A DNA stretch of 58,609 nt from Bacteroidota bacterium (lineage in GTDB: Bacteria > Bacteroidota > Bacteroidia > Bacteroidales > Prolixibacteraceae). The position numbers were made by a program, and so were the translations under genes. Positions within the stretch are counted from its first letter, which is position 1. Every line of letters begins with the position of its first letter. The notes below the pieces were generated by a model. It made no database searches. It had not been told where the DNA came from and saw nothing but the letters and a program-made list of their open reading frames with translations. Location: assembly GCA_029265715.1 (NCBI GenBank), contig JAJUGZ010000014.1, positions 1 through 58,609 on the forward strand. The letters are read 5' to 3'. Below are positions 1-58,609 of the stretch, piece after piece.

Positions 1-136
1 ACCGTTCCGTTCCGATATTCAGTTTTCAGGTATTCCTGATCAGTTAAACCGAATCCATGATAGAGCAAACTCGTTGCCATTTTTTATTCTAAATCTACTG
101 CTTTATTTATTCAGGTACGCATTTCTGTGAAGAACC
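1..136 (-). mobile_element. Left partial insertion sequence (ISL3-like), 5' end only
   Basis: The stretch is the reverse complement of the right window end (58473-58609) with two mismatches over 136 bases. The outer tip reads GGTTCTTCACAGAAATGCG on the minus strand, and a transposase-like reading frame opens at ATG 80 and runs off the window edge (first residues MATSLLYHGFGL). The start resembles ISL3-family transposases as I remember them, and GG-beginning tips fit that family; the family call is from memory and not certain. Only the 5' end is present, so the transposase cannot be judged intact. Confidence 0.7.
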
Positions 137-225
137 AAAAAAGTTTATCACTTCATCTCGGCAAGTTCGGCTGCTGGTTCCACCCGATCCCCTCTGTCCC
201 CTCTTTGTTGTTAATAAGTTTCGTC

Positions 226-255
226 CTTGCGTTCAGGCCAAAATTGCTATATTTG
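226..255 (+). promoter_or_regulatory. Candidate Bacteroidota promoter of dnaX
   Basis: A TATATTTG box (248-255) matches the Bacteroidota -7 consensus TAnnTTTG exactly. A CTTG at 226-229 lies 18 bases upstream, close to the usual -33 spacing. Transcription would start near 262, just ahead of the dnaX ATG at 275, giving a very short leader. Confidence 0.5.
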
Positions 256-274
256 GTCGTTCATTAAAAATGAT

Positions 275-1378
275 ATGGAGAATTTTATTGTTTCTGCACG
301 AAAATACCGACCGGATACATTTCAAACAGTTGTCGGACAGGCGTCGATCACCGCCACCCTAAAGAATGCGATCCGGAACAAGCAACTGGCCCATGCCTAC
401 CTGTTCTGCGGGCCCCGCGGGGTCGGTAAGACTACCTGCGCCCGTATTTTCGCCAAAACAATCAATTGCCAGAACCTGACCGCCGACACCGAGCCCTGCA
501 ATCAATGCGAATCGTGTAAAGCGTTTAACGACAACCGTTCGTACAACATTCACGAACTCGATGCCGCATCGAACAACTCGGTTGACGATATCCGGAACCT
601 GACCGACCAGGTACGGATCCCTCCGCAGATCGGGCATTACAGCATCTATATCATCGACGAAGTGCACATGCTGTCGCAGGCGGCTTTCAATGCCTTCCTG
701 AAAACGCTGGAAGAACCGCCGCGTCACGCCATTTTTATTCTGGCAACCACCGAAAAACACAAGATCATCCCGACAATCCTGTCGCGCTGCCAGATTTTCG
801 ACTTTAACCGAATAAAAATCAGCGACATATCCGGACATTTGGGCAATGTGGCCAAAAACGAATCGGTGCAGATCGAACCCGAAGCACTAAACGTAATTGC
901 CCAAAAGGCTGACGGGGCCATGCGCGATGCACTTTCGATTTTCGACCAGATCGTCAGTTTCTCCGGAAAAACTATTACCTATAAAGACGTAATCGGCAAC
1001 CTGAACGTGCTGGATTACGATTATTACTTTCGGCTGGTCGACCAATTCCTGAAGAACGACATTCCCGGCGTGCTGATGCTGTTTAACGACGTGTTGAACA
1101 ACGGATTCGATGGTCATCATTTTATATCGGGGCTAAGTTCCCATTTCCGCGATATTATGGTTTGCAAAGACCCGGTAACCGTTCAGCTGCTCGAGGTTGG
1201 TGGCGAAATTCGCGAAAAATACAAAGCTCAGGCAGCGGTATGCAGCAGCGATTTCCTGCTCGAAGCGTTGAAAATAGCCAACGAATGCGACCTTCAGTAT
1301 AAAGCCAGCCAGAACAAACGCCTGCTTGTTGAACTCGCGCTAATTAAGATATCTCAGCTTACCTTAAAAAAAAAATAG
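275..1378 (+). CDS. dnaX: DNA polymerase III gamma subunit (zero-frame product of dnaX)
   Basis: AAA+ clamp-loader ATPase that loads the sliding clamp and organises the replicase. Walker A GPRGVGKTT lies near residues 46-54, the four-cysteine zinc module near residues 64-80 (INCQN, PCNQCESC), Walker B IIDEVH near 125, and the SRC arginine-finger motif near 170. I place the start at ATG 275 (MENFIVSARKYRPDTF), because the upstream extension in the same frame lacks family similarity and overlaps the promoter. The frame ends at TAG 1376-1378 directly after ten A residues, at the end of the ATPase and collar domains (367 aa). That length equals a gamma form. The missing tau C-terminus follows in the -1 frame. 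Confidence 0.93.
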   Translation: MENFIVSARKYRPDTFQTVVGQASITATLKNAIRNKQLAHAYLFCGPRGVGKTTCARIFAKTINCQNLTADTEPCNQCESCKAFNDNRSYNIHELDAASNNSVDDIRNLTDQVRIPPQIGHYSIYIIDEVHMLSQAAFNAFLKTLEEPPRHAIFILATTEKHKIIPTILSRCQIFDFNRIKISDISGHLGNVAKNESVQIEPEALNVIAQKADGAMRDALSIFDQIVSFSGKTITYKDVIGNLNVLDYDYYFRLVDQFLKNDIPGVLMLFNDVLNNGFDGHHFISGLSSHFRDIMVCKDPVTVQLLEVGGEIREKYKAQAAVCSSDFLLEALKIANECDLQYKASQNKRLLVELALIKISQLTLKKK

Positions 1379-2007
1379 CTGACGGTCCGGAAGAAATAAC
1401 CCTTGAACCCATTTTTTCGGCAATTCCCGCTACAACCACACAAACAACGCCCCCGGCGACAAAGCCGGGTATCCCAGGTACCGCGCAAGTCCCGGAACCC
1501 GAACATCCGGTGAAGAAAGTCATCAAAAAGTTTGGGAACTCGTTTACACCATCGCTAAAAGATGCACTGGAGGGCAAATTCAACCAGGAAGAAAAACAGG
1601 AAGATGCCAAAGAGGTGATGAAATATTACATCTCGGAAGACCTCGAAGAGCCGTTCACACAGGAACAGTTTGAAGCCAAGTGGACGGAGTTTCTTTCCCG
1701 GTTAACCGATCGGCCCAACCTGCGGACAACCCTGTCGAACACGCCGGAACTGCAACCCGGATATAAATTATTGCTTAAAATCGGGAATTCGGTCCAGGAC
1801 GAAGATGTCCGGCTGATAAAACCAGAATTGGTTTCGTGGCTGCGCAAAGAATTGCGCAACACCCGTATCGAGCTTCTGACCCAGATCGAAAAACAGGAAA
1901 CCACCCGGATAATCTATTCCGATACAGAAAGGTTACAGGCCATGCTCGAAAAAAACCCGGACCTGAAGCTGCTGAAACAAAAATTTAACCTTGACTTTAA
2001 TCCCTAA
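1348..2007 (+). CDS. dnaX: DnaX tau-specific C-terminal region, -1 frame
   Basis: This frame continues dnaX after the A10 run. It encodes a Pro/Thr-rich linker (about 45 residues), then a helical, charged C-terminal domain ending KFNLDFNP, as in tau proteins of Bacteroidota. A GTG at 1510 could be taken for an independent start, but the linker upstream is open and in character, so I read it as the second half of one gene. Tau's C-terminus binds the replicative helicase and polymerase alpha. Read through the slip, the full protein would be 577 residues, a normal DnaX length. Confidence 0.8.
   Translation, partial: DISAYLKKKIADGPEEITLEPIFSAIPATTTQTTPPATKPGIPGTAQVPEPEHPVKKVIKKFGNSFTPSLKDALEGKFNQEEKQEDAKEVMKYYISEDLEEPFTQEQFEAKWTEFLSRLTDRPNLRTTLSNTPELQPGYKLLLKIGNSVQDEDVRLIKPELVSWLRKELRNTRIELLTQIEKQETTRIIYSDTERLQAMLEKNPDLKLLKQKFNLDFNP
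1366..1375 (+). promoter_or_regulatory. A10 slippage site between dnaX gamma and tau frames
   Basis: Ten consecutive A residues immediately precede the zero-frame TAG. The -1 frame has a stop at 1345-1347, so it is open only from 1348 onward. Any switch must therefore occur in the 31 bases 1348-1378, which contain the run. A -1 ribosomal slip, or one extra A in the transcript, joins the frames into a 577-residue tau. Slippery A runs at this boundary are known in dnaX of E. coli (ribosomal) and Thermus (transcriptional). A missing A in the assembly is the alternative. Confidence 0.7.
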
Positions 2008-2130
2008 CAACTAATTGGTTAATCAGCCAGGCAAATAGTTTTTTTTATGTTTTTTCATTGTTTCAATATGGCTTCCGCTCCAGATGGTAATCAAAATTTT
2101 GTATTTTTATAAAAAATAAAAATCACAGCC

Positions 2131-2646
2131 ATGTTGAAGAAAGAAGTTTTAGATGCACTAAACGAACAGATCAATGCCGAATTATACTCATCGTATTTGT
2201 ATCTGTCCATGTCGGCATATTTCGAAAACAAAGGATTGCCCGGCTTTGCCAACTGGATGAAAATCCAGTATCAGGAAGAAACAGCCCACGCGATCAAATT
2301 TTTCAATTTTGTGAACGAACGGGGTGGCCGTGTTATCCTGAAACCAATTGCCGGGCCGGAAGTTGAGTTCGACAATGTCCTTTCTGTGTTTGAAAAAACA
2401 TTGGCACACGAAAATCATGTAACCGACCTGATCAACAATCTGGTTGACATTGCAATTCAGGCCCGCGACCATGCCACTCAAAGTTTCCTGAAATGGTTTG
2501 TTGACGAGCAGGTGGAAGAAGAAGCCAATGTGAGCAAGATTCTGGACACCCTGCGCCTGATTAATGGCGAAGGTAACGGCTTGTTCATGATGGACCGTGA
2601 AATGCAACAACGTGTTTTTGTTGATCCCAACGCGGCAGCAGAATAA
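2131..2646 (+). CDS. ftnA: Ferritin (non-haem, FtnA type)
   Basis: 171-residue four-helix iron-storage protein of the cytosol; it oxidises Fe(II) and stores the ferric mineral in a 24-mer shell. The ferroxidase residues of bacterial ferritins are visible: Glu in INAEL (about 17), Glu and His in QEETAHA (about 50 and 53), Glu in AHENH (about 94), and Gln/Glu in DEQVEEE (about 127-130). Length is normal for the family. It stands alone, with an A/T-rich leader upstream and its own terminator downstream. Confidence 0.95.
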   Translation: MLKKEVLDALNEQINAELYSSYLYLSMSAYFENKGLPGFANWMKIQYQEETAHAIKFFNFVNERGGRVILKPIAGPEVEFDNVLSVFEKTLAHENHVTDLINNLVDIAIQARDHATQSFLKWFVDEQVEEEANVSKILDTLRLINGEGNGLFMMDREMQQRVFVDPNAAAE

Positions 2647-2671
2647 AATATTCTCAATATATAGTGAGAAA

Positions 2672-2697
2672 AAGGCTGCCAAATGGTAGCCTTTTTT
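2672..2697 (+). terminator. Intrinsic terminator of ferritin
   Basis: A nine-pair stem (2672-2680 with 2685-2693, one G-U pair) with an AAAT loop is followed by a run of T (2692-2697). Confidence 0.85.
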
Positions 2698-2750
2698 GCT
2701 TGCAATGCCCCCAAAAAACACAATCTTTACAAAATTGAACCCGATATTCG

Positions 2751-4931
2751 ATGACCGATATAAGTAATAACCCATTTGCAGAATTACTGGAAGTATGCAA
2801 AGCTAACTTTCAGGAAAAAGATGTGAACCTGATAAAAGAGGCCTATGACTTTGCGTGCGAAGTGCTGTCGGATAAAAAATGGGAATCAGGTGAAATAATC
2901 GTACTCCATTCCATCGAAGTTGCCATGATTGTAGCCAGAGAAATTGGCTTAGGCCCCGACTCGATCATCTCGGCCCTGTTGCACAACGTGGCATACAAAG
3001 GCGTTGTTTCACTGCCCGACCCGACCATCATTGAAAAACGGTTTGGCAAATCAGTAGCGCTGATCCTGAACGGAATGGCCAAAATCAATGCCTTGGGCAC
3101 CGATACGGTTGACCTGCACTCGGAAAATTACCGCAAACTGATGCTGGCCCTGGCTGGCGATGTTCGCGTGATTCTGGTAAAAATTGCCGACCGCCTCCAG
3201 GTCATGCGTCATCTCGACCTGCACCCGGAAGAAGTTCAAAAGAAAATTTCGGTCGAAACCTCGCATTTGTATGCGCCATTGGCTCATCGCCTTGGTCTGT
3301 ATTACATCAATTCGGAGCTGCTCGACCTTTGTCTGAAATACTTAACCCCCGACGCTTATAATTACGTTTCCGAAAGGTTGAAAGAAACCGACCGGGAACG
3401 GGCCAACTTTGTAGCCGAGTTTGTAAAGCCAATCGAACAGAAGCTGAACTCCAAAGGGTTCAAATTCGAAATGAAAGCCCGGACCAAAGCAATCAACTCC
3501 ATCTGGAAAAAAATGAAAAACCAAGATGTGAGTTTCGACGAAGTGTACGACTTATTTGCCATTCGTGTCATCCTGGAATCGGCACCGGAAAACGAAAAAT
3601 CAGACTGCTGGCAGGTTTACTCGATTGTAACAGAAGAATACCAGTCGAACCCCAAACGTATGCGCGACTGGATTACCATCCCGAAATCGAATGGCTACGA
3701 ATCGCTGCATACAACAGTTTTAGGGCCACATGGGAAATGGATTGAAATTCAAATCCGTACCCGCCGAATGGATGAAATTGCCGAAAAAGGGCTGGCCGCC
3801 CACTGGAAATACAAAGGAGGTTCCAGCTCGGCCGAAATGGAAAAATGGTTGGCCAACGTGCGAGAAATCTTGGAAAATCCGGATTTGAACATGGTCGATT
3901 TCATCGACGACTTTAAGATGAATATCTATGAAGACGAAATCTTTGTGTTCACACCCAAAGGCGACCTGAAACGACTGCCAGCCGGAGCAACTTTGCTCGA
4001 TTTTGCCTACGAAGTTCACTCGCAGGTAGGCGACCGCTGCGTAGGAGGGAAAGTGAACGGGCGAAACGCAACCCTGAAAACCAAGCTCAAAAATGGGGAT
4101 CAGATTTCAGTCGATACTTCTGCCAACCAACGCCCAAAATTAGACTGGCTCGATTTTGTAGTTTCGACCAAGGCAAAAAACCGGATTAAAGCCAGCTTGA
4201 ACGAAGAAGTAAAACGCGAAGCCGACAACGGCAAGGAGATCCTGTTGCGAAAACTTAAAAACTGGAAAATCGATTACAACGACGAAAATATCCGCAAGCT
4301 GTTGAAGCACTATAAGCTAAAACTGGCCCAGGATATGTACTATAATATCTCGACCGGGAAAATTGACCCACTCGAAATCAAAGAACTGCTGGCCGAGAAA
4401 AAAGAAGAAACAGCCAAACAATTAGTTGCCGAAGTTCTGCCCAAAGAAGCGGTACAGGAACTGGAATTCAGTGCCGGCGACGACTATTTGATTATCGATA
4501 ACAACATCAAAAGCGTCATTTATAAATTAGCCCCATGCTGCAACCCGATTTTTGGCGACGAAATCTTTGGCTTTGTAACCATAAAAGAAGGTATCAAAAT
4601 CCACCGGACAACCTGCCCCAATGCTCCGCAAATGATGGAAAAATACCCTTACCGGATTTTGAAAGCCAAGTGGCAGGATACCAAGAAACGTGCCTCATTC
4701 CAGGCAACAATCCGTATTTCGGGAACCGATGAAGTTGGAATTGTGGGGCAAATCTCGCATGTCATTTCGAAAGATATTGGCATCCAGATGCGCTCCATCA
4801 ATATCGAATCGACCAAAGGTGAATTCGACGGAACGATCCGCGTATTTGTAAACAACGTTGAACACCTGGAATTCCTGTTGAACAAACTAAAACACATCAA
4901 CGGAGTAACCCATGTTTCGCGCGCCGATTAA
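2751..4931 (+). CDS. relA: RelA/SpoT-family (p)ppGpp synthetase with degenerate hydrolase site
   Basis: 726-residue long RSH protein. Order: HD-like domain (residues about 25-180), synthetase domain (about 215-360; SNGYESLHTT, EIQIRT), TGS (about 385-445; DEIFVFTPKGDLKRLP), helical and zinc-finger-like region (LAPCCNPIFGDEI), C-terminal ACT domain. In the hydrolase domain the usual HD pair reads HN (LLHNVAYKG) and the following ED pair is lost, while ADRL is kept. The synthetase motifs look intact. I infer a RelA-like enzyme that makes alarmone but hydrolyses it poorly or not at all. The gene stands alone between the ferritin terminator and glycerate kinase. Confidence 0.93.
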   Translation: MTDISNNPFAELLEVCKANFQEKDVNLIKEAYDFACEVLSDKKWESGEIIVLHSIEVAMIVAREIGLGPDSIISALLHNVAYKGVVSLPDPTIIEKRFGKSVALILNGMAKINALGTDTVDLHSENYRKLMLALAGDVRVILVKIADRLQVMRHLDLHPEEVQKKISVETSHLYAPLAHRLGLYYINSELLDLCLKYLTPDAYNYVSERLKETDRERANFVAEFVKPIEQKLNSKGFKFEMKARTKAINSIWKKMKNQDVSFDEVYDLFAIRVILESAPENEKSDCWQVYSIVTEEYQSNPKRMRDWITIPKSNGYESLHTTVLGPHGKWIEIQIRTRRMDEIAEKGLAAHWKYKGGSSSAEMEKWLANVREILENPDLNMVDFIDDFKMNIYEDEIFVFTPKGDLKRLPAGATLLDFAYEVHSQVGDRCVGGKVNGRNATLKTKLKNGDQISVDTSANQRPKLDWLDFVVSTKAKNRIKASLNEEVKREADNGKEILLRKLKNWKIDYNDENIRKLLKHYKLKLAQDMYYNISTGKIDPLEIKELLAEKKEETAKQLVAEVLPKEAVQELEFSAGDDYLIIDNNIKSVIYKLAPCCNPIFGDEIFGFVTIKEGIKIHRTTCPNAPQMMEKYPYRILKAKWQDTKKRASFQATIRISGTDEVGIVGQISHVISKDIGIQMRSINIESTKGEFDGTIRVFVNNVEHLEFLLNKLKHINGVTHVSRAD

Positions 4932-4960
4932 TTATTTTCTGAGCGACCGTGTTGATAATC

Positions 4961-4968
4961 TAATTTTG
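4961..4968 (+). promoter_or_regulatory. Candidate -7 box upstream of glycerate kinase
   Basis: TAATTTTG fits the Bacteroidota -7 consensus TAnnTTTG, 28 bases before the ATG. No clear TTTG is seen at the -33 position. Confidence 0.35.
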
Positions 4969-4996
4969 ATGGCCCAATAGCTGATATCTTTTCTGA

Positions 4997-6118
4997 ATGA
5001 ATATACTCATCGCCCCCAACAGCATGAAAGGAAGCCTCAGCGCCAAGCGGGTTGCTGAAATTATAAAAGAAGCTTTTTATTCAGTTTCCGGATCATACCA
5101 TCTCCGAACAATGCCGGTTGCCGATGGCGGGGACGGAACGGCAGAGGTTTTAATCAACAACCTGAAAATGGATGTTGTACAAGCCATCGTTTCCGACCCG
5201 CTGGGCCGGCAAGTCATTGCATCGTATGGGCGGAAGGGAGAAACAGCCATCATCGAAATGGCATCGGCATCGGGTATCCGGCATTTGAAACCCGAAGAAC
5301 TTGACCCGATGAAAACTTCGAGCTTCGGAACCGGGCAACTCATTCTGAATGCAATCCGGAACGGCGCAACAAAAATACTGTTGGGAGTTGGCGGAAGCGC
5401 TACCGTTGACGGAGGCACCGGAATGCTAAATGCTTTCGGCGCCCGGTTCTTTACCCATTCCGGAGAAGAACTCAAAGGCAATGGGTCTGCTCCCGGAAAA
5501 ATAAACCTGATTGATTTTTCAGGCTGGCAGTTTCCGGAGCACATCGCAATTGATATTCTCTGCGATGTGAATAACCCGTTGACCGGGGAAAACGGAGCAG
5601 CCCGAACGTTCGGCCCTCAAAAAGGCGCAACCCCTGAAATGGTCGGACTGTTAGAATCAGGCTTAATCTCATGGGGCAAATTTATTGCTGATTTTTTGGG
5701 CAAAAATATTTGCCCGATGCCAGGCACAGGAGCAGCCGGTGGTATCCCGGCAGCATTGGTTGCATTTTGCAAGGCCCGCATTTTGCGTGGTTCCGAATGC
5801 ATTCTCGATCTGTTGGGTTTTAACGACGCCGTAAAATGGGCCGACCTGATTATAACCGGCGAAGGCAAACTTGATTCCACCAGTTTAAATAATAAAGCGC
5901 CATTTGCAGTTTTCGAACGCTGCCAGAAAAACAGAAAACCGGTATATTTTATCGCCGGAAGTTTTAATCCGGAAGGATTGGAACAACTAAGGCCAATGGT
6001 CGTCACCCTAAGCGACGAAAAAATTCCGGTGCCGGAAGCTATCCTCCGGGCCGAAGAATTGTTATATATCAGGGCCCGTGAATTAGCCCGCCAATTACTA
6101 AAAAAAGAAACAAAATGA
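4997..6118 (+). CDS. glxK: Glycerate kinase (GarK/GlxK family)
   Basis: 373 residues, normal for the family. It phosphorylates D-glycerate using ATP, feeding glyoxylate/glycerate carbon into glycolysis. The N-terminus ILIAPNSMKGSLSA, the ADGGDGTAEV motif (about 43-52), GVGGSATVDGGTG (about 130-142) and ITGEGKLDSTS (about 291-301) are the characteristic blocks of this family. The last four bases (ATGA) overlap the start of the next small TPR gene, so the two are translationally coupled. Whether 2- or 3-phosphoglycerate is the product cannot be told from sequence. Confidence 0.93.
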   Translation: MNILIAPNSMKGSLSAKRVAEIIKEAFYSVSGSYHLRTMPVADGGDGTAEVLINNLKMDVVQAIVSDPLGRQVIASYGRKGETAIIEMASASGIRHLKPEELDPMKTSSFGTGQLILNAIRNGATKILLGVGGSATVDGGTGMLNAFGARFFTHSGEELKGNGSAPGKINLIDFSGWQFPEHIAIDILCDVNNPLTGENGAARTFGPQKGATPEMVGLLESGLISWGKFIADFLGKNICPMPGTGAAGGIPAALVAFCKARILRGSECILDLLGFNDAVKWADLIITGEGKLDSTSLNNKAPFAVFERCQKNRKPVYFIAGSFNPEGLEQLRPMVVTLSDEKIPVPEAILRAEELLYIRARELARQLLKKETK

Positions 6119-6390
6119 ACACCTTTCAGGAAATAGCGAATTTATACGGACAAAATAAACTTGAAGAAGCCCGGCAGCTTGCCACCATCTGGATTGAATC
6201 GGGGGAAAATGAAGAAGAGGCTTATTTCTGGCGTGGAAAAATTAATTACCGCCAACAAAAATGGGGCGAAGCCATGAACGATTTTGGAAAAGTACTTGAA
6301 ATAAACCAGCACCATCAGGAAGCAAAAACTCATTGGGAAATGGCTTCCGAAATTCTGGCTTTCTACCATTCCGATTTATTGAACCCTTAG
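6115..6390 (+). CDS. Small TPR-repeat protein
   Basis: 91 residues with two to three tetratricopeptide-like helical hairpins (EARQLATIWIESGENEEEAY, then the YRQQKWGEAMNDFGKVLEIN region). No signal peptide, so probably cytosolic. Its ATG overlaps the glycerate kinase stop (ATGA), which shows it is real and co-transcribed. TPR modules bind proteins; a specific partner cannot be named. Confidence 0.75.
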   Translation: MNTFQEIANLYGQNKLEEARQLATIWIESGENEEEAYFWRGKINYRQQKWGEAMNDFGKVLEINQHHQEAKTHWEMASEILAFYHSDLLNP

Positions 6391-6510
6391 ATTACTACAT
6401 CCCAGCAAAATATCATTCTCACAACAGAATACATCCGCTACATCTAACCCTAAATTTGTATGGTACCTAAATTTTACCTGACAGAAATAATAAATTCAGT
6501 ACTTTATTGC

Positions 6511-6518
6511 TATTTTTG
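6511..6518 (+). promoter_or_regulatory. Candidate -7 box of the secreted TPR gene
   Basis: TATTTTTG matches TAnnTTTG, about 60 bases before the ATG at 6579. The -33 element is not evident. Confidence 0.4.
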
Positions 6519-6578
6519 AGGGAATTCGAATTTTAGAAATCAATAAAACGAATAAAACCCTACAAAAAGAATTAGTGT

Positions 6579-7232
6579 ATGAAAAAGTTATTTTTATTAG
6601 TTGCCTTCTGCATGGGAGTAATCATGGCATTTGCACAAGATGAAAAAACGGCCATCGATTTGAAAAATGAAGGAAACGATGCTCTTCGTGAAAAAGATTA
6701 CAAAAAAGCCCTTGAATTGTACGAGCAGTCAATGGCAAAGTGGGAAGGAGATCAGGACACAGCAATGGTTTACAACTCTGCTTTTTGCGCCTTCAAGGTA
6801 AAAGAATTTGATAAGGCAATTCAGTATTTCGACAAGTCGATCGCCCTCGACTACAAGAAACAAACCGCAATGCTTTACAAAGCCAATGTTTATAAAGCCC
6901 AGGATAAAGAAGAAGAATATGTAAAAACATTGGAAGAAGCGCTTGCTGCATTCCCTGACGATGACAAAGTATCGGGGATGCTGGCTACTTATTACCTGAA
7001 AGAAGGAAATACCTTTTATAAAGCAGGTGCCGCGATTCTGAAAGGCGCTGCCGACGATGTAACTGCCGGGAAATACAAAACAACCGACGAGCAATACAAA
7101 CAAGCCACCGAAAAAGCGAAAGCTGAATTCAAAAAAGCATTGCCTTTAATTGAAAAAGCATTGAAATATGACCCGGACAATGCTACCGGGAAACAGTTAA
7201 AAACGGCCTGCGAACAAAACATTAACGGATAA
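6579..7232 (+). CDS. Exported TPR-repeat protein
   Basis: 217 residues. A cleavable signal peptide (residues 1-19, MKKLFLLVAFCMGVIMAFAQ) is followed by TPR hairpins through most of the protein (ALREKDYKKALELYEQS, FKVKEFDKAIQYFDKS, LYKANVYKAQDKEEEYVKT). It probably sits in the periplasm. Codon use and composition match its neighbours. Function unknown; TPR proteins of this kind are common envelope scaffolds in Bacteroidota. A strong bidirectional terminator lies downstream. Confidence 0.85.
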   Translation: MKKLFLLVAFCMGVIMAFAQDEKTAIDLKNEGNDALREKDYKKALELYEQSMAKWEGDQDTAMVYNSAFCAFKVKEFDKAIQYFDKSIALDYKKQTAMLYKANVYKAQDKEEEYVKTLEEALAAFPDDDKVSGMLATYYLKEGNTFYKAGAAILKGAADDVTAGKYKTTDEQYKQATEKAKAEFKKALPLIEKALKYDPDNATGKQLKTACEQNING

Positions 7233-7253
7233 TTCCGGATTTAACTATACATT

Positions 7254-7287
7254 AAGAAAGCCGCTCGTGAAAATGAACGGCTTTCTT
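7254..7287. terminator. Bidirectional terminator between convergent genes
   Basis: Perfect ten-pair stem (7254-7263 with 7278-7287, AAGAAAGCCG/CGGCTTTCTT). T-rich tracts on either strand follow it, so it can end both the TPR gene and the converging thioredoxin-like gene. Confidence 0.85.
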
Positions 7288-7290
7288 CTT

Positions 7291-7872
7291 TTATACCAAA
7301 TCGCAAGCTTCAGGCGGCATCCATTTGGGCTCCCTCCCTTCCCATTTAATGTTGCAACCTATCGGATTGGTAAGTTTTATTGAAATGTCAGCTCCGGAGG
7401 TTAACTCAGTCAAAACCCGGTCCAGATCATTGACCGTCATCTTTGACGGATCACGCGGTTGATCAATTCCCCGTCCGGTATAAACCAGTTTCCGGCTGCG
7501 GTCAAACACAAAAAAATGCGGAGTTTTTAAAGCGCCATAGACCCGGGCCACCTCCTGGGTCTTATCGTGCAGATATAGCCACGGGAAATGAAACTCCTCC
7601 ATCCGGGCAACCATGTGCCCAAAACTATCCTCCGGATAAGTGTTGGCGCTGTTTGAATTGATCCCGACAAACTGCACCCCTTTATTCCGGAATTTCAGCG
7701 CTGTTTGCCGGGTTATTTCATCGCTCCCCAATACATACGGACAATGGTTACAGGTAAAAAAAACCACCAAAAAATCGATGGGTTCAAAATCGATCAAGCT
7801 GTAAAATTCACCATCGGTAGCCGGCAGATAAAAATCAGGCGCAGACTGTCCTATTTCAAGTGTATATGCCAT
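7291..7872 (-). CDS. Thioredoxin-like (AhpC/TSA, PRX-like) redoxin
   Basis: 193 residues, thioredoxin fold. The N-terminal block [15 protein letters not shown] and the sequence [12 protein letters not shown] (about 36-47) place the active site as CNHC, a variant CxxC. The conserved proline segment is [10 protein letters not shown] (about 117). There is no signal peptide, so it is likely cytosolic. The family is the 'peroxiredoxin-like family 1' group often annotated as thioredoxin family or redoxin; the physiological substrate is not known. It converges on the TPR gene and appears monocistronic. Confidence 0.85.
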
Positions 7873-8216
7873 TTTTCAGCAGTTAAGTTTATTACATAAT
7901 CATCGGGTAACTCTCTATTTCCAACATCCTTTTTCCCGGGGGACATCCGGTAACACCACTACTCAAAAAAGTAATTTCGGTCTTTCTTAATTGGTTTGCT
8001 TGTAATTAAAACAAATCTGTTGTGAATTTGATTAGTTGAGATTAACCGAATTTCTTCCCGTTTTGATAAATCTAACCCAATACATAACCTGCGGAATTTG
8101 ATATTACCCGGAAAATGAATTTAATCAGACGTTCCCGTCGAAATTCGAACCATAGAATGCATATTTCTGTTTCAGGATTTGAAAATGTCAGCTATCTTAG
8201 TTCCAATAATCAAGAT
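7873..8216. other. Intergenic region between divergent genes
   Basis: This stretch separates the minus-strand redoxin from the plus-strand CPBP protease. It is A/T-rich. I see no convincing promoter box, RNA gene or repeat. Part of it (8115-8216) is open in frame with the protease, but that part lacks family similarity. Confidence 0.4.
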
Positions 8217-9044
8217 ATGGAAAAACAGCAGAACAAAGCTTATCCAACCATACTTGGAGCAGTCCACCTGGTTGTTTTGTACATTTTCATTCAAACGGTT
8301 GTTGACTTTCCACTGGCCGTTATCGATTATTATTCAGGGACCGACTACCTGTATAACCCGGTTAAAAAAGTTGTGCTGGGTATCGGGTCTATCTTGTTTA
8401 TCCTTTATTTTGCTTACCGAAAAGCAAAAGTCAGACTTTCGGAGTTATTTCCACTTCGTTTTTTTAATCCATTCATCATTCTTCCGTTGATCCTGATCAT
8501 CTGGGCCGGGCAAAACATAATCGGAGAAATAAATGTCTGGGTTGGGAAAGCACTGCCTCCTCCATCGTGGTTCTGGGAACTTTTCAATAAGGTTTTCGAA
8601 AATGATTACGGTATTTACGGCGCCATACTGAAAGTTGCCATTATTGCTCCGATCGTTGAGGAATCAATTTTCCGTGGAGTGATTATGCACGGCCTCATGC
8701 GGAATTACTCAAAAATTACGGCCATTGTCGTTTCGGCGCTCATGTTTGCCCTGTTTCACCTCAATCCGTGGCAATTTCCGGCTACTTTTACACTCGGCTT
8801 ACTGCTGGGTTGGTTAATGGTCCGCATGCGAAATATTGTTCTCTGTATCATCGGACATGCGATTAACAACGGACTGGTACTGCTTTCGATAAATTACGCC
8901 GATCAGATCAGTGAAAATGCGTTTTACCTTTCAGAAAAAACTCTTCAGTGGAAAGTTAGTTTACTGACCATTACATTTGGGCTCATTATCGTAAGCCTGT
9001 TAAGTTGGAAAAGACAAAAAGCCGGAACCTCAAAAAGCACCTGA
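8217..9044 (+). CDS. CPBP-family intramembrane metalloprotease (CAAX protease-like)
   Basis: 275 residues from ATG 8217 (MEKQQNKAYPTILGAVHL), with about seven to eight hydrophobic segments. The Abi/CPBP motifs are present: EESIFRG (paired Glu then Arg), FHLNPWQFP with the second-motif His, and the IIGHAINNG block with the third. These are the glutamate and histidines that bind the metal in Rce1-like enzymes. I prefer this start over ATG 8115, since the extra 34 residues are polar and unlike the family. Role (prenyl-protein-like cleavage, bacteriocin self-immunity or other) cannot be assigned. It is followed by tRNA-Arg. Confidence 0.85.
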   Translation: MEKQQNKAYPTILGAVHLVVLYIFIQTVVDFPLAVIDYYSGTDYLYNPVKKVVLGIGSILFILYFAYRKAKVRLSELFPLRFFNPFIILPLILIIWAGQNIIGEINVWVGKALPPPSWFWELFNKVFENDYGIYGAILKVAIIAPIVEESIFRGVIMHGLMRNYSKITAIVVSALMFALFHLNPWQFPATFTLGLLLGWLMVRMRNIVLCIIGHAINNGLVLLSINYADQISENAFYLSEKTLQWKVSLLTITFGLIIVSLLSWKRQKAGTSKST

Positions 9045-9176
9045 TTTCAGGATTGTTGAGCAACCAACAATTATCGGCAACACTACATACCCGCAAAAAG
9101 AAGCGTTTATTTAGATGTTTTTTTGCAAAAACGACCGAAAAATATGAAGTTTTATTATTTTTGTGCTCGCTAAAAT

Positions 9177-9248
9177 GGTCCCATAGTTCAATGGATAGAA
9201 TTTCAGATTCCGGTTCTGACGATTTGGGTTCGAGTCCCGATGGGATCA
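9177..9248 (+). tRNA. tRNA-Arg (anticodon CCG)
   Basis: Acceptor stem GGTCCCA (9177-9183) pairs with TGGGATC (9241-9247), discriminator A 9248. The anticodon stem TCAGA/TCTGA (9203-9207 with 9215-9219) closes the loop TTCCGGT, giving anticodon CCG at 9210-9212, which reads CGG. The T loop TTCGAGT is present. CCA is not encoded. A TATTTTTG box lies at 9156-9163. Confidence 0.93.
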
Positions 9249-9249
9249 C

Positions 9250-9287
9250 AAAAAGGGATGCTACAAAGTAGTGTCCTTTTTCTTTTT
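9250..9287 (+). terminator. Terminator after tRNA-Arg
   Basis: An imperfect stem (AAAAAGG...CTAC with GTAG...CCTTTTT) runs into a T-rich tract at 9276-9287. Confidence 0.65.
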
Positions 9288-9429
9288 CATCCTTCTTTCC
9301 GACATGTAAGATTTCTTTTCCCCTGTTGATCAGGCCAAGGTTTTGCAGCCAGCTTCCTTCACACAGTGGCCCACGGCACCGTTGCTTCGTTGGCTAACAG
9401 TTACTACGACCAAGCGTGTTCGGAACTTT

Positions 9430-9676
9430 CATCTGTATAAATTTTCAAAGTTGTTTCTTGCAATTTTCATATCTATTTCTGTTTTTCAAACTAGTTTTTC
9501 AACGAGATGGAATAGCCATTTATACATTCCCGGTTGGTATAAGCTTCAGCTTTTATGGCTATTTCATTCGTATAAATTATCTTTTCCCTATTGAACTTTG
9601 GCAGGTACTTATGGAATAGCCATTTGTTCATTTTTCGGATGGTATGAGCTTCAGCTTTTATGGCTATTCCATCCTA
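9430..9676 (-). repeat. Leader-plus-hairpin dispersed repeat, copy 1 (two hairpins)
   Basis: The first 80 bases match the repeats at 28147 and 53684 almost base for base. They are followed by a GAATAGCCAT...ATGGCTATT hairpin unit (about 9510-9565) and a second, diverged hairpin (9612-9671). Read on the minus strand, the repeat ends in CTTTGAAAATTTATACAG followed by ATG, as at leuB. Here the ATG opens only a 12-codon frame. Confidence 0.85.
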
Positions 9677-9704
9677 TAGTTATCCGCCCCTGCCGGCGCA
9701 TAAA

Positions 9705-9816
9705 AAGAGGCTGTTTCAAATGTTTTTTAAAGCTTCTGCGAATTGAATATTCGAAAAACTTTTCGGTAGGTTACTAATGAAAAGAGGGTGTCTCGAACTT
9801 TTGAGACACCCTCTTT
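9705..9816. repeat. MITE-like element A, copy 1, carrying a terminator
   Basis: A 112-bp element nearly identical to 47774-47887. It has imperfect terminal inverted repeats (AAGAGGCTGTTTCAAATG at the left; AAAGAGGGTGTCTCAAAAG on the complement at the right). GAGGCTGTYTCAAA-type ends are typical of IS-derived miniature elements in this phylum. It has no coding capacity. Confidence 0.8.
9784..9813. terminator. Terminator of fabI, inside MITE-like element A
   Basis: Perfect 11-pair stem GAGGGTGTCTC/GAGACACCCTC (9784-9794 with 9803-9813), with T tracts on both strands. It sits 27 bases after the fabI stop on the minus strand. Confidence 0.8.
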
Positions 9817-9839
9817 CTGATAAATATTGGAACCATCGA

Positions 9840-10703
9840 TTAGTCGTATTGGTGATCGGGATCGCCCCCACATTCGCACTCGCAGCCCAATCCTTTTTCG
9901 TATTGCTGCAACGCACGCAGGCTCATGCCCATTGAAGAGAAACCTCCGTCGTGGAAGAGGTTCTGCATGGTAACTTTCCTGGTAAGGTCTGAAAACAGAG
10001 TAATACAGTAATCGGCACATTCGTCGCCTGTTGCATTACCCAGAGGCGACATACGTTCAGAGAAATCCATTAGTTTATCCATGCCTTTTACACCGCTACC
10101 GGCAGTTGTATAGGTTGGCGACTGCGAGATGGTGTTGATGCGGACATTACGTTCGCGCCCATAAATGTAACCGAAACTGCGGGCAATTGATTCCAGCAGT
10201 GCTTTGGCGTCGGCCATATCGTTATAACCATAGAACGTGCGCTGTGCCGCTACATACGACAGGGCAACAACCGACCCCCACTCGTTGATTGCATCTTTTT
10301 TTCGGGCTACCTGCAACACTTTATGGAACGAAATAGCTGAAATGTCCAATGTTTTTTCAAGATAGTTATAATCCAAGTCACTGTAGTGACGCCCTTTTCG
10401 TACGTTGGGCGACATACCAATTGAATGCAGTACAAAGTCGATTTTTCCGCCCAGCGCTTCCATCGATTTGTCGAACAGGTTTTCAAGATCTTCCACGCTG
10501 GTTGCATCGGCTTCAATTAAAACAGCATTACATTTTTCCGCCAGTTTGGCAGTATCGCCCATACGCAGGGCAACGGAGGTATTGGTCAGGGTAAACGTAG
10601 CGCCTTCTTCGTAAGCCCGTTCTGCAACTTTCCATGCAATAGAATCGGCATTGAGCGCTCCAAAGATGATTCCGCGTTTGCCTTTCAATAAATTATAAGC
10701 CAT
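9840..10703 (-). CDS. fabI: Enoyl-[acyl-carrier-protein] reductase (NADH), FabI
   Basis: 287 residues from ATG 10703 (MAYNLLKGKRGIIFGALN). It catalyses the last reduction of each fatty-acid elongation cycle in the cytosol. It is a short-chain dehydrogenase fold, with the nucleotide-binding start GIIFGALNADSIAW replacing the classic GxxxGxG as in FabI. The catalytic pair is the Tyr and Lys of YNDMADAK (Y-x6-K), and there is a preceding active-site Tyr in FYGYN. The C-terminus carries an unusual Cys-rich tail (CECECGGDPDHQYD). It is monocistronic, ended by the repeat-borne terminator. FabI is the target of triclosan. Confidence 0.95.
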   Translation of the reverse strand: MAYNLLKGKRGIIFGALNADSIAWKVAERAYEEGATFTLTNTSVALRMGDTAKLAEKCNAVLIEADATSVEDLENLFDKSMEALGGKIDFVLHSIGMSPNVRKGRHYSDLDYNYLEKTLDISAISFHKVLQVARKKDAINEWGSVVALSYVAAQRTFYGYNDMADAKALLESIARSFGYIYGRERNVRINTISQSPTYTTAGSGVKGMDKLMDFSERMSPLGNATGDECADYCITLFSDLTRKVTMQNLFHDGGFSSMGMSLRALQQYEKGLGCECECGGDPDHQYD

Positions 10704-10841
10704 AATGAAATATTTAAAATATAGATTCAAAAACTATTTCAATGACCAATAAACAGTCATGTCTGAGAACCAGATTTATTTGTTACCCCATTGATAACAA
10801 ACTTTTTTAGAAATAGTTAGTAGTCAGGTTCGTTTTTTTAC

Positions 10842-11591
10842 TCAGATTTTTTCAATTGCCGTGGTTAACAACCATCCGCGATTCCCGTCGGCTAACCGAA
10901 TTTCGCTCCATTCGCCCAGTTTATCGGTAACCTGGACCTTCAATCCTTCATGGATCAAAAACAGATCAGTTCCGGTCTCCGAAGGCGAACTTTTTACGGT
11001 TACACTGGCCTGAGTTACGATGGCATAGTCGTGCCCGGTAATCCTCGCTTTTTGTTTCGACGCAAAGATAAACGTTAAAACCGAAAACAAAAGCACAAAA
11101 GTTCCGGCCCAAAATGAGAGTTTTTTCAGGTTGCTGGCACTACTGAATACAAACAAGCCAAGCAATATCAGGAATATAAAAAAGGAGACAACACTAAAGG
11201 CACCCCAACCATCGGCATCGTGTAAATTAAGCAAACTGTGCCACCAGCGTACAAAAAATACCTGAGGCAACTCGTCGATAGCATCAACCACGTGCTGATT
11301 GGCCAAAGCCAGGTTAAAGGCAATATCTTCATCGTTGGGGGCCAGAAGTTTTGCCCGTTCGTAATTAAGAATGGCTTGGGTAAACTGATTGGTTTTGTAA
11401 TACGCATTACCCAGGTTGTAGTAAACTTCTTCGGAAGCCTTACCGGTTCCCAGTATCTGCTGGTAAGCCTCGATCGCTTCGTTGTACTTTTGATCGGCAA
11501 ACAGCTGATTTGCTTTTTCCAGAAGCTCGCTTTGTGCCTGTACCGATGCGGAAAAAACCAATATGCTGAGAATAATAAATAAACGTTTCAT
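10842..11591 (-). CDS. batE: BatE: TPR and SH3-domain membrane protein
   Basis: 249 residues from ATG 11591 (MKRLFIILSILVFSASVQAQ, a signal peptide). TPR hairpins cover about residues 20-110, two hydrophobic segments about 125-185 (FFIFLILLGLFVFSS; FVLLFSVLTFIFA), then a bacterial SH3 domain (VTVKSSPSETGT to NRGWLLTTAIEKI). This TPR-TM-TM-SH3 order is BatE. It is the last gene of the moxR-bat operon and probably scaffolds the periplasmic side. It follows BatD after about 140 bases that contain a hairpin repeat. Confidence 0.88.
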   Translation of the reverse strand: MKRLFIILSILVFSASVQAQSELLEKANQLFADQKYNEAIEAYQQILGTGKASEEVYYNLGNAYYKTNQFTQAILNYERAKLLAPNDEDIAFNLALANQHVVDAIDELPQVFFVRWWHSLLNLHDADGWGAFSVVSFFIFLILLGLFVFSSASNLKKLSFWAGTFVLLFSVLTFIFASKQKARITGHDYAIVTQASVTVKSSPSETGTDLFLIHEGLKVQVTDKLGEWSEIRLADGNRGWLLTTAIEKI

Positions 11592-11639
11592 AGGTGAATA
11601 ATTTGTGTTTTTTTGTCGTATGCCTGTTTTCAGACAGTG

Positions 11640-11702
11640 AATCGCCATGATTAAACCGTTATTCACATTTCCGGTTGATGTTTACAAATCATGGCTATCT
11701 CA
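11640..11702. repeat. Hairpin repeat unit between batD and batE
   Basis: ATCGCCATGAT...ATCATGGCTAT forms an imperfect inverted repeat of the same type as the AGCCAT hairpin family at 9510, 28253, 53767 and 53898. It lies inside the operon, between the batD stop (11734) and the batE start. Confidence 0.5.
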
Positions 11703-11733
11703 TAATTCTTTCTTCTTGTTGATTATACAAATC

Positions 11734-13566
11734 TCACTTAATCTGTTTTTCCAATTTTCCCATAATCGAAGCCGAACGGTCATAAACATCGTTCATGGTC
11801 CCGGAAAAGGCAGCCGGGGCATAGCGGGCAAACTCGCAATCGTCAATCAGCTGCTGGAATTCGTCAATCACGGCCTGGTCGACCGATCTTTTCTGCATGG
11901 CGGCTGCGGCTGATTCACGGCTCAGGTCGGCAACCGGAATAATTAGTTTATCGCTCAAATACCCCCATAACGCTTTGATGACCGCTTCATAGAACTCTTC
12001 ACCCTTGTTTACTTTCAAGAAAACAGCGGCTTCTTTTAAGCGGCGTTGTGCCATTTTATTTGCTTTGCGGTTACGCGACAAGGCCATGTTCGCATTTTCG
12101 ATTGCTTTTTTGCGGTTCAGGTAATACACTACCCCGAAAACCAGCAACCCTGCAATGTAGAGCAAGTAGAATTCAAACGTTCCGAAGAATGTATGTCCAA
12201 CGGGTTTCAACGGTTTTTTGTTTTGCTTGATAAAGCGGATGTCTTTCCCCAGGTAACGCACGTCTTGTTTCGACATCGAGCTCACGACCGTTGCATTCTG
12301 GCTCGCATCACCTTTTTCAACATGGATCTTGAAATCGCCGGTTGAGCGGGTCACATACTGCGACGACGACGGATCGTAATAAACAAATTCGGCCGACGGA
12401 ATGGTATAATCGCCCTGATAACGCGGGATAAACAGATATTCGAAGCTCACCGATCCACTCAGCCCGGCATCGGTTGCGCGGGTATTTTCAGTTGTCTTCG
12501 GATCATACGCCTCAAAATCGGCAGGTGCTTCTATTTTGGGCGCCTGAAGCAAAGAAAGGTTCCCGCTGCCGGTCACATTAATTTTCAGGGTGACAGCCTC
12601 ATTGGCCTTGACTGTTGTTTTATCCACTCCGGCAGTCATGGTAAAATTACCGACGCCACCCGAAAAATTGGCCGGAGCTGACGGAAGGTCTTTGACACTC
12701 ACATAAACCGGGTCGCTGGTTACCTTGGCTTTCACTTCGCGATAACTATCGAAGAAATCATCGAAGAAACTTTGCTGACGGCGCACGCGCTGGCGGATTA
12801 CGCAAGTGATCTCAAACGGGTCTATTTTTATACTGCCTTTTTGCTGCGGAAACAAAATCGTCTTTTTCAGTAAACCAACCTGGTAAATCTTATTGTTATA
12901 GGCTTCGCGGGTAAAGTTTACCTGGGTCGGAACTTCAATATCTTTTGTCCAGAACCCTTCGTACGACGGAATTTTCACATCGTCGAACCCGACCAAAGGC
13001 ACCGACGGACTCACATACAACTTCACCGTTGCAATAACCTGTTGTCCTTTAGCCACGCTGGTCCGGTCGAGGCTCACCTTCACAAATAAATTATCTTTGC
13101 TGATTTCCCCGGTCGGAAGATCGGCACTACTGTCCTGCCCTCCGCTCTGCTGGGTTCCCGACGACTGCGAAGCGGCTGGCTTCTGCCCTTTTACCACCTG
13201 AATATCGAGCGAGTTCGACTCGTAAATTTTCCCGTTCACTTTGATCGATGCCGGGCGGATTGTGAATTTCCCTTCCGACCTGGCCCGCAGAATAAAAATG
13301 TAGGAAAACGAGACCGATTGTGTTGTCTTGCCATTAATCATCTGAAAACTTGAACTCTGTGAAGTCGACGGGCCCATCAGGATTTCAAAGTTCGACAAGT
13401 CGGGCAACTGCAAATCCGTTCCGGCGTCGTTCACCGTAAAGCTCAGTCGGAACTGCTCCCCGACATTGACAACATTCGGAGCTTCCATGGTAAACCGAAT
13501 GGCATCGGCCATCGAAGCCAGGCTCACCATTGTAAATATCAATAAGACAGATAATTTTTTGATCAT
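11734..13566 (-). CDS. batD: BatD: large exported/membrane-anchored protein
   Basis: 610 residues. A signal peptide (residues 1-20) is followed by three beta-sandwich-like repeats, a Gly/Ser/Gln linker (about 130-150), one transmembrane helix near 455-475 (FYLLYIAGLLVFGVVYYL) and a cytosolic helical tail. This is the usual BatD layout ('oxygen tolerance' family). In Bacteroides fragilis bat genes affect aerotolerance; elsewhere the complex is tied to envelope stress. It probably works with the VWA proteins BatA and BatB and the MoxR ATPase. Confidence 0.92.
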   Translation of the reverse strand: MIKKLSVLLIFTMVSLASMADAIRFTMEAPNVVNVGEQFRLSFTVNDAGTDLQLPDLSNFEILMGPSTSQSSSFQMINGKTTQSVSFSYIFILRARSEGKFTIRPASIKVNGKIYESNSLDIQVVKGQKPAASQSSGTQQSGGQDSSADLPTGEISKDNLFVKVSLDRTSVAKGQQVIATVKLYVSPSVPLVGFDDVKIPSYEGFWTKDIEVPTQVNFTREAYNNKIYQVGLLKKTILFPQQKGSIKIDPFEITCVIRQRVRRQQSFFDDFFDSYREVKAKVTSDPVYVSVKDLPSAPANFSGGVGNFTMTAGVDKTTVKANEAVTLKINVTGSGNLSLLQAPKIEAPADFEAYDPKTTENTRATDAGLSGSVSFEYLFIPRYQGDYTIPSAEFVYYDPSSSQYVTRSTGDFKIHVEKGDASQNATVVSSMSKQDVRYLGKDIRFIKQNKKPLKPVGHTFFGTFEFYLLYIAGLLVFGVVYYLNRKKAIENANMALSRNRKANKMAQRRLKEAAVFLKVNKGEEFYEAVIKALWGYLSDKLIIPVADLSRESAAAAMQKRSVDQAVIDEFQQLIDDCEFARYAPAAFSGTMNDVYDRSASIMGKLEKQIK

Positions 13567-13653
13567 GGTTTTTCCGGTTTTTTATTTCAAAAAACGGTTC
13601 AAAAATAACAATAATTGAGTTTCTGCTTCCAGCGTTTCCATTTCAGGCATATC

Positions 13654-14454
13654 CTACCAATCTTTTTCAATCTTCTTCGACTGAACTTTCTGTGCTTGTT
13701 CTTTTTTTACTTTATCCTGAATTTTTTTCTCATTGTTTTCCAGGGCCTGCAACATCCGTTCGGCATTCTCCTTCGATATTTTTCCCTGCTGAGGTTGTGG
13801 CTGCTGGCTCTGCTGATCCTTGTTCTGATCTTTATTATTTTGGTTCTGGTCTTTATTTTGCTGATCCTTGTTCTGGTCTTTGTTTTGTTGATCCTTATTC
13901 TGGTCTTTATTCTTGTTTTGATCTTTGTTTTGATCTTTGTTTTGATCTTTGTTTTGGTCTTTGTTTTGGTCTTTGTTTTTATCCTGGTTTTTCTGTTGCT
14001 CTTTTAGTTTTTGGGCATACAGCAAGTTGTATTTTGTATCCAGATCGTTCGGGTTATTCCGAAGAGCTTCCTTGTATGCAGCAATGCTTTCATCAATTTT
14101 TTTCTGCATCAGGAGCGAATTGCCCATGTTGTGCAAAGCCCGGCTTTTTTCAACCTTATCCGGCGTTTTATCAGCAATTTCCTTGAATTTGGCAGCCGAC
14201 TCTGCGAACTTCATTTGTTTGTAAAGGGCATCTGTCAGGTTAAAATCCCATTTTACTTCATCCGGTTTTTTGTCAAGTGCTTTCCGGTAAGCCATCTCGG
14301 CCTTGTTAAACAGAACCGTATCCAGCTTACTGGTGTCTTTCAATGCTTGCTTAAAATAGTCATTCCCCTCGCGGACAAATTTCCGTTCGTTTTGAGCCTG
14401 TGCCGAAATTACCCCAGTCAGTAAAATTATAATTGCAATAACTGATTTTCTCAT
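13654..14454 (-). CDS. batC: BatC: TPR protein with KDQN repeat tail
   Basis: 266 residues: signal peptide (MRKSVIAIIILLTGVISAQA), three to four TPR hairpins (to about residue 155), then a strongly repetitive Lys/Asp/Gln/Asn tail (about 156-220) and a charged coiled-coil-like end. The start codon overlaps the batB stop by four bases (ATGA), so the two are coupled. The tail may vary in length between strains, because it is encoded by a near-perfect tandem repeat. Confidence 0.9.
   Translation of the reverse strand: MRKSVIAIIILLTGVISAQAQNERKFVREGNDYFKQALKDTSKLDTVLFNKAEMAYRKALDKKPDEVKWDFNLTDALYKQMKFAESAAKFKEIADKTPDKVEKSRALHNMGNSLLMQKKIDESIAAYKEALRNNPNDLDTKYNLLYAQKLKEQQKNQDKNKDQNKDQNKDQNKDQNKDQNKNKDQNKDQQNKDQNKDQQNKDQNQNNKDQNKDQQSQQPQPQQGKISKENAERMLQALENNEKKIQDKVKKEQAQKVQSKKIEKDW
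13813..13990. repeat. Tandem repeat coding for the BatC QNKD tail
   Basis: Units of about 12 bases (TTTTGATCTTTG on the plus strand, coding for QNKD-type tetrapeptides) recur many times. The units at 13916-13980 are nearly identical. Confidence 0.85.
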
Positions 14455-15500
14455 AACGTTGGTTTACTTTCTCCAAACAATCTGAAGTTTTTCAAATACT
14501 TATTCTTTCTCTCCAAAATCACAAAATCGAAAAGGATCAGGAATAAGCCCATTGCAACAAAATACTGAAACTGGTCTTCGTAATCTTCATAGACCTGTGA
14601 TTCCATTTCCGATTTTTCCATTTTATTGATTTCGCCAAACAGGTTGTTCAGCCCCACTTGCGCATTGTTGGCCCGCACATACACCCCTTTGCCTGCAGCC
14701 GCAATTTCCTGAAGCATCGATTCATCCAATTTGGTTACCACTACCGTTCCGTCTTTGTCTCTCCGGAAATCTTTTTGACCGTTGCGAATTACCGGAATCG
14801 GGCCTCCCTGGGGCAATCCCATCCCGATGGTATGGACAATGATTCCGTTTTGAGCAGCAGCGGCAGCAGCGCCAACTGCATCGTCTTCATGGTTCTCACC
14901 ATCGGTAATCACAATAATCGCTTTATTGCCCGTGAACTGGGGGCTAAATGAGTTGGCTGCCAGATTGATGGCTGCACCAATAGCTGTCCCCTGGGTTGGA
15001 ACGACCTCGGGGCTAATGGCATTCAGAAACAACTTGGCCGATACATAATCGCTGGTAATCGGCAATTGTGTGTAAGCGTCGCCGGCAAAAACAACCAGTC
15101 CGATGCGGTCTTCATCCAGTTTGTCGACCAATTGTGAAATGGCCCGTTTGGCCCGCTCCAGACGATTGGGCTGAATATCTTCGGCCATCATACTGTTCGA
15201 AACGTCGAGTGCAATAATCAGCTCAACCCCTTCCCGCTTTACAGTTTTCAGCTTCGAACCAAACTGCGGACGGGCAACTGCCACCACAATAGCAGCCAAG
15301 GCAAACTGAAGAACAATAAACTTCAGCACTGGCCGCGAGTTACTGGCATTGGGCGTCAAAAAATCCAATGTTTCTTTCTGCGCAAAACGAGCCATGGCTT
15401 TTTTGCGTTGTATCCTCGAATACCAGAAAAAGATGATCAGGACCGGAATGATGATCAGTCCATACAAGTATTCCGGTTGTGCAAATCTGAACATTTCCAT
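14451..15500 (-). CDS. batB: BatB: von Willebrand A-domain membrane protein
   Basis: 349 residues: two N-terminal membrane helices (LYGLIIIPVLIIFFWY; FIVLQFALAAIVVAVA), a VWA domain (about 90-290) and a C-terminal helix (YFVAMGLFLILFDFVIL). The metal-ion-dependent adhesion site is intact: DVSNS, the Thr near 160, and TDGENHED. VWA partners of MoxR ATPases are thought to present substrates or assemble complexes. The batA stop lies 10 bases upstream. Confidence 0.92.
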   Translation of the reverse strand: MEMFRFAQPEYLYGLIIIPVLIIFFWYSRIQRKKAMARFAQKETLDFLTPNASNSRPVLKFIVLQFALAAIVVAVARPQFGSKLKTVKREGVELIIALDVSNSMMAEDIQPNRLERAKRAISQLVDKLDEDRIGLVVFAGDAYTQLPITSDYVSAKLFLNAISPEVVPTQGTAIGAAINLAANSFSPQFTGNKAIIVITDGENHEDDAVGAAAAAAQNGIIVHTIGMGLPQGGPIPVIRNGQKDFRRDKDGTVVVTKLDESMLQEIAAAGKGVYVRANNAQVGLNNLFGEINKMEKSEMESQVYEDYEDQFQYFVAMGLFLILFDFVILERKNKYLKNFRLFGESKPTL

Positions 15501-15510
15501 TTTTTCGGTT

Positions 15511-16503
15511 TTATGGAATATTTCTGAATACAGTGGTTTTCAGGAAAAGCCCGATGATCAGCAAAATGCCGGCAGCCGAAGCGTATTTCATAAACTCTTC
15601 CTCTTTTTTACTGTATTGTTTAACTTCTATTTTCGATTTCTCCATCTGGTCGATTTCTTTATAAATCTCAACCAGTTTGTCGTTGTTGGTAGCCCTGAAA
15701 TACTTACCTCCGGTTGTGTCGGCAATCCGTTGCAGGAGCTGTTCATCAATTTTCACTTCCACATCCCGGATCTGAACCCCAAAGGGCGTTTGCATCGGGT
15801 ATGGGGCCATACCAATGGTGCCAACCCCGATGGTATAAACCCGGATTCCGAATGTCTTTGCCATTTCAGCAGCCGTTGCCGGGGCAATCTCGCCACGATT
15901 GTTTTCGCCGTCGGTCAGCAAAATGACCACGCGGCTTTGGGCCTTACTGTCTTTCAGGCGCGAGATAGACGTTGCCAGCCCGTTGCCAATAGCCGTTCCA
16001 TCTTCGAGCATACCACTCTCAATGCCTTTAAATAAATTGATCAGTACAGCATGATCGGTTGTCAACGGGCATTGGGTAAAACTTTCTCCGGAGAAAACCA
16101 CCAACCCAATACGGTCGTTGGGGCGCCCGGTAATAAACTGGGTAGCTACTTCTTTGGCGGCTTCCAGCCGGTCGGGCTGAAAATCGCGGGCCAACATCGA
16201 ACTGGAAATATCGACGGCAATCACAATATCAATTCCTTCGGTTGTCTGATTTTGCCAGCTGTTCGACGACTGCGGACGGGCCAGGGCAACAACCAGTAAC
16301 GCAATACAGAGCAGCTGAAGCAAAAAAACAACATGCCTGAAGTAGTATTTCCAGCTCTTCGGTATTTTCAGAAATCCGCCAACACTGGAGAACTGGATAC
16401 TGGCGCCATTCTTACCCTGGCGAAGCACATACCAGACAATCATGGGGACCATTACCAGTAGCAACCAGAAGAATTCCGGATTTTTAAAACTTATTCCGTT
16501 CAT
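15511..16503 (-). CDS. batA: BatA: von Willebrand A-domain membrane protein
   Basis: 330 residues, a paralogue of BatB with the same layout: N-terminal helices (FFWLLLVMVPMIVWYVL; VVFLLQLLCIALLVVALA), a VWA domain with DISSS and TDGENNRG, and a C-terminal helix (ASAAGILLIIGLFLKT). The MIDAS residues are intact. It is the first of the two VWA genes and lies 11 bases downstream of the BatD-like gene. Confidence 0.92.
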   Translation of the reverse strand: MNGISFKNPEFFWLLLVMVPMIVWYVLRQGKNGASIQFSSVGGFLKIPKSWKYYFRHVVFLLQLLCIALLVVALARPQSSNSWQNQTTEGIDIVIAVDISSSMLARDFQPDRLEAAKEVATQFITGRPNDRIGLVVFSGESFTQCPLTTDHAVLINLFKGIESGMLEDGTAIGNGLATSISRLKDSKAQSRVVILLTDGENNRGEIAPATAAEMAKTFGIRVYTIGVGTIGMAPYPMQTPFGVQIRDVEVKIDEQLLQRIADTTGGKYFRATNNDKLVEIYKEIDQMEKSKIEVKQYSKKEEEFMKYASAAGILLIIGLFLKTTVFRNIP

Positions 16504-16514
16504 TTTTTTTTCGT

Positions 16515-17513
16515 TTATTTTATCTCAACTTCAGTACCCTCCTGCTCTTCGACCGGTTTTTCAGGCGCTTTTATTTCTTCTTTCTTGGTCTGATTTACAA
16601 AAAAATAAGCATTCAGAAGAGTCATATTGTTATCCTCGGGTTGTGGTTCATACTTGGCAAACTTCACCAAGTCGGCCAGGCTAAGAATTTGCTGCAGCTG
16701 ATCGACCGATTTTTCATCGGCCAGATCCCGATGCTTTTTAAAGACCGCCAACGTCTCGGCCGAAGTCTGCTCCAAAGCTGAAATATCAAACCGTTCCTGA
16801 ATGTAATTCCGGAGAATATCCGAGATCTCGCTGTAGTATTGTTTGATTTTTTCCTGCTGCCAAAGTTTTTGCCCCCGCACCCGGTCGAGCTCGCGCAAAG
16901 CTATCACATGAGGTGGTTCCTTGGTTTTTTCCTGACGGCCAAACAAGGGTTCGTTCCGGCGTTTTCTCTGGAAATAATAAAACCCGAAGAAAATGAGCGC
17001 CCCGATCAGGATAATTCCCAAAATATATGGGATTATCTCCTTCAATGTTATCGGAGCTTCGTAGGGGACTTTAATATCGGTTGGTCCTTTTTGGGTATCA
17101 ATCTTCATTCCATGTACCTGCAACGACAGCGCCTGCGTCGGGATCGAGTCGGTCAGTTGTCCGTTTTTCAGACGGAAATAAAACGGCGGGATCTGGTACA
17201 TCCCGGTATCGAACGATGTGATCACAGACTGCTGGATCAACTTGATCCGGTTTTTATCGTCGAGTTGGAAAGTATCGATTTTTCCGCGTTGGACAACCTC
17301 GATTTTTGAAGTCACTGAATCGGAAACCATTGGAAAATCAACCTCAATCCCTTTAGGCTTGTCCAATTCAAGCCGCAGTTTTATCTGGTCACCAATCAGG
17401 ATATGGGATGTATCGATGCTGGCTGTTGCCTTAATTTGTTGGGCTGCCACCTGCCCCGAAAGTCCCCCCGTGACGATCAAAGCTACTATGAGTAAAACAT
17501 TCAGCTTCATCAC
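16515..17513 (-). CDS. Bat-operon membrane protein (BatD-like N-terminal domain)
   Basis: 332 residues: signal peptide (to VAAQ, about 24), an extracytoplasmic beta-sandwich of about 130 residues, one membrane helix (about 168-190, YILGIILIGALIFFGFYYF), then a helical cytosolic domain rich in Gln/Glu. The position between the DUF58 gene and batA is standard for this operon in Bacteroidota, where it is called a hypothetical protein. Spacing to the neighbours is 9 and 11 bases. Confidence 0.85.
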   Translation of the reverse strand: MMKLNVLLIVALIVTGGLSGQVAAQQIKATASIDTSHILIGDQIKLRLELDKPKGIEVDFPMVSDSVTSKIEVVQRGKIDTFQLDDKNRIKLIQQSVITSFDTGMYQIPPFYFRLKNGQLTDSIPTQALSLQVHGMKIDTQKGPTDIKVPYEAPITLKEIIPYILGIILIGALIFFGFYYFQRKRRNEPLFGRQEKTKEPPHVIALRELDRVRGQKLWQQEKIKQYYSEISDILRNYIQERFDISALEQTSAETLAVFKKHRDLADEKSVDQLQQILSLADLVKFAKYEPQPEDNNMTLLNAYFFVNQTKKEEIKAPEKPVEEQEGTEVEIK

Positions 17514-17522
17514 TAATTAAAT

Positions 17523-18395
17523 TTAGACTCGTTTTTCAAACAAGTTCATCAGCGAACGGACATAGTCTTCGCTGGTGTTGATATTTGCATAATCGACCCC
17601 ACTTTTCTTGAAATTGGTATCGAGCCGTTTCGACAGGTCTTTCCACCATTGTCCGTATGTTTCGCGCACATTCCGGTCCGAGCTGTCGACCCACACGTAC
17701 TGGCCTGTTTCTGCATCTTTCAGCTTGATCATACCAATCGGCGGGAGCTCCGTTTCACGAACATCGTAAATGCGCAGGGCTACCACATCGTGCTTGTTGT
17801 TGGCAATCGAAAGTGCATTTTCAAAATCCTTTTCTTCCTGAATGAAGTCGGAAATCACAAATACGGTGCAACGCTTTTTAATCGCATTGGTCAGATACCG
17901 GATTGCCCCTGAAATATTCGTTCCACGTTCTTCGGGCTGAAACTCGATCAGCTCGCGGATGATACGCAGGATGTGGCTGCGCCCTTTTTTCGGTGGTATA
18001 AACTTTTCAATTTTGTTCGAAAAGAAAATGACCCCGATTTTATCGTTGTTCTGAATGGCCGAAAAGGCCAGAATAGCCGAAATTTCGGTAATGATGTTCT
18101 TCTTTAGTTTATCGAACGACCCGAATTCGCGCGAACCACTGACATCGATCATCAGCATCACGGTCAACTCGCGTTCTTCTTCGAAGATCTTCACATACGG
18201 CTTGTTATACCGGGCCGTTACATTCCAGTCGATGTTCCGGATGTCGTCGCCAAACTGGTATTCGCGCACTTCACTAAAGGCCATCCCCCGGCCTTTAAAG
18301 GCGCTGTGGTACTCGCCGGCAAAAATATTCCGGCTCAACCCGCGTGTTTTGATCTCGATTTTCCGTACCCGTTTTAATAGTTCACTTGTTTCCAA
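17523..18395 (-). CDS. DUF58 domain protein of the MoxR/Bat operon
   Basis: 290 residues, soluble. The DUF58 signature is clear: REYQFGDDIRNIDWNVTAR (about 41-59), followed by a VWA-like fold (MIDVSGSREFGS). DUF58 proteins regularly accompany MoxR ATPases. Its role is inferred as adaptor between the ATPase and the membrane VWA proteins. The gap to moxR is 113 bases and holds a hairpin repeat. Confidence 0.92.
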   Translation of the reverse strand: METSELLKRVRKIEIKTRGLSRNIFAGEYHSAFKGRGMAFSEVREYQFGDDIRNIDWNVTARYNKPYVKIFEEERELTVMLMIDVSGSREFGSFDKLKKNIITEISAILAFSAIQNNDKIGVIFFSNKIEKFIPPKKGRSHILRIIRELIEFQPEERGTNISGAIRYLTNAIKKRCTVFVISDFIQEEKDFENALSIANNKHDVVALRIYDVRETELPPIGMIKLKDAETGQYVWVDSSDRNVRETYGQWWKDLSKRLDTNFKKSGVDYANINTSEDYVRSLMNLFEKRV

Positions 18396-18452
18396 AACTA
18401 AATCAGTTTAAAGTTCCAAATTCCAGGTCTCAGGTTTTCAACCTCAACATAA

Positions 18453-18490
18453 CAGCCATAAATGTGTGAAACAAATGACAATTAATGGCT
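18453..18490. repeat. Hairpin repeat unit between moxR and the DUF58 gene
   Basis: AGCCAT (18454-18459) pairs with ATGGCT (18485-18490), and the flanks are similar to the AGCCAT hairpin family elsewhere in the window. There is no T tract, so it is not a plain terminator. Confidence 0.5.
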
Positions 18491-18508
18491 ATGAATGACT
18501 TCTGTCCG

Positions 18509-19504
18509 CTACGGAACTTCAACCACATTCAGTATTTCAGTAATAATTTCTTCCGAAGTTACATTGTTGGCCTCGGCTTCGTAGCTCAAGCCGATTCGGT
18601 GGCGCATCACGTCGTGACAAACGGCGCGGACATCTTCCGGGATCACGTAACCACGGCGTTTAATAAACGCATACGCTTTTGAAGCCTGTGCCAGGCTGAT
18701 CGATGCACGGGGCGAACCACCGTACGAAATCATATCGGCATATTTGTCTAACTTATAAGCTTTGGGGTCGCGTGTTGCAAACACAATGTCGACAATGTAT
18801 TTCTGTATTTTTTCGTCCATGTATACATCTTTCACCACTTCGCGGGCTTTCAATATGTCGGCTGGTTTCAGTATCGTTGAAGCCTGAGGGAACTGTTTCA
18901 TCAGGTTTTGCTGGATGATCAGTCGTTCTTCTTCTTTTTGCGGATATTTAATAACCACCTTCAACATAAAACGGTCGACCTGCGCTTCCGGGAGCGGATA
19001 AGTTCCTTCCTGCTCAATCGGGTTCTGGGTCGCCATTACCAGGAAAGGTTCTTCAAGCTTAAAGGTGTGGTCGCCAATGGTGATTTGCCGTTCCTGCATG
19101 GCCTCGAGTAAGGCTGATTGTACTTTGGCGGGCGCACGGTTAATCTCGTCGGCCAATACAAAATTGGTAAAGATCGGCCCTTTTTTTACTACAAATTCTT
19201 CTTTCTTCTGACTATAAATCATCGTACCCAACAGGTCGGCCGGAAGCAGGTCGGGCGTAAACTGGATACGGGCGAACTTCGCATCAATGGTATTCGACAG
19301 CGTACTAATTGCCAATGTCTTTGCCAAACCGGGAACCCCTTCGAGCAGGATATGCCCGCCAGATAATACCCCAATCATCAAACTCTCAACTAAATGTTTC
19401 TGGCCCACAATGACCTTGTTCATCTCCATGTTAATCATGTCGACGAATGAACTTTCTTTTTGAATACGTTCGTTCAATTCACGGATATCGATTGATTGAT
19501 TCAT
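18509..19504 (-). CDS. moxR: MoxR-type AAA+ ATPase
   Basis: 331 residues. Walker A GVPGLAKT (about 55-62), Walker B LADEINRAP (about 113-121), sensor 1 ATQNPIEQEGT, and an arginine-finger region near PEAQVDRFM. It is the first gene of the seven-gene bat operon on the minus strand, and presumably drives remodelling by the DUF58 and VWA partners. Length and motif set are normal. Confidence 0.94.
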   Translation of the reverse strand: MNQSIDIRELNERIQKESSFVDMINMEMNKVIVGQKHLVESLMIGVLSGGHILLEGVPGLAKTLAISTLSNTIDAKFARIQFTPDLLPADLLGTMIYSQKKEEFVVKKGPIFTNFVLADEINRAPAKVQSALLEAMQERQITIGDHTFKLEEPFLVMATQNPIEQEGTYPLPEAQVDRFMLKVVIKYPQKEEERLIIQQNLMKQFPQASTILKPADILKAREVVKDVYMDEKIQKYIVDIVFATRDPKAYKLDKYADMISYGGSPRASISLAQASKAYAFIKRRGYVIPEDVRAVCHDVMRHRIGLSYEAEANNVTSEEIITEILNVVEVP

Positions 19505-19685
19505 ATGATTTATGAAATAAGATTTTTAACAGATTTATCTCCAATTTTTTTCGAACCACGAAATTAACCGATCACCATTTGAAAAAGGGTAAATTTTAGT
19601 TAATTTTTGTTAAGCTGTTCCTCGCGAAAGGGCAGTAAAAATAATAAAATCAGCCAGCAATTACCCGATTTAGCCGAAGGGTTTC

Positions 19686-19693
19686 TATTTTTG
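19686..19693 (+). promoter_or_regulatory. Candidate -7 box of truA
   Basis: TATTTTTG fits TAnnTTTG, 20 bases before the truA start. No clear -33 TTTG is seen. Confidence 0.4.
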
Positions 19694-19712
19694 TCGAAAA
19701 AATTAAAAAAAC

Positions 19713-20489
19713 GTGCCACAACGATATTTTACAGAATTAGCCTATAACGGAACCCGCTACTGCGGATGGCAGGTCCAACCCAACGGAATTACTGTTCAGG
19801 AAGACCTTGAAAAAGCCCTTTCGCTGCTATCGCGCGAACACATCCAGCTTACCGGTGCCGGACGGACCGACAGTGGCGTACATGCCAGCTATTTTGTGGC
19901 CCATTTCGACGCCGAAAACGAAGAACTCGACCGCCCGGAATTTCTTCGAAAACTAAATGGTTTTTTAGGAAGCGACATCATTATTTTCAGCATCAGTAAA
20001 GTCGCGCCCGAAGCACACGCCCGGTTTAGCGCTATTTCGCGAACTTACCATTATTTTATTAACCTCCGGAAAGACCCTTTTAAACACGAAATTTCGGTTT
20101 TCATGAACCGGCAGTTCGATGTTGAACTAATGAACCAGGCATGCCAAGTTTTGTTCGACTATATCGATTTTACGAGCTTCAGCAAACTGCACACCGATGT
20201 AAAAACCAACAACTGCCGAATTTACCAGGCCGAATGGAAGCAATCGGGGCACGAATTGGTTTTTACCATCAAAGCCGACCGCTTCCTGCGCAACATGGTC
20301 CGTGCCATTGTTGGCACATTGCTCGAAGTTGGACTGCACAAAATTGATATCGCCGGGGTCAGGAAAATCATTGAAAACAAAGACCGCGGAGCTGCCGGCG
20401 TTTCAGTCCCGGCCCATGGTTTATTTTTGGCAGATATTGAATATCCGGAGCATATCTTCAAAAAACCATCTCAGCCTTGCACTTCCTGA
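19713..20489 (+). CDS. truA: tRNA pseudouridine(38-40) synthase TruA
   Basis: 258 residues. It makes pseudouridine in the tRNA anticodon arm. The catalytic Asp is in GAGRTDSGVHA (about 49-59). The C-terminal block FLRNMVRAIVGTLLEVG is typical of TruA. The start is a GTG at 19713; no better ATG lies upstream. Its 3' end overlaps the tail of tag by 19 bases, on the opposite strand. Confidence 0.95.
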   Translation: MPQRYFTELAYNGTRYCGWQVQPNGITVQEDLEKALSLLSREHIQLTGAGRTDSGVHASYFVAHFDAENEELDRPEFLRKLNGFLGSDIIIFSISKVAPEAHARFSAISRTYHYFINLRKDPFKHEISVFMNRQFDVELMNQACQVLFDYIDFTSFSKLHTDVKTNNCRIYQAEWKQSGHELVFTIKADRFLRNMVRAIVGTLLEVGLHKIDIAGVRKIIENKDRGAAGVSVPAHGLFLADIEYPEHIFKKPSQPCTS

Positions 20490-21037
20490 TGACGGTCACA
20501 ACTCACTAAATGATCGTTGACCATGCCGGTGGCCTGCATATGCGCATATATAATGGTTGAGCCCACAAATTTAAAGCCGCGCTTTTTCAGGTCTGCGCTG
20601 ATTTTATCCGACAATTCGGTACGCGCCGGCAGTTGATCGAGCGAGGTAAACTGATTCACAACCGGTTTATAGCCAACAAACGACCAGATGTACCGGTCGA
20701 ACGAACCAAACTCTTTTTGCACCTCCATAAACCGTTGGGCATTATTGACCGTCGCCCGGATCTTTGCCTGGTTCCGGATGACATCCGGATTGGCCAGCAA
20801 CTCCTGAATTTTTTTCTCGTCATAATTGGCTACTTTCCGGTAATCGAACTGATCAAAAGCTTCCCGGAATGCCTCGCGCTTACGCAGAATCGTAAGCCAG
20901 CTCAAGCCGGCCTGCATACCTTCCAACACCAAAAACTCAAACAGCTTTTGCTCGTCGTGTAACGGCACACCCCACTCTTCGTCGTGGTAAACCGTCATTA
21001 ACTCGTGGTTGGTCGCCCAGTTGCAAGTATTTCCCAT
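20471..21037 (-). CDS. tag: DNA-3-methyladenine glycosylase I
   Basis: 188 residues. It removes 3-methyladenine from alkylated DNA. The family hallmarks are the N-terminal CNWATNHELMTVYHDEEWG and the C-terminal HMQATGMVNDHLVSCDRH, which together supply the Cys and His residues that bind zinc in Tag. It converges on truA with a short tail-to-tail overlap and appears monocistronic. Confidence 0.95.
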   Translation of the reverse strand: MGNTCNWATNHELMTVYHDEEWGVPLHDEQKLFEFLVLEGMQAGLSWLTILRKREAFREAFDQFDYRKVANYDEKKIQELLANPDVIRNQAKIRATVNNAQRFMEVQKEFGSFDRYIWSFVGYKPVVNQFTSLDQLPARTELSDKISADLKKRGFKFVGSTIIYAHMQATGMVNDHLVSCDRHQEVQG

Positions 21038-21181
21038 GTGCGTGATTGTTAAATATTCAAAAATTAAATAAAAAGTCCTGACACCGGCATCTTCCGGCTA
21101 AAATATTACTTTTGGCTTTACTAACTTGCGCCGTCACAAATAAACCGGATATTCTTACAAAATTAACGTGTAGATACTTCC

Positions 21182-23104
21182 ATGAAGATACAAATAATAA
21201 TTCTCCTGATACTTACATCACACTTGGCTTTCAGCCAGTTAAACATCGACCAATACATCCGTGTCGGGGAAACCCGCATCCAAATCGGGAATTACGTTGG
21301 GGCGATTGAGAACTTCAACATTGTCATCAAATTCAGGCCAAACCTTCCGGAACCATATTATTTCCGGGGAGTGGCCAAGCACCAGCTCGAAGATTACCGT
21401 GGCGCCATTCAGGATTACAACAAGGCGCTCGAAATAAAACCATTTTATCCGGATGCATACATGCACCGCGGCCTGGCATATCTCCAGATCCAGGAGTATG
21501 AGAAAGCAATTGCCGATTACAACCGTTCCATCGAACTTTCGCCCAATAACGAATACACCTACAACAACCGGGGAATCGCCAAAATGTCGATGAAAGATCT
21601 GGACGGGGCCATTGCCGATTTCGATAAAGCCATTGAATTTAACCCCAAGTTTACCAACAGTTACCTGAACCGCAGCAATGCCAAAATCATGAAAAACGAC
21701 ATCCGGGGGGCCATCCGCGACCTGAACCAGGTGATCATTATCCGCCCGCAGTTTGCCAACGCTTACCTGCTGCGCGGGTTAGCCCGGTTCGAACTGAACG
21801 ACTACGCCTCGGCCTTGCGCGATTTCGACCAGTGTATCCGTTTCGATGCCCACAATGCCTATGCTTTCGCCAACCGTGGTATCGTAAAGCAGAAACTGGA
21901 AGATTACAAAGGAGCCATCATGGATTACGACATGGCATTGTATTTAGATCCGACCATGGCGAACACCTACATGAACCGCGGCATTGCCAAAGAAATACTG
22001 AAATACGCCGGATTTGAACAAGATTATGCCATGGCCGCCAAACTCGATCCAAAGTTTGCCTTCGATCCCCGAAATGTTGATTCAAGTGCCCTGGCCCAAG
22101 CCAAACAAAAACAGAACCAGTCGCAAAACCAGGTGAATCAGCAAGGACAGGCTCAGGGACAGGCACAGGATCAGGATCAGGATCAGGCACAACAGCAAGG
22201 TACAAAAGCGGCGCCCAAACAGGAAACGAAAGAAGAACGTGACCGCCGTCGGTTCCGACTGGCATTGGCCGATTCGCGCAACCTGCCTGAACAGGAGGAA
22301 CAAAAAGAAGTAACCGATGGCCGTATCCAGAATAAAAATGTGAACATCGATTTGCAGCCCATATTCAGGCTCTCGGCCGTAAACCGCCAGTCGAACGAAT
22401 ACTTTGGTATGCAGTATTACAATTTTGCACTCGAAGCCATCAACAACTTTAACAATTACGAACCCACGATCACCATTACAAACCGGCCAGGGAACCATTC
22501 GGAAGAAAGCGACAAAAACTACATTCTGTATTTCAACGAAAAGCTGAAGAAAAACAGTCAGGAAAGTAATAATTACCTGAGCCGGGCCATTTTCTATCAT
22601 TCATCGAAAGAATACAACAACGCAATCGCCGATTTGAACCAAGCCATTAAGCTTAATGAGAAAAACATGCTGGCTTACTTCACCCGGGCCAACTGCCGCA
22701 TCGAAATGACCTCGATCATCGAGCAACTTGAACAAGGTAACAACAATCTGGTTATCATGCTTGGACAAAAAACAGCACAACCGGCAACCACGCCCAAAAT
22801 GCCTGTTCAAGATTATACTCAGATACTCGAAGATTTGGATATCTGCATTTATCTCGACCCCAAATTTTCGTTTGCATACTTTAACCGGGCCATCATAAAA
22901 ACCAAACAAAAAGATTATAAAGGCGCGATTGAAGATCTGAACCGGGCCATCGAGTTTACTCCGGATTTTGCCGAAGCCTATTTTAACCGAGGGCTGACCA
23001 AAATTTATCTGGATGATATCGAAGGCGGCGCAGTCGATCTGAGTAAAGCCGGCGAATTGGGTGTCCAGGATGCCTACAACATCATCAAGCGGTATTGTAA
23101 TTAG
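21182..23104 (+). CDS. Large exported TPR-repeat protein
   Basis: 640 residues. Signal peptide (MKIQIIILLILTSHLAFS, 1-18), then about eight consecutive 34-residue TPR units (to about 300; repeated pattern YxxRGxAK...DYxGAIxDYxxAL), a Gln-rich linker (about 305-350, repeated QDQ), a spacer, and three or four further TPRs at the C-terminus. It is probably periplasmic or surface-facing. The repeats are unusually regular, suggesting recent internal duplication. A TACTTTTG box (21107-21114) may be its -7 element. Function unknown. Confidence 0.85.
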   Translation: MKIQIIILLILTSHLAFSQLNIDQYIRVGETRIQIGNYVGAIENFNIVIKFRPNLPEPYYFRGVAKHQLEDYRGAIQDYNKALEIKPFYPDAYMHRGLAYLQIQEYEKAIADYNRSIELSPNNEYTYNNRGIAKMSMKDLDGAIADFDKAIEFNPKFTNSYLNRSNAKIMKNDIRGAIRDLNQVIIIRPQFANAYLLRGLARFELNDYASALRDFDQCIRFDAHNAYAFANRGIVKQKLEDYKGAIMDYDMALYLDPTMANTYMNRGIAKEILKYAGFEQDYAMAAKLDPKFAFDPRNVDSSALAQAKQKQNQSQNQVNQQGQAQGQAQDQDQDQAQQQGTKAAPKQETKEERDRRRFRLALADSRNLPEQEEQKEVTDGRIQNKNVNIDLQPIFRLSAVNRQSNEYFGMQYYNFALEAINNFNNYEPTITITNRPGNHSEESDKNYILYFNEKLKKNSQESNNYLSRAIFYHSSKEYNNAIADLNQAIKLNEKNMLAYFTRANCRIEMTSIIEQLEQGNNNLVIMLGQKTAQPATTPKMPVQDYTQILEDLDICIYLDPKFSFAYFNRAIIKTKQKDYKGAIEDLNRAIEFTPDFAEAYFNRGLTKIYLDDIEGGAVDLSKAGELGVQDAYNIIKRYCN

Positions 23105-23130
23105 TAGCGAGCGAGTAGTGAGAATAGAAA

Positions 23131-23294
23131 AAACTGTTTAAAATTAGCTCATCGAAAAAATTTAAACTCAATTTTATCATTTTTCACTCACCTCAAGTCC
23201 GGTAAACCGGTCTTTCCCCCTCTCAAAGAGGGGGCGGCGCATCGAAGATCCGACCGGGTTGAGTATTGGGAACAAATAAAATTTGAACAGTTTT
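23131..23294. repeat. MITE-like element B, copy 1
   Basis: A 164-bp element related to 56192-56360. Its ends are inverted repeats (AAACTGTTTAAAATT at the left, AAAACTGTTCAAATTTTA on the complement at the right). It has an internal CCGGTAAACCGG hairpin and a second G/C-rich hairpin (CCCTCTCAAAGAGGGG). No coding capacity. It fills most of the gap between the TPR gene and rarA. Confidence 0.75.
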
Positions 23295-23379
23295 CTAACA
23301 ACGATGAATGACAATGCTGCGATTTCAGGAAAAACAAACAACTATTCAATAACAACTCGAAAACGAACAGTTGACACAC

Positions 23380-24660
23380 ATGAGTAGTAACCAGCCTTTG
23401 GCAGAACGGCTTCGGCCCCGGACATTAGACGATTACATCGGCCAGCAACATTTGGTTGGCCAGGGGGCTGTTTTGCGCAAAATGATCGAATCCGGGAATA
23501 TCTCGTCCATCATCCTGTGGGGACCTCCCGGAGTGGGTAAAACAACGCTGGCAAAGATCATTGCCAACACGCTGCAGCGCCCGTTTTACACGCTCAGCGC
23601 AGTAACTTCGGGGGTAAAAGATGTTCGCGAGGCCATCGACAAGGCACAGAAAGTACAGTTTTTCAATCAACCGAACCCGATCCTGTTTATCGACGAAATT
23701 CACCGTTTCAGCAAGGCCCAGCAGGATTCGCTGCTTGGGGCTGTCGAGCAGGGAATTGTCACGCTGATTGGAGCCACCACCGAAAACCCGTCGTTCGAGG
23801 TTATCTCGCCATTATTGTCGCGTTGTCAGGTGTATGTCCTGAAATCGCTCGAGAAAGACGATTTGCTACACATATTGGACCTGGCCCTGACCAAAGACCA
23901 TACACTGAAAAACCGACAGATCGACATTCAGGAACACGAAGCATTGCTGCGTTTCTCCGGAGGCGACGCCCGAAAGTTGCTGAATGTGCTGGAATTAGTT
24001 GTCAATGCCGAAGAAACCGACCCGGTGGTAATCACCAATGAAAAAGTAACCAACCGGTTGCAAAACAGCATGGCTTTTTACGACAAGAACGGAGAAATGC
24101 ACTACGACATCATTTCGGCTTTTATTAAAAGCATGCGCGGAAGCGACCCCGACGCCGCCGTTTACTGGCTGGCCCGCATGATAGAGGGAGGCGAAGATGT
24201 AAAATTCATTGCCCGCCGCATGCTTATCCTGGCCGCTGAAGATATCGGGCTGGCCAATCCCAATGCACTTTTACTGGCCCAGTCAACCTTCGATGCCGTT
24301 CATAAAATCGGTTATCCCGAAGCCCGCATCATTTTGTCGGAATGTGCTATCTACCTGGCAACTTCACCCAAAAGTAACTCGGCCTATGAAGCGATTGACG
24401 AAGCGCTGGCCTTGGTAAAACAGACCGGCGATTTGCCTGTTCCGCTCCATATCCGAAATGCGCCAACGAAGTTGATGAAACAACTCGGCTACGGGAAAGA
24501 CTACAAATACGCCCATTCGTATGAAAATAACTTTGTGGAACAAGACTTCCTGCCTGAAAAAATAAAAAACCAGCGGTTGTACAAACCTCAAAATAATCCC
24601 GCCGAGCTTAAAATCCTGGAACGCTTGAAAAACTTATGGGGAAAGCGGTTTGGAAAGTAA
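23380..24660 (+). CDS. rarA: Replication-associated recombination protein A (RarA/MgsA)
   Basis: 426 residues from ATG 23380 (MSSNQPLAERLRPRTLDDY); a TTG three codons earlier is less likely. AAA+ ATPase of the WHIP/RarA family, related to clamp loaders and acting at stalled forks. Walker A GPPGVGKTT, Walker B FIDEIHRF, sensor 1 GATTENPSF and SRC are present. The C-terminal helical oligomerisation domain is complete. It stands alone. Confidence 0.95.
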   Translation: MSSNQPLAERLRPRTLDDYIGQQHLVGQGAVLRKMIESGNISSIILWGPPGVGKTTLAKIIANTLQRPFYTLSAVTSGVKDVREAIDKAQKVQFFNQPNPILFIDEIHRFSKAQQDSLLGAVEQGIVTLIGATTENPSFEVISPLLSRCQVYVLKSLEKDDLLHILDLALTKDHTLKNRQIDIQEHEALLRFSGGDARKLLNVLELVVNAEETDPVVITNEKVTNRLQNSMAFYDKNGEMHYDIISAFIKSMRGSDPDAAVYWLARMIEGGEDVKFIARRMLILAAEDIGLANPNALLLAQSTFDAVHKIGYPEARIILSECAIYLATSPKSNSAYEAIDEALALVKQTGDLPVPLHIRNAPTKLMKQLGYGKDYKYAHSYENNFVEQDFLPEKIKNQRLYKPQNNPAELKILERLKNLWGKRFGK

Positions 24661-24965
24661 GTATTTACATTTAACATTCGATTGCCTTCCTAATCAGGGA
24701 TTTCGGTGGTTATTTATTGTCATTTGTGGTCATTCTTAGCTTTCGCCACTCCAGTGATCAGGAATGACAAACTGTTGCCACTTTTTTTCTTCGATTAAGC
24801 TGTATTCCAAACACTAAATGTTAAACTGGCTAAACGCAAAGTGAACGTTAAGTTTTCCGGGGCACAAACTCATCATCCGGCCATTCCAACTACTTTCAGG
24901 TAACTTTGTGCCGAAAAAAGGAACGCATTCGGCATGTATCAGTCAGGACACAATTAGAATGAACC
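24661..24965. other. Intergenic region after rarA
   Basis: No gene is supported. The segment holds a loose inverted pair (ATTGTCATTTGTGGTCATTC near 24714 and GATCAGGAATGACAAAC near 24756). It then runs into the hairpin repeat upstream of lrgA. Confidence 0.4.
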
Positions 24966-25102
24966 ATAAAATCGCCATGTACACCAACGTTCACACCAAT
25001 CGAAAATGTACAAATGGCTATTCCATGTCGGTGCTAATTTGATTGAAAAGAAAAAACTGTTACAAAAATTTTACGAACCTGCTTTGAATATTTATTCACA
25101 TG
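24966..25102 (+). repeat. Leader-plus-hairpin dispersed repeat, copy at lrgA
   Basis: It resembles the 53767-53953 part of the wbpB copy on the opposite strand. It contains the TACAAATGGCTATTCCAT hairpin arm and the AGGTTCGTAAAA block, and ends in GCTTTGAATATTTATTCAC directly before the lrgA ATG at 25100. Confidence 0.7.
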
Positions 25103-25471
25103 AAGATATTTAAACAATTACTGATAATCCTGTCCATCAACTTTGCCGGCGAACTGCTGAGCAAAGGATTTTCGCTGCCGTTACCGGGCAGCATTACCGG
25201 CATGCTGTTGCTGCTCATCTTTTTATTTACAGGCATCCTGAAACAGGAACAAATTGCAGAAACAGCCGATTTCCTGCTCAACCACATGGCTTTTTTCTTT
25301 ATTCCGGCGGGGGTTGGCATCATGGTTTCGTATCAGTTCCTGAAAGGCAGCTTTTTTGAAGCAGTTGCAGTTATTGTGCTGTCAACGTTGCTGGTCATGA
25401 TCTTTACCAGCCTGGCCACTCAATTCTTGATTAAATCAGACGAAAAAAACAATGGAAAAACTAACCGATAA
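25100..25471 (+). CDS. lrgA: CidA/LrgA holin-like membrane protein
   Basis: 123 residues with four hydrophobic segments. The LrgA/CidA block LPLPGSITGMLLLLIFLF is present. Family members act with LrgB in murein-hydrolase control or small-metabolite (pyruvate, glycolate) export. The gene overlaps lrgB by 20 bases, so the pair is translated together. The start codon is the edge of a dispersed repeat. Confidence 0.92.
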   Translation: MKIFKQLLIILSINFAGELLSKGFSLPLPGSITGMLLLLIFLFTGILKQEQIAETADFLLNHMAFFFIPAGVGIMVSYQFLKGSFFEAVAVIVLSTLLVMIFTSLATQFLIKSDEKNNGKTNR

Positions 25472-26147
25472 CCATCTTTTCGGCATTTTACTTTCGGTTG
25501 CCGTTTTTTACGGGGGCATGTACCTGCGCCAACGCATGCGTAACAATTGGATCAACCCGCTGTTGCTCGCCATTGCGACCATTGTCATTTTGCTTACGTT
25601 CTCCGGAATCCCGTTCGAAAACTACATGAAAGGCGGAAGTGTGATCCATGCCTTCCTGGGGCCTGTCACTGTCGTTTTAGCCCTTCCTTTATATCGCCAG
25701 CGCAAGTTGCTGATAAAACACAAATACTCGATCTTGGGCGGAATTGTCGCCGGCGTGGTTTCGGCCATCGGGTCGGTTGTCGTATTGTGCCGCCTGCTGG
25801 GGCTGAATAAATTGCTCGAACGGTCGTTGCTGGGGCACTCAGTAACGACCCCGATTGGCATTGGCATCAGCAACACGCTGGGCGCCGTCGAAGGGATCAC
25901 GGTCGTTTCGATCATCATCACCGGAATTGTCGGGGCTTCAGTCGCTCCGTTTCTGTATAAATTATTCCGGATTGTTCACCCGGTTGCCAAAGGAATTGGA
26001 CTGGGAACAGCCTCGCACGCACTGGGAACAACCAAAGCTATCGAAATGGGCGAAACCGAAGGGGCCATGAGCAGCCTGGCTATCGGGGTGGCTGCCGTCA
26101 CGACCGTAATTGCCGTGGCTGTTTTGCAATGGCTGGGCTGGTATTAA
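25452..26147 (+). CDS. lrgB: LrgB-family membrane protein
   Basis: 231 residues with about seven membrane segments. The family blocks are visible: VTTPIGIGISNTLGAVEGIT, and GLGTASHALGTTKAIEMGE with the conserved His. It forms an export or antiholin system with LrgA; in bacteria and plastids homologues move glycolate or pyruvate. Substrate here unknown. Confidence 0.94.
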   Translation: MEKLTDNHLFGILLSVAVFYGGMYLRQRMRNNWINPLLLAIATIVILLTFSGIPFENYMKGGSVIHAFLGPVTVVLALPLYRQRKLLIKHKYSILGGIVAGVVSAIGSVVVLCRLLGLNKLLERSLLGHSVTTPIGIGISNTLGAVEGITVVSIIITGIVGASVAPFLYKLFRIVHPVAKGIGLGTASHALGTTKAIEMGETEGAMSSLAIGVAAVTTVIAVAVLQWLGWY

Positions 26148-26209
26148 AAATATACAAAATCTGGGCAAAAGGGTTGTCTGCCGGTCGCTAACCCGGCACT
26201 CAAAACAAA

Positions 26210-26246
26210 GGCCCCCGTCTAATTCGCAGGATACCCACCGGGGGCC
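26210..26246. other. Strong G/C hairpin downstream of lrgB
   Basis: A perfect eight-pair stem GGCCCCCG (26210-26217) / CGGGGGCC (26239-26246) with a 21-base loop. No T tract follows, so it may be an RNA structure or a weak terminator. It is the only notable element in the 245-base gap. Confidence 0.45.
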
Positions 26247-26392
26247 CCGGATAGGGTGCAATGGGAAGCTGTGATGAAAAAACATCCCTTCGCTGGCGCA
26301 CATTTATAATGCCTGCCGCAAATTAGCTGCATCACATAACAAACCGATACAATCATTTAAACGTTTTCTGATAAATAAAAAACAGAAAAAAC

Positions 26393-26899
26393 ATGGCAAC
26401 AATTTTAAAACCCGCCCAGCGCGAATTTCAGGAAAGTCCGAACAAGATCGACAACTACCGGGTTTTCACCGATATGTCAAGAATCAAAAAAGGGATCAAT
26501 CCGGAAAACCTGAATTTTGATTTACGACAACTGAATCCCGGCCAGTATTCTGCACCATACCATTTTCACCGGTATGCCGAGGAACTTTTTATGATTATTT
26601 CAGGCTCGGCCACATTGCGAACGCCCAATGGACTGGAAATTGTAACCAGCGGAGACCTGATATTCTTTGAAAAAGGAGAAACAGGAGCCCACCAGCTTTA
26701 CAATCACACAACCGAGGCTTGCACATACCTCGACATCCGGACTTACCTAGGATACGACATTGCCGAGTATCCCGATTCGGATAAAATATTACTGGCCCCT
26801 TCGTATGAGATTTTCAATAAGGCGTCGCAGGCAGGCTATTTTGACGGAGAAACGGAGATAAAAGACAAGTGGAAGCAAATTGGTGGAAAAGCTGATTAA
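26393..26899 (+). CDS. Cupin-domain protein
   Basis: 168 residues. A single cupin barrel with motif 1 YHFHRYAEELFMIISG (His, His and Glu for metal) and motif 2 GDLIFFEKGETGAHQLYN (second His). No fused domain, no signal peptide. Such small cupins are often sugar-binding or metal-dependent enzymes; the substrate cannot be named. It is monocistronic, between lrgB and the converging leuB. Confidence 0.85.
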   Translation: MATILKPAQREFQESPNKIDNYRVFTDMSRIKKGINPENLNFDLRQLNPGQYSAPYHFHRYAEELFMIISGSATLRTPNGLEIVTSGDLIFFEKGETGAHQLYNHTTEACTYLDIRTYLGYDIAEYPDSDKILLAPSYEIFNKASQAGYFDGETEIKDKWKQIGGKAD

Positions 26900-27031
26900 C
26901 ACCGAACGAAATGGCCCGGTGTAGAATAACTGATCCGATAACTTCGAGACATCGGATCAGTAACAGAAACAGCCGGAGACAAGGTGGTTTAAAGTGTAAA
27001 GGAAGATTGGAAATCACGACGTCCGTTAAAC

Positions 27032-27065
27032 AAAAAAGGCCTTCCGTTTCGGGAAAGCCTTTCGT
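27032..27065 (-). terminator. Terminator of leuB
   Basis: AAAGGC...GCCTTT with an inner four-pair stem (one mismatch) and GTTTCG loop. The complement of the A6 run 27032-27037 supplies the T tract on the minus strand, 20 bases after the leuB stop. Confidence 0.75.
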
Positions 27066-27084
27066 ATCGTGGTGTATTGAATAC

Positions 27085-28149
27085 TTATTTCGCAGCAACG
27101 TAAGCAGCAATCCAGTCGCCCACTTCGGAGGTTGAATGCGCTTTGCCTTCGGCGATGTCGACAGTTACCACGCCGGCAGCCATCGAGGCAGCAACAGCTT
27201 CGCGGATCAGGGCCCCTTCTTCCATCAGTCCGAAAGCATATTCGAACATCATGGCAGCCGACAGGATGGTTGCAACCGGGTTGGCGATGTTTTTACCGGC
27301 AGCCTGCGGGTACGAGCCGTGAATCGGTTCGAATACCGAGGTGTGGATACCGATTGAAGCCGACGGCAACAAACCAAGTGATCCGGTGATCACACTGGCT
27401 TCGTCGGTCAGGATATCGCCAAACATGTTTTCAGTCACCATCACATCGAAGTTCTTAGGCCACTGGATGATCTGCATGGCAGCATTGTCAACAAACATAT
27501 ATTCGGTAGTTACATCCGGATAGTTTGGCGCCATTTCCTGGGCTACTTCACGCCACAGGCGCGAACTTTCCAACACGTTGGCTTTATCGACCACCGTCAG
27601 TTTTTTGTTGCGCTTCATGGCAAATTCGTATCCTAATTTTAGGATGCGCTCTACTTCGGCGCGGGTGTAGGTACAGGTGTCGAACGCGGTGTTACCATCG
27701 TCTTTCCGGCCCTTTTCCCCAAAATAGATACCTCCGGTCAGCTCGCGGATAGCAACGAAGTTGGCGCCTTCAACCAGTTCGCGGCGAAGCGGTGATTTGT
27801 GCAGTAACGATTCGAAAGTCTCAACCGGGCGAATGTTGGCATACAGGCCCAGCTTTTTGCGCATGGCCAGCAACCCTTGTTCCGGACGAACTTTGGCTTT
27901 GGGGTTATTGTCGAATTTCGGGTCGCCAATGGCTCCGAACAAAACAGCGTCGGACTGCATACACAACTGGTGGGTTTCTTCCGGATAAGGCTCTCCAACC
28001 TGATCGATGGCGGTTGCTCCGGTCAATCCGAATTTATACTCCAGTTCGTGGTTAAACTTTTCGGCCACCGCTTTTACCACTTTCAGAGCCTGATCAACGA
28101 TTTCAGGACCAATCCCGTCGCCGGGAAGTACAGCTAATTTGAGTTTCAT
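27085..28149 (-). CDS. leuB: 3-isopropylmalate dehydrogenase
   Basis: 354 residues, homodimeric. It oxidatively decarboxylates 3-isopropylmalate in leucine synthesis, and 3-methylmalate in the citramalate route. The start [13 protein letters not shown], the NIRPVETF block, [10 protein letters not shown], and [11 protein letters not shown] with the [14 protein letters not shown] end are the family blocks. Its ATG (28147-28149) is the edge of a dispersed repeat, which separates it from the upstream methyltransferase, so it may use its own promoter. Confidence 0.96.
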
Positions 28150-28312
28150 CTGTATAAATTTTCAAAGTTGTTTCTTGCAATTTTCGTATCTATTTCTGTT
28201 TTTCAAACTAGTTTCTCAACGAGATGGAATTGAGCTTGCGAAATCCGCGAAGCGAATAGCCATTTATACATTCTCGGTTTGTATGAGCGATGGCTCTTAT
28301 GGCTATTTCATT
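28147..28312 (-). repeat. Leader-plus-hairpin dispersed repeat, copy at leuB
   Basis: It shares about 80 bases with 9430-9510 and 53684-53765, followed by the AGCCAT/ATGGCT hairpin (28254-28306). A 26-base insert (28231-28256) not seen in the other copies sits before the hairpin. On the minus strand the repeat ends in ACTTTGAAAATTTATACAG then the leuB ATG. Confidence 0.85.
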
Positions 28313-28526
28313 ACTATGTTTTTTTATTCTTTTTAATGTTGAGCCCATACAGGGTCATTCATCTTTTAGCTTATTTGCCACCGGTTTTGCCGGGGTTATT
28401 CAAACTAAACCCTTCAGGGTTTTACGATTCAGTTTTATCATCGCAAAGTCCAAATTCAGCGAGCAACAGATTCAAACCTCCCATTACCCAGCCTCTCCCT
28501 TCCGGGGAGAGGTTTGGAGAGGGGCC
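28313..28526. other. Intergenic stretch between methyltransferase and repeat
   Basis: No gene is supported. A hairpin CCTCTCC (28492-28498) / GGAGAGG (28506-28512) lies just after the methyltransferase stop on the minus strand, without a T tract. It resembles the 'crisp' pyrimidine-rich repeats common in intergenic regions of this phylum. Confidence 0.4.
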
Positions 28527-29246
28527 TTATTTTCTTGCGCCAAAGGCAGCAAAATTAAAATGTTTGTGCAAAACAAAAGTCTCTTTGAAGCCGACTTGCT
28601 TCATCAGGTCGAGCTGGTAAGACAACGTTCGTGGCGTATCTTCCGACTCATAGCGCTGAAGATACATGACCACCTCTTCTTCAGGTACCTGTTTTTGCAA
28701 GATAGCGATCCAGCCATCCATCATCAGTTGGGTGATCTCATCGGTTTCGCCAATCACAATATCGTTAATCCAAAACGTGCCCCCGGGTTTTAAAGCCTTG
28801 TAAACCTTTCGGGAAACCGTTTCCCATTCCTGATCGTCGCGCAAATGATGCAAGGTAGTCCCCGCGGTAATGATATCGAACTGATTTTCGCCAAACGCAA
28901 GTTCGCGGAAATCTCCCTGAACGGCAGTAACTGCTCCAGAGATATTTCTGCGCACACGTTCTTCGGCCTTAGCCAGCATATTGGCGCTCAGGTCGATCAA
29001 GGTACAGTTTACATCAGGCAAATACGAAGTAAGTTTTACTGCGTAATTACCACCGCCGCACCCCAAGTCCATCACATCGGTCGCATTCGGGGTTAGCAAG
29101 GTTGCCGCACGCGCCACCAATTCCATGCACAAAGGTGAATCGATGGCAGTGGTTTGGCCGGTTTCAATGTTCGAAAACCGATCAACCTGAGAGTCGAAGT
29201 TTTTTCGAATAGTTTCCGGAGTAGATTTTTGCTGAATTAACGACAT
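28527..29246 (-). CDS. Class I SAM-dependent methyltransferase
   Basis: 239 residues. SAM-binding motif I VMDLGCGGGNYAVKL (about 58-72), motif II TLIDLSANMLAKAE, motif IV AGTTLHHLRD and the KALKPGGTFWIND post-motif are clear. No signal peptide. It lies five bases after the zinc-ribbon gene and in the same direction as the leucine operon. The substrate is unknown; CmoA/UbiE-like enzymes have similar layouts. Confidence 0.85.
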   Translation of the reverse strand: MSLIQQKSTPETIRKNFDSQVDRFSNIETGQTTAIDSPLCMELVARAATLLTPNATDVMDLGCGGGNYAVKLTSYLPDVNCTLIDLSANMLAKAEERVRRNISGAVTAVQGDFRELAFGENQFDIITAGTTLHHLRDDQEWETVSRKVYKALKPGGTFWINDIVIGETDEITQLMMDGWIAILQKQVPEEEVVMYLQRYESEDTPRTLSYQLDLMKQVGFKETFVLHKHFNFAAFGARK

Positions 29247-29251
29247 GGAAC

Positions 29252-29737
29252 TTATGAATTATCCCGCATCACCGAAGTCAGGATGCGTTGGTTCTCGGTC
29301 ATTTTCGAATTGTGACAGCCAACCCTCTGACATATACCCAAACACCGGGCATAATTGGCATCAGGGGTCAGGAACAACGTTACCATTTGCGAATCGCACA
29401 CATAACAGGTTGAGTAAACTGGCAGAGGTGTATCGCAATGCGGACAACGAATATCGAGTTTATCACCTTTCTTTAGACTTATACCAATGGTAACCCGAGA
29501 ATAATCGCCAAACACCGGACTGAGTGCCAAGATACCCTGATCGCTGCCGCGCACCACTTTTAATTTGATTGACGGCAGTTCGTTGAATTGAACAGACTCA
29601 TCAAAAAGGTTATGGCCATTCGGACAGTAACACGCTGACAAAATGATCTTCCCTGTTTTCTTTTTCTTCTTTTTCTTGGGTCTTTCAATCTTGTTCTTCG
29701 GGATAAACATGGTCCCTTTCGGTGTAAATAGCTTCAT
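29252..29737 (-). CDS. Zinc-ribbon protein of unknown function
   Basis: 161 residues. A Lys-rich N-terminus (about 16-28) is followed by several CxxC/CxxxxH pairs: CYCPNGH, CPHCDTP, CYVCDSQ and CLGICQRVGCH, so at least two zinc-binding knuckles are likely. ATG 29710 is an alternative start. It is located 26 bases after the citramalate-synthase-like gene and five before the methyltransferase, so it is probably part of the leu transcript. I do not recognise the family. Confidence 0.7.
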   Translation of the reverse strand: MKLFTPKGTMFIPKNKIERPKKKKKKKTGKIILSACYCPNGHNLFDESVQFNELPSIKLKVVRGSDQGILALSPVFGDYSRVTIGISLKKGDKLDIRCPHCDTPLPVYSTCYVCDSQMVTLFLTPDANYARCLGICQRVGCHNSKMTENQRILTSVMRDNS

Positions 29738-29763
29738 CGTAGTTCGGGATTTGAGGTTATAAA

Positions 29764-31302
29764 CTACATCTCAATCAGGTTCAGCATCCGCATGGTCGCC
29801 TTGATGGCCGCCGCTGTTTGGTCCGGGTCAAGTCCGCGCGTTTTAAACTCACGTTTATAATCCCAGGTAATCACCGTTTCGACCAACGCATCGGTACGGC
29901 CTCCCGGAGGAATTGTGACGGTATAATCGAGCAGCTTGGGCAAAGGTTTATTAAATTCGTTGTAAATGGCTTTCAACGCATTCATAAAAGCATCGTACTG
30001 ACCATCTCCTGACGCAGTAGCTTCGTATTTCTTCCCTTTGATCCGGATGCTGACCGTAGCCGAAGGATGCAAACCCATGGCATGCGACAGCGAATAATTG
30101 ATCAGCTTGATTTTGGGCTCAGCATCAGCCTGGTTCAGCACATCGGCAACAATGTAGGGCAAATCTTCGGTAGTTACCGTTTCCTTGCGGTCGCCCAGCT
30201 CGATGATGCGTTCAGTCACCAATTTCAGCGCATTGTTGTCAAGCTCAATGCCCAACTCTTCCAGGTTGGCTTTAATGTTGGCTTTCCCTGAAGTTTTGCC
30301 CAACGCGTAGGTTCGGGTCCGCCCAAAACGTTCCGGGAGCAAATCGTTGTAATACAGTTTGTCTTTGCTGTCGCCATCGGCATGGATACCGGCACATTGG
30401 GTAAACACGAACTCACCAATCAGCGGTTTGTTGGTCGGGATACGGATTCCGGAGAACGATTCGACCAGCCGCGAAATCTTGGTCAGCATTTTCTCGTTTA
30501 CCTGGGTCTGCATTTTCAAGTGATCTTTGATCGTGGCAATAACGCTCGAAAGCGGGGCATTTCCGGCCCGTTCTCCCAAACCGTTCACGGTGGTGTGCAC
30601 ACAGCGAATCCCGGCCTTGATAGCATGAAACACATTGGCAATCGCCAAATCGTAATCGTTGTGGGCATGGAAATCGAATTTCACATCGGGGTACGTTTCT
30701 ATCATTTCCCGGCAAAAATCGTAAGTTTCGTCCGGATCGAGGATACCCAATGTATCAGGCAACATGATCCGGTTGACGGGCAATTTTCGAAGTTCAGATA
30801 CCATGAAGTGTACATAATCTTTCGAATTACGCATCCCGTTCGACCAGTCTTCGAGGTAAACGTTCACCGAAATACCCAGTTTCTGGGCGTAATCGATTGA
30901 TTTCTTAATGTCTTCGATGTGCTGTTCGGGAGTCCGGCGCAATTGCTGGGTCACATGTTTCAGCGATCCTTTGCAGAGCAGGTTCATTACTTTTCCACCC
31001 ACCGAATTAATCCAGTCGAGCGAAACAGTCCCGTCAACAAACCCCAGGATTTCAACTTTTTGAAGATGCCCTTTCTCTTTTGCCCATTCCAGCACCCGTT
31101 TGCAAGCATTAAGCTCGCCTTCCGAAACGCGTGCCGAAGCAATTTCAATCCGGTCAACCTTTACATCCTCAAGCAGAATCCGGGCAACACTCAATTTCTC
31201 AGTTTCTGAAAACGATACCCCCGAGGTTTGTTCGCCATCCCTCAGGGTTGTATCCATTATACTGAGCATTTGATCTTTTACCTCAATTACACTTCCTGTC
31301 AT
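29764..31302 (-). CDS. cimA: Citramalate synthase-like (LeuA homologue)
   Basis: 512 residues. HMGL-like TIM barrel ([16 protein letters not shown] at the N-terminus; metal ligands Asp, and His pair in FDFHAHNDYDLA), then a communication region and a LeuA_dimer allosteric domain. The substrate-specificity strand reads VYLEDWSNG. The Tyr and Glu of YLED correspond to those that form the pyruvate pocket in the Leptospira citramalate synthase as I recall, whereas the LeuA in this window has [10 protein letters not shown] there. I therefore favour acetyl-CoA + pyruvate to citramalate, feeding isoleucine through LeuCDB. The annotation could also be a second 2-isopropylmalate synthase. Two bases separate it from leuD. 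Confidence 0.8.
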   Translation of the reverse strand: MTGSVIEVKDQMLSIMDTTLRDGEQTSGVSFSETEKLSVARILLEDVKVDRIEIASARVSEGELNACKRVLEWAKEKGHLQKVEILGFVDGTVSLDWINSVGGKVMNLLCKGSLKHVTQQLRRTPEQHIEDIKKSIDYAQKLGISVNVYLEDWSNGMRNSKDYVHFMVSELRKLPVNRIMLPDTLGILDPDETYDFCREMIETYPDVKFDFHAHNDYDLAIANVFHAIKAGIRCVHTTVNGLGERAGNAPLSSVIATIKDHLKMQTQVNEKMLTKISRLVESFSGIRIPTNKPLIGEFVFTQCAGIHADGDSKDKLYYNDLLPERFGRTRTYALGKTSGKANIKANLEELGIELDNNALKLVTERIIELGDRKETVTTEDLPYIVADVLNQADAEPKIKLINYSLSHAMGLHPSATVSIRIKGKKYEATASGDGQYDAFMNALKAIYNEFNKPLPKLLDYTVTIPPGGRTDALVETVITWDYKREFKTRGLDPDQTAAAIKATMRMLNLIEM

Positions 31303-31304
31303 TG

Positions 31305-31892
31305 TTATTTTTTTTCGAATGCTTCGATCTCGTCTTTGATACTGATCAGATAATCGATGTCATCCAACCCGTTCAGCAAACAATGTTTTTTATACGGATT
31401 GATCTCGAAACCAACTGATTCACCGGTTGTTGTCAGTGTAAATTTTTGATTTTCAAGATCGACCTCGAACAACGTCTGAGGATCGGCTTCGATGGCTGCA
31501 AACAATTTTTCGAGGTACTCCGGAGAAACAACCACAGGCAGCAGCCCATTGTTCAGGGCATTCCCTTTAAAAATGTCGGCAAAGAAGCTTGAAACAACCA
31601 CCCGAAAACCGTAGTCGTAGATAGCCCACGCAGCATGTTCGCGGCTCGACCCGCTGCCAAAGTTTTTACCGGCAATCAGGATTTTCCCTGAATATTGGGG
31701 TTTGTTCAGCGCAAAACCGGCAATGGGTTGGTTGCTTTTGTCGTACCGCCAGTCGCGAAACAGGTTGTCGCCAAAACCTTTACGTTCGACCGCTTTCAGG
31801 AAGCGCGCCGGAATAATCTGGTCGGTATCTATATTTTCGATTGGCAGCGGAACTGCCGGCGATATTAATTTTGTAAACTTATCGTAAGCCAT
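31305..31892 (-). CDS. leuD: 3-isopropylmalate dehydratase small subunit
   Basis: 195 residues from ATG 31892 ([16 protein letters not shown]); an upstream ATG would add eight poorly supported residues. It is the aconitase swivel-domain partner of LeuC, isomerising 2- to 3-isopropylmalate and, likely, citramalate to 3-methylmalate. The blocks [12 protein letters not shown] and [16 protein letters not shown] are characteristic. It is cytosolic, with the operon partner cimA directly behind. Confidence 0.95.
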
Positions 31893-32185
31893 TTTCTTAA
31901 AATTTAGAAGCCCCACCCCACCACCCCGAAATAGAGGAGTTTGGCAATCCCCTGATTTCGATCTGATTTTGGATATGGGGTCTTGGTTATTCGATGTTAG
32001 ATATTTATTTGATCATTGCCTTCGCAATTCTGGCCGAAAACAAAATATCGCGGCTCACAACATTTGCTCGCGGACAATTTTTGTCTTTCACATTTATCTC
32101 AAGTGAAACCCCAAACAGCAATATTGTCACCGCTACACGATTTTGCTCCGATACTCATTCCCCCGTTTGGGGGTCAGGGGGCTTT
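31893..32185. other. Intra-operon spacer between leuC and leuD
   Basis: 293 bases without a supported gene, between two genes normally adjacent. It contains a C-run/G-run hairpin (32160-32164 with 32169-32173), a C-rich tract near 31905-31930 and no recognised promoter. It resembles the degenerate intergenic repeats elsewhere in the window. Confidence 0.4.
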
Positions 32186-33586
32186 TTATAAAAACTCCCT
32201 GGGGTCAGTAATCTTTCCGGTTACAGCAGCAGCGGCGGCAGTCAGCGGACTGGCCAGCAGGGTGCGTGCTCCCGGGCCCTGTCGGCCTTCAAAGTTACGG
32301 TTCGATGTTGATACCGAGTATTTGCCTTCCGGGATCTTGTCGTCGTTCATGGCCAAACAAGCCGAACAACCTGGCTGGCGCAATTCAAAGCCCGCTTCGT
32401 TCAGTATTTCGACCAACCCCTCGGCAATAATTTGTTTTTCCACGGCTTTCGAACCCGGCACAATCCATGCCGTCACATTATCGGCTTTTTTTCTGCCTTT
32501 CACGAAATTGGCAAAAGCCCGAAAGTCTTCGATGCGCCCATTGGTGCAACTTCCGACAAAAACATAGTCGACCGGTTTGCCCAGCATCTTTTCTCCGCCC
32601 CGATAGCCCATGTACTGCAACGATTTTTCGAACGAAATTTTATCTGTTCCGGTCAATCCGTCTCCAGTCGGAATAGTCTGCGAAACGCCCATACCCATCC
32701 CCGGATTGGTTCCGTAAGTAATCATCGGCTCAATGTTGGCGGCATCGAAGGTATATTCGGTGTCGAAAACAGCGCCTTCGTCTGATTTTAAGGTTTTCCA
32801 GTATGCCAGGGCCTTATCCCAGTCGGCCCCCTGTGGTGCATATTTACGACCTTTCACATAATTGAAGGTGGTTTCGTCCGGGGCAATCATTCCACCGCGG
32901 GCACCACATTCGATACTCATGTTACACAAAGTCATGCGGCCTTCCATAGTCAGGCTTTCGATAGCCGATCCGGCAAATTCAACAAAGTGACCGGTACCTC
33001 CAGAAGTCGATATCTGGCTTATAATATATAATGCGATGTCTTTCGCTGTCACCCCTTTACCAAGCTCACCATTAACCGTGATGCGCATTTTTTTCGGTTT
33101 GGGCTGCATGATACACTGGCTGGCCAATACCATTTCAACTTCGCTGGTCCCGATACCAAAGGCAATGGCCCCGAAAGCTCCGTGTGTCGATGTGTGGCTG
33201 TCGCCGCAAACGATGGTCATTCCCGGCTGTGTAATCCCCATCTCAGGGCCAATAATATGCACAACGCCGTGACCTTCGGTCCCGAGTCCGTGATAAACGA
33301 TGCCGTGTTCTTCGCAGTTGCGTTTCAGGGTTTCAACCTGGTTGCGCGACAATTCGTCTTTAATCGACAGGTGCTGATTGACCGTCGGAACATTGTGGTC
33401 GGGAGTGGCCACCGTTTGTTCCGGACGAAGCACTTTTCTACCCCGGTTTTTTAATCCCAGGAATGCAACCGGACTCGTCACTTCATGAATAAAGTGCCGG
33501 TCGATATACAAAACATTGGGGCCTCCTTCAACACGTTTTACCACGTGGGCATCCCAGATTTTGTCAAATAACGTTTTTGGTTCCAT
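32186..33586 (-). CDS. leuC: 3-isopropylmalate dehydratase large subunit
   Basis: 466 residues from ATG 33586 ([16 protein letters not shown]). Aconitase-like protein holding a [4Fe-4S] cluster; the cysteines are in VFVGSCTNG (about 344) and GCSACLAMN (about 405-413). The [12 protein letters not shown] block is present. It works with LeuD. Confidence 0.96.
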
Positions 33587-33692
33587 AATCAACTTTTATA
33601 CCTTGACCTCAACACACAAATCAGATATGTGTTTATCATCAAGGCCTTCATTTATTGCATTACTTTAATTTATTCTCTGACCTTCACCGGAA

Positions 33693-35195
33693 TTATTTCA
33701 CCGGAATTTTATTTACAGCATCTAAAAACGCTTCGACCGATGCGGTAATGATATCGGTATTAGCGCTAAATCCATGATAAACGGCATCTTCGTGTTGCAC
33801 CTGCATGTGCACTTTCCCAAGGTCGTCGCTTCCGCGGGTAATCGCCTGGATCAAAAATTCTTCAAGAACAACTTTTCTGCGGATAATCTTTTTCACCGCT
33901 TTGATTGCGGCATCAACCGGACCATTCCCTGAAGCTGTTGCATCGAATTTTTCGCCGGCAATATCCAACCGCACGTTGGCCATCGGCACCAGTGTCTTCC
34001 CGGTTACAACCTGCAGATAATCCAGTTTAATGCGGCGTTCTTTCTGGCTGACATCGCCAACCAACATGGCCACATCATCGTCGCGGATGTCTTTTTTCTT
34101 GTCGGCCAGTTTCAGGAAGTTCTGGTAAACTTCATCCAGTTTATCTTTGTCAAGCTCAAAACCAAGCACTTCCAACCGATGTTTCAGTGCGGCACGTCCG
34201 CTTCGGGCTGTTAAAACGATGCTTGATTCGTTGATACCCACATCTTTCGGGTCGATGATCTCGTAATTTTCGCGGTTCTTCAATACACCGTCCTGATGGA
34301 TGCCCGACGAATGTGCAAATGCATTGCGGCCAACAATAGCCTTGTTCGGCTGCACCGGCATGTTCATCAGGTTTGAAACCAGCCGGCTGGTTTTGTAAAT
34401 ATTTTTCGTATTGATATTCGTATCAATGTTCAGCACTTTGTAGCGGCTTTTCAAGGTCATGACAACTTCTTCGAGCGAAGTATTTCCGGCCCGCTCGCCA
34501 ATCCCGTTGATCGTCACTTCAGCCTGACGGGCCCCGTTGATAATTCCGGAGATTGTATTGGCTGTGGCCATGCCCAGGTCGTTATGACAGTGGGTCGAGA
34601 TAATTGCCTTGTGCACATTCGGCACATTATCAATCAGGTATTTGATTTTCGCGCCAAACTCATGAGGCATGGTATAGCCCGTTGTATCGGGGATATTTAC
34701 AACAGTCGCTCCGGCTTTGATAACTGCCTCAACAACCCGGGCGAGGTATTCGTTCTCGGTACGTCCGGCATCTTCGGCATAAAACTCGACATCCTCAACA
34801 TACTTTTTCGCGTATTTTACGGCAGCAATGGCCCGTTCAATAATTTCGTCAGGATTTGAATTTAGCTTATAGTGAATGTGGTAAAACGATGTCCCGATCC
34901 CTGTATGGATACGGCCTTTTTTGGCGTATTTCAGGGCTTCGGCTGCTACATCGATATCTTTTTCAACTGCACGGGTCAGGGCACAAATAGTTGGCCAGGT
35001 CACCGCTTTTGAAATTTCAACAACCGAATTAAAATCGCCGGGGCTCGAAATCGGGAAACCTGCCTCAATCACGTCAACGCCCAATTCTTCCAGCGCTCTG
35101 GCAACTTCAATCTTTTCAACCGTGTTTAATTGACAGCCTGGAACTTGCTCTCCGTCCCGTAAAGTCGTGTCAAAAATGTACAATCTGTCGCTCAT
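33693..35195 (-). CDS. leuA: 2-isopropylmalate synthase
   Basis: 500 residues. It joins acetyl-CoA and 2-oxoisovalerate, the first committed step of leucine synthesis. [31 protein letters not shown] (metal His) and [12 protein letters not shown] are the catalytic blocks. The C-terminal LeuA_dimer domain gives leucine feedback. It is the first structural gene after the leader-attenuator region. Confidence 0.96.
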
Positions 35196-35230
35196 AACGA
35201 ATCTGTTTGTTTTGCTGTTTTAGCACTATT

Positions 35231-35267
35231 TAATAAAAAAGCCATCCCCAGCAGATTGAGAATGGCT
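35231..35267 (-). terminator. Attenuator terminator of the leu operon
   Basis: On the minus strand the arm 35258-35267 (AGCCATTCTC) pairs with 35240-35249 (GGGGATGGCT), ten pairs including two G-U. A T-rich tract follows (35231-35240). It lies between the leader peptide and leuA. Confidence 0.85.
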
Positions 35268-35317
35268 TCTGTATTTTTTAATATCTTCTATGGTTTAAAC
35301 CCATACCATCCTCAATC
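35254..35317 (-). promoter_or_regulatory. Antiterminator pairing of the leu leader
   Basis: On the minus strand GATTGAGGATGG (35306-35317) is complementary to CCATTCTCAATC (35254-35265), with one G-U pair. The first arm includes the stop codon of the leader peptide. The second arm overlaps the 5' half of the terminator stem. The two foldings exclude each other, as in classical amino-acid attenuation. A small hairpin (TATGG/CCATA) lies between the arms. Confidence 0.8.
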
Positions 35318-35383
35318 GCGCATCCTAATTAGTAGAATACCGAGAATCAGACCGAGGAGAGATATGTGATTAAAATTTGTCAT
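35312..35383 (-). CDS. leuL: Leu/Ile-rich leader peptide of the leucine operon
   Basis: 23 codons from ATG 35383, stop TGA at 35312-35314. Leucine occupies residues 9, 10, 12, 14, 17 and 18 (CTC, CTC, CTG, CTC, CTA, CTA), and isoleucine residues 7, 13, 16 and 19. Nearly half the peptide is therefore the two amino acids whose precursors the operon makes. Its stop codon is inside the antiterminator arm. Ribosome stalling at Leu or Ile codons would free that arm and favour readthrough into leuA. The ORF is far too short for most gene finders. Confidence 0.85.
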   Translation of the reverse strand: MTNFNHISLLGLILGILLIRMRD

Positions 35384-35834
35384 CTTTTCATTAATTCGAT
35401 GCAAATATGACAATTATTTTTTAAAATGAAAATAAAAACGCACATAAAATTATAAATTTTAATAAAAAGATATTTTCATCCGAATTATACCATAAATCAA
35501 TTAAATTCAGTCAGTTTAACAAACCAAACTCAGATTTTAACAAGGCTGTGCCTGTAATTTATTCATAACGGACAACAAACAGTACCTTCTTTCGCTCCGC
35601 CTGGCTACCAGACAGACTAAATAGTTGAAATTATGTCACTCAGAACTTATTCAGACTTATACCTTTTTCGGCTTTCGCCCGTATAATAAAACAGTCCAAA
35701 ATACTTTGTCAAATAGAACCATCAACCACCGGGGGTTTCTAAACAAGACATCAGGCGCTTATGAAAGATGCAACGGCAACATGCGGTTCCATCGTATGGT
35801 AATTCACATTGGTCCAACTATTTAAAACAGAACT
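35384..35834. other. Divergent intergenic region between leu leader and usp
   Basis: An A/T-rich 451-base stretch that must hold the promoters for the leucine operon (minus) and the V-ATPase operon (plus). On the minus strand a CATATTTG box lies close upstream of the leader ATG, one base off the -7 consensus. No clear plus-strand promoter or other gene is seen. Confidence 0.45.
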
Positions 35835-36710
35835 ATGAGCTACAGGTTACATGATGTATTAGCGCTGGTTCCACTGAATGACGAAGGCAAGATTGTTCTT
35901 CAGCAAGCCAAATACTTGCAAGATGTGCTGGGCGTCAGAATTTATGTGCTGCATGTTATTCCACCAGTTTCGCCGTTTCTCCGCCTCTTCAAGCCCAGGC
36001 AAATCCGGGCAAAAGAACATGAGGCTGTAAAAAAACTGACCCAATTCGTGAAAGACTTCTTTGGTGGCGAGATCCCCAATTCGGTCATCATTGATGTTCT
36101 TCAAGGCCCCTTGGCCCCGACCATCATCCGGCATGTCGATAAAGAAAACTTTCTCTTTATCATCCTGAAACCGTCGCCCGGGGAAACGGGAGCAGAAAGC
36201 ACACCCGACCAGAAAGCCGCCGACGAAATTATCCGACAAGTGAATTGCCCGGTCCTGACCATTAATCAGGAGGCAACCAAGCATGGAATCCGGAACATTC
36301 TAATTCCGATCGATATCTCGGAAGGGACAAAAAAAAGGTTGCTCTGGGGTAGTTTCTTCGCCCAAAAGACCCATGCCCGTGTCCAGATTGTATCGGCGCT
36401 GAACATCGATATGGAAGAAAAAAAGAGCCTTGCCTACCGGAACGCCGAGAAGATTAAAACCATGCTCCAGGAACGGGGAATCGAATGCGAAGTCACCATC
36501 CTGAAAGTGAGCGGAAAGGTCAAACACGAAGTTGTACTATCGTATATCGAAGAAAATAAACCCGATTTTGTGATTATCCGCAAACGCCAGGTCGCCTCTT
36601 CGTTCCGGAAAAACATCGGACCTTTTGCCCAGGAAATTATACATGGATCGAACGTTCCGGTTTTTACCGTCGGCCAGGCTCAGAAAGATATCGAACAAAT
36701 TTTGTCGTAA
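35835..36710 (+). CDS. Tandem universal stress protein (UspA family), first gene of V-ATPase cluster
   Basis: 291 residues with two Usp domains (about 1-140 and 150-285). Domain 1 begins VLALVPLNDEG and domain 2 NILIPIDISEGT; the second ends with GSNVPVFTVG. The ATP-binding glycine motif (GxxGx9GS) is not clearly complete in either domain. It lies 32 bases ahead of the subunit E gene and likely belongs to the same transcript. Confidence 0.88.
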   Translation: MSYRLHDVLALVPLNDEGKIVLQQAKYLQDVLGVRIYVLHVIPPVSPFLRLFKPRQIRAKEHEAVKKLTQFVKDFFGGEIPNSVIIDVLQGPLAPTIIRHVDKENFLFIILKPSPGETGAESTPDQKAADEIIRQVNCPVLTINQEATKHGIRNILIPIDISEGTKKRLLWGSFFAQKTHARVQIVSALNIDMEEKKSLAYRNAEKIKTMLQERGIECEVTILKVSGKVKHEVVLSYIEENKPDFVIIRKRQVASSFRKNIGPFAQEIIHGSNVPVFTVGQAQKDIEQILS

Positions 36711-36742
36711 ACCCCTTCGGGGAAAGTTAAAGAACTACGGAT

Positions 36743-37372
36743 ATGACTGACAAGATCCAGGAACTAACGGAAAAAATATACACCGAAGGCGTTTTAAAAG
36801 CGAAAGCAGAAGCCGACCGGATTATTTCAGAAGCCACCGAAAAAGCAAAAAATATCTTGTCTGAAGCAGAACGGCAAAAGCTTGAAATCCTGACCCAGGC
36901 TCAAAAAGAAATACAGGAGCTAAAAGATAAAACGAATTCGGAAATCGACCTTGCGGCAAAACGGGTGATTGGTAACTTAATGCAGTACGTTTCTGAAAAG
37001 CTGCTTGCCCTGGAGATAGATCCTTCGGTCGAGAAGGCTTTCCGGGATGAAAGATTTATCCAGGACATGATCCTGCTAATGATTCAGAACTGGACAAGAC
37101 TGGGTGAAAAAGAACCAGAAATAAACCTGTTGGTACCACCCGGAGAAGAAAATAAAATCAGGAAATTTTTCGAAGCCGAACTAAAAAAAGGACTCAGCCT
37201 GGGCATTCAACTGAACATTGATGAAAATCTTAAAAACGGCTTCCGGATCGAACCACGCAACGGTCGATATTACATCAGTTTTACATCGGAAGATTTTAAG
37301 TCCTACTTTAAAAGTCAATTGAAAGAAAAAACGCGCGAACTGATTTTTGGCCCTGAAAAAGACACATGGTAA
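36743..37372 (+). CDS. ntpE: V-type ATP synthase subunit E
   Basis: 209 residues. A long charged N-terminal helix (about 1-90, rich in Ala/Glu/Lys) suits the peripheral stalk, followed by a globular C-terminal domain (about 105-205). In V/A-ATPases E forms the stator with subunit G. It precedes the DUF2764 gene by 41 bases. Identification rests on position and architecture more than on sharp motifs. Confidence 0.88.
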   Translation: MTDKIQELTEKIYTEGVLKAKAEADRIISEATEKAKNILSEAERQKLEILTQAQKEIQELKDKTNSEIDLAAKRVIGNLMQYVSEKLLALEIDPSVEKAFRDERFIQDMILLMIQNWTRLGEKEPEINLLVPPGEENKIRKFFEAELKKGLSLGIQLNIDENLKNGFRIEPRNGRYYISFTSEDFKSYFKSQLKEKTRELIFGPEKDTW

Positions 37373-37413
37373 ACGTGCCGGAGGCACCACGGTTTGGTCA
37401 TTATTAACCATCG

Positions 37414-38268
37414 ATGATGTTTCAGAAAAAATACTATTGCCTGGTAGCCGGACTTCCCGATCTGATGGTCGGCGAAAAGAAAAAAGGTTTGACAAGCCTT
37501 CAATTCAAGCTTGAGCTGGCCAATCAATTGAACAAAACCGACTACCGGCTGCTCGAAATTTATTACCGACAAACCGACAATAAAAACCTTCTGAACCTGC
37601 TTCTGAAAAAGAACCACGAACACGATATGCTGGGAAACTATCCGACTGATTATCTGCAAGCCCAGATTGCCTGTCCGACTACGATCGAGCCTTACATGAA
37701 ACGGTTTCTCCACGAAATCAAGAAAGAAAAGCCCGACGAACCGGCTATACGATACGAAACCCGGTTACTGAAACTTTTTTATTTGTTTATCTCCGAATCG
37801 GGCAACCAGTTTCTGAAGCAATGGTTTCGGTTCGACCAGATCGCCCGGAATATATTCGCTTCGGTAAATTCCTTTAAATACCAATACAACCTGGCCGACC
37901 AGCTCATTATGAGTTCGACCGACCGCAATTTGCACCAAGAGTTTATGCGTTTTAAAATCAGGCACAATGTGTTTGAAGAAGAAAGCGACTGTTTCGCGCA
38001 AATCATTCAGGTTGCCGGATCGGACCTGAGCGCCCTGGAGAAAGAAAAAGAAATTGATAAAATCAGGTGGGCCTATCTGGATGAGATCACGGTCTTTCAC
38101 TATTTCTCGATCGAAAAAATCCTGAGTTTTGTTGTCAAACTAAACATGGTTGACCGCTGGCGAGACCTTGAAGCCGATCAGGGAAAAGCATTTTTCAACC
38201 AGCTTATCAAAGAACTGGAATGCGGTTATTCATTTCGCGAAGAATTTGACCTAACACCTAAACGATGA
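37414..38268 (+). CDS. DUF2764 protein in the V-ATPase operon (possible subunit C equivalent)
   Basis: 284 residues, mostly helical, no signal peptide or membrane segment. It begins KKYYCLVAGLPDL. A segment DNKNLLNLLLKKN (about 55-67) and another, FKYQYNLADQLI (about 152-163), resemble the repeated D-x-x-N-L-x-x-L-L patterns of subunit C (d). Its gene occupies the E-[C]-A-B slot, and its stop overlaps the start of ntpA by four bases (ATGA). I infer that it replaces subunit C, the rotor-to-ring socket. This is a proposal from position and weak motif likeness, not an established function. Confidence 0.8.
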   Translation: MMFQKKYYCLVAGLPDLMVGEKKKGLTSLQFKLELANQLNKTDYRLLEIYYRQTDNKNLLNLLLKKNHEHDMLGNYPTDYLQAQIACPTTIEPYMKRFLHEIKKEKPDEPAIRYETRLLKLFYLFISESGNQFLKQWFRFDQIARNIFASVNSFKYQYNLADQLIMSSTDRNLHQEFMRFKIRHNVFEEESDCFAQIIQVAGSDLSALEKEKEIDKIRWAYLDEITVFHYFSIEKILSFVVKLNMVDRWRDLEADQGKAFFNQLIKELECGYSFREEFDLTPKR

Positions 38269-40028
38269 GCACCACAGGAAACGTATCGGGTATTATTTCG
38301 AACCTCGTTATTGTAGCAGTCGACGGCGTGGTTGCACAAAACGAGATTTGCTACATCCTGAAAGATGAAGTAAAACTAATGGCAGAGGTTATCCGGATCG
38401 GCAAAGAACTGGCTTACGTACAAGTATTTGAAAGCACCCGCGGACTAAAACCCGGGATGCCTGTCGAATTTACCGGACACATGCTGGAAGCGACACTGGG
38501 GCCCGGCCTGCTTTCGAAAAATTTCGACGGGTTGCAAAACGACCTCGACAAAATGACCGGTATCTTTTTAAAGAAAGGCGATTATGCCCCGGCGCTCGAA
38601 GACAATAAGCTGTGGAATTTCAAGCCCCTCGCCCATCCGGGCGATTTAGTTACCGCTGGTTCATGGCTGGGCGAAGTCCAGGAAAACTGGATGCCTCACA
38701 AAATCATGGTTCCTTTTAAAATGACCGGTACCTATACGGTCAAAGAAATTGCCCAGCCCGGCGAATATACCATCAACGATACCATTTCCATCCTGACTAA
38801 CTCATCGGCTCACGAAATTCCGGTAAAAATGGTCCAGAAGTGGCCGGTAAAAATTCCGATAAAAGCATATAAAAATAAACCACGCCCATACGAGTTTATG
38901 GAAACCGGCGTACGGGTTATCGACAGCCTGAACCCCATCGTCAGGGGCGGGACAGGTTTTATTCCAGGCGCTTTTGGTACCGGCAAAACCGTTCTGGAAC
39001 ACGCTATTTCGAAACAGGCCGACGCCGATATCATTGTCGTTTCGGCTTGTGGCGAGCGCGCCAACGAGGTGGTTGAACTGTTTGCCGAATTTCCCAGGCT
39101 GGATGATCCACGAACCGGGCGAAAACTTTTGGAACGGACCACAATTGTGGCCAACACCTCGAACATGCCGGTAGCAGCCCGCGAAGCTTCGATCTACACA
39201 GCCATGACCCTGGCCGAATATTACCGCTCGATGGGAATGAAAATATTGTTGCTGGCCGACTCTACCTCGCGATGGGCCCAGGCCTTGCGCGAAATGTCGA
39301 ACCGGATGGAAGAACTACCCGGCCCCGATGCCTTCCCGATGGATTTACAGGCCACCATCTCGAACTTTTACGCCCGAGCGGGGTTCGTACACCTGAACAA
39401 CGGGCAAACAGGTTCGGTCACCTTTATCGGAACCGTATCGCCAGCCGGAGGCAACCTGAAAGAACCGGTTACCGAGGCAACCAAGAAGACAGCCCGCTGC
39501 TTTTATGCCTTATCGCAGGCTCGCGCCGACAGCAAACGCTATCCGGCCATCGATGCACTCGAAAGCTACTCGAAATACCTGGAATACCCCGAATTTCAGG
39601 AGTACATCAAAAAGCGGCTCTCCGAAAACTGGATTAATCAGATCCAGGAAGCTAAAAACATCCTGCAAAAGGGACACGAAGCTTACGAGCAGATCAACAT
39701 TCTGGGCGACGATGGCGTGCCCATCGACTATCACCAAATTTTCTGGAAATCCGAAGTCATTGACTTCATCATCCTTCAGCAAGATGCTTTCGATAAGGTG
39801 GACGCCAATACTCCGATCGACCGGCAACAGTATATGTTGGAATTGGTGCTGAATATCTGCCGAACGGAATTCAGTTTTGAAGGATTCGAAGAAATCAATC
39901 CGTATTTCAAACGGATTATCCATGTGCTGAAGCAAATGAATTACGCCGGGTTCAAATCAGAAAATTTCATTGCGCAGGAAAAAGAACTGGCTGAAATTAT
40001 GGCTGAAAGGGCAATTAAACCCCAATAA
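38265..40028 (+). CDS. ntpA: V-type ATP synthase catalytic subunit A
   Basis: 587 residues. Walker A is GAFGTGKTV (about 233-241), Walker B is LLADSTSRW (about 328-336), and the nonhomologous insert of V-type A subunits lies between residues about 110 and 200 (NFKPLAHPGD, GEVQENWMPHK). It hydrolyses or makes ATP at the A/B interface. Length is normal. It overlaps the DUF2764 gene by four bases. Confidence 0.96.
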   Translation: MSTTGNVSGIISNLVIVAVDGVVAQNEICYILKDEVKLMAEVIRIGKELAYVQVFESTRGLKPGMPVEFTGHMLEATLGPGLLSKNFDGLQNDLDKMTGIFLKKGDYAPALEDNKLWNFKPLAHPGDLVTAGSWLGEVQENWMPHKIMVPFKMTGTYTVKEIAQPGEYTINDTISILTNSSAHEIPVKMVQKWPVKIPIKAYKNKPRPYEFMETGVRVIDSLNPIVRGGTGFIPGAFGTGKTVLEHAISKQADADIIVVSACGERANEVVELFAEFPRLDDPRTGRKLLERTTIVANTSNMPVAAREASIYTAMTLAEYYRSMGMKILLLADSTSRWAQALREMSNRMEELPGPDAFPMDLQATISNFYARAGFVHLNNGQTGSVTFIGTVSPAGGNLKEPVTEATKKTARCFYALSQARADSKRYPAIDALESYSKYLEYPEFQEYIKKRLSENWINQIQEAKNILQKGHEAYEQINILGDDGVPIDYHQIFWKSEVIDFIILQQDAFDKVDANTPIDRQQYMLELVLNICRTEFSFEGFEEINPYFKRIIHVLKQMNYAGFKSENFIAQEKELAEIMAERAIKPQ

Positions 40029-40058
40029 AACAAGACTATTGACAAAACAACAGACACG

Positions 40059-41384
40059 ATGGCAAGCACGGCTTTTCAAAAAATTTACACAAAACTGACC
40101 CAGATTACCAAGGCTACCTGCTCGCTGCATGCCACGCAGGTGGGATACGAAGAAATGGCCACTGTAAACGGCCGGATGGCGCAGGTCATCAAGATTCAGG
40201 GCGACTTAGTCACCCTGCAGGTTTTCTCCGGAACCGAAGGGCTGCCTACCAACGCCGAAGTTGTATTTCTGGGACACGCTCCTCAACTACTGGTCGGCGA
40301 CGAGTTGAATGGCCGATTTTTCAATGCGCTTGGCAACCCGATCGACGGAGGGCCGCCAGTCGCAGGTAAAGCCACCGAACTGGGCAGCCCTTCGGTAAAC
40401 CCGGTCAAACGCAAACAACCATCGGAACTGATTGCTACCGGAATCGCCGGGATCGACCTGAACAACACGCTGGTAACCGGGCAGAAGATCCCGTTTTTCG
40501 CCGATCCCGACCAACCGTTTAATCAGGTGATGGCCATTGTTGCCTTACGGGCAAAAGCCGATAAAATCATCTTGGGCGGCATGGGCCTGACCAACGACGA
40601 CTACCTGTTTTTCCGGAATATTTTTGAAAATGCCGGAAGCGCCAGTCATATCATCAGCTTTGTAAACACCAACGAAGACCCGCCTCTGGAACGGTTGCTG
40701 GTTCCGGATATGACCCTGACTGCCGCCGAATATTTCGCTGTGGAAAAACATCAGAAGGTATTGGTTTTGCTGACCGACATGACACTTTATGCCGAGGCGC
40801 TGAGCATTGTTTCGAACCGTATGGACCAAATCCCGTCGAAAGACAGTATGCCCGGTTCACTTTACAGCGACCTGGCCCGCATCTATGAAAAAGCCGTACA
40901 ATTCCCCGATGGCGGTTCAATCACGATCATTGCAGTTACCACGTTGTCTGGAGGCGATATCACACACGCCATCCCCGACAACACTGGTTACATCACCGAG
41001 GGACAACTATTTATCCGGAAAGATACCGATATCGGGAAGGTTATTATCGACCCCTTCCGCAGCTTGTCGCGTTTAAAACAACTGGTCATCGGAAAGAAAA
41101 CCCGGGAAGACCACCCGCAGGTCATGAATGCGGCAGTCCGGCTTTTTGCCGATGCCATGAATGCCAAAACAAAACTCGAAAACGGATTTGACCTGACCGA
41201 CTATGACCAACGCACGTTACAATATGCTAAAGAATATTCGAACCGTCTGTTAACCATCGACGTAACGTTAGATACAGATTCGATGCTGGATACCGCTTGG
41301 GAACTTTTCAGAAAATATTTCTCGGTAAACGAAGTGGCCATAAAAACCGAGTTTGTCGAGAAATATGGTATGTGGGAAACCTGA
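40059..41384 (+). CDS. ntpB: V-type ATP synthase subunit B
   Basis: 441 residues, noncatalytic partner of A. The blocks GRFFNALGNPIDGGP, IATGIAGIDLNNTLVTGQKIPFF (no Walker A, as expected for B), VLLTDMTLYAEALS and SNRMDQIPSKDSMPGSLYSDL are typical. It is followed by the second Usp-type gene after 26 bases. Confidence 0.96.
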   Translation: MASTAFQKIYTKLTQITKATCSLHATQVGYEEMATVNGRMAQVIKIQGDLVTLQVFSGTEGLPTNAEVVFLGHAPQLLVGDELNGRFFNALGNPIDGGPPVAGKATELGSPSVNPVKRKQPSELIATGIAGIDLNNTLVTGQKIPFFADPDQPFNQVMAIVALRAKADKIILGGMGLTNDDYLFFRNIFENAGSASHIISFVNTNEDPPLERLLVPDMTLTAAEYFAVEKHQKVLVLLTDMTLYAEALSIVSNRMDQIPSKDSMPGSLYSDLARIYEKAVQFPDGGSITIIAVTTLSGGDITHAIPDNTGYITEGQLFIRKDTDIGKVIIDPFRSLSRLKQLVIGKKTREDHPQVMNAAVRLFADAMNAKTKLENGFDLTDYDQRTLQYAKEYSNRLLTIDVTLDTDSMLDTAWELFRKYFSVNEVAIKTEFVEKYGMWET

Positions 41385-41410
41385 TTTTGAAACACTAAAA
41401 ACACGAAGTC

Positions 41411-42532
41411 ATGAAAAACCATTTGGTAACGGTGATGAAATTCACCAAGCTTTGGGCCCTCCGGTTTGTAAAAGAAAAACTCGAATTCGAAGGGATTGAA
41501 TGCTTCCTGACCGACGAAGGCTTCGAACGTACCGACTTGTCCCTTCCGTTGGGGTGGAACCTAAAAGTAATGTCGAACGACGTAGAACGAACCGTCAGGC
41601 TATTGCTGCAACTTACTAAGACCTACGACCTGGACAACATCGAAGAAAACGATACCATCAAGAACCTGAAAAAGCTGATGGTCCCGGTTGACCTGGAAAG
41701 CTATTCGTTTAACTTGTGCCAGTTTGCATTTACCTTTGCCGAAAAAATCAATGCCGAAATTAAATTTCTGTATGTACTCGAAGATCCCAGTTTTTCGGAC
41801 GCAGTACGGTTCACCACCTCGTGGGAACGCCACCTGTTGATGGACAAAGAAGAAGCCTACCGAAAAGCCAATGCACGGTTAGTCAAGTTCCGCGACGAAC
41901 TGAAAACCCACATTCCTGAAAAATTACTAAGCAAAGTAAAATTCCATTTTGCCATGCATACCGGGAAATGCGGAAATACTATTGTTGAGCTGAGCACGCG
42001 GTACAAACCAGAAATGGTTATTATGGGACTGAAAGACAAAGATTCGACCGACAACGAACATGTTGCCAAACTGACCCAATACGTTATTGAGCACATTGAA
42101 TACCCGGTTATGACAATTCCCAGCGAAGCTCGAATAACAGACCTTAGCAAAATTAAAGTGATGTATGCTACCGACTTTAACGACCGTGACAATTCGTCGT
42201 TAAATAAGTTGCTCGAAATTATGAAACCTTTTGAGCCTCTGATCCACTGTATCCACGTCGACACTGAACGAAACCCGGTCAATCAGGAACGGATGGACGA
42301 AATCACGCAACTGTTGCATAAGGATTACAGCGCGTACCGGATTCATGCAGACCTGTTCGACAGTGTCGATTTATCGATGGGTATCGAAGAATTTGTCGAA
42401 AAAAACGAAATCGAACTGATCTCGCTGACTGCCCAGAAACGCAGTTTTATTTACAAGATATTTCATCCGGACATTTTACAAAAAATGATTTTGTCGAGCA
42501 AAATACCGATGCTGGTATTCCCGATTCAATAA
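41411..42532 (+). CDS. Fused DUF2007-like and tandem Usp protein inside the V-ATPase operon
   Basis: 373 residues. An N-terminal domain of about 75 residues (ALRFVKEKLEFEGIECFLTDEG... ERTVRLLLQL) resembles the DUF2007 'signal transducing' fold. Two Usp-like domains follow (about 90-235, starting KKLMVPVDLESYS; about 245-373, starting KIKVMYATDFND). It sits between subunits B and D with gaps of 26 and 7 bases, so it is made together with the enzyme. It may sense nucleotide or energy state, but that is inference. Confidence 0.82.
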   Translation: MKNHLVTVMKFTKLWALRFVKEKLEFEGIECFLTDEGFERTDLSLPLGWNLKVMSNDVERTVRLLLQLTKTYDLDNIEENDTIKNLKKLMVPVDLESYSFNLCQFAFTFAEKINAEIKFLYVLEDPSFSDAVRFTTSWERHLLMDKEEAYRKANARLVKFRDELKTHIPEKLLSKVKFHFAMHTGKCGNTIVELSTRYKPEMVIMGLKDKDSTDNEHVAKLTQYVIEHIEYPVMTIPSEARITDLSKIKVMYATDFNDRDNSSLNKLLEIMKPFEPLIHCIHVDTERNPVNQERMDEITQLLHKDYSAYRIHADLFDSVDLSMGIEEFVEKNEIELISLTAQKRSFIYKIFHPDILQKMILSSKIPMLVFPIQ

Positions 42533-42539
42533 CATACGA

Positions 42540-43142
42540 ATGGCCCTGAAATTCCAATACAACAAGATTGCGTTACAAGGACTGAACCGACAGTTGAACA
42601 TACGGCTAAACGCACTCCCGATCCTGAAAAACAAGGAAATGGTGCTCCGTTTGGAAGTTGCCAAAGCCCGGCGTAAAATTGGAGAACTAAATGCCGAGAT
42701 TAGGCGACAAACCGACATTAACACCCGCGAACCGGCAATCTGGTGCGAATTTCTGCCCGAGTTACTGTCGCTGGGCGAGGTTGTTGCCTCGGTAAAAAAA
42801 ATTGCAGGCATCCAAACCCCGGTACTGGAACAGGTTCATTTCAAAGAAGCCGAATTCAGCTTGTTCAGCAACCCGCAATGGTTCCCCGAAGGAATTTCAA
42901 TCCTGAAGCGAATCGTAACAGTTGTCATCGAACGCGATTTTTATATCCGGAAGATGGAACTTCTCAACCAAGCCCGGCGCAAAACAACACAGAAAGTAAA
43001 CCTGTACGAAAAAGTTCAGGTCCCCGCCTACGAAGAAGCTATCCGGAAAATAAAACGGTTTCTGGAAGACGAAGAAACGCTGTCGAAATCGGCCCAGAAA
43101 ATTTTAAAAACACGGCAACAGTTTTCAGTTACAAGCCTATGA
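42540..43142 (+). CDS. ntpD: V-type ATP synthase subunit D
   Basis: 200 residues, predicted long coiled-coil helices at both ends, as in the central rotor shaft. The N-terminus FQYNKIALQGLNRQL and the C-terminal block RRKTTQKVNLYEKVQVPAY are typical of subunit D. The stop overlaps the start of ntpI (ATGA). Confidence 0.93.
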   Translation: MALKFQYNKIALQGLNRQLNIRLNALPILKNKEMVLRLEVAKARRKIGELNAEIRRQTDINTREPAIWCEFLPELLSLGEVVASVKKIAGIQTPVLEQVHFKEAEFSLFSNPQWFPEGISILKRIVTVVIERDFYIRKMELLNQARRKTTQKVNLYEKVQVPAYEEAIRKIKRFLEDEETLSKSAQKILKTRQQFSVTSL

Positions 43143-44944
43143 TCGTACCGATGTTTAAATATGCTTTCCTGCTCTATCATCGCGACTATCTGCATTTTCT
43201 GAACGAATTGCAGCAGGTTGGTGTTTTGCACATTATGCCCCAATCGACCGAAGAGTATGTCGAACATCCGGATAATAAATCAACGCTGTTGCTCCGGGTA
43301 AAGGAAAAAATCCGGTTTCTCGAAAAACGGCTTTCGCAGCCTACCCAACAACTTCCGCTAATGAGCGTGAAACAATTACTGGATATCATCGACCAGCGAC
43401 AAGAACGGCTTGAAGCGCTTAGTCTGGAATTAAACGTAGCCCACAGCGAACTCCTAAATGCAGCGCCATGGGGCAATTTTAACCCGGAAACAATCCGAAA
43501 ACTAACGGAAGCCGATATTCACCTCCGTTTCTTCAGAGTTTCGAAGAAGAAATTTACACCACAGTTTCAGGAACAATATGGGGCTGTTATGGTCAGCGAG
43601 AACGATCTGTACCTGTACTTTGTCATTGTACAGAAAGGGAAAAGCGAAATTACAATCGATGCCAAAGAAGTACAGCCGCCGGAAAAATCATTTTCGGAAC
43701 TGCAAAACCACATTCGCCACATCGAAACAAAGATGGCAAACATCAATCAGGAACTTGACGAACTGGCAGCCGAGGTAATTCCCCAGCTCCAAAAAGGGAA
43801 AGATACAATCCAGAGTGAGCTGGATTTTGAACAAGCCCTTCGCAACACGCAAAAAAAATTTGATAACCGACTGATGATCCTTGAAGGTTGGGTACCCGCC
43901 CCGCAAAAAGAACGAATTGATGCATTTCTGAACGAAAAGCAAATCGTATGTGTCGTCCAAAAAGCAACACCCCGCGACCGTGCGCCAATTTTGCTGCAAA
44001 ACAACCGGTTCAGCAGGTTATTCGAGCCCATCGGGAAACTCTTCTCACTTCCCTCTTACGCCGAGCTCGACCTGACGGTATTTTTCGCGCCATTCTTCAT
44101 GCTGTTTTTCGGTTTCTGCTTAGGCGATGCCGGCTACGGGCTTATTTTCATCGTGGCGGCCAGCCTGTATAAAATCAAAGCAGCCAAAAACATCAGACCA
44201 TATTTAACGCTTATTCAGTTTCTGGGTATTGCCACCGTTTTGCTTGGCATTGTTTCAGGAACATTCTTCGGGATCAACCTGATCGAAGCCAACTTCAGGA
44301 TTACCGCCTCTCTGAAAAAAATATTTCTCGACCCCGGTGGATTGCTCAACCTGTCTATCGCACTGGGAGCTGCCCAAATTGTATTCGGCATGTGCATCAA
44401 AGCAGCCAACCAGATTAGGCAGCACGGATGGGCTTATGCATTGGGGACCTTTGGATGGCTGTTTATGATCGTCGGGAGTGGAGCCTATTTTTTACTCACA
44501 TCCATGGAAATACAAACTCCGGACAGTCGCATACTAACCCTCATTCTTTCAATCGGCGGGATATTGGTTTTGCTGTTCACCGATCCCAAAACCGGATTGA
44601 TTTCCCGTGTTGGACAAGGCGTCTGGAACATTTACTCGACCGTTACCGGTGTTTTTGGCGATTTGCTTTCGTATATCCGGTTGTTTGCCCTCGGATTATC
44701 GAGCGCCATTCTGGGGTTTGTCATCAACGAAATTGCCCTCGAGATGCTGAAGATTTCACCTATTATCGGGCCTGTTTTCTTTATCATCTTTCTGATTCTG
44801 GGACATACCATGAATATCCTGATTTCGTCGCTCAGCTCGTTTGTCCACCCTATGCGTCTCACCTTTGTTGAGTTTTTCAAGAATGCCGGATTTACCGGAG
44901 GAGGAAAGCCCTACAAACCTTTTTCGAACCATCCGTCCGGATAG
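43139..44944 (+). CDS. ntpI: V-type ATP synthase subunit I (a-type membrane subunit)
   Basis: 601 residues from ATG 43139 (MIVPMFKYAFLLYHRDYL). The frame is open 132 codons further upstream, but that part only shadows subunit D. The N-terminal half is cytosolic and coiled-coil; the C-terminal half has seven to eight membrane helices starting near residue 305. The ion-channel arginine is in SYIRLFALGLSSAILG (about 515). It forms the half-channels with the K ring. Confidence 0.94.
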   Translation: MIVPMFKYAFLLYHRDYLHFLNELQQVGVLHIMPQSTEEYVEHPDNKSTLLLRVKEKIRFLEKRLSQPTQQLPLMSVKQLLDIIDQRQERLEALSLELNVAHSELLNAAPWGNFNPETIRKLTEADIHLRFFRVSKKKFTPQFQEQYGAVMVSENDLYLYFVIVQKGKSEITIDAKEVQPPEKSFSELQNHIRHIETKMANINQELDELAAEVIPQLQKGKDTIQSELDFEQALRNTQKKFDNRLMILEGWVPAPQKERIDAFLNEKQIVCVVQKATPRDRAPILLQNNRFSRLFEPIGKLFSLPSYAELDLTVFFAPFFMLFFGFCLGDAGYGLIFIVAASLYKIKAAKNIRPYLTLIQFLGIATVLLGIVSGTFFGINLIEANFRITASLKKIFLDPGGLLNLSIALGAAQIVFGMCIKAANQIRQHGWAYALGTFGWLFMIVGSGAYFLLTSMEIQTPDSRILTLILSIGGILVLLFTDPKTGLISRVGQGVWNIYSTVTGVFGDLLSYIRLFALGLSSAILGFVINEIALEMLKISPIIGPVFFIIFLILGHTMNILISSLSSFVHPMRLTFVEFFKNAGFTGGGKPYKPFSNHPSG

Positions 44945-44967
44945 TTCCCGTCCAGTACAAACCTTAA

Positions 44968-45435
<468 letters not shown>

Positions 45436-45467
45436 TGTGAACGGTTGAAAAACTATTTGTCCAGAGC

Positions 45468-45941
45468 TTAGTATCCCGGAGCAAGTTCTTCTTTTAAGGC
45501 TTCCTGAATTTCCAGGAAATTGGTCTCCAGTTTCAGCATGTTTTCGATAAAAAAATTGTAGATATCCGGCCATTGATTTTGCCGATGAAAATCAACATGG
45601 TCCATCGCAGCATAAATACGGCAAACTTCCTGGCCGCTTTCGCGCACAACACAAAAATCCCAGATCAGTCCGTCAGGAAAACCATTTTCTAAAATCCGTT
45701 TATATTTTTCGAGGGTTTCGAATATTTCGAGCCGGCGTTCTTCCTTGCGACTGTTAATCTCGATCATCACCAGGGCCTGTTCGCGGTTAACATCAAATTT
45801 CAGGTCGATGCCATTAATGCCGGTATCGTACAATATCCATTTCTTTTTGCGACGACGCAATTGAGGAACGATTTCGCACCGTTTGGCAAACAAAATCCAG
45901 AATTCTTTTCGTAATAACTTCAGCTCGTCTTTCGAATACAT
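45468..45941 (-). CDS. DUF4268 family protein
   Basis: 157 residues, alpha/beta, no signal peptide. The family blocks LRKEFWILFAKRC, YDTGINGIDLKFDVNREQALVMIEI and GFPDGLIWDFC support the DUF4268 call, a nuclease-like fold family common in Bacteroidota. Function unknown. It converges on the V-ATPase operon. Confidence 0.8.
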   Translation of the reverse strand: MYSKDELKLLRKEFWILFAKRCEIVPQLRRRKKKWILYDTGINGIDLKFDVNREQALVMIEINSRKEERRLEIFETLEKYKRILENGFPDGLIWDFCVVRESGQEVCRIYAAMDHVDFHRQNQWPDIYNFFIENMLKLETNFLEIQEALKEELAPGY

Positions 45942-46099
45942 GCAACCAATTTGAGGCGCAAAGATAGAAAGCCAGTTAAAAAATCGAATTACACGGCAAA
46001 CAGTTTTGTAAGTAGTCCGCTAAAATCAGTTCCAAATCTCTTTTCCAACTGACAATTAAGAATTTATTAATCCTCCAACGGCAGGTTCCTGCATTATAA

Positions 46100-47764
<1,665 letters not shown>

Positions 47765-47773
47765 ACATACAGA

Positions 47774-47887
47774 AGAAGCTGTCTCAAATGTTTTTTAAAG
47801 CTTCTGAAAATTGAATCTTCGAAAAAACTTTTCGGGTAGGTTACTAATAAAAAGAGGGTGTCTCGGACTTTTGAGACGCCCTCTTTT
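47774..47887. repeat. MITE-like element A, copy 2
   Basis: Nearly identical to 9705-9816 over its whole length, with the same terminal inverted repeats (left AGAAGCTGTCTCAAATG). It lies between the ABC-F gene and the converging SLC13 gene. Confidence 0.85.
47854..47883. terminator. Bidirectional terminator inside MITE-like element A
   Basis: GAGGGTGTCTC (47854-47864) pairs with GAGACGCCCTC (47873-47883), with one G-U pair and flanking A and T runs. It can end both the ABC-F and the SLC13 genes. Confidence 0.8.
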
Positions 47888-47906
47888 TATTATGTGCCCC
47901 CGCGTG

Positions 47907-49712
47907 CTAAAAACTCCAAAACATCGGGATCAGCAGCATCGACAAGATAAATATCAACAGGTTCAGCGGAAGGCCAACCTTCACAAAATCACGAAACTTA
48001 TAGTTGCCAATCCCCTGAACAATCAGGTTTGTTTGATATCCGATCGGTGTGGAAAAACTGGCCGAAGCCGCCACGCAAATGGCAATAAAAAATGGTTTCG
48101 GGTCGACACCCAACTGGTTGGCCGCAGCCATGGCTATCGGGAACGAAATAGCCGCAGCAGCATTGTTTGTGATAATTTCGGTAAACAAATTTGTCAACAG
48201 ATAGATACATGCTAAAACCCCCACGGCCCCCCAGCTTCGAGCAAAATTGATTGCTGTGTGGGCAATGGCATCGGCGGCCCCGGAATTTTGCAACGCTTTG
48301 CTGACTCCAAACGAGCAGGCAATGGTAATCAGAATGTCCCAGCTGATGGCCTTGGTATATTTATGGTGCGGCAAAATGCGCATCCAGACCATCAGGATGG
48401 CGGCAAAAGCCGAGAAATAGAACATGTCAAGTTGGTTTCCGGCCAAACGGGGCAACCTCTCTCCAAACGTAGCGCCCAGGATCATGATCAGAATAATGAA
48501 CAAAGTAAGCCAGCGCTTGTATTTCGGGATGGTTGTATCGTGATCGCCAATGTATGAAGTCAGGTAGAAGATTTTCGAATCGCCCCAGTTTTTGATAAAC
48601 CGTTCGGTTGTCAACAACACCAGGTTATCGCCTTCTTTCAGCTTCAGGTTATTCACATTTGAGGTAATACGCTCCCCGTTTCGGTGCACTGCAATAACAG
48701 CGGCCTGATAGTGATCAAAAAAACTGTACTCAACAATGGTTTTCCCAATCCCGGGGAAACGCGGGGCCAGCACAGCCTCGTACTGCTTCAGATCGGCGGT
48801 ACTGATCTGGTCTTTTAATAAATCGAGCCCACGCAAACGCACATTGGTCAGCGCAATAATTTTATCGAGGCTGTCCGATTTTCCGGCAACCAGGAGCCGA
48901 TCGTCGGCCTGAAGGCTAATGCCATGCTGTTTGCCATCGATTTTCTCATCTCCCCGTTCAATAACAACAATATCCAGACCTTTTAACTCTTTCAGCCGCC
49001 CGTTTTTTAGCGGAATCCCAATCAGGTTACTATCTGCAGGCACGACCAAGTCGTAATAATAATCTTTCTGGTCGGCCAGCGGTCTCCGGATAAAATCTTT
49101 TTCGCCCGGGAGCAACCGAACCCCAATGTAAGTCATATAAAGATATCCGGCAAAAGCCAGCGGGACACCAACCATTCCCAGTTCAAACATGCTCAACCCG
49201 GCGTATCCGTTTTGCAGCATCAACCCATGAACAACCAGGTTTGTGGAAGTCCCGATCAATGTGCAAACCCCGCCCAGGATTGTGGCATACGAAAGCGGTA
49301 TCAGAAATTTTTGGGAAGACAGGTTTAAGGTTTCGGCCCACTTTTTTACAAGTGGCGCGAATATGATCACCACGGGCGTATTGTTCAGGAAGGCCGAGAT
49401 AAACGAAACCGGGAACATCAGGCGGAAAAACAACAGACGAACCTTTCCTCGCCGTTTTGGCAAAAAAGCATGGGCCATCCGGTTCAAGGCTCCCGATTGA
49501 CGCACCCCTTCGCTAACTAAGAACAAAATACCCACCGTAAGCATCCCTTTGTTTGAAAATCCTTCGATAGCTTCTTTTGTGTTGATGGTCCCGAGCGCCA
49601 TCAGGATAATGATTGCTGAAAACAACACCAGCCCCGGCCGCATAATTTCTTTGGCCAGTGCAATTATCATCAGGATGATGATCGCCAGTACATAATATCC
49701 TTCAAAAGTCAT
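47907..49712 (-). CDS. SLC13/DASS-type anion permease with two TrkA-C domains (sulfate-type)
   Basis: 601 residues with about ten membrane segments. The middle (about 205-375) is cytosolic and carries two TrkA_C-like (RCK_C) domains, a layout found in bacterial sulfate-type permeases of this family. The motif region TNNAAAAISFPIAMAA and the C-terminal block SASFSTPIGYQTNLIVQG match the SLC13 substrate loops. The start overlaps the cysQ stop by four bases, so transport and PAP recycling are coupled; this supports sulfate as substrate. Substrate is inferred. Confidence 0.88.
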   Translation of the reverse strand: MTFEGYYVLAIIILMIIALAKEIMRPGLVLFSAIIILMALGTINTKEAIEGFSNKGMLTVGILFLVSEGVRQSGALNRMAHAFLPKRRGKVRLLFFRLMFPVSFISAFLNNTPVVIIFAPLVKKWAETLNLSSQKFLIPLSYATILGGVCTLIGTSTNLVVHGLMLQNGYAGLSMFELGMVGVPLAFAGYLYMTYIGVRLLPGEKDFIRRPLADQKDYYYDLVVPADSNLIGIPLKNGRLKELKGLDIVVIERGDEKIDGKQHGISLQADDRLLVAGKSDSLDKIIALTNVRLRGLDLLKDQISTADLKQYEAVLAPRFPGIGKTIVEYSFFDHYQAAVIAVHRNGERITSNVNNLKLKEGDNLVLLTTERFIKNWGDSKIFYLTSYIGDHDTTIPKYKRWLTLFIILIMILGATFGERLPRLAGNQLDMFYFSAFAAILMVWMRILPHHKYTKAISWDILITIACSFGVSKALQNSGAADAIAHTAINFARSWGAVGVLACIYLLTNLFTEIITNNAAAAISFPIAMAAANQLGVDPKPFFIAICVAASASFSTPIGYQTNLIVQGIGNYKFRDFVKVGLPLNLLIFILSMLLIPMFWSF

Positions 49713-50554
49713 AATGCAATAAAATCCGGATTGGTTAGGTCTTCTTTATTGTAAATCAGTTCAGTTTTCAGGTCGTGCAAAACAATGCGTTTCCCAACGG
49801 CAGCCAGAATTGCATGCCCGGCTGCAGAGTCCCATTCCATCGTCTTGCCGAATTTCGGATAAACCCGGGCCGTTCCTTCGGCAATCATACAGATTTTCAG
49901 GGAGCTGCCCTTGGAAATCACTGTCAACTCCGGATAGGCAATCTTTTTCTCCTGAATATATTGCAGTGTCTGTTCATTGGTGTGCGAACGGCTTACCACA
50001 ACCACATAGCCTTCCGGATTGGTTATCAGGGGTAACTTTTGTGCCGATTTTTTAAGTTCATAGAATGTGACATCCGCCCGGGGGGCCAATAGTTTCCAAG
50101 CGCCCTGTTGCCGGTCGCCCACATATAATTCGCCGGTCACCGGAGCATAAATGACCCCCAAACCCGGAATGTTGTTACGGAGCAAAGCAATATTGACGGT
50201 AAACTCGTCGTTGCGTTTAATAAATTCCTTGGTACCATCCAGCGGATCGACTAACCAGTATTCGCACCAGTTTCTCCGGACATTGTATGGAATATCTTTC
50301 CCTTCTTCGCTTAAAACCGGAAGCTTAGTTTCTCCAAGAATTTCAGTAACAATGCGGTCGGCTTGCCGATCGGCAACCGTAACGGGGGTCGAATCGGTTT
50401 TATACTGAATTGAAAAATCAGATAATCGGTAAATTTCCCTGATTTGAGCGCCTGCCTGCAATGAAGCGCGGATTGCGCAGTCAATCAATGAATCGTCCGT
50501 TTTTCTATGAAAAAGTTTGTTTTGCAAAATTGTTATGTTTTTGCCAGATGACAA
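49709..50554 (-). CDS. cysQ: 3'(2'),5'-bisphosphate nucleotidase CysQ
   Basis: 281 residues, inositol-monophosphatase fold. It hydrolyses PAP to AMP and phosphate, recycling the by-product of sulfate assimilation. The metal motifs are LSEEGKD (about 80-86), WLVDPLDGTKEF (about 99-110) and EWDSAAGHAIL (about 239-249). The overlap with the SLC13 permease gene shows one operon. Cysteine genes such as cysD/N/H are not in this window. Confidence 0.93.
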   Translation of the reverse strand: MSSGKNITILQNKLFHRKTDDSLIDCAIRASLQAGAQIREIYRLSDFSIQYKTDSTPVTVADRQADRIVTEILGETKLPVLSEEGKDIPYNVRRNWCEYWLVDPLDGTKEFIKRNDEFTVNIALLRNNIPGLGVIYAPVTGELYVGDRQQGAWKLLAPRADVTFYELKKSAQKLPLITNPEGYVVVVSRSHTNEQTLQYIQEKKIAYPELTVISKGSSLKICMIAEGTARVYPKFGKTMEWDSAAGHAILAAVGKRIVLHDLKTELIYNKEDLTNPDFIAL

Positions 50555-50722
50555 TTTCTTGACCTCATAACTTTAGCGGACATCCCATTTACCGGAGCCC
50601 GATAAAATTCAGAAGCTTAAAACTATAAGGTATTTATCCCGGCAGAAACAGTAAAAAGACGTATTTTTTGTCTGCGAAACCGCTACAACAGGTTCAACGC
50701 TACGCGAAACAACAATCCAATC

Positions 50723-52033
50723 CTAAAGGCTCCAGTAGCTTAATGTCCTAATCTGGTTGCGATATAACCCTTTCACATCAACAAGAATCGCGTTTGGAAG
50801 CATAATCTTTACAAAATCGCTTTCCGCCAAACCGGCATATGCATTGTGCGAAACAGCGGCAACAACCGCGGCATACGGGTAGCCCGGATTTTTCTGGAAA
50901 GGCGAAGGAATTAACTGGACGCCATATTCTTCGACAACCGACTCGGCTGATGCCAACGGATCAGTTGCATCGACCGAAACACCGTAATCTTTCAACTCGC
51001 GGATAATGTCAAACACTTTTGAGTTGCGGATGTCGGAAACGTTTTCTTTAAACGTAACCCCCATGACCAGCACTTTGGCCCCAACCGGATTGATCTGGTT
51101 GGCAATCATCCGTTTCACGACCTGTTTACCGATATACCCGCCCATGGTGTCGTTCACAAAACGCCCGGAGTTGATCATTTGCGGATGGTATTTCAATTCT
51201 TTGGCTTTGTGCGCCAGATAATACGGGTCGACTCCAATGCAGTGGCCCCCCACCAAACCCGGATAAAATTTCAGGAAATTCCATTTGGTCCCGGCAGCTT
51301 CGAGCACATCATAAGTATTAATTCCCATACGGCCAAATATGATCGACAGTTCGTTCATCAGGGCAATGTTCACATCGCGCTGGGTATTTTCAATAATTTT
51401 GGCTGCTTCGGCTACTTTAATCGATGGTGCTTTGTGAACCCCGACCTGAACAACTAAGTTATAAAGCTCAGCAATGTTTTCAAGGCTTTCCGGGTCGCAG
51501 CCCGAAACAATTTTGGTGGTATTTACCAATGTATGGACCTTATCGCCCGGATTGATCCGTTCCGGAGAATAGCCCACTTTGAAATCGGTAATAAATTTCA
51601 ATCCGGATATGTTTTCGATCACCGGAATGCAATCCTCTTCGGTTGCCCCGGGGTAAACGGTTGATTCGTAAACCACATAGTCGCCCTTTTTGATGTAGGG
51701 AGCAATGGTCTCTGTTGCTGAAATCAACGGGAACAAATCGGGGTGGTTGTGTTTATTGATCGGAGTCGGAACAGCAACAATGAAAACTGTTGCGCGGCTT
51801 AATTCTTCCGGATTTGTGGTAAAAACGATATCGCAACCTTCAAAATCAGCGGCATCGAGTTCATCGCTCGGATCGATGCGTTGCTTCAATAAATCAACTC
51901 TTTTCTGACTAATATCAAACCCGACAACAGGCACTTTCTTTGCAAATTCGAGCGCCAAAGGTAACCCGACGTAACCGAGGCCAATAACAGCCAGCTTTGT
52001 TTTTTTCTGAAGTAATTCGTCTGTAATCATCAT
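50723..52033 (-). CDS. wbpA: Nucleotide-sugar dehydrogenase, WbpA-like (UDP-GlcNAc 6-dehydrogenase)
   Basis: 436 residues from ATG 52033 (MMITDELLQKKTKLAVIG); the longer open frame shadows the NusG-like gene and has no family similarity. It oxidises C6 of UDP-GlcNAc twice, giving UDP-GlcNAcA. Rossmann motif GLGYVGLPLA at the N-terminus, VPTPINKHNHPDL, the catalytic Cys in GLVGGHCIGVDPYYL (about 265) and GVTFKENVSDIRNSK at the C-terminal domain are all typical. The ManNAc variant (WecC) has the same motifs, so the UDP-GlcNAc call rests on the WbpB/D/E neighbours. Confidence 0.88.
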   Translation of the reverse strand: MMITDELLQKKTKLAVIGLGYVGLPLALEFAKKVPVVGFDISQKRVDLLKQRIDPSDELDAADFEGCDIVFTTNPEELSRATVFIVAVPTPINKHNHPDLFPLISATETIAPYIKKGDYVVYESTVYPGATEEDCIPVIENISGLKFITDFKVGYSPERINPGDKVHTLVNTTKIVSGCDPESLENIAELYNLVVQVGVHKAPSIKVAEAAKIIENTQRDVNIALMNELSIIFGRMGINTYDVLEAAGTKWNFLKFYPGLVGGHCIGVDPYYLAHKAKELKYHPQMINSGRFVNDTMGGYIGKQVVKRMIANQINPVGAKVLVMGVTFKENVSDIRNSKVFDIIRELKDYGVSVDATDPLASAESVVEEYGVQLIPSPFQKNPGYPYAAVVAAVSHNAYAGLAESDFVKIMLPNAILVDVKGLYRNQIRTLSYWSL

Positions 52034-52097
52034 CTGAGAGTTGATTGTTTTTTGATGGTTCCAAAGGTAGCATTTCTGTTTGTTTCCGTAAACAAGA

Positions 52098-52667
52098 TCA
52101 ATGCGTTCTTGTCTTGCCCTGGCTCTCGTCCGGTTTGTTTTCTTCGGGTTCAACAACGATTATGTCAGAAACGGCGATCTCGGTCAGGGCCGCCCAGCCC
52201 AACTGTTCCAGACCGATGGCAATCTTGCTTTTCCCTTTCAGTCTAACCAGTTTACCGCGCATCCCGATCATCGGACCGGCCACGACCTCGACAAGTGCTC
52301 CGGGTTGAAGTTCCTCCACGGAAAGTTCAACTTCGTTATTGTGCTGTTTCAGCATCAGTTTCAGATATTCAATCTGATTGTCGGGAACAACGGCAGCTCT
52401 CCCCTCAAAACGAACGTAACCCACGATATGGTCTGATTGCAATACCCGGTCGTAATCGCGACGATTTACCCGGACAAACAGGTATCCGGAAATCAGCGGC
52501 ATATCTACCCATTTTTTACGGTCGCTCCATTGTCTGAGCCTGCGCTGGATCGGCAAAAAACATTCGACCCCATTTTGCTCCAGCTCTGCAACGGCTTTCT
52601 TTTCAGCCCTCGACCTGGTATAAACGGCATGCCATACTTTTTGTTGCCCGTTGGCTACTTCTTCCAT
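52098..52667 (-). CDS. NusG-like transcription antiterminator (UpxY/RfaH type)
   Basis: 189 residues: NGN domain (about 10-110; WHAVYTRSRAEKKAVAEL, the family start) and KOW domain (about 115-180; LQPGALVEVVAGPMIGMRGKL). Such proteins bind RNA polymerase and promote readthrough of long surface-polysaccharide operons. Usually they lead the operon, whereas here the gene lies between wbpB and wbpA. It overlaps the wbpB end by 13 bases. Sequence is clearly distinct from housekeeping NusG. Confidence 0.9.
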   Translation of the reverse strand: MEEVANGQQKVWHAVYTRSRAEKKAVAELEQNGVECFLPIQRRLRQWSDRKKWVDMPLISGYLFVRVNRRDYDRVLQSDHIVGYVRFEGRAAVVPDNQIEYLKLMLKQHNNEVELSVEELQPGALVEVVAGPMIGMRGKLVRLKGKSKIAIGLEQLGWAALTEIAVSDIIVVEPEENKPDESQGKTRTH

Positions 52668-53686
52668 ACCCTGTCGCGTTCGGTATAAATCCGTTCGATT
52701 ATATCTACGACTTTCAGCCCCTCCAGTGCGTTGGTGTTGATAGAAGACTTGCCGTACAGGGCGTCGACCACGTTTTGAATGACCAAATGATGGTTCTGCG
52801 CCGAACCTTTATAGGGACCATAATCGTTCGGAGGAGCGCTGGCTTCGAGTTCCGGCATCTGGTAATTATCGATGTTGCAGTAAACAACTTCGTTCATATA
52901 TTGCCCGGCTACTTTAATGGTCCCCTTCTCTCCGATCACCGTCAGGCTGCTTTCCAGGTTTTCCTTAAAAATGGCCGTTGAGTAGTTCAGCACCCCCATT
53001 CCTCCGTTTATAAAATCGAAGGTGACAATACCACTATCTTCAAAATCAGTCAGGTTCTGATGGTTAAAATCGCCAAACCGCCCCTGAATATTTTTGATAT
53101 CGCCAAACAGCCAGTACATGATGTCTATAAAATGCGAAAACTGGGTAAACAACGTTCCGCCATCCAGCAGCTGGTCGCCATGCCAGGTCTCGCTGGTATA
53201 ATAGCGGTGGTCTCGGTTCCAATAGCAATTAATCTGAACCTGAAAAATCCGCCCCAGTAACCCTTCTGTAATTACACGTTTCAACCACACCGAAGGAGGT
53301 GAAAAACGGTTCTGCATAACGCAAAAGATGTGTCGGTTTTTCACCAGCGAAAGATGTACCATTTGCTCGGCATCGGCTTTGGTAAGGGCCATCGGCTTTT
53401 CTACCACCACGTGTTTCCCGTCGTTCAGGGCTTTCATGGCCATTTCGGCATGTAACCCATTGGGCGTACAAATATTCAGAATGTCGAATGTCTCGTTTCT
53501 TAACATTTTGTCAAGCGACCGATAAAAAGGCACATCCGGTCTGGGAATCCCACATTGTTCGGGAGTACGGATATCACAAACAGCAACCAGTTCCGATTCG
53601 CTGTTTCTCCGGATCATTTCTGCATGGCGTTTCCCGATATGTCCTTGCCCGACTACCGCAAAACGTATTTTATTTTCTGAATTCAT
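52655..53686 (-). CDS. wbpB: Gfo/Idh/MocA oxidoreductase, WbpB-like
   Basis: 343 residues. N-terminal Rossmann motif VGQGHIGKRHAEMI, EKPMALT with the catalytic Lys (about 96), and C-terminal region NRDHRYY...DGGTLFTQFSHFIDIMYWLFGD. This matches UDP-GlcNAc(A) 3-dehydrogenases (WbpB/WlbA), which oxidise C3 so that WbpE can add an amino group. The start ATG (53684-53686) is the edge of a dispersed repeat that separates it from wbpD. Confidence 0.88.
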   Translation of the reverse strand: MNSENKIRFAVVGQGHIGKRHAEMIRRNSESELVAVCDIRTPEQCGIPRPDVPFYRSLDKMLRNETFDILNICTPNGLHAEMAMKALNDGKHVVVEKPMALTKADAEQMVHLSLVKNRHIFCVMQNRFSPPSVWLKRVITEGLLGRIFQVQINCYWNRDHRYYTSETWHGDQLLDGGTLFTQFSHFIDIMYWLFGDIKNIQGRFGDFNHQNLTDFEDSGIVTFDFINGGMGVLNYSTAIFKENLESSLTVIGEKGTIKVAGQYMNEVVYCNIDNYQMPELEASAPPNDYGPYKGSAQNHHLVIQNVVDALYGKSSINTNALEGLKVVDIIERIYTERDRVWKK

Positions 53687-53955
53687 CCGTATAAATTTTC
53701 AAAGTTATTTCTTACAATTTTCGTATCTATTTCTGTTTTTCAAAATGGTTTTTCAACGAGATGGAATAGCCATTTATACATTCCCGGTTGGTATAAGCTT
53801 CAGCTTTTATGGCTATTTCATTCGTATAAATTTTCAAAGCAGGTTCGTAAAACTTTCGTAACAGCTTTTGTTTTTTAATCAAGTTAGCACCAGAATGGAA
53901 TAGCCATTTGTACATTTTCGGTTGGTATGAGCGATGGCTCTTATGGCTATTTCAT
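53684..53955 (-). repeat. Leader-plus-hairpin dispersed repeat, copy at wbpB (two hairpins)
   Basis: Contains an 80-base block shared with the copies at 9430 and 28147, hairpin 1 (53767-53817), a second block (53822-53895) shared with the lrgA copy, and hairpin 2 (53898-53953). On the minus strand it ends TAACTTTG...TATACGG then the wbpB ATG. The TAACTTTG fits the -7 consensus TAnnTTTG. Confidence 0.85.
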
Positions 53956-53956
53956 C

Positions 53957-54544
53957 CTATTTTATTTCAGGTCGTTTGGTAACTTTTCCATTTTCGAGTT
54001 TATAGCATTCACCGCTTTCCGGACAAACGGCCACTCCTTCCGGATTAAACCGGAGTTTATGCCCGTACTCACTCATCCAGCCTGTTTGACGTGCCGGGTT
54101 GCCTATCACCAGGGCATAATCCGGAATATCTTTAGTTACAACTGCACCGGCCCCGATAAAGGCATAACGTCCGATGGTAACTCCACAAACAATTGTGGCA
54201 TTGGCTCCAATGGTGGCGCCTTTTTGCACCAGGGTCAATTTAAACTCATTCTTCCGGCTGATGGCGCTCCGCGGATTGATTACGTTGGTGAAAACCATCG
54301 ATGGCCCCAAAAACACATCATCCTCACAAATAACGCCGGTATATACCGAAACATTGTTCTGTATTTTGACATTATTCCCAATTTTGACTTCCGGAGAAAT
54401 AACCACATTTTGCCCGATCGAGCAGTTGTTCCCGATTATGCAATTGGGCATGATATGCGAAAAGTGCCAGATTCGTGTACCTTCGCCGATCTGACATCCG
54501 GGGTCGATTATGGCCGATTCGTGTGCAAAGTAAGGTGTCGTCAT
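53957..54544 (-). CDS. wbpD: Hexapeptide-repeat N-acetyltransferase, WbpD-like
   Basis: 195 residues built of left-handed beta-helix hexapeptide repeats ([50 protein letters not shown]). The start [24 protein letters not shown] matches the WbpD/WlbB family, which N-acetylates the 3-amino group on UDP-GlcNAc(3NH2)A. It overlaps wbpE by four bases. Confidence 0.92.
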
Positions 54545-55665
54545 TTTTTGAAGAATTCCCGAATGGCCGAAACGATCCAGGTAAGCTGGGCATCGTCCAA
54601 TTCGGTATGCATCGGCAAAGATAGTACTTGTTCCGATAATTTTTCGGCAATCGGGAAATCGCCAGTTTTGTAGCCCAGGTATTTGTATGCTTCCTGAAGG
54701 TGCAGAGGGCGCGGGTAGTAAACCATCGACGGTATTCCTTTTGATTTAAGGAAAGCCTGGAGTTCGTCCCGTTTTTCTGCAACTTTTATCGTGTACTGAT
54801 GAAATGTATGGGTACTGTAATCAACCCGTTCCGGAATTTTTATCTCCGGAATATCTTTTAAATGGTTATCGTAAAAAGCCGCCGCTGTTTGCCGGGCCTG
54901 AATGTATTGGTCGAGATACTTAAGTTTTACGTCCAGAATTGCAGCCTGAATAGCGTCGAGCCGCGAGTTAACGCCTACTTGCTGGTAGACATATTTCTCG
55001 CTCATTCCATGATTGGCAATCGAACGCATACGCTTAGCCAAATCATCGTTATTGGTAAAAATGGCACCACCATCGCCCATGGCACCAAGATTTTTGGTTG
55101 GAAAAAACGAATTGCAGGCAATATCCCCAATGGTTCCGGCTTTTGCTGTTTGCCCGTTTTTGTATATATAATCGGCGCCCAAAGCCTGGCATGCATCTTC
55201 AATCAGGTAAATTCCACGCGGTGCTGAGATATCGTGTAAACACTCCATGTCGGCACACTGCCCGTATAAGTGAACCGGAACAATAGCCCGGGTCCGGGGA
55301 GAAACAGAATAGGCAACAAGTTCGGGCGAAATATTAAAGGATGCTTCATCAATGTCGCACAAAACGGGTTTCAGCTTCATCAAAGCCAACACCTCAAGGG
55401 TCGAAACAAACGTAAATGGAGTAGTGATAACTTCATCGCCCTGATGCAGATCTAAGGCAGTAATTGCAATCTGAAGGGCGTCGGTTCCATTTCCAACCGT
55501 AATCACATGATTGACGCCAAGATATTGCTTCAGGTTAGCCTCAAACTCATTTACTTTTCCACCTTTTACAAAAACACTTGAACGAATTACCTGCTCAATT
55601 TCGTTATCAACTTCTGATTTTATTTTGAGGTACTGGTTGTATAAATCAACCATCGATATATTCAT
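54541..55665 (-). CDS. wbpE: DegT/DnrJ/EryC1 aminotransferase, WbpE-like
   Basis: 374 residues from ATG 55665 ([16 protein letters not shown]), chosen because an AGGAG lies just upstream; ATG 55677 or 55695 are alternatives. PLP enzyme with the Lys in [17 protein letters not shown] (about 185). It transaminates the 3-keto sugar made by WbpB. It is the first gene of the minus-strand sugar set, and its stop overlaps wbpD (ATGA). Confidence 0.92.
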
Positions 55666-55870
55666 TTTCTCCTGCATATTACTGATTTCCTGCAAAGAAA
55701 GTCGGATTCTTCACGTCATTTGTAAACCGACACGAATTTATAAAATGTTTAAACTGCTGCCCTATTAGGGGTCCAAACTTTTTCACAGCAAAGCAATAAA
55801 ACACAATCATCTAAAAATAAACAACTTAACATCTGAGTTGAAATTTTATTTGAAAAAATATCACAAACTA

Positions 55871-55901
55871 TTTGTTTGATAAAATTTAAACCATACTTTT
55901 G
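55871..55901 (+). promoter_or_regulatory. Promoter of tRNA-Lys
   Basis: TTTG (55871-55874), 19 bases, then TACTTTTG (55894-55901): an exact match to the Bacteroidota TTTG-N19-TAnnTTTG pattern, with the tRNA 38 bases downstream. Confidence 0.75.
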
Positions 55902-55939
55902 CAACCGCTTTTGAAAAACAAAAGCAGACATACAAGGAT

Positions 55940-56012
55940 GACTCAGTAGCTCAGCAGGTAGAGCACATCCCTTTTAAGGATGGGGTCCTGGGTTCGAATC
56001 CCAGCTGAGTCA
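55940..56012 (+). tRNA. tRNA-Lys (anticodon TTT)
   Basis: Acceptor GACTCAG (55940-55946) pairs with CTGAGTC (56005-56011), discriminator A. The anticodon stem CATCC/GGATG closes loop CTTTTAA, giving anticodon TTT. T loop TTCGAAT is standard. CCA is not encoded. Confidence 0.95.
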
Positions 56013-56031
56013 CTTAAAACAACAAAAAATG

Positions 56032-56067
56032 AAAAGCGCTTAAATCATAGGTTTAGGCGCTTTTTTA
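56032..56067 (+). terminator. Terminator after tRNA-Lys
   Basis: A twelve-pair stem with G-U pairs (AGCGCTTAAATC with GGTTTAGGCGCT) is followed by TTTTTT. Confidence 0.8.
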
Positions 56068-56191
56068 TTTCCGGAAGGGTGTCAAAATATGCAGCGATTC
56101 GGGATCAATGGATCAATTTATAAATCGGGTGGATAAAATATAATTCTCCATATCTTTCGGGTATGGAAATCGAATGGATCAATTCAACATT
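56068..56191. other. Intergenic region after the tRNA-Lys terminator
   Basis: No gene or recognised signal is seen. Two short direct copies of ATCGAATGGATCAATT/GATCAATGGATCAATT occur near 56110 and 56170. Confidence 0.3.
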
Positions 56192-56360
56192 AGACTGTTT
56201 AAATTTAGGTTATCGAAAAATTTAAAACTCAATTTTATCATTTTTCACTCACCCAAAGACCGGTAAACCGGTCTTTTCCCCTTCTATGCTTTGAGAGGGG
56301 CGGCGCATCGAAGATGCAAGAGGGGTAAATATGGGGGACAAATAAAATTTAAACAGTTTC
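56192..56360. repeat. MITE-like element B, copy 2
   Basis: Clearly homologous to 23131-23294. Ends GACTGTTTAAATTTAGG and, on the complement, GAAACTGTTTAAATTTTAT; internal perfect AAGACCGG/CCGGTCTT hairpin. Confidence 0.75.
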
Positions 56361-56575
56361 TGAGGAGAATGTGAAAAATTAAGCCTGAAATAGCCATGAG
56401 AGCTGAAGTATAAAAGTTAAAGCTTTGTGTGTGGCTTCCTTCCGGTTCCGGCTTCACAGCAGACACCCGTTCCACTGAGCTCACGCCCGAAACCTTACCT
56501 TCGGATAATGGTATGGTAGCTATCGCCCCCAGAAAGAACTTACACTTTCAAAATAACAGGCTCGCGCACAACAAC
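56361..56575. other. Intergenic region with hairpin-repeat remnant
   Basis: Contains AATAGCCATGAGAGC followed by a diverged right arm near 56436, a relic of the AGCCAT hairpin family. An open frame here (56429-56731) lacks support. No other element recognised. Confidence 0.35.
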
Positions 56576-56607
56576 AAAAAAAAATCCTCCGGCTCACACC
56601 GGAGGAT
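56576..56607 (-). terminator. Terminator of the DUF4382 gene
   Basis: Perfect nine-pair stem ATCCTCCGG (56584-56592) / CCGGAGGAT (56599-56607). The A run 56576-56584 gives a T tract on the minus strand, about 30 bases past the stop codon. Confidence 0.9.
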
Positions 56608-56638
56608 CTTCATTCCCTTGTTAGTTAAACAGAACACG

Positions 56639-57526
56639 TCAGGGTTGAGTGGCCGTACTTGTCTGTGTAGTTGTGACAACAAGTTCAAAATTCTGTGTGA
56701 CTTTCGATTGGGCCTCTACCGTAACTCCTGAAACAGATACTGCACTATATCCATCTTTTTCGCATTCAAGAACATAGGTTCCTCCAGGAATTCCCAGCAA
56801 CTTATAATAGCCGGTTTCGTCGGTAAAGGTTGTTGTAAGCGTCGTATCGGCTGCCATAACCCGCACTTCAGCCTGCGGAACAACTGTACCTGCAGTGCCG
56901 GCAACAGTCACTTTTCCCTCAATAATCCCTACATTGCGGTTGATGGTAGCCCGCACAACCGGTTTAAAAATAAACCCATTGATGTGCTCAACTTTGTTGA
57001 TGTTCCCTTTTACAACAAACGATTTACTAACGTCAAAATCGAGCAAAACGTTTACTTCTTCTCCCGCAACAACCTGCAAAGTCGGATCAAGTTTAATCTT
57101 CAACCCACTTTGCTGACCACTTGGAACTTTCAGGTTAAACTCACGACTATCCTTCAAAATGATGGTTGCATCGGACACGTGCATCCGGATCAGGTCGTAT
57201 TCACCAGCTGGCAGATCGTAAGTCAAAAGGTCGGCCGTAACACCGTTGTTCAAATCGAGCAGGTCAAACTCTTTTGCGTCACCTTCATAAATTGTTGTAA
57301 AAGTTGCAGCTTCTTCCGATTCGGTTGCATCATACGAACGGATTTCAATCTTATCGATGTAAACCAATGCTTTATCAACCAAATTGGCCGGGAACGGTGC
57401 ATCGGTCAGTTTGACAACAAGCCGGCCATTCCCATCTGACGGGCCATCTTCTTTTGATGAACAAGCTACAAACAATCCGGCAAAAAATGACAAAGTAAGT
57501 GTCAATAAAACAAATTTGTTCTTCAT
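56639..57526 (-). CDS. DUF4382 lipoprotein with carboxypeptidase-regulatory-like domain
   Basis: 295 residues. A lipoprotein signal (LFVACSS, Cys about 22) predicts export and lipidation. Residues about 35-185 form a DUF4382-like domain (GRLVVKLTDAPFPANLVDKA... IDKIEI). Residues about 200-280 form a carboxypeptidase-regulatory-like beta-sandwich (GIIEGKVTVAGTAGTVVPQA; YKLLGIPGGTYVLECEKDG). Probably outer-membrane or surface anchored. It lies 12 bases after the FecR-like gene, suggesting one transcript. Function unknown. Confidence 0.85.
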   Translation of the reverse strand: MKNKFVLLTLTLSFFAGLFVACSSKEDGPSDGNGRLVVKLTDAPFPANLVDKALVYIDKIEIRSYDATESEEAATFTTIYEGDAKEFDLLDLNNGVTADLLTYDLPAGEYDLIRMHVSDATIILKDSREFNLKVPSGQQSGLKIKLDPTLQVVAGEEVNVLLDFDVSKSFVVKGNINKVEHINGFIFKPVVRATINRNVGIIEGKVTVAGTAGTVVPQAEVRVMAADTTLTTTFTDETGYYKLLGIPGGTYVLECEKDGYSAVSVSGVTVEAQSKVTQNFELVVTTTQTSTATQP

Positions 57527-57538
57527 GGCATTAAAATA

Positions 57539-58408
57539 TTATAATTCATAGATTTCTATTTTATTTATCTTTTCCCGGGTGTAATCAAGACGCATCGACT
57601 GGCACACAATTTCGAGGACCGCATCCACATCGCCACTTACAATGCGCCCGGAAAATACCCTGTTTTTATCTGTCTGGCTGTTTATTTTCACTCCAAAAAA
57701 GGCCTCAATTTCATGAAAGACCTGTTCTAGTTTCACCCGGTCAAAATCACGGTTGAACAGGGCGTAATATGGATATTGTTCGATACGTTGGACTGAATGA
57801 ACAATTGAATTGTCGGACATTTCAACAAACTCACCCGGAGCCAGGACCTCGTTGTTCCCGTTCCTCGTAACGGACACGCGCCCCTCGTAGCAATTGACAT
57901 GAAGATCACCTCCTTTCTCCGAAACATCAAAACGGGTACCCAAAACCTGCACCATTCCATCATTGGCCCGTACAGAAAACGTACTCCCTTTTTGTACCTC
58001 GAAATATGCCTCGCCGTCTAAATGCACGTTCCGGAGCAAAAAGTAATTCATGTACCACAGGCTGCTCCCTGAATTTAATACCACTCTTGAATAATCAGGC
58101 AAAATTGCCACACAAGGACCGTCGGACGCTTCGTATGAATGAAACGAAGCGATAAGCTGTATAGACAGAACTAAAAAAACAACGGCTGCGGCAGCAAATG
58201 CCACCAGCAACCGTTTTGTTTTTATGGCAGCCTTACCGATGGGCTTCAGGCTGCTTCGCTCTATTCTATAATAAACATGCCTCCACGCCTCATCTTTATT
58301 TGTTAAGCCACCAACCCGATAATACCGAATGAATTGATTGATTTTCTCTAATGTATCTAAATGCAAAAGGTTGGCAGACTCATCATATTTCGTTGAACCG
58401 TGGAGCAT
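57539..58408 (-). CDS. FecR-family anti-sigma factor
   Basis: 289 residues from ATG 58408 (MLHGSTKYDESANLLHL). The N-terminal cytosolic part is followed by a membrane helix (about 65-85, LLVAFAAAAVVFLVLSIQLIAS), a FecR domain (about 105-200; GEAYFEVQKGSTFSVRAND, VLGTRFDVSEKG) and a C-terminal DUF4974-like domain (DRVKLEQVFHEIEAFFGV). Such proteins hold ECF sigma factors and relay TonB-receptor signals. No sigma or SusC gene is within the window; the IS begins 64 bases upstream. Confidence 0.9.
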   Translation of the reverse strand: MLHGSTKYDESANLLHLDTLEKINQFIRYYRVGGLTNKDEAWRHVYYRIERSSLKPIGKAAIKTKRLLVAFAAAAVVFLVLSIQLIASFHSYEASDGPCVAILPDYSRVVLNSGSSLWYMNYFLLRNVHLDGEAYFEVQKGSTFSVRANDGMVQVLGTRFDVSEKGGDLHVNCYEGRVSVTRNGNNEVLAPGEFVEMSDNSIVHSVQRIEQYPYYALFNRDFDRVKLEQVFHEIEAFFGVKINSQTDKNRVFSGRIVSGDVDAVLEIVCQSMRLDYTREKINKIEIYEL

Positions 58409-58472
58409 TGTTTTCTTATTATTTGCCTTACATATCCACAAGCCGCCAAATACCCTACCGTATTTTTTATTT

Positions 58473-58609
58473 GGTTCTTCACAGAAATGCGTACCTGAAT
58501 AAATAAAGCAGTAAATTTAGAATAAAAAATGTCAACGAGTTTGCTCTATCATGGATTCGGTTTAACTGATCAGGAATACCTGAAAACTGAATATCGGAAC
58601 GGAACGGTG
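58473..58609 (+). mobile_element. Right partial insertion sequence (ISL3-like), 5' end only
   Basis: Inverted copy of 1-136 with two mismatches. The tip is GGTTCTTCACAGAAATGCG at 58473; the frame opens at ATG 58528 (first residues MSTSLLYHGFGL) and runs off the end. The transposase points outward, away from the window. It lies 64 bases upstream of the FecR-like gene. Confidence 0.75.

Follow-up and report, generated by a model that had tools for sequence, protein, structure and literature searches.

A conserved run of ten adenines at the gamma/tau boundary suggests a built-in slip site in dnaX of Prolixibacteraceae

Introduction

Transcriptional slippage in the dnaX gene of Thermus thermophilus was reportedly described by Larsen et al. 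in 2000. The slippage in Thermus dnaX is also treated in passages of Baranov et al. 2005 (PMC1088944) and Atkins et al. 2016 (PMC5009743). In Escherichia coli, dnaX likewise gives two clamp-loader proteins, and the passages of PMC5009743 and PMC3711429 describe a slip site A_AAA_AAG with an upstream Shine–Dalgarno (SD) sequence and a downstream stem-loop, gamma being the shifted product; the role of gamma in this species has long been disputed (passages of PMC5009743). According to the same passages of Atkins et al. 2016, one nucleotide can swap the roles of the two products, and some bacteria seem to be reversed. The two-ORF dnaX is presented as a new structural type in passages of Antonov et al. 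2013 (PMC3711429), which count 17 such genes in 12 genera, nine of them with A10, and propose transcriptional realignment; these passages name Chloroherpeton and two Chlorobium species, and the A10 species of the supplementary figure may include members of Bacteroidota. A dnaX frameshift of Blochmannia lies, in the passage of PMC3017870, inside the tau-only part and thus in a different place from the gamma/tau junction. Among the titles and abstracts that searches of open-licence papers listed, those on transcriptional slippage included, none dealt with dnaX of Bacteroidota.

The locus studied here is of this known kind, a dnaX with a putative slip site at an A run, represented by Thermus and by the two-ORF genes with A10. 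Like the latter, it has a gamma ORF and a tau tail in two frames, with the tail at −1 at the DNA level. With Thermus dnaX, as described in part of the literature cited, it has in common an A run of at least nine, near stops in both other frames and gamma and tau as products, which are here predicted; whereas Thermus has A9 and tau in the genomic frame, our locus has A10 and gamma in the genomic frame. The predicted two clamp-loader proteins per gene are the likeness to E. coli. To the description of Antonov et al. 2013 we add the whole family, the paired stops, the synonymous constraint, loci of the opposite direction and changes of polarity.

Junction and Reading Frames

The window, the whole 58,609-nucleotide stretch of DNA analysed, is contig JAJUGZ010000014.1 of a Prolixibacteraceae assembly (GCA_029265715.1). 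Direct reading confirmed what the first-pass annotation had said of its dnaX (Table 1): ten A residues run straight into TAG and end a zero-frame product of 367 residues that begins at an ATG, whereas the −1 frame is shut by TAA 1345–1347 and thereafter open as far as TAA 2005–2007. The claim that an eleventh A would give a single continuous frame also held, as the computed insertion yielded a product of 577 residues. The annotation had not mentioned that the third frame closes immediately too: the TAG lies 0 nt and the TGA 4 nt from the run. The 4.2-Mb genome contains 16 exact A10 runs, and in 129 dnaX genes of the family every other A run has at most eight residues (20 runs of eight). The junction run is thus above chance, as A10 is rare in the genome, has no comparable counterpart elsewhere in dnaX and recurs in relatives.

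Table 1. Coordinates of the features of the dnaX junction (window positions) and of the coaBC gene of the same genome
Feature	Coordinates	Strand	Evidence
Gamma ORF of dnaX (ATPase, lid, collar; 367 aa), ends at TAG	275..1378	+	NF011531, TIGR02397, PF13177, PF22608
A10, putative slip site	1366..1375	+	Direct reading; family conservation; genus codons 365-370 without synonymous change
TAG, ending the genomic (A10) frame	1376..1378	+	Direct reading; constraint on the overlapping tau-frame Ile codon
TGA, closing the third frame (reached with one A fewer or two extra)	1380..1382	+	Direct reading; T at third base of codon 2
Tau-specific frame, comprising the Pro/Thr linker and the C-terminal domain (predicted tau of 577 aa after a slip)	1375..2007	+	NF011531 420-613; pN/pS; predicted fold
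coaBC	L265 348-1556, G000:C6:43569-44774	-	A10 at CoaC/CoaB boundary, stops in both other frames

The two frames match both ends of one DnaX model. The zero-frame part covers positions 1–365 of the 614 in NF011531/PRK14971 (E 5.9e-225, 748.7 bits) and the tail its positions 420–613 (E 5.4e-22, 78.3 bits), in agreement with the tau-type C terminus noted earlier; the model has a cut-off of 685 bits and, as the parts were scanned as two fragments, the first alone passes it. Within the genus, the gamma part had a median pN/pS of 0.074, the linker 0.50 and the tail 0.277, with dS saturated in 25, 103 and 124, respectively, of the 210 pairs. Given an alignment of 94 of the 221 readable tails, positions 1435–2004 were predicted to fold confidently (mean pLDDT 84); from the single sequence, the mean pLDDT was 42. 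When searched with Foldseek, the predicted fold had no match in the PDB at E ≤ 0.001, the weak hits including the C-terminal domain of E. coli tau (2aya, E 0.48) and DciA (7ykm, E 0.22). We find it very improbable that the tail is decaying as a remnant, or that it is made as a protein of its own from a start inside the −1 frame. The first ATG, GTG or TTG of the tail frame is the GTG at 1510, from which a protein of 165 residues is conceivable. Against these readings stand the purifying selection on the tail, its match to the DnaX C terminus, its predicted fold, the distance of 132 nt from the gamma stop to that GTG, and the conservation of the tail frame in the genus right after the run.

Conservation of the Run and of the Split

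A gene search with query P0001 found dnaX in 131 of 140 genomes of the family and in 21 of 23 of the genus, and we fetched the junctions from all 131, the window's own included. Two genomes of the genus, G006 and G021, with an estimated completeness of 98–99%, contained neither part of dnaX and gave only weak hits to other genes; the absences are probably assembly gaps. One locus (L222), cut off upstream of the run, was excluded, leaving 130 readable junctions; another (L176) stops 8 nt past the run, and its two stops were counted but it was left out of the codon counts, which cover 129 loci. The run was A10 in 118 of the junctions, A11 in 9 and A9 in 3, counts that represent related species and not independent events. 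Within the genus, 19 of the 21 loci had A10, one A9 and one A11, in all 21 followed by TAGCTGA or TAGTTGA. A slip is required for tau in 126 of the 130 junctions; in the other four, all A11, tau is in frame.

The first-pass annotation had held that an assembly error or a strain mutation must be excluded, the true gene then being a single A11 frame. Adding one A does unite the frames, and four species of the family do have A11 and a single frame. Yet 11 of the split genes come from one-contig assemblies (G001, G035, G036, G040, G067, G068, G070, G073, G076, G113 and G114) and the gamma parts are 70–100% identical; with so many junctions split, and 11 of them in such assemblies, a family-wide assembly error is not credible, and we judge an assembly error or a recent strain mutation very improbable. 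Nor did the comparison with relatives reveal uninterrupted frames lacking the run, as the run was present in every readable junction. The family-wide conservation thus supports the earlier proposal of a programmed slip at the gamma/tau boundary, with gamma made by standard decoding and tau by slipping, and suggests that the run is an intrinsic slip site, from which one gene would give both a short and a long protein, and not an error.

Constraint on the Two Stops

In 129 of the 130 family junctions, the two frames that do not lead into tau are both closed within 20 nt of the run, and in 90 within 7 nt; elsewhere in these genes, paired stops as close were found at 12.25% and 0.87%, respectively, of 67,427 codon positions. 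The codons of the tau frame that overlap these stops are restricted as well. The first, when isoleucine, was ATA in 82 of 82 family loci (12.7 expected), and the second, which encodes various amino acids, ended in T in 125 of 129 (45.4 expected); the ATA expectation was derived from each gene's own codon use, and both counts come from related sequences and are hence not independent. In the genus alignment, the eight least synonymously variable of 503 seven-codon windows begin at codons 360–367, at the junction, and codons 365–370 showed no synonymous change at all. These patterns indicate that the synonymous sites are held so as to preserve both stops. As a second stop is needed only by a process reaching all three frames, its maintenance favours slippage of the polymerase, though the third-frame stop could merely limit the damage from slipped mRNAs.

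Polarity Changes across Bacteroidota

The view that a split dnaX is unexpected in Bacteroidota did not survive a wider comparison. From an even draw of 148 genomes of the phylum, none belonging to the window's own order, we read the junctions of the 36 class-mates: 35 had A9 or more and one A7, tau being in frame in 20, at +1 in 14 and at −1 in 1, and gamma is in the genomic frame in 15 of the 36. The two-ORF dnaX with A10, already published in 2013 (passages of PMC3711429), weakens the surprise further. A second set consisted of named loci, the best 80 of 594 confirmed, which may overlap the G-numbered genomes (L040 and L209 have an identical junction). Of these, 61 had A9 or more, two A7 and 17 no A run of seven or longer; among the 61 with the run, tau was in frame in 45, at +1 in 15 and at −1 in 1. 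Paired stops within 20 nt were found in 53 of these 61 loci and in 30 of 35 class-mates, less strictly than in the family.

On a FastTree phylogeny of 209 rows (2 of 211, with fewer than 250 residues, were omitted), the polarity changes at least 16 times, while the run itself appears or disappears 8 times. Of the 203 inner branches, 62 were starred; counting only these, the tau-in-frame label must still change at least 12 times. In either polarity, A10 is more frequent than any other length and was found in 50 of 69 loci with tau in frame and in 139 of 152 with tau at +1. Among the 226 loci with a run of nine or more, most split ones need +1 nt, and five need −1 (or +2): L099, L221 and L250 with A10, and L027 and L149 with A9, for which a one-base sequencing error is possible. 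The persistence of the putative slip site across much of the phylum, although the polarity has switched again and again, suggests selection for both products.

We also looked for a substitute site in the 17 named loci lacking the run and in L048, which has A7. Near the end of the collar in L047, L055, L056 and L057, the gamma/tau boundary carries GGGGCGTAG, a run of G, followed by TAG in another frame; it is perhaps another slip site, or only codon use.

Proposed Mechanism of Slippage

On the evidence of the sequences, we consider it likely that dnaX makes gamma and tau via programmed transcriptional realignment at A10. RNA polymerase would slip on the run and produce mRNAs with a varied number of A residues: those with 10 or 13 would terminate at the TAG and those with 9 or 12 at the TGA, either stop giving a gamma of about 367–369 residues with the ATPase and collar, and those with 11 or 8 would read on into the tau tail. 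As slippage of the polymerase reaches all three frames, both stops would be useful and the length of the run free to drift. What the sequences show is the anatomy, its conservation and the constraint acting on the tail and the two stops; we infer that slippage occurs in the cell, that the polymerase and not the ribosome is responsible, and in what ratio the products arise.

Programmed −1 ribosomal frameshifting at A_AAA_AAA, the chief alternative, would instead make tau from the unslipped mRNA, as an upside-down version of E. coli dnaX. This heptamer, a −1 ribosomal slip site, is in phase within the window's run, so the ribosome may contribute; −1 at the DNA level is also the required direction in 123 of the 126 split family loci, but in the five loci of the opposite direction such a shift would run into a stop. 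Under a ribosomal shift, the third-frame stop has no role, though it is constrained. Elements of the E. coli type were not found at the junction: the run has no AAG and hence no A_AAA_AAG site, the surroundings show no structure beyond that of shuffled sequences (z 0.54), and an SD-like 4-mer is upstream in just 25 of the 130 family loci; a passage of PMC9976891 reports that Bacteroidia ribosomes do not recognise SD sequences. Atkins et al. 2016, in the passages of PMC5009743, mention reversed dnaX candidates of the ribosomal kind. Taken together, we judge this ribosomal origin of tau to be unlikely. Between transcriptional realignment and a ribosomal shift, species with A9, A10 and A11 at an otherwise equal site offer a natural experiment separating slippage of the polymerase from that of the ribosome.

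A hairpin CAGCT...AGCTG around the run was considered as a stimulator and rejected, folding being no better than in the shuffles. All five pairs are intact in 16 of the 21 genus loci, and the remaining 5 have one mismatch.

A Similar Run in coaBC

We read the 15 other exact A10 runs of the genome and found one inside coaBC (TIGR00521), between the Flavoprotein (6–178) and DFP (188–370) domains and with stops of the other frames at 4 and 8 nt. The gene was matched in 53 of 60 sampled family genomes, and 50 of these loci were fetched. A run of A9–A11 was present at the boundary in 47, of which 25 have an uninterrupted genomic frame and 22 are split; the exceptions have A7 (L303), have no run (L305) or end before the site (L327). 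Both other-frame stops lie within 20 nt in 44 of the 47 and within 9 nt in 41, compared with 13.4% and 1.8% of 8,592 positions past the run. At class level, where 59 genomes matched and the best 29 loci were read, 6 had A9 or more, and none of them was split.

In view of these patterns, coaBC is possibly a recoded gene, so far undescribed, whose slippage would yield CoaC by itself as well as CoaBC. The main text of Antonov et al. 2013 mentions neither coaBC nor pantothenate, searches of open-licence papers found none joining phosphopantothenoylcysteine with slippage or programmed frameshifting, and among the matches listed for coaBC with frameshift and slippage, the one paper that has all three terms does no more than count coaBC as one gene. 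With a slight lean in its favor, we propose that A10 transcriptional slippage serves in this family as a device at borders between domains in two or more housekeeping genes, among them dnaX (gamma/tau) and coaBC (CoaC or CoaC–CoaB); the length of the run would be held for the rate of slipping, leaving the product of the genomic frame free to drift. Long open frames of this genome contain at least three further exact A10 runs, at codon 333 of 474 (L273), 31 of 368 (L274) and 29 of 366 (L278), which count against the specificity of A10 as a slip site. Eight exact A11 runs of the genome were read as well, and none was mid-way in a long sense open frame. If the proposal is true, the lasting conservation of the A10 device would mean selection for gamma and for free CoaC. 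Essential genes such as dnaX and coaBC can seem broken in genomes of the family though they are probably intact.

Elsewhere in the window, a repeat of about 140 bases is found at the contig ends (1–141 and, on the minus strand, 58467–58608) and also starts several other contigs; it might resemble the end of a mobile element.
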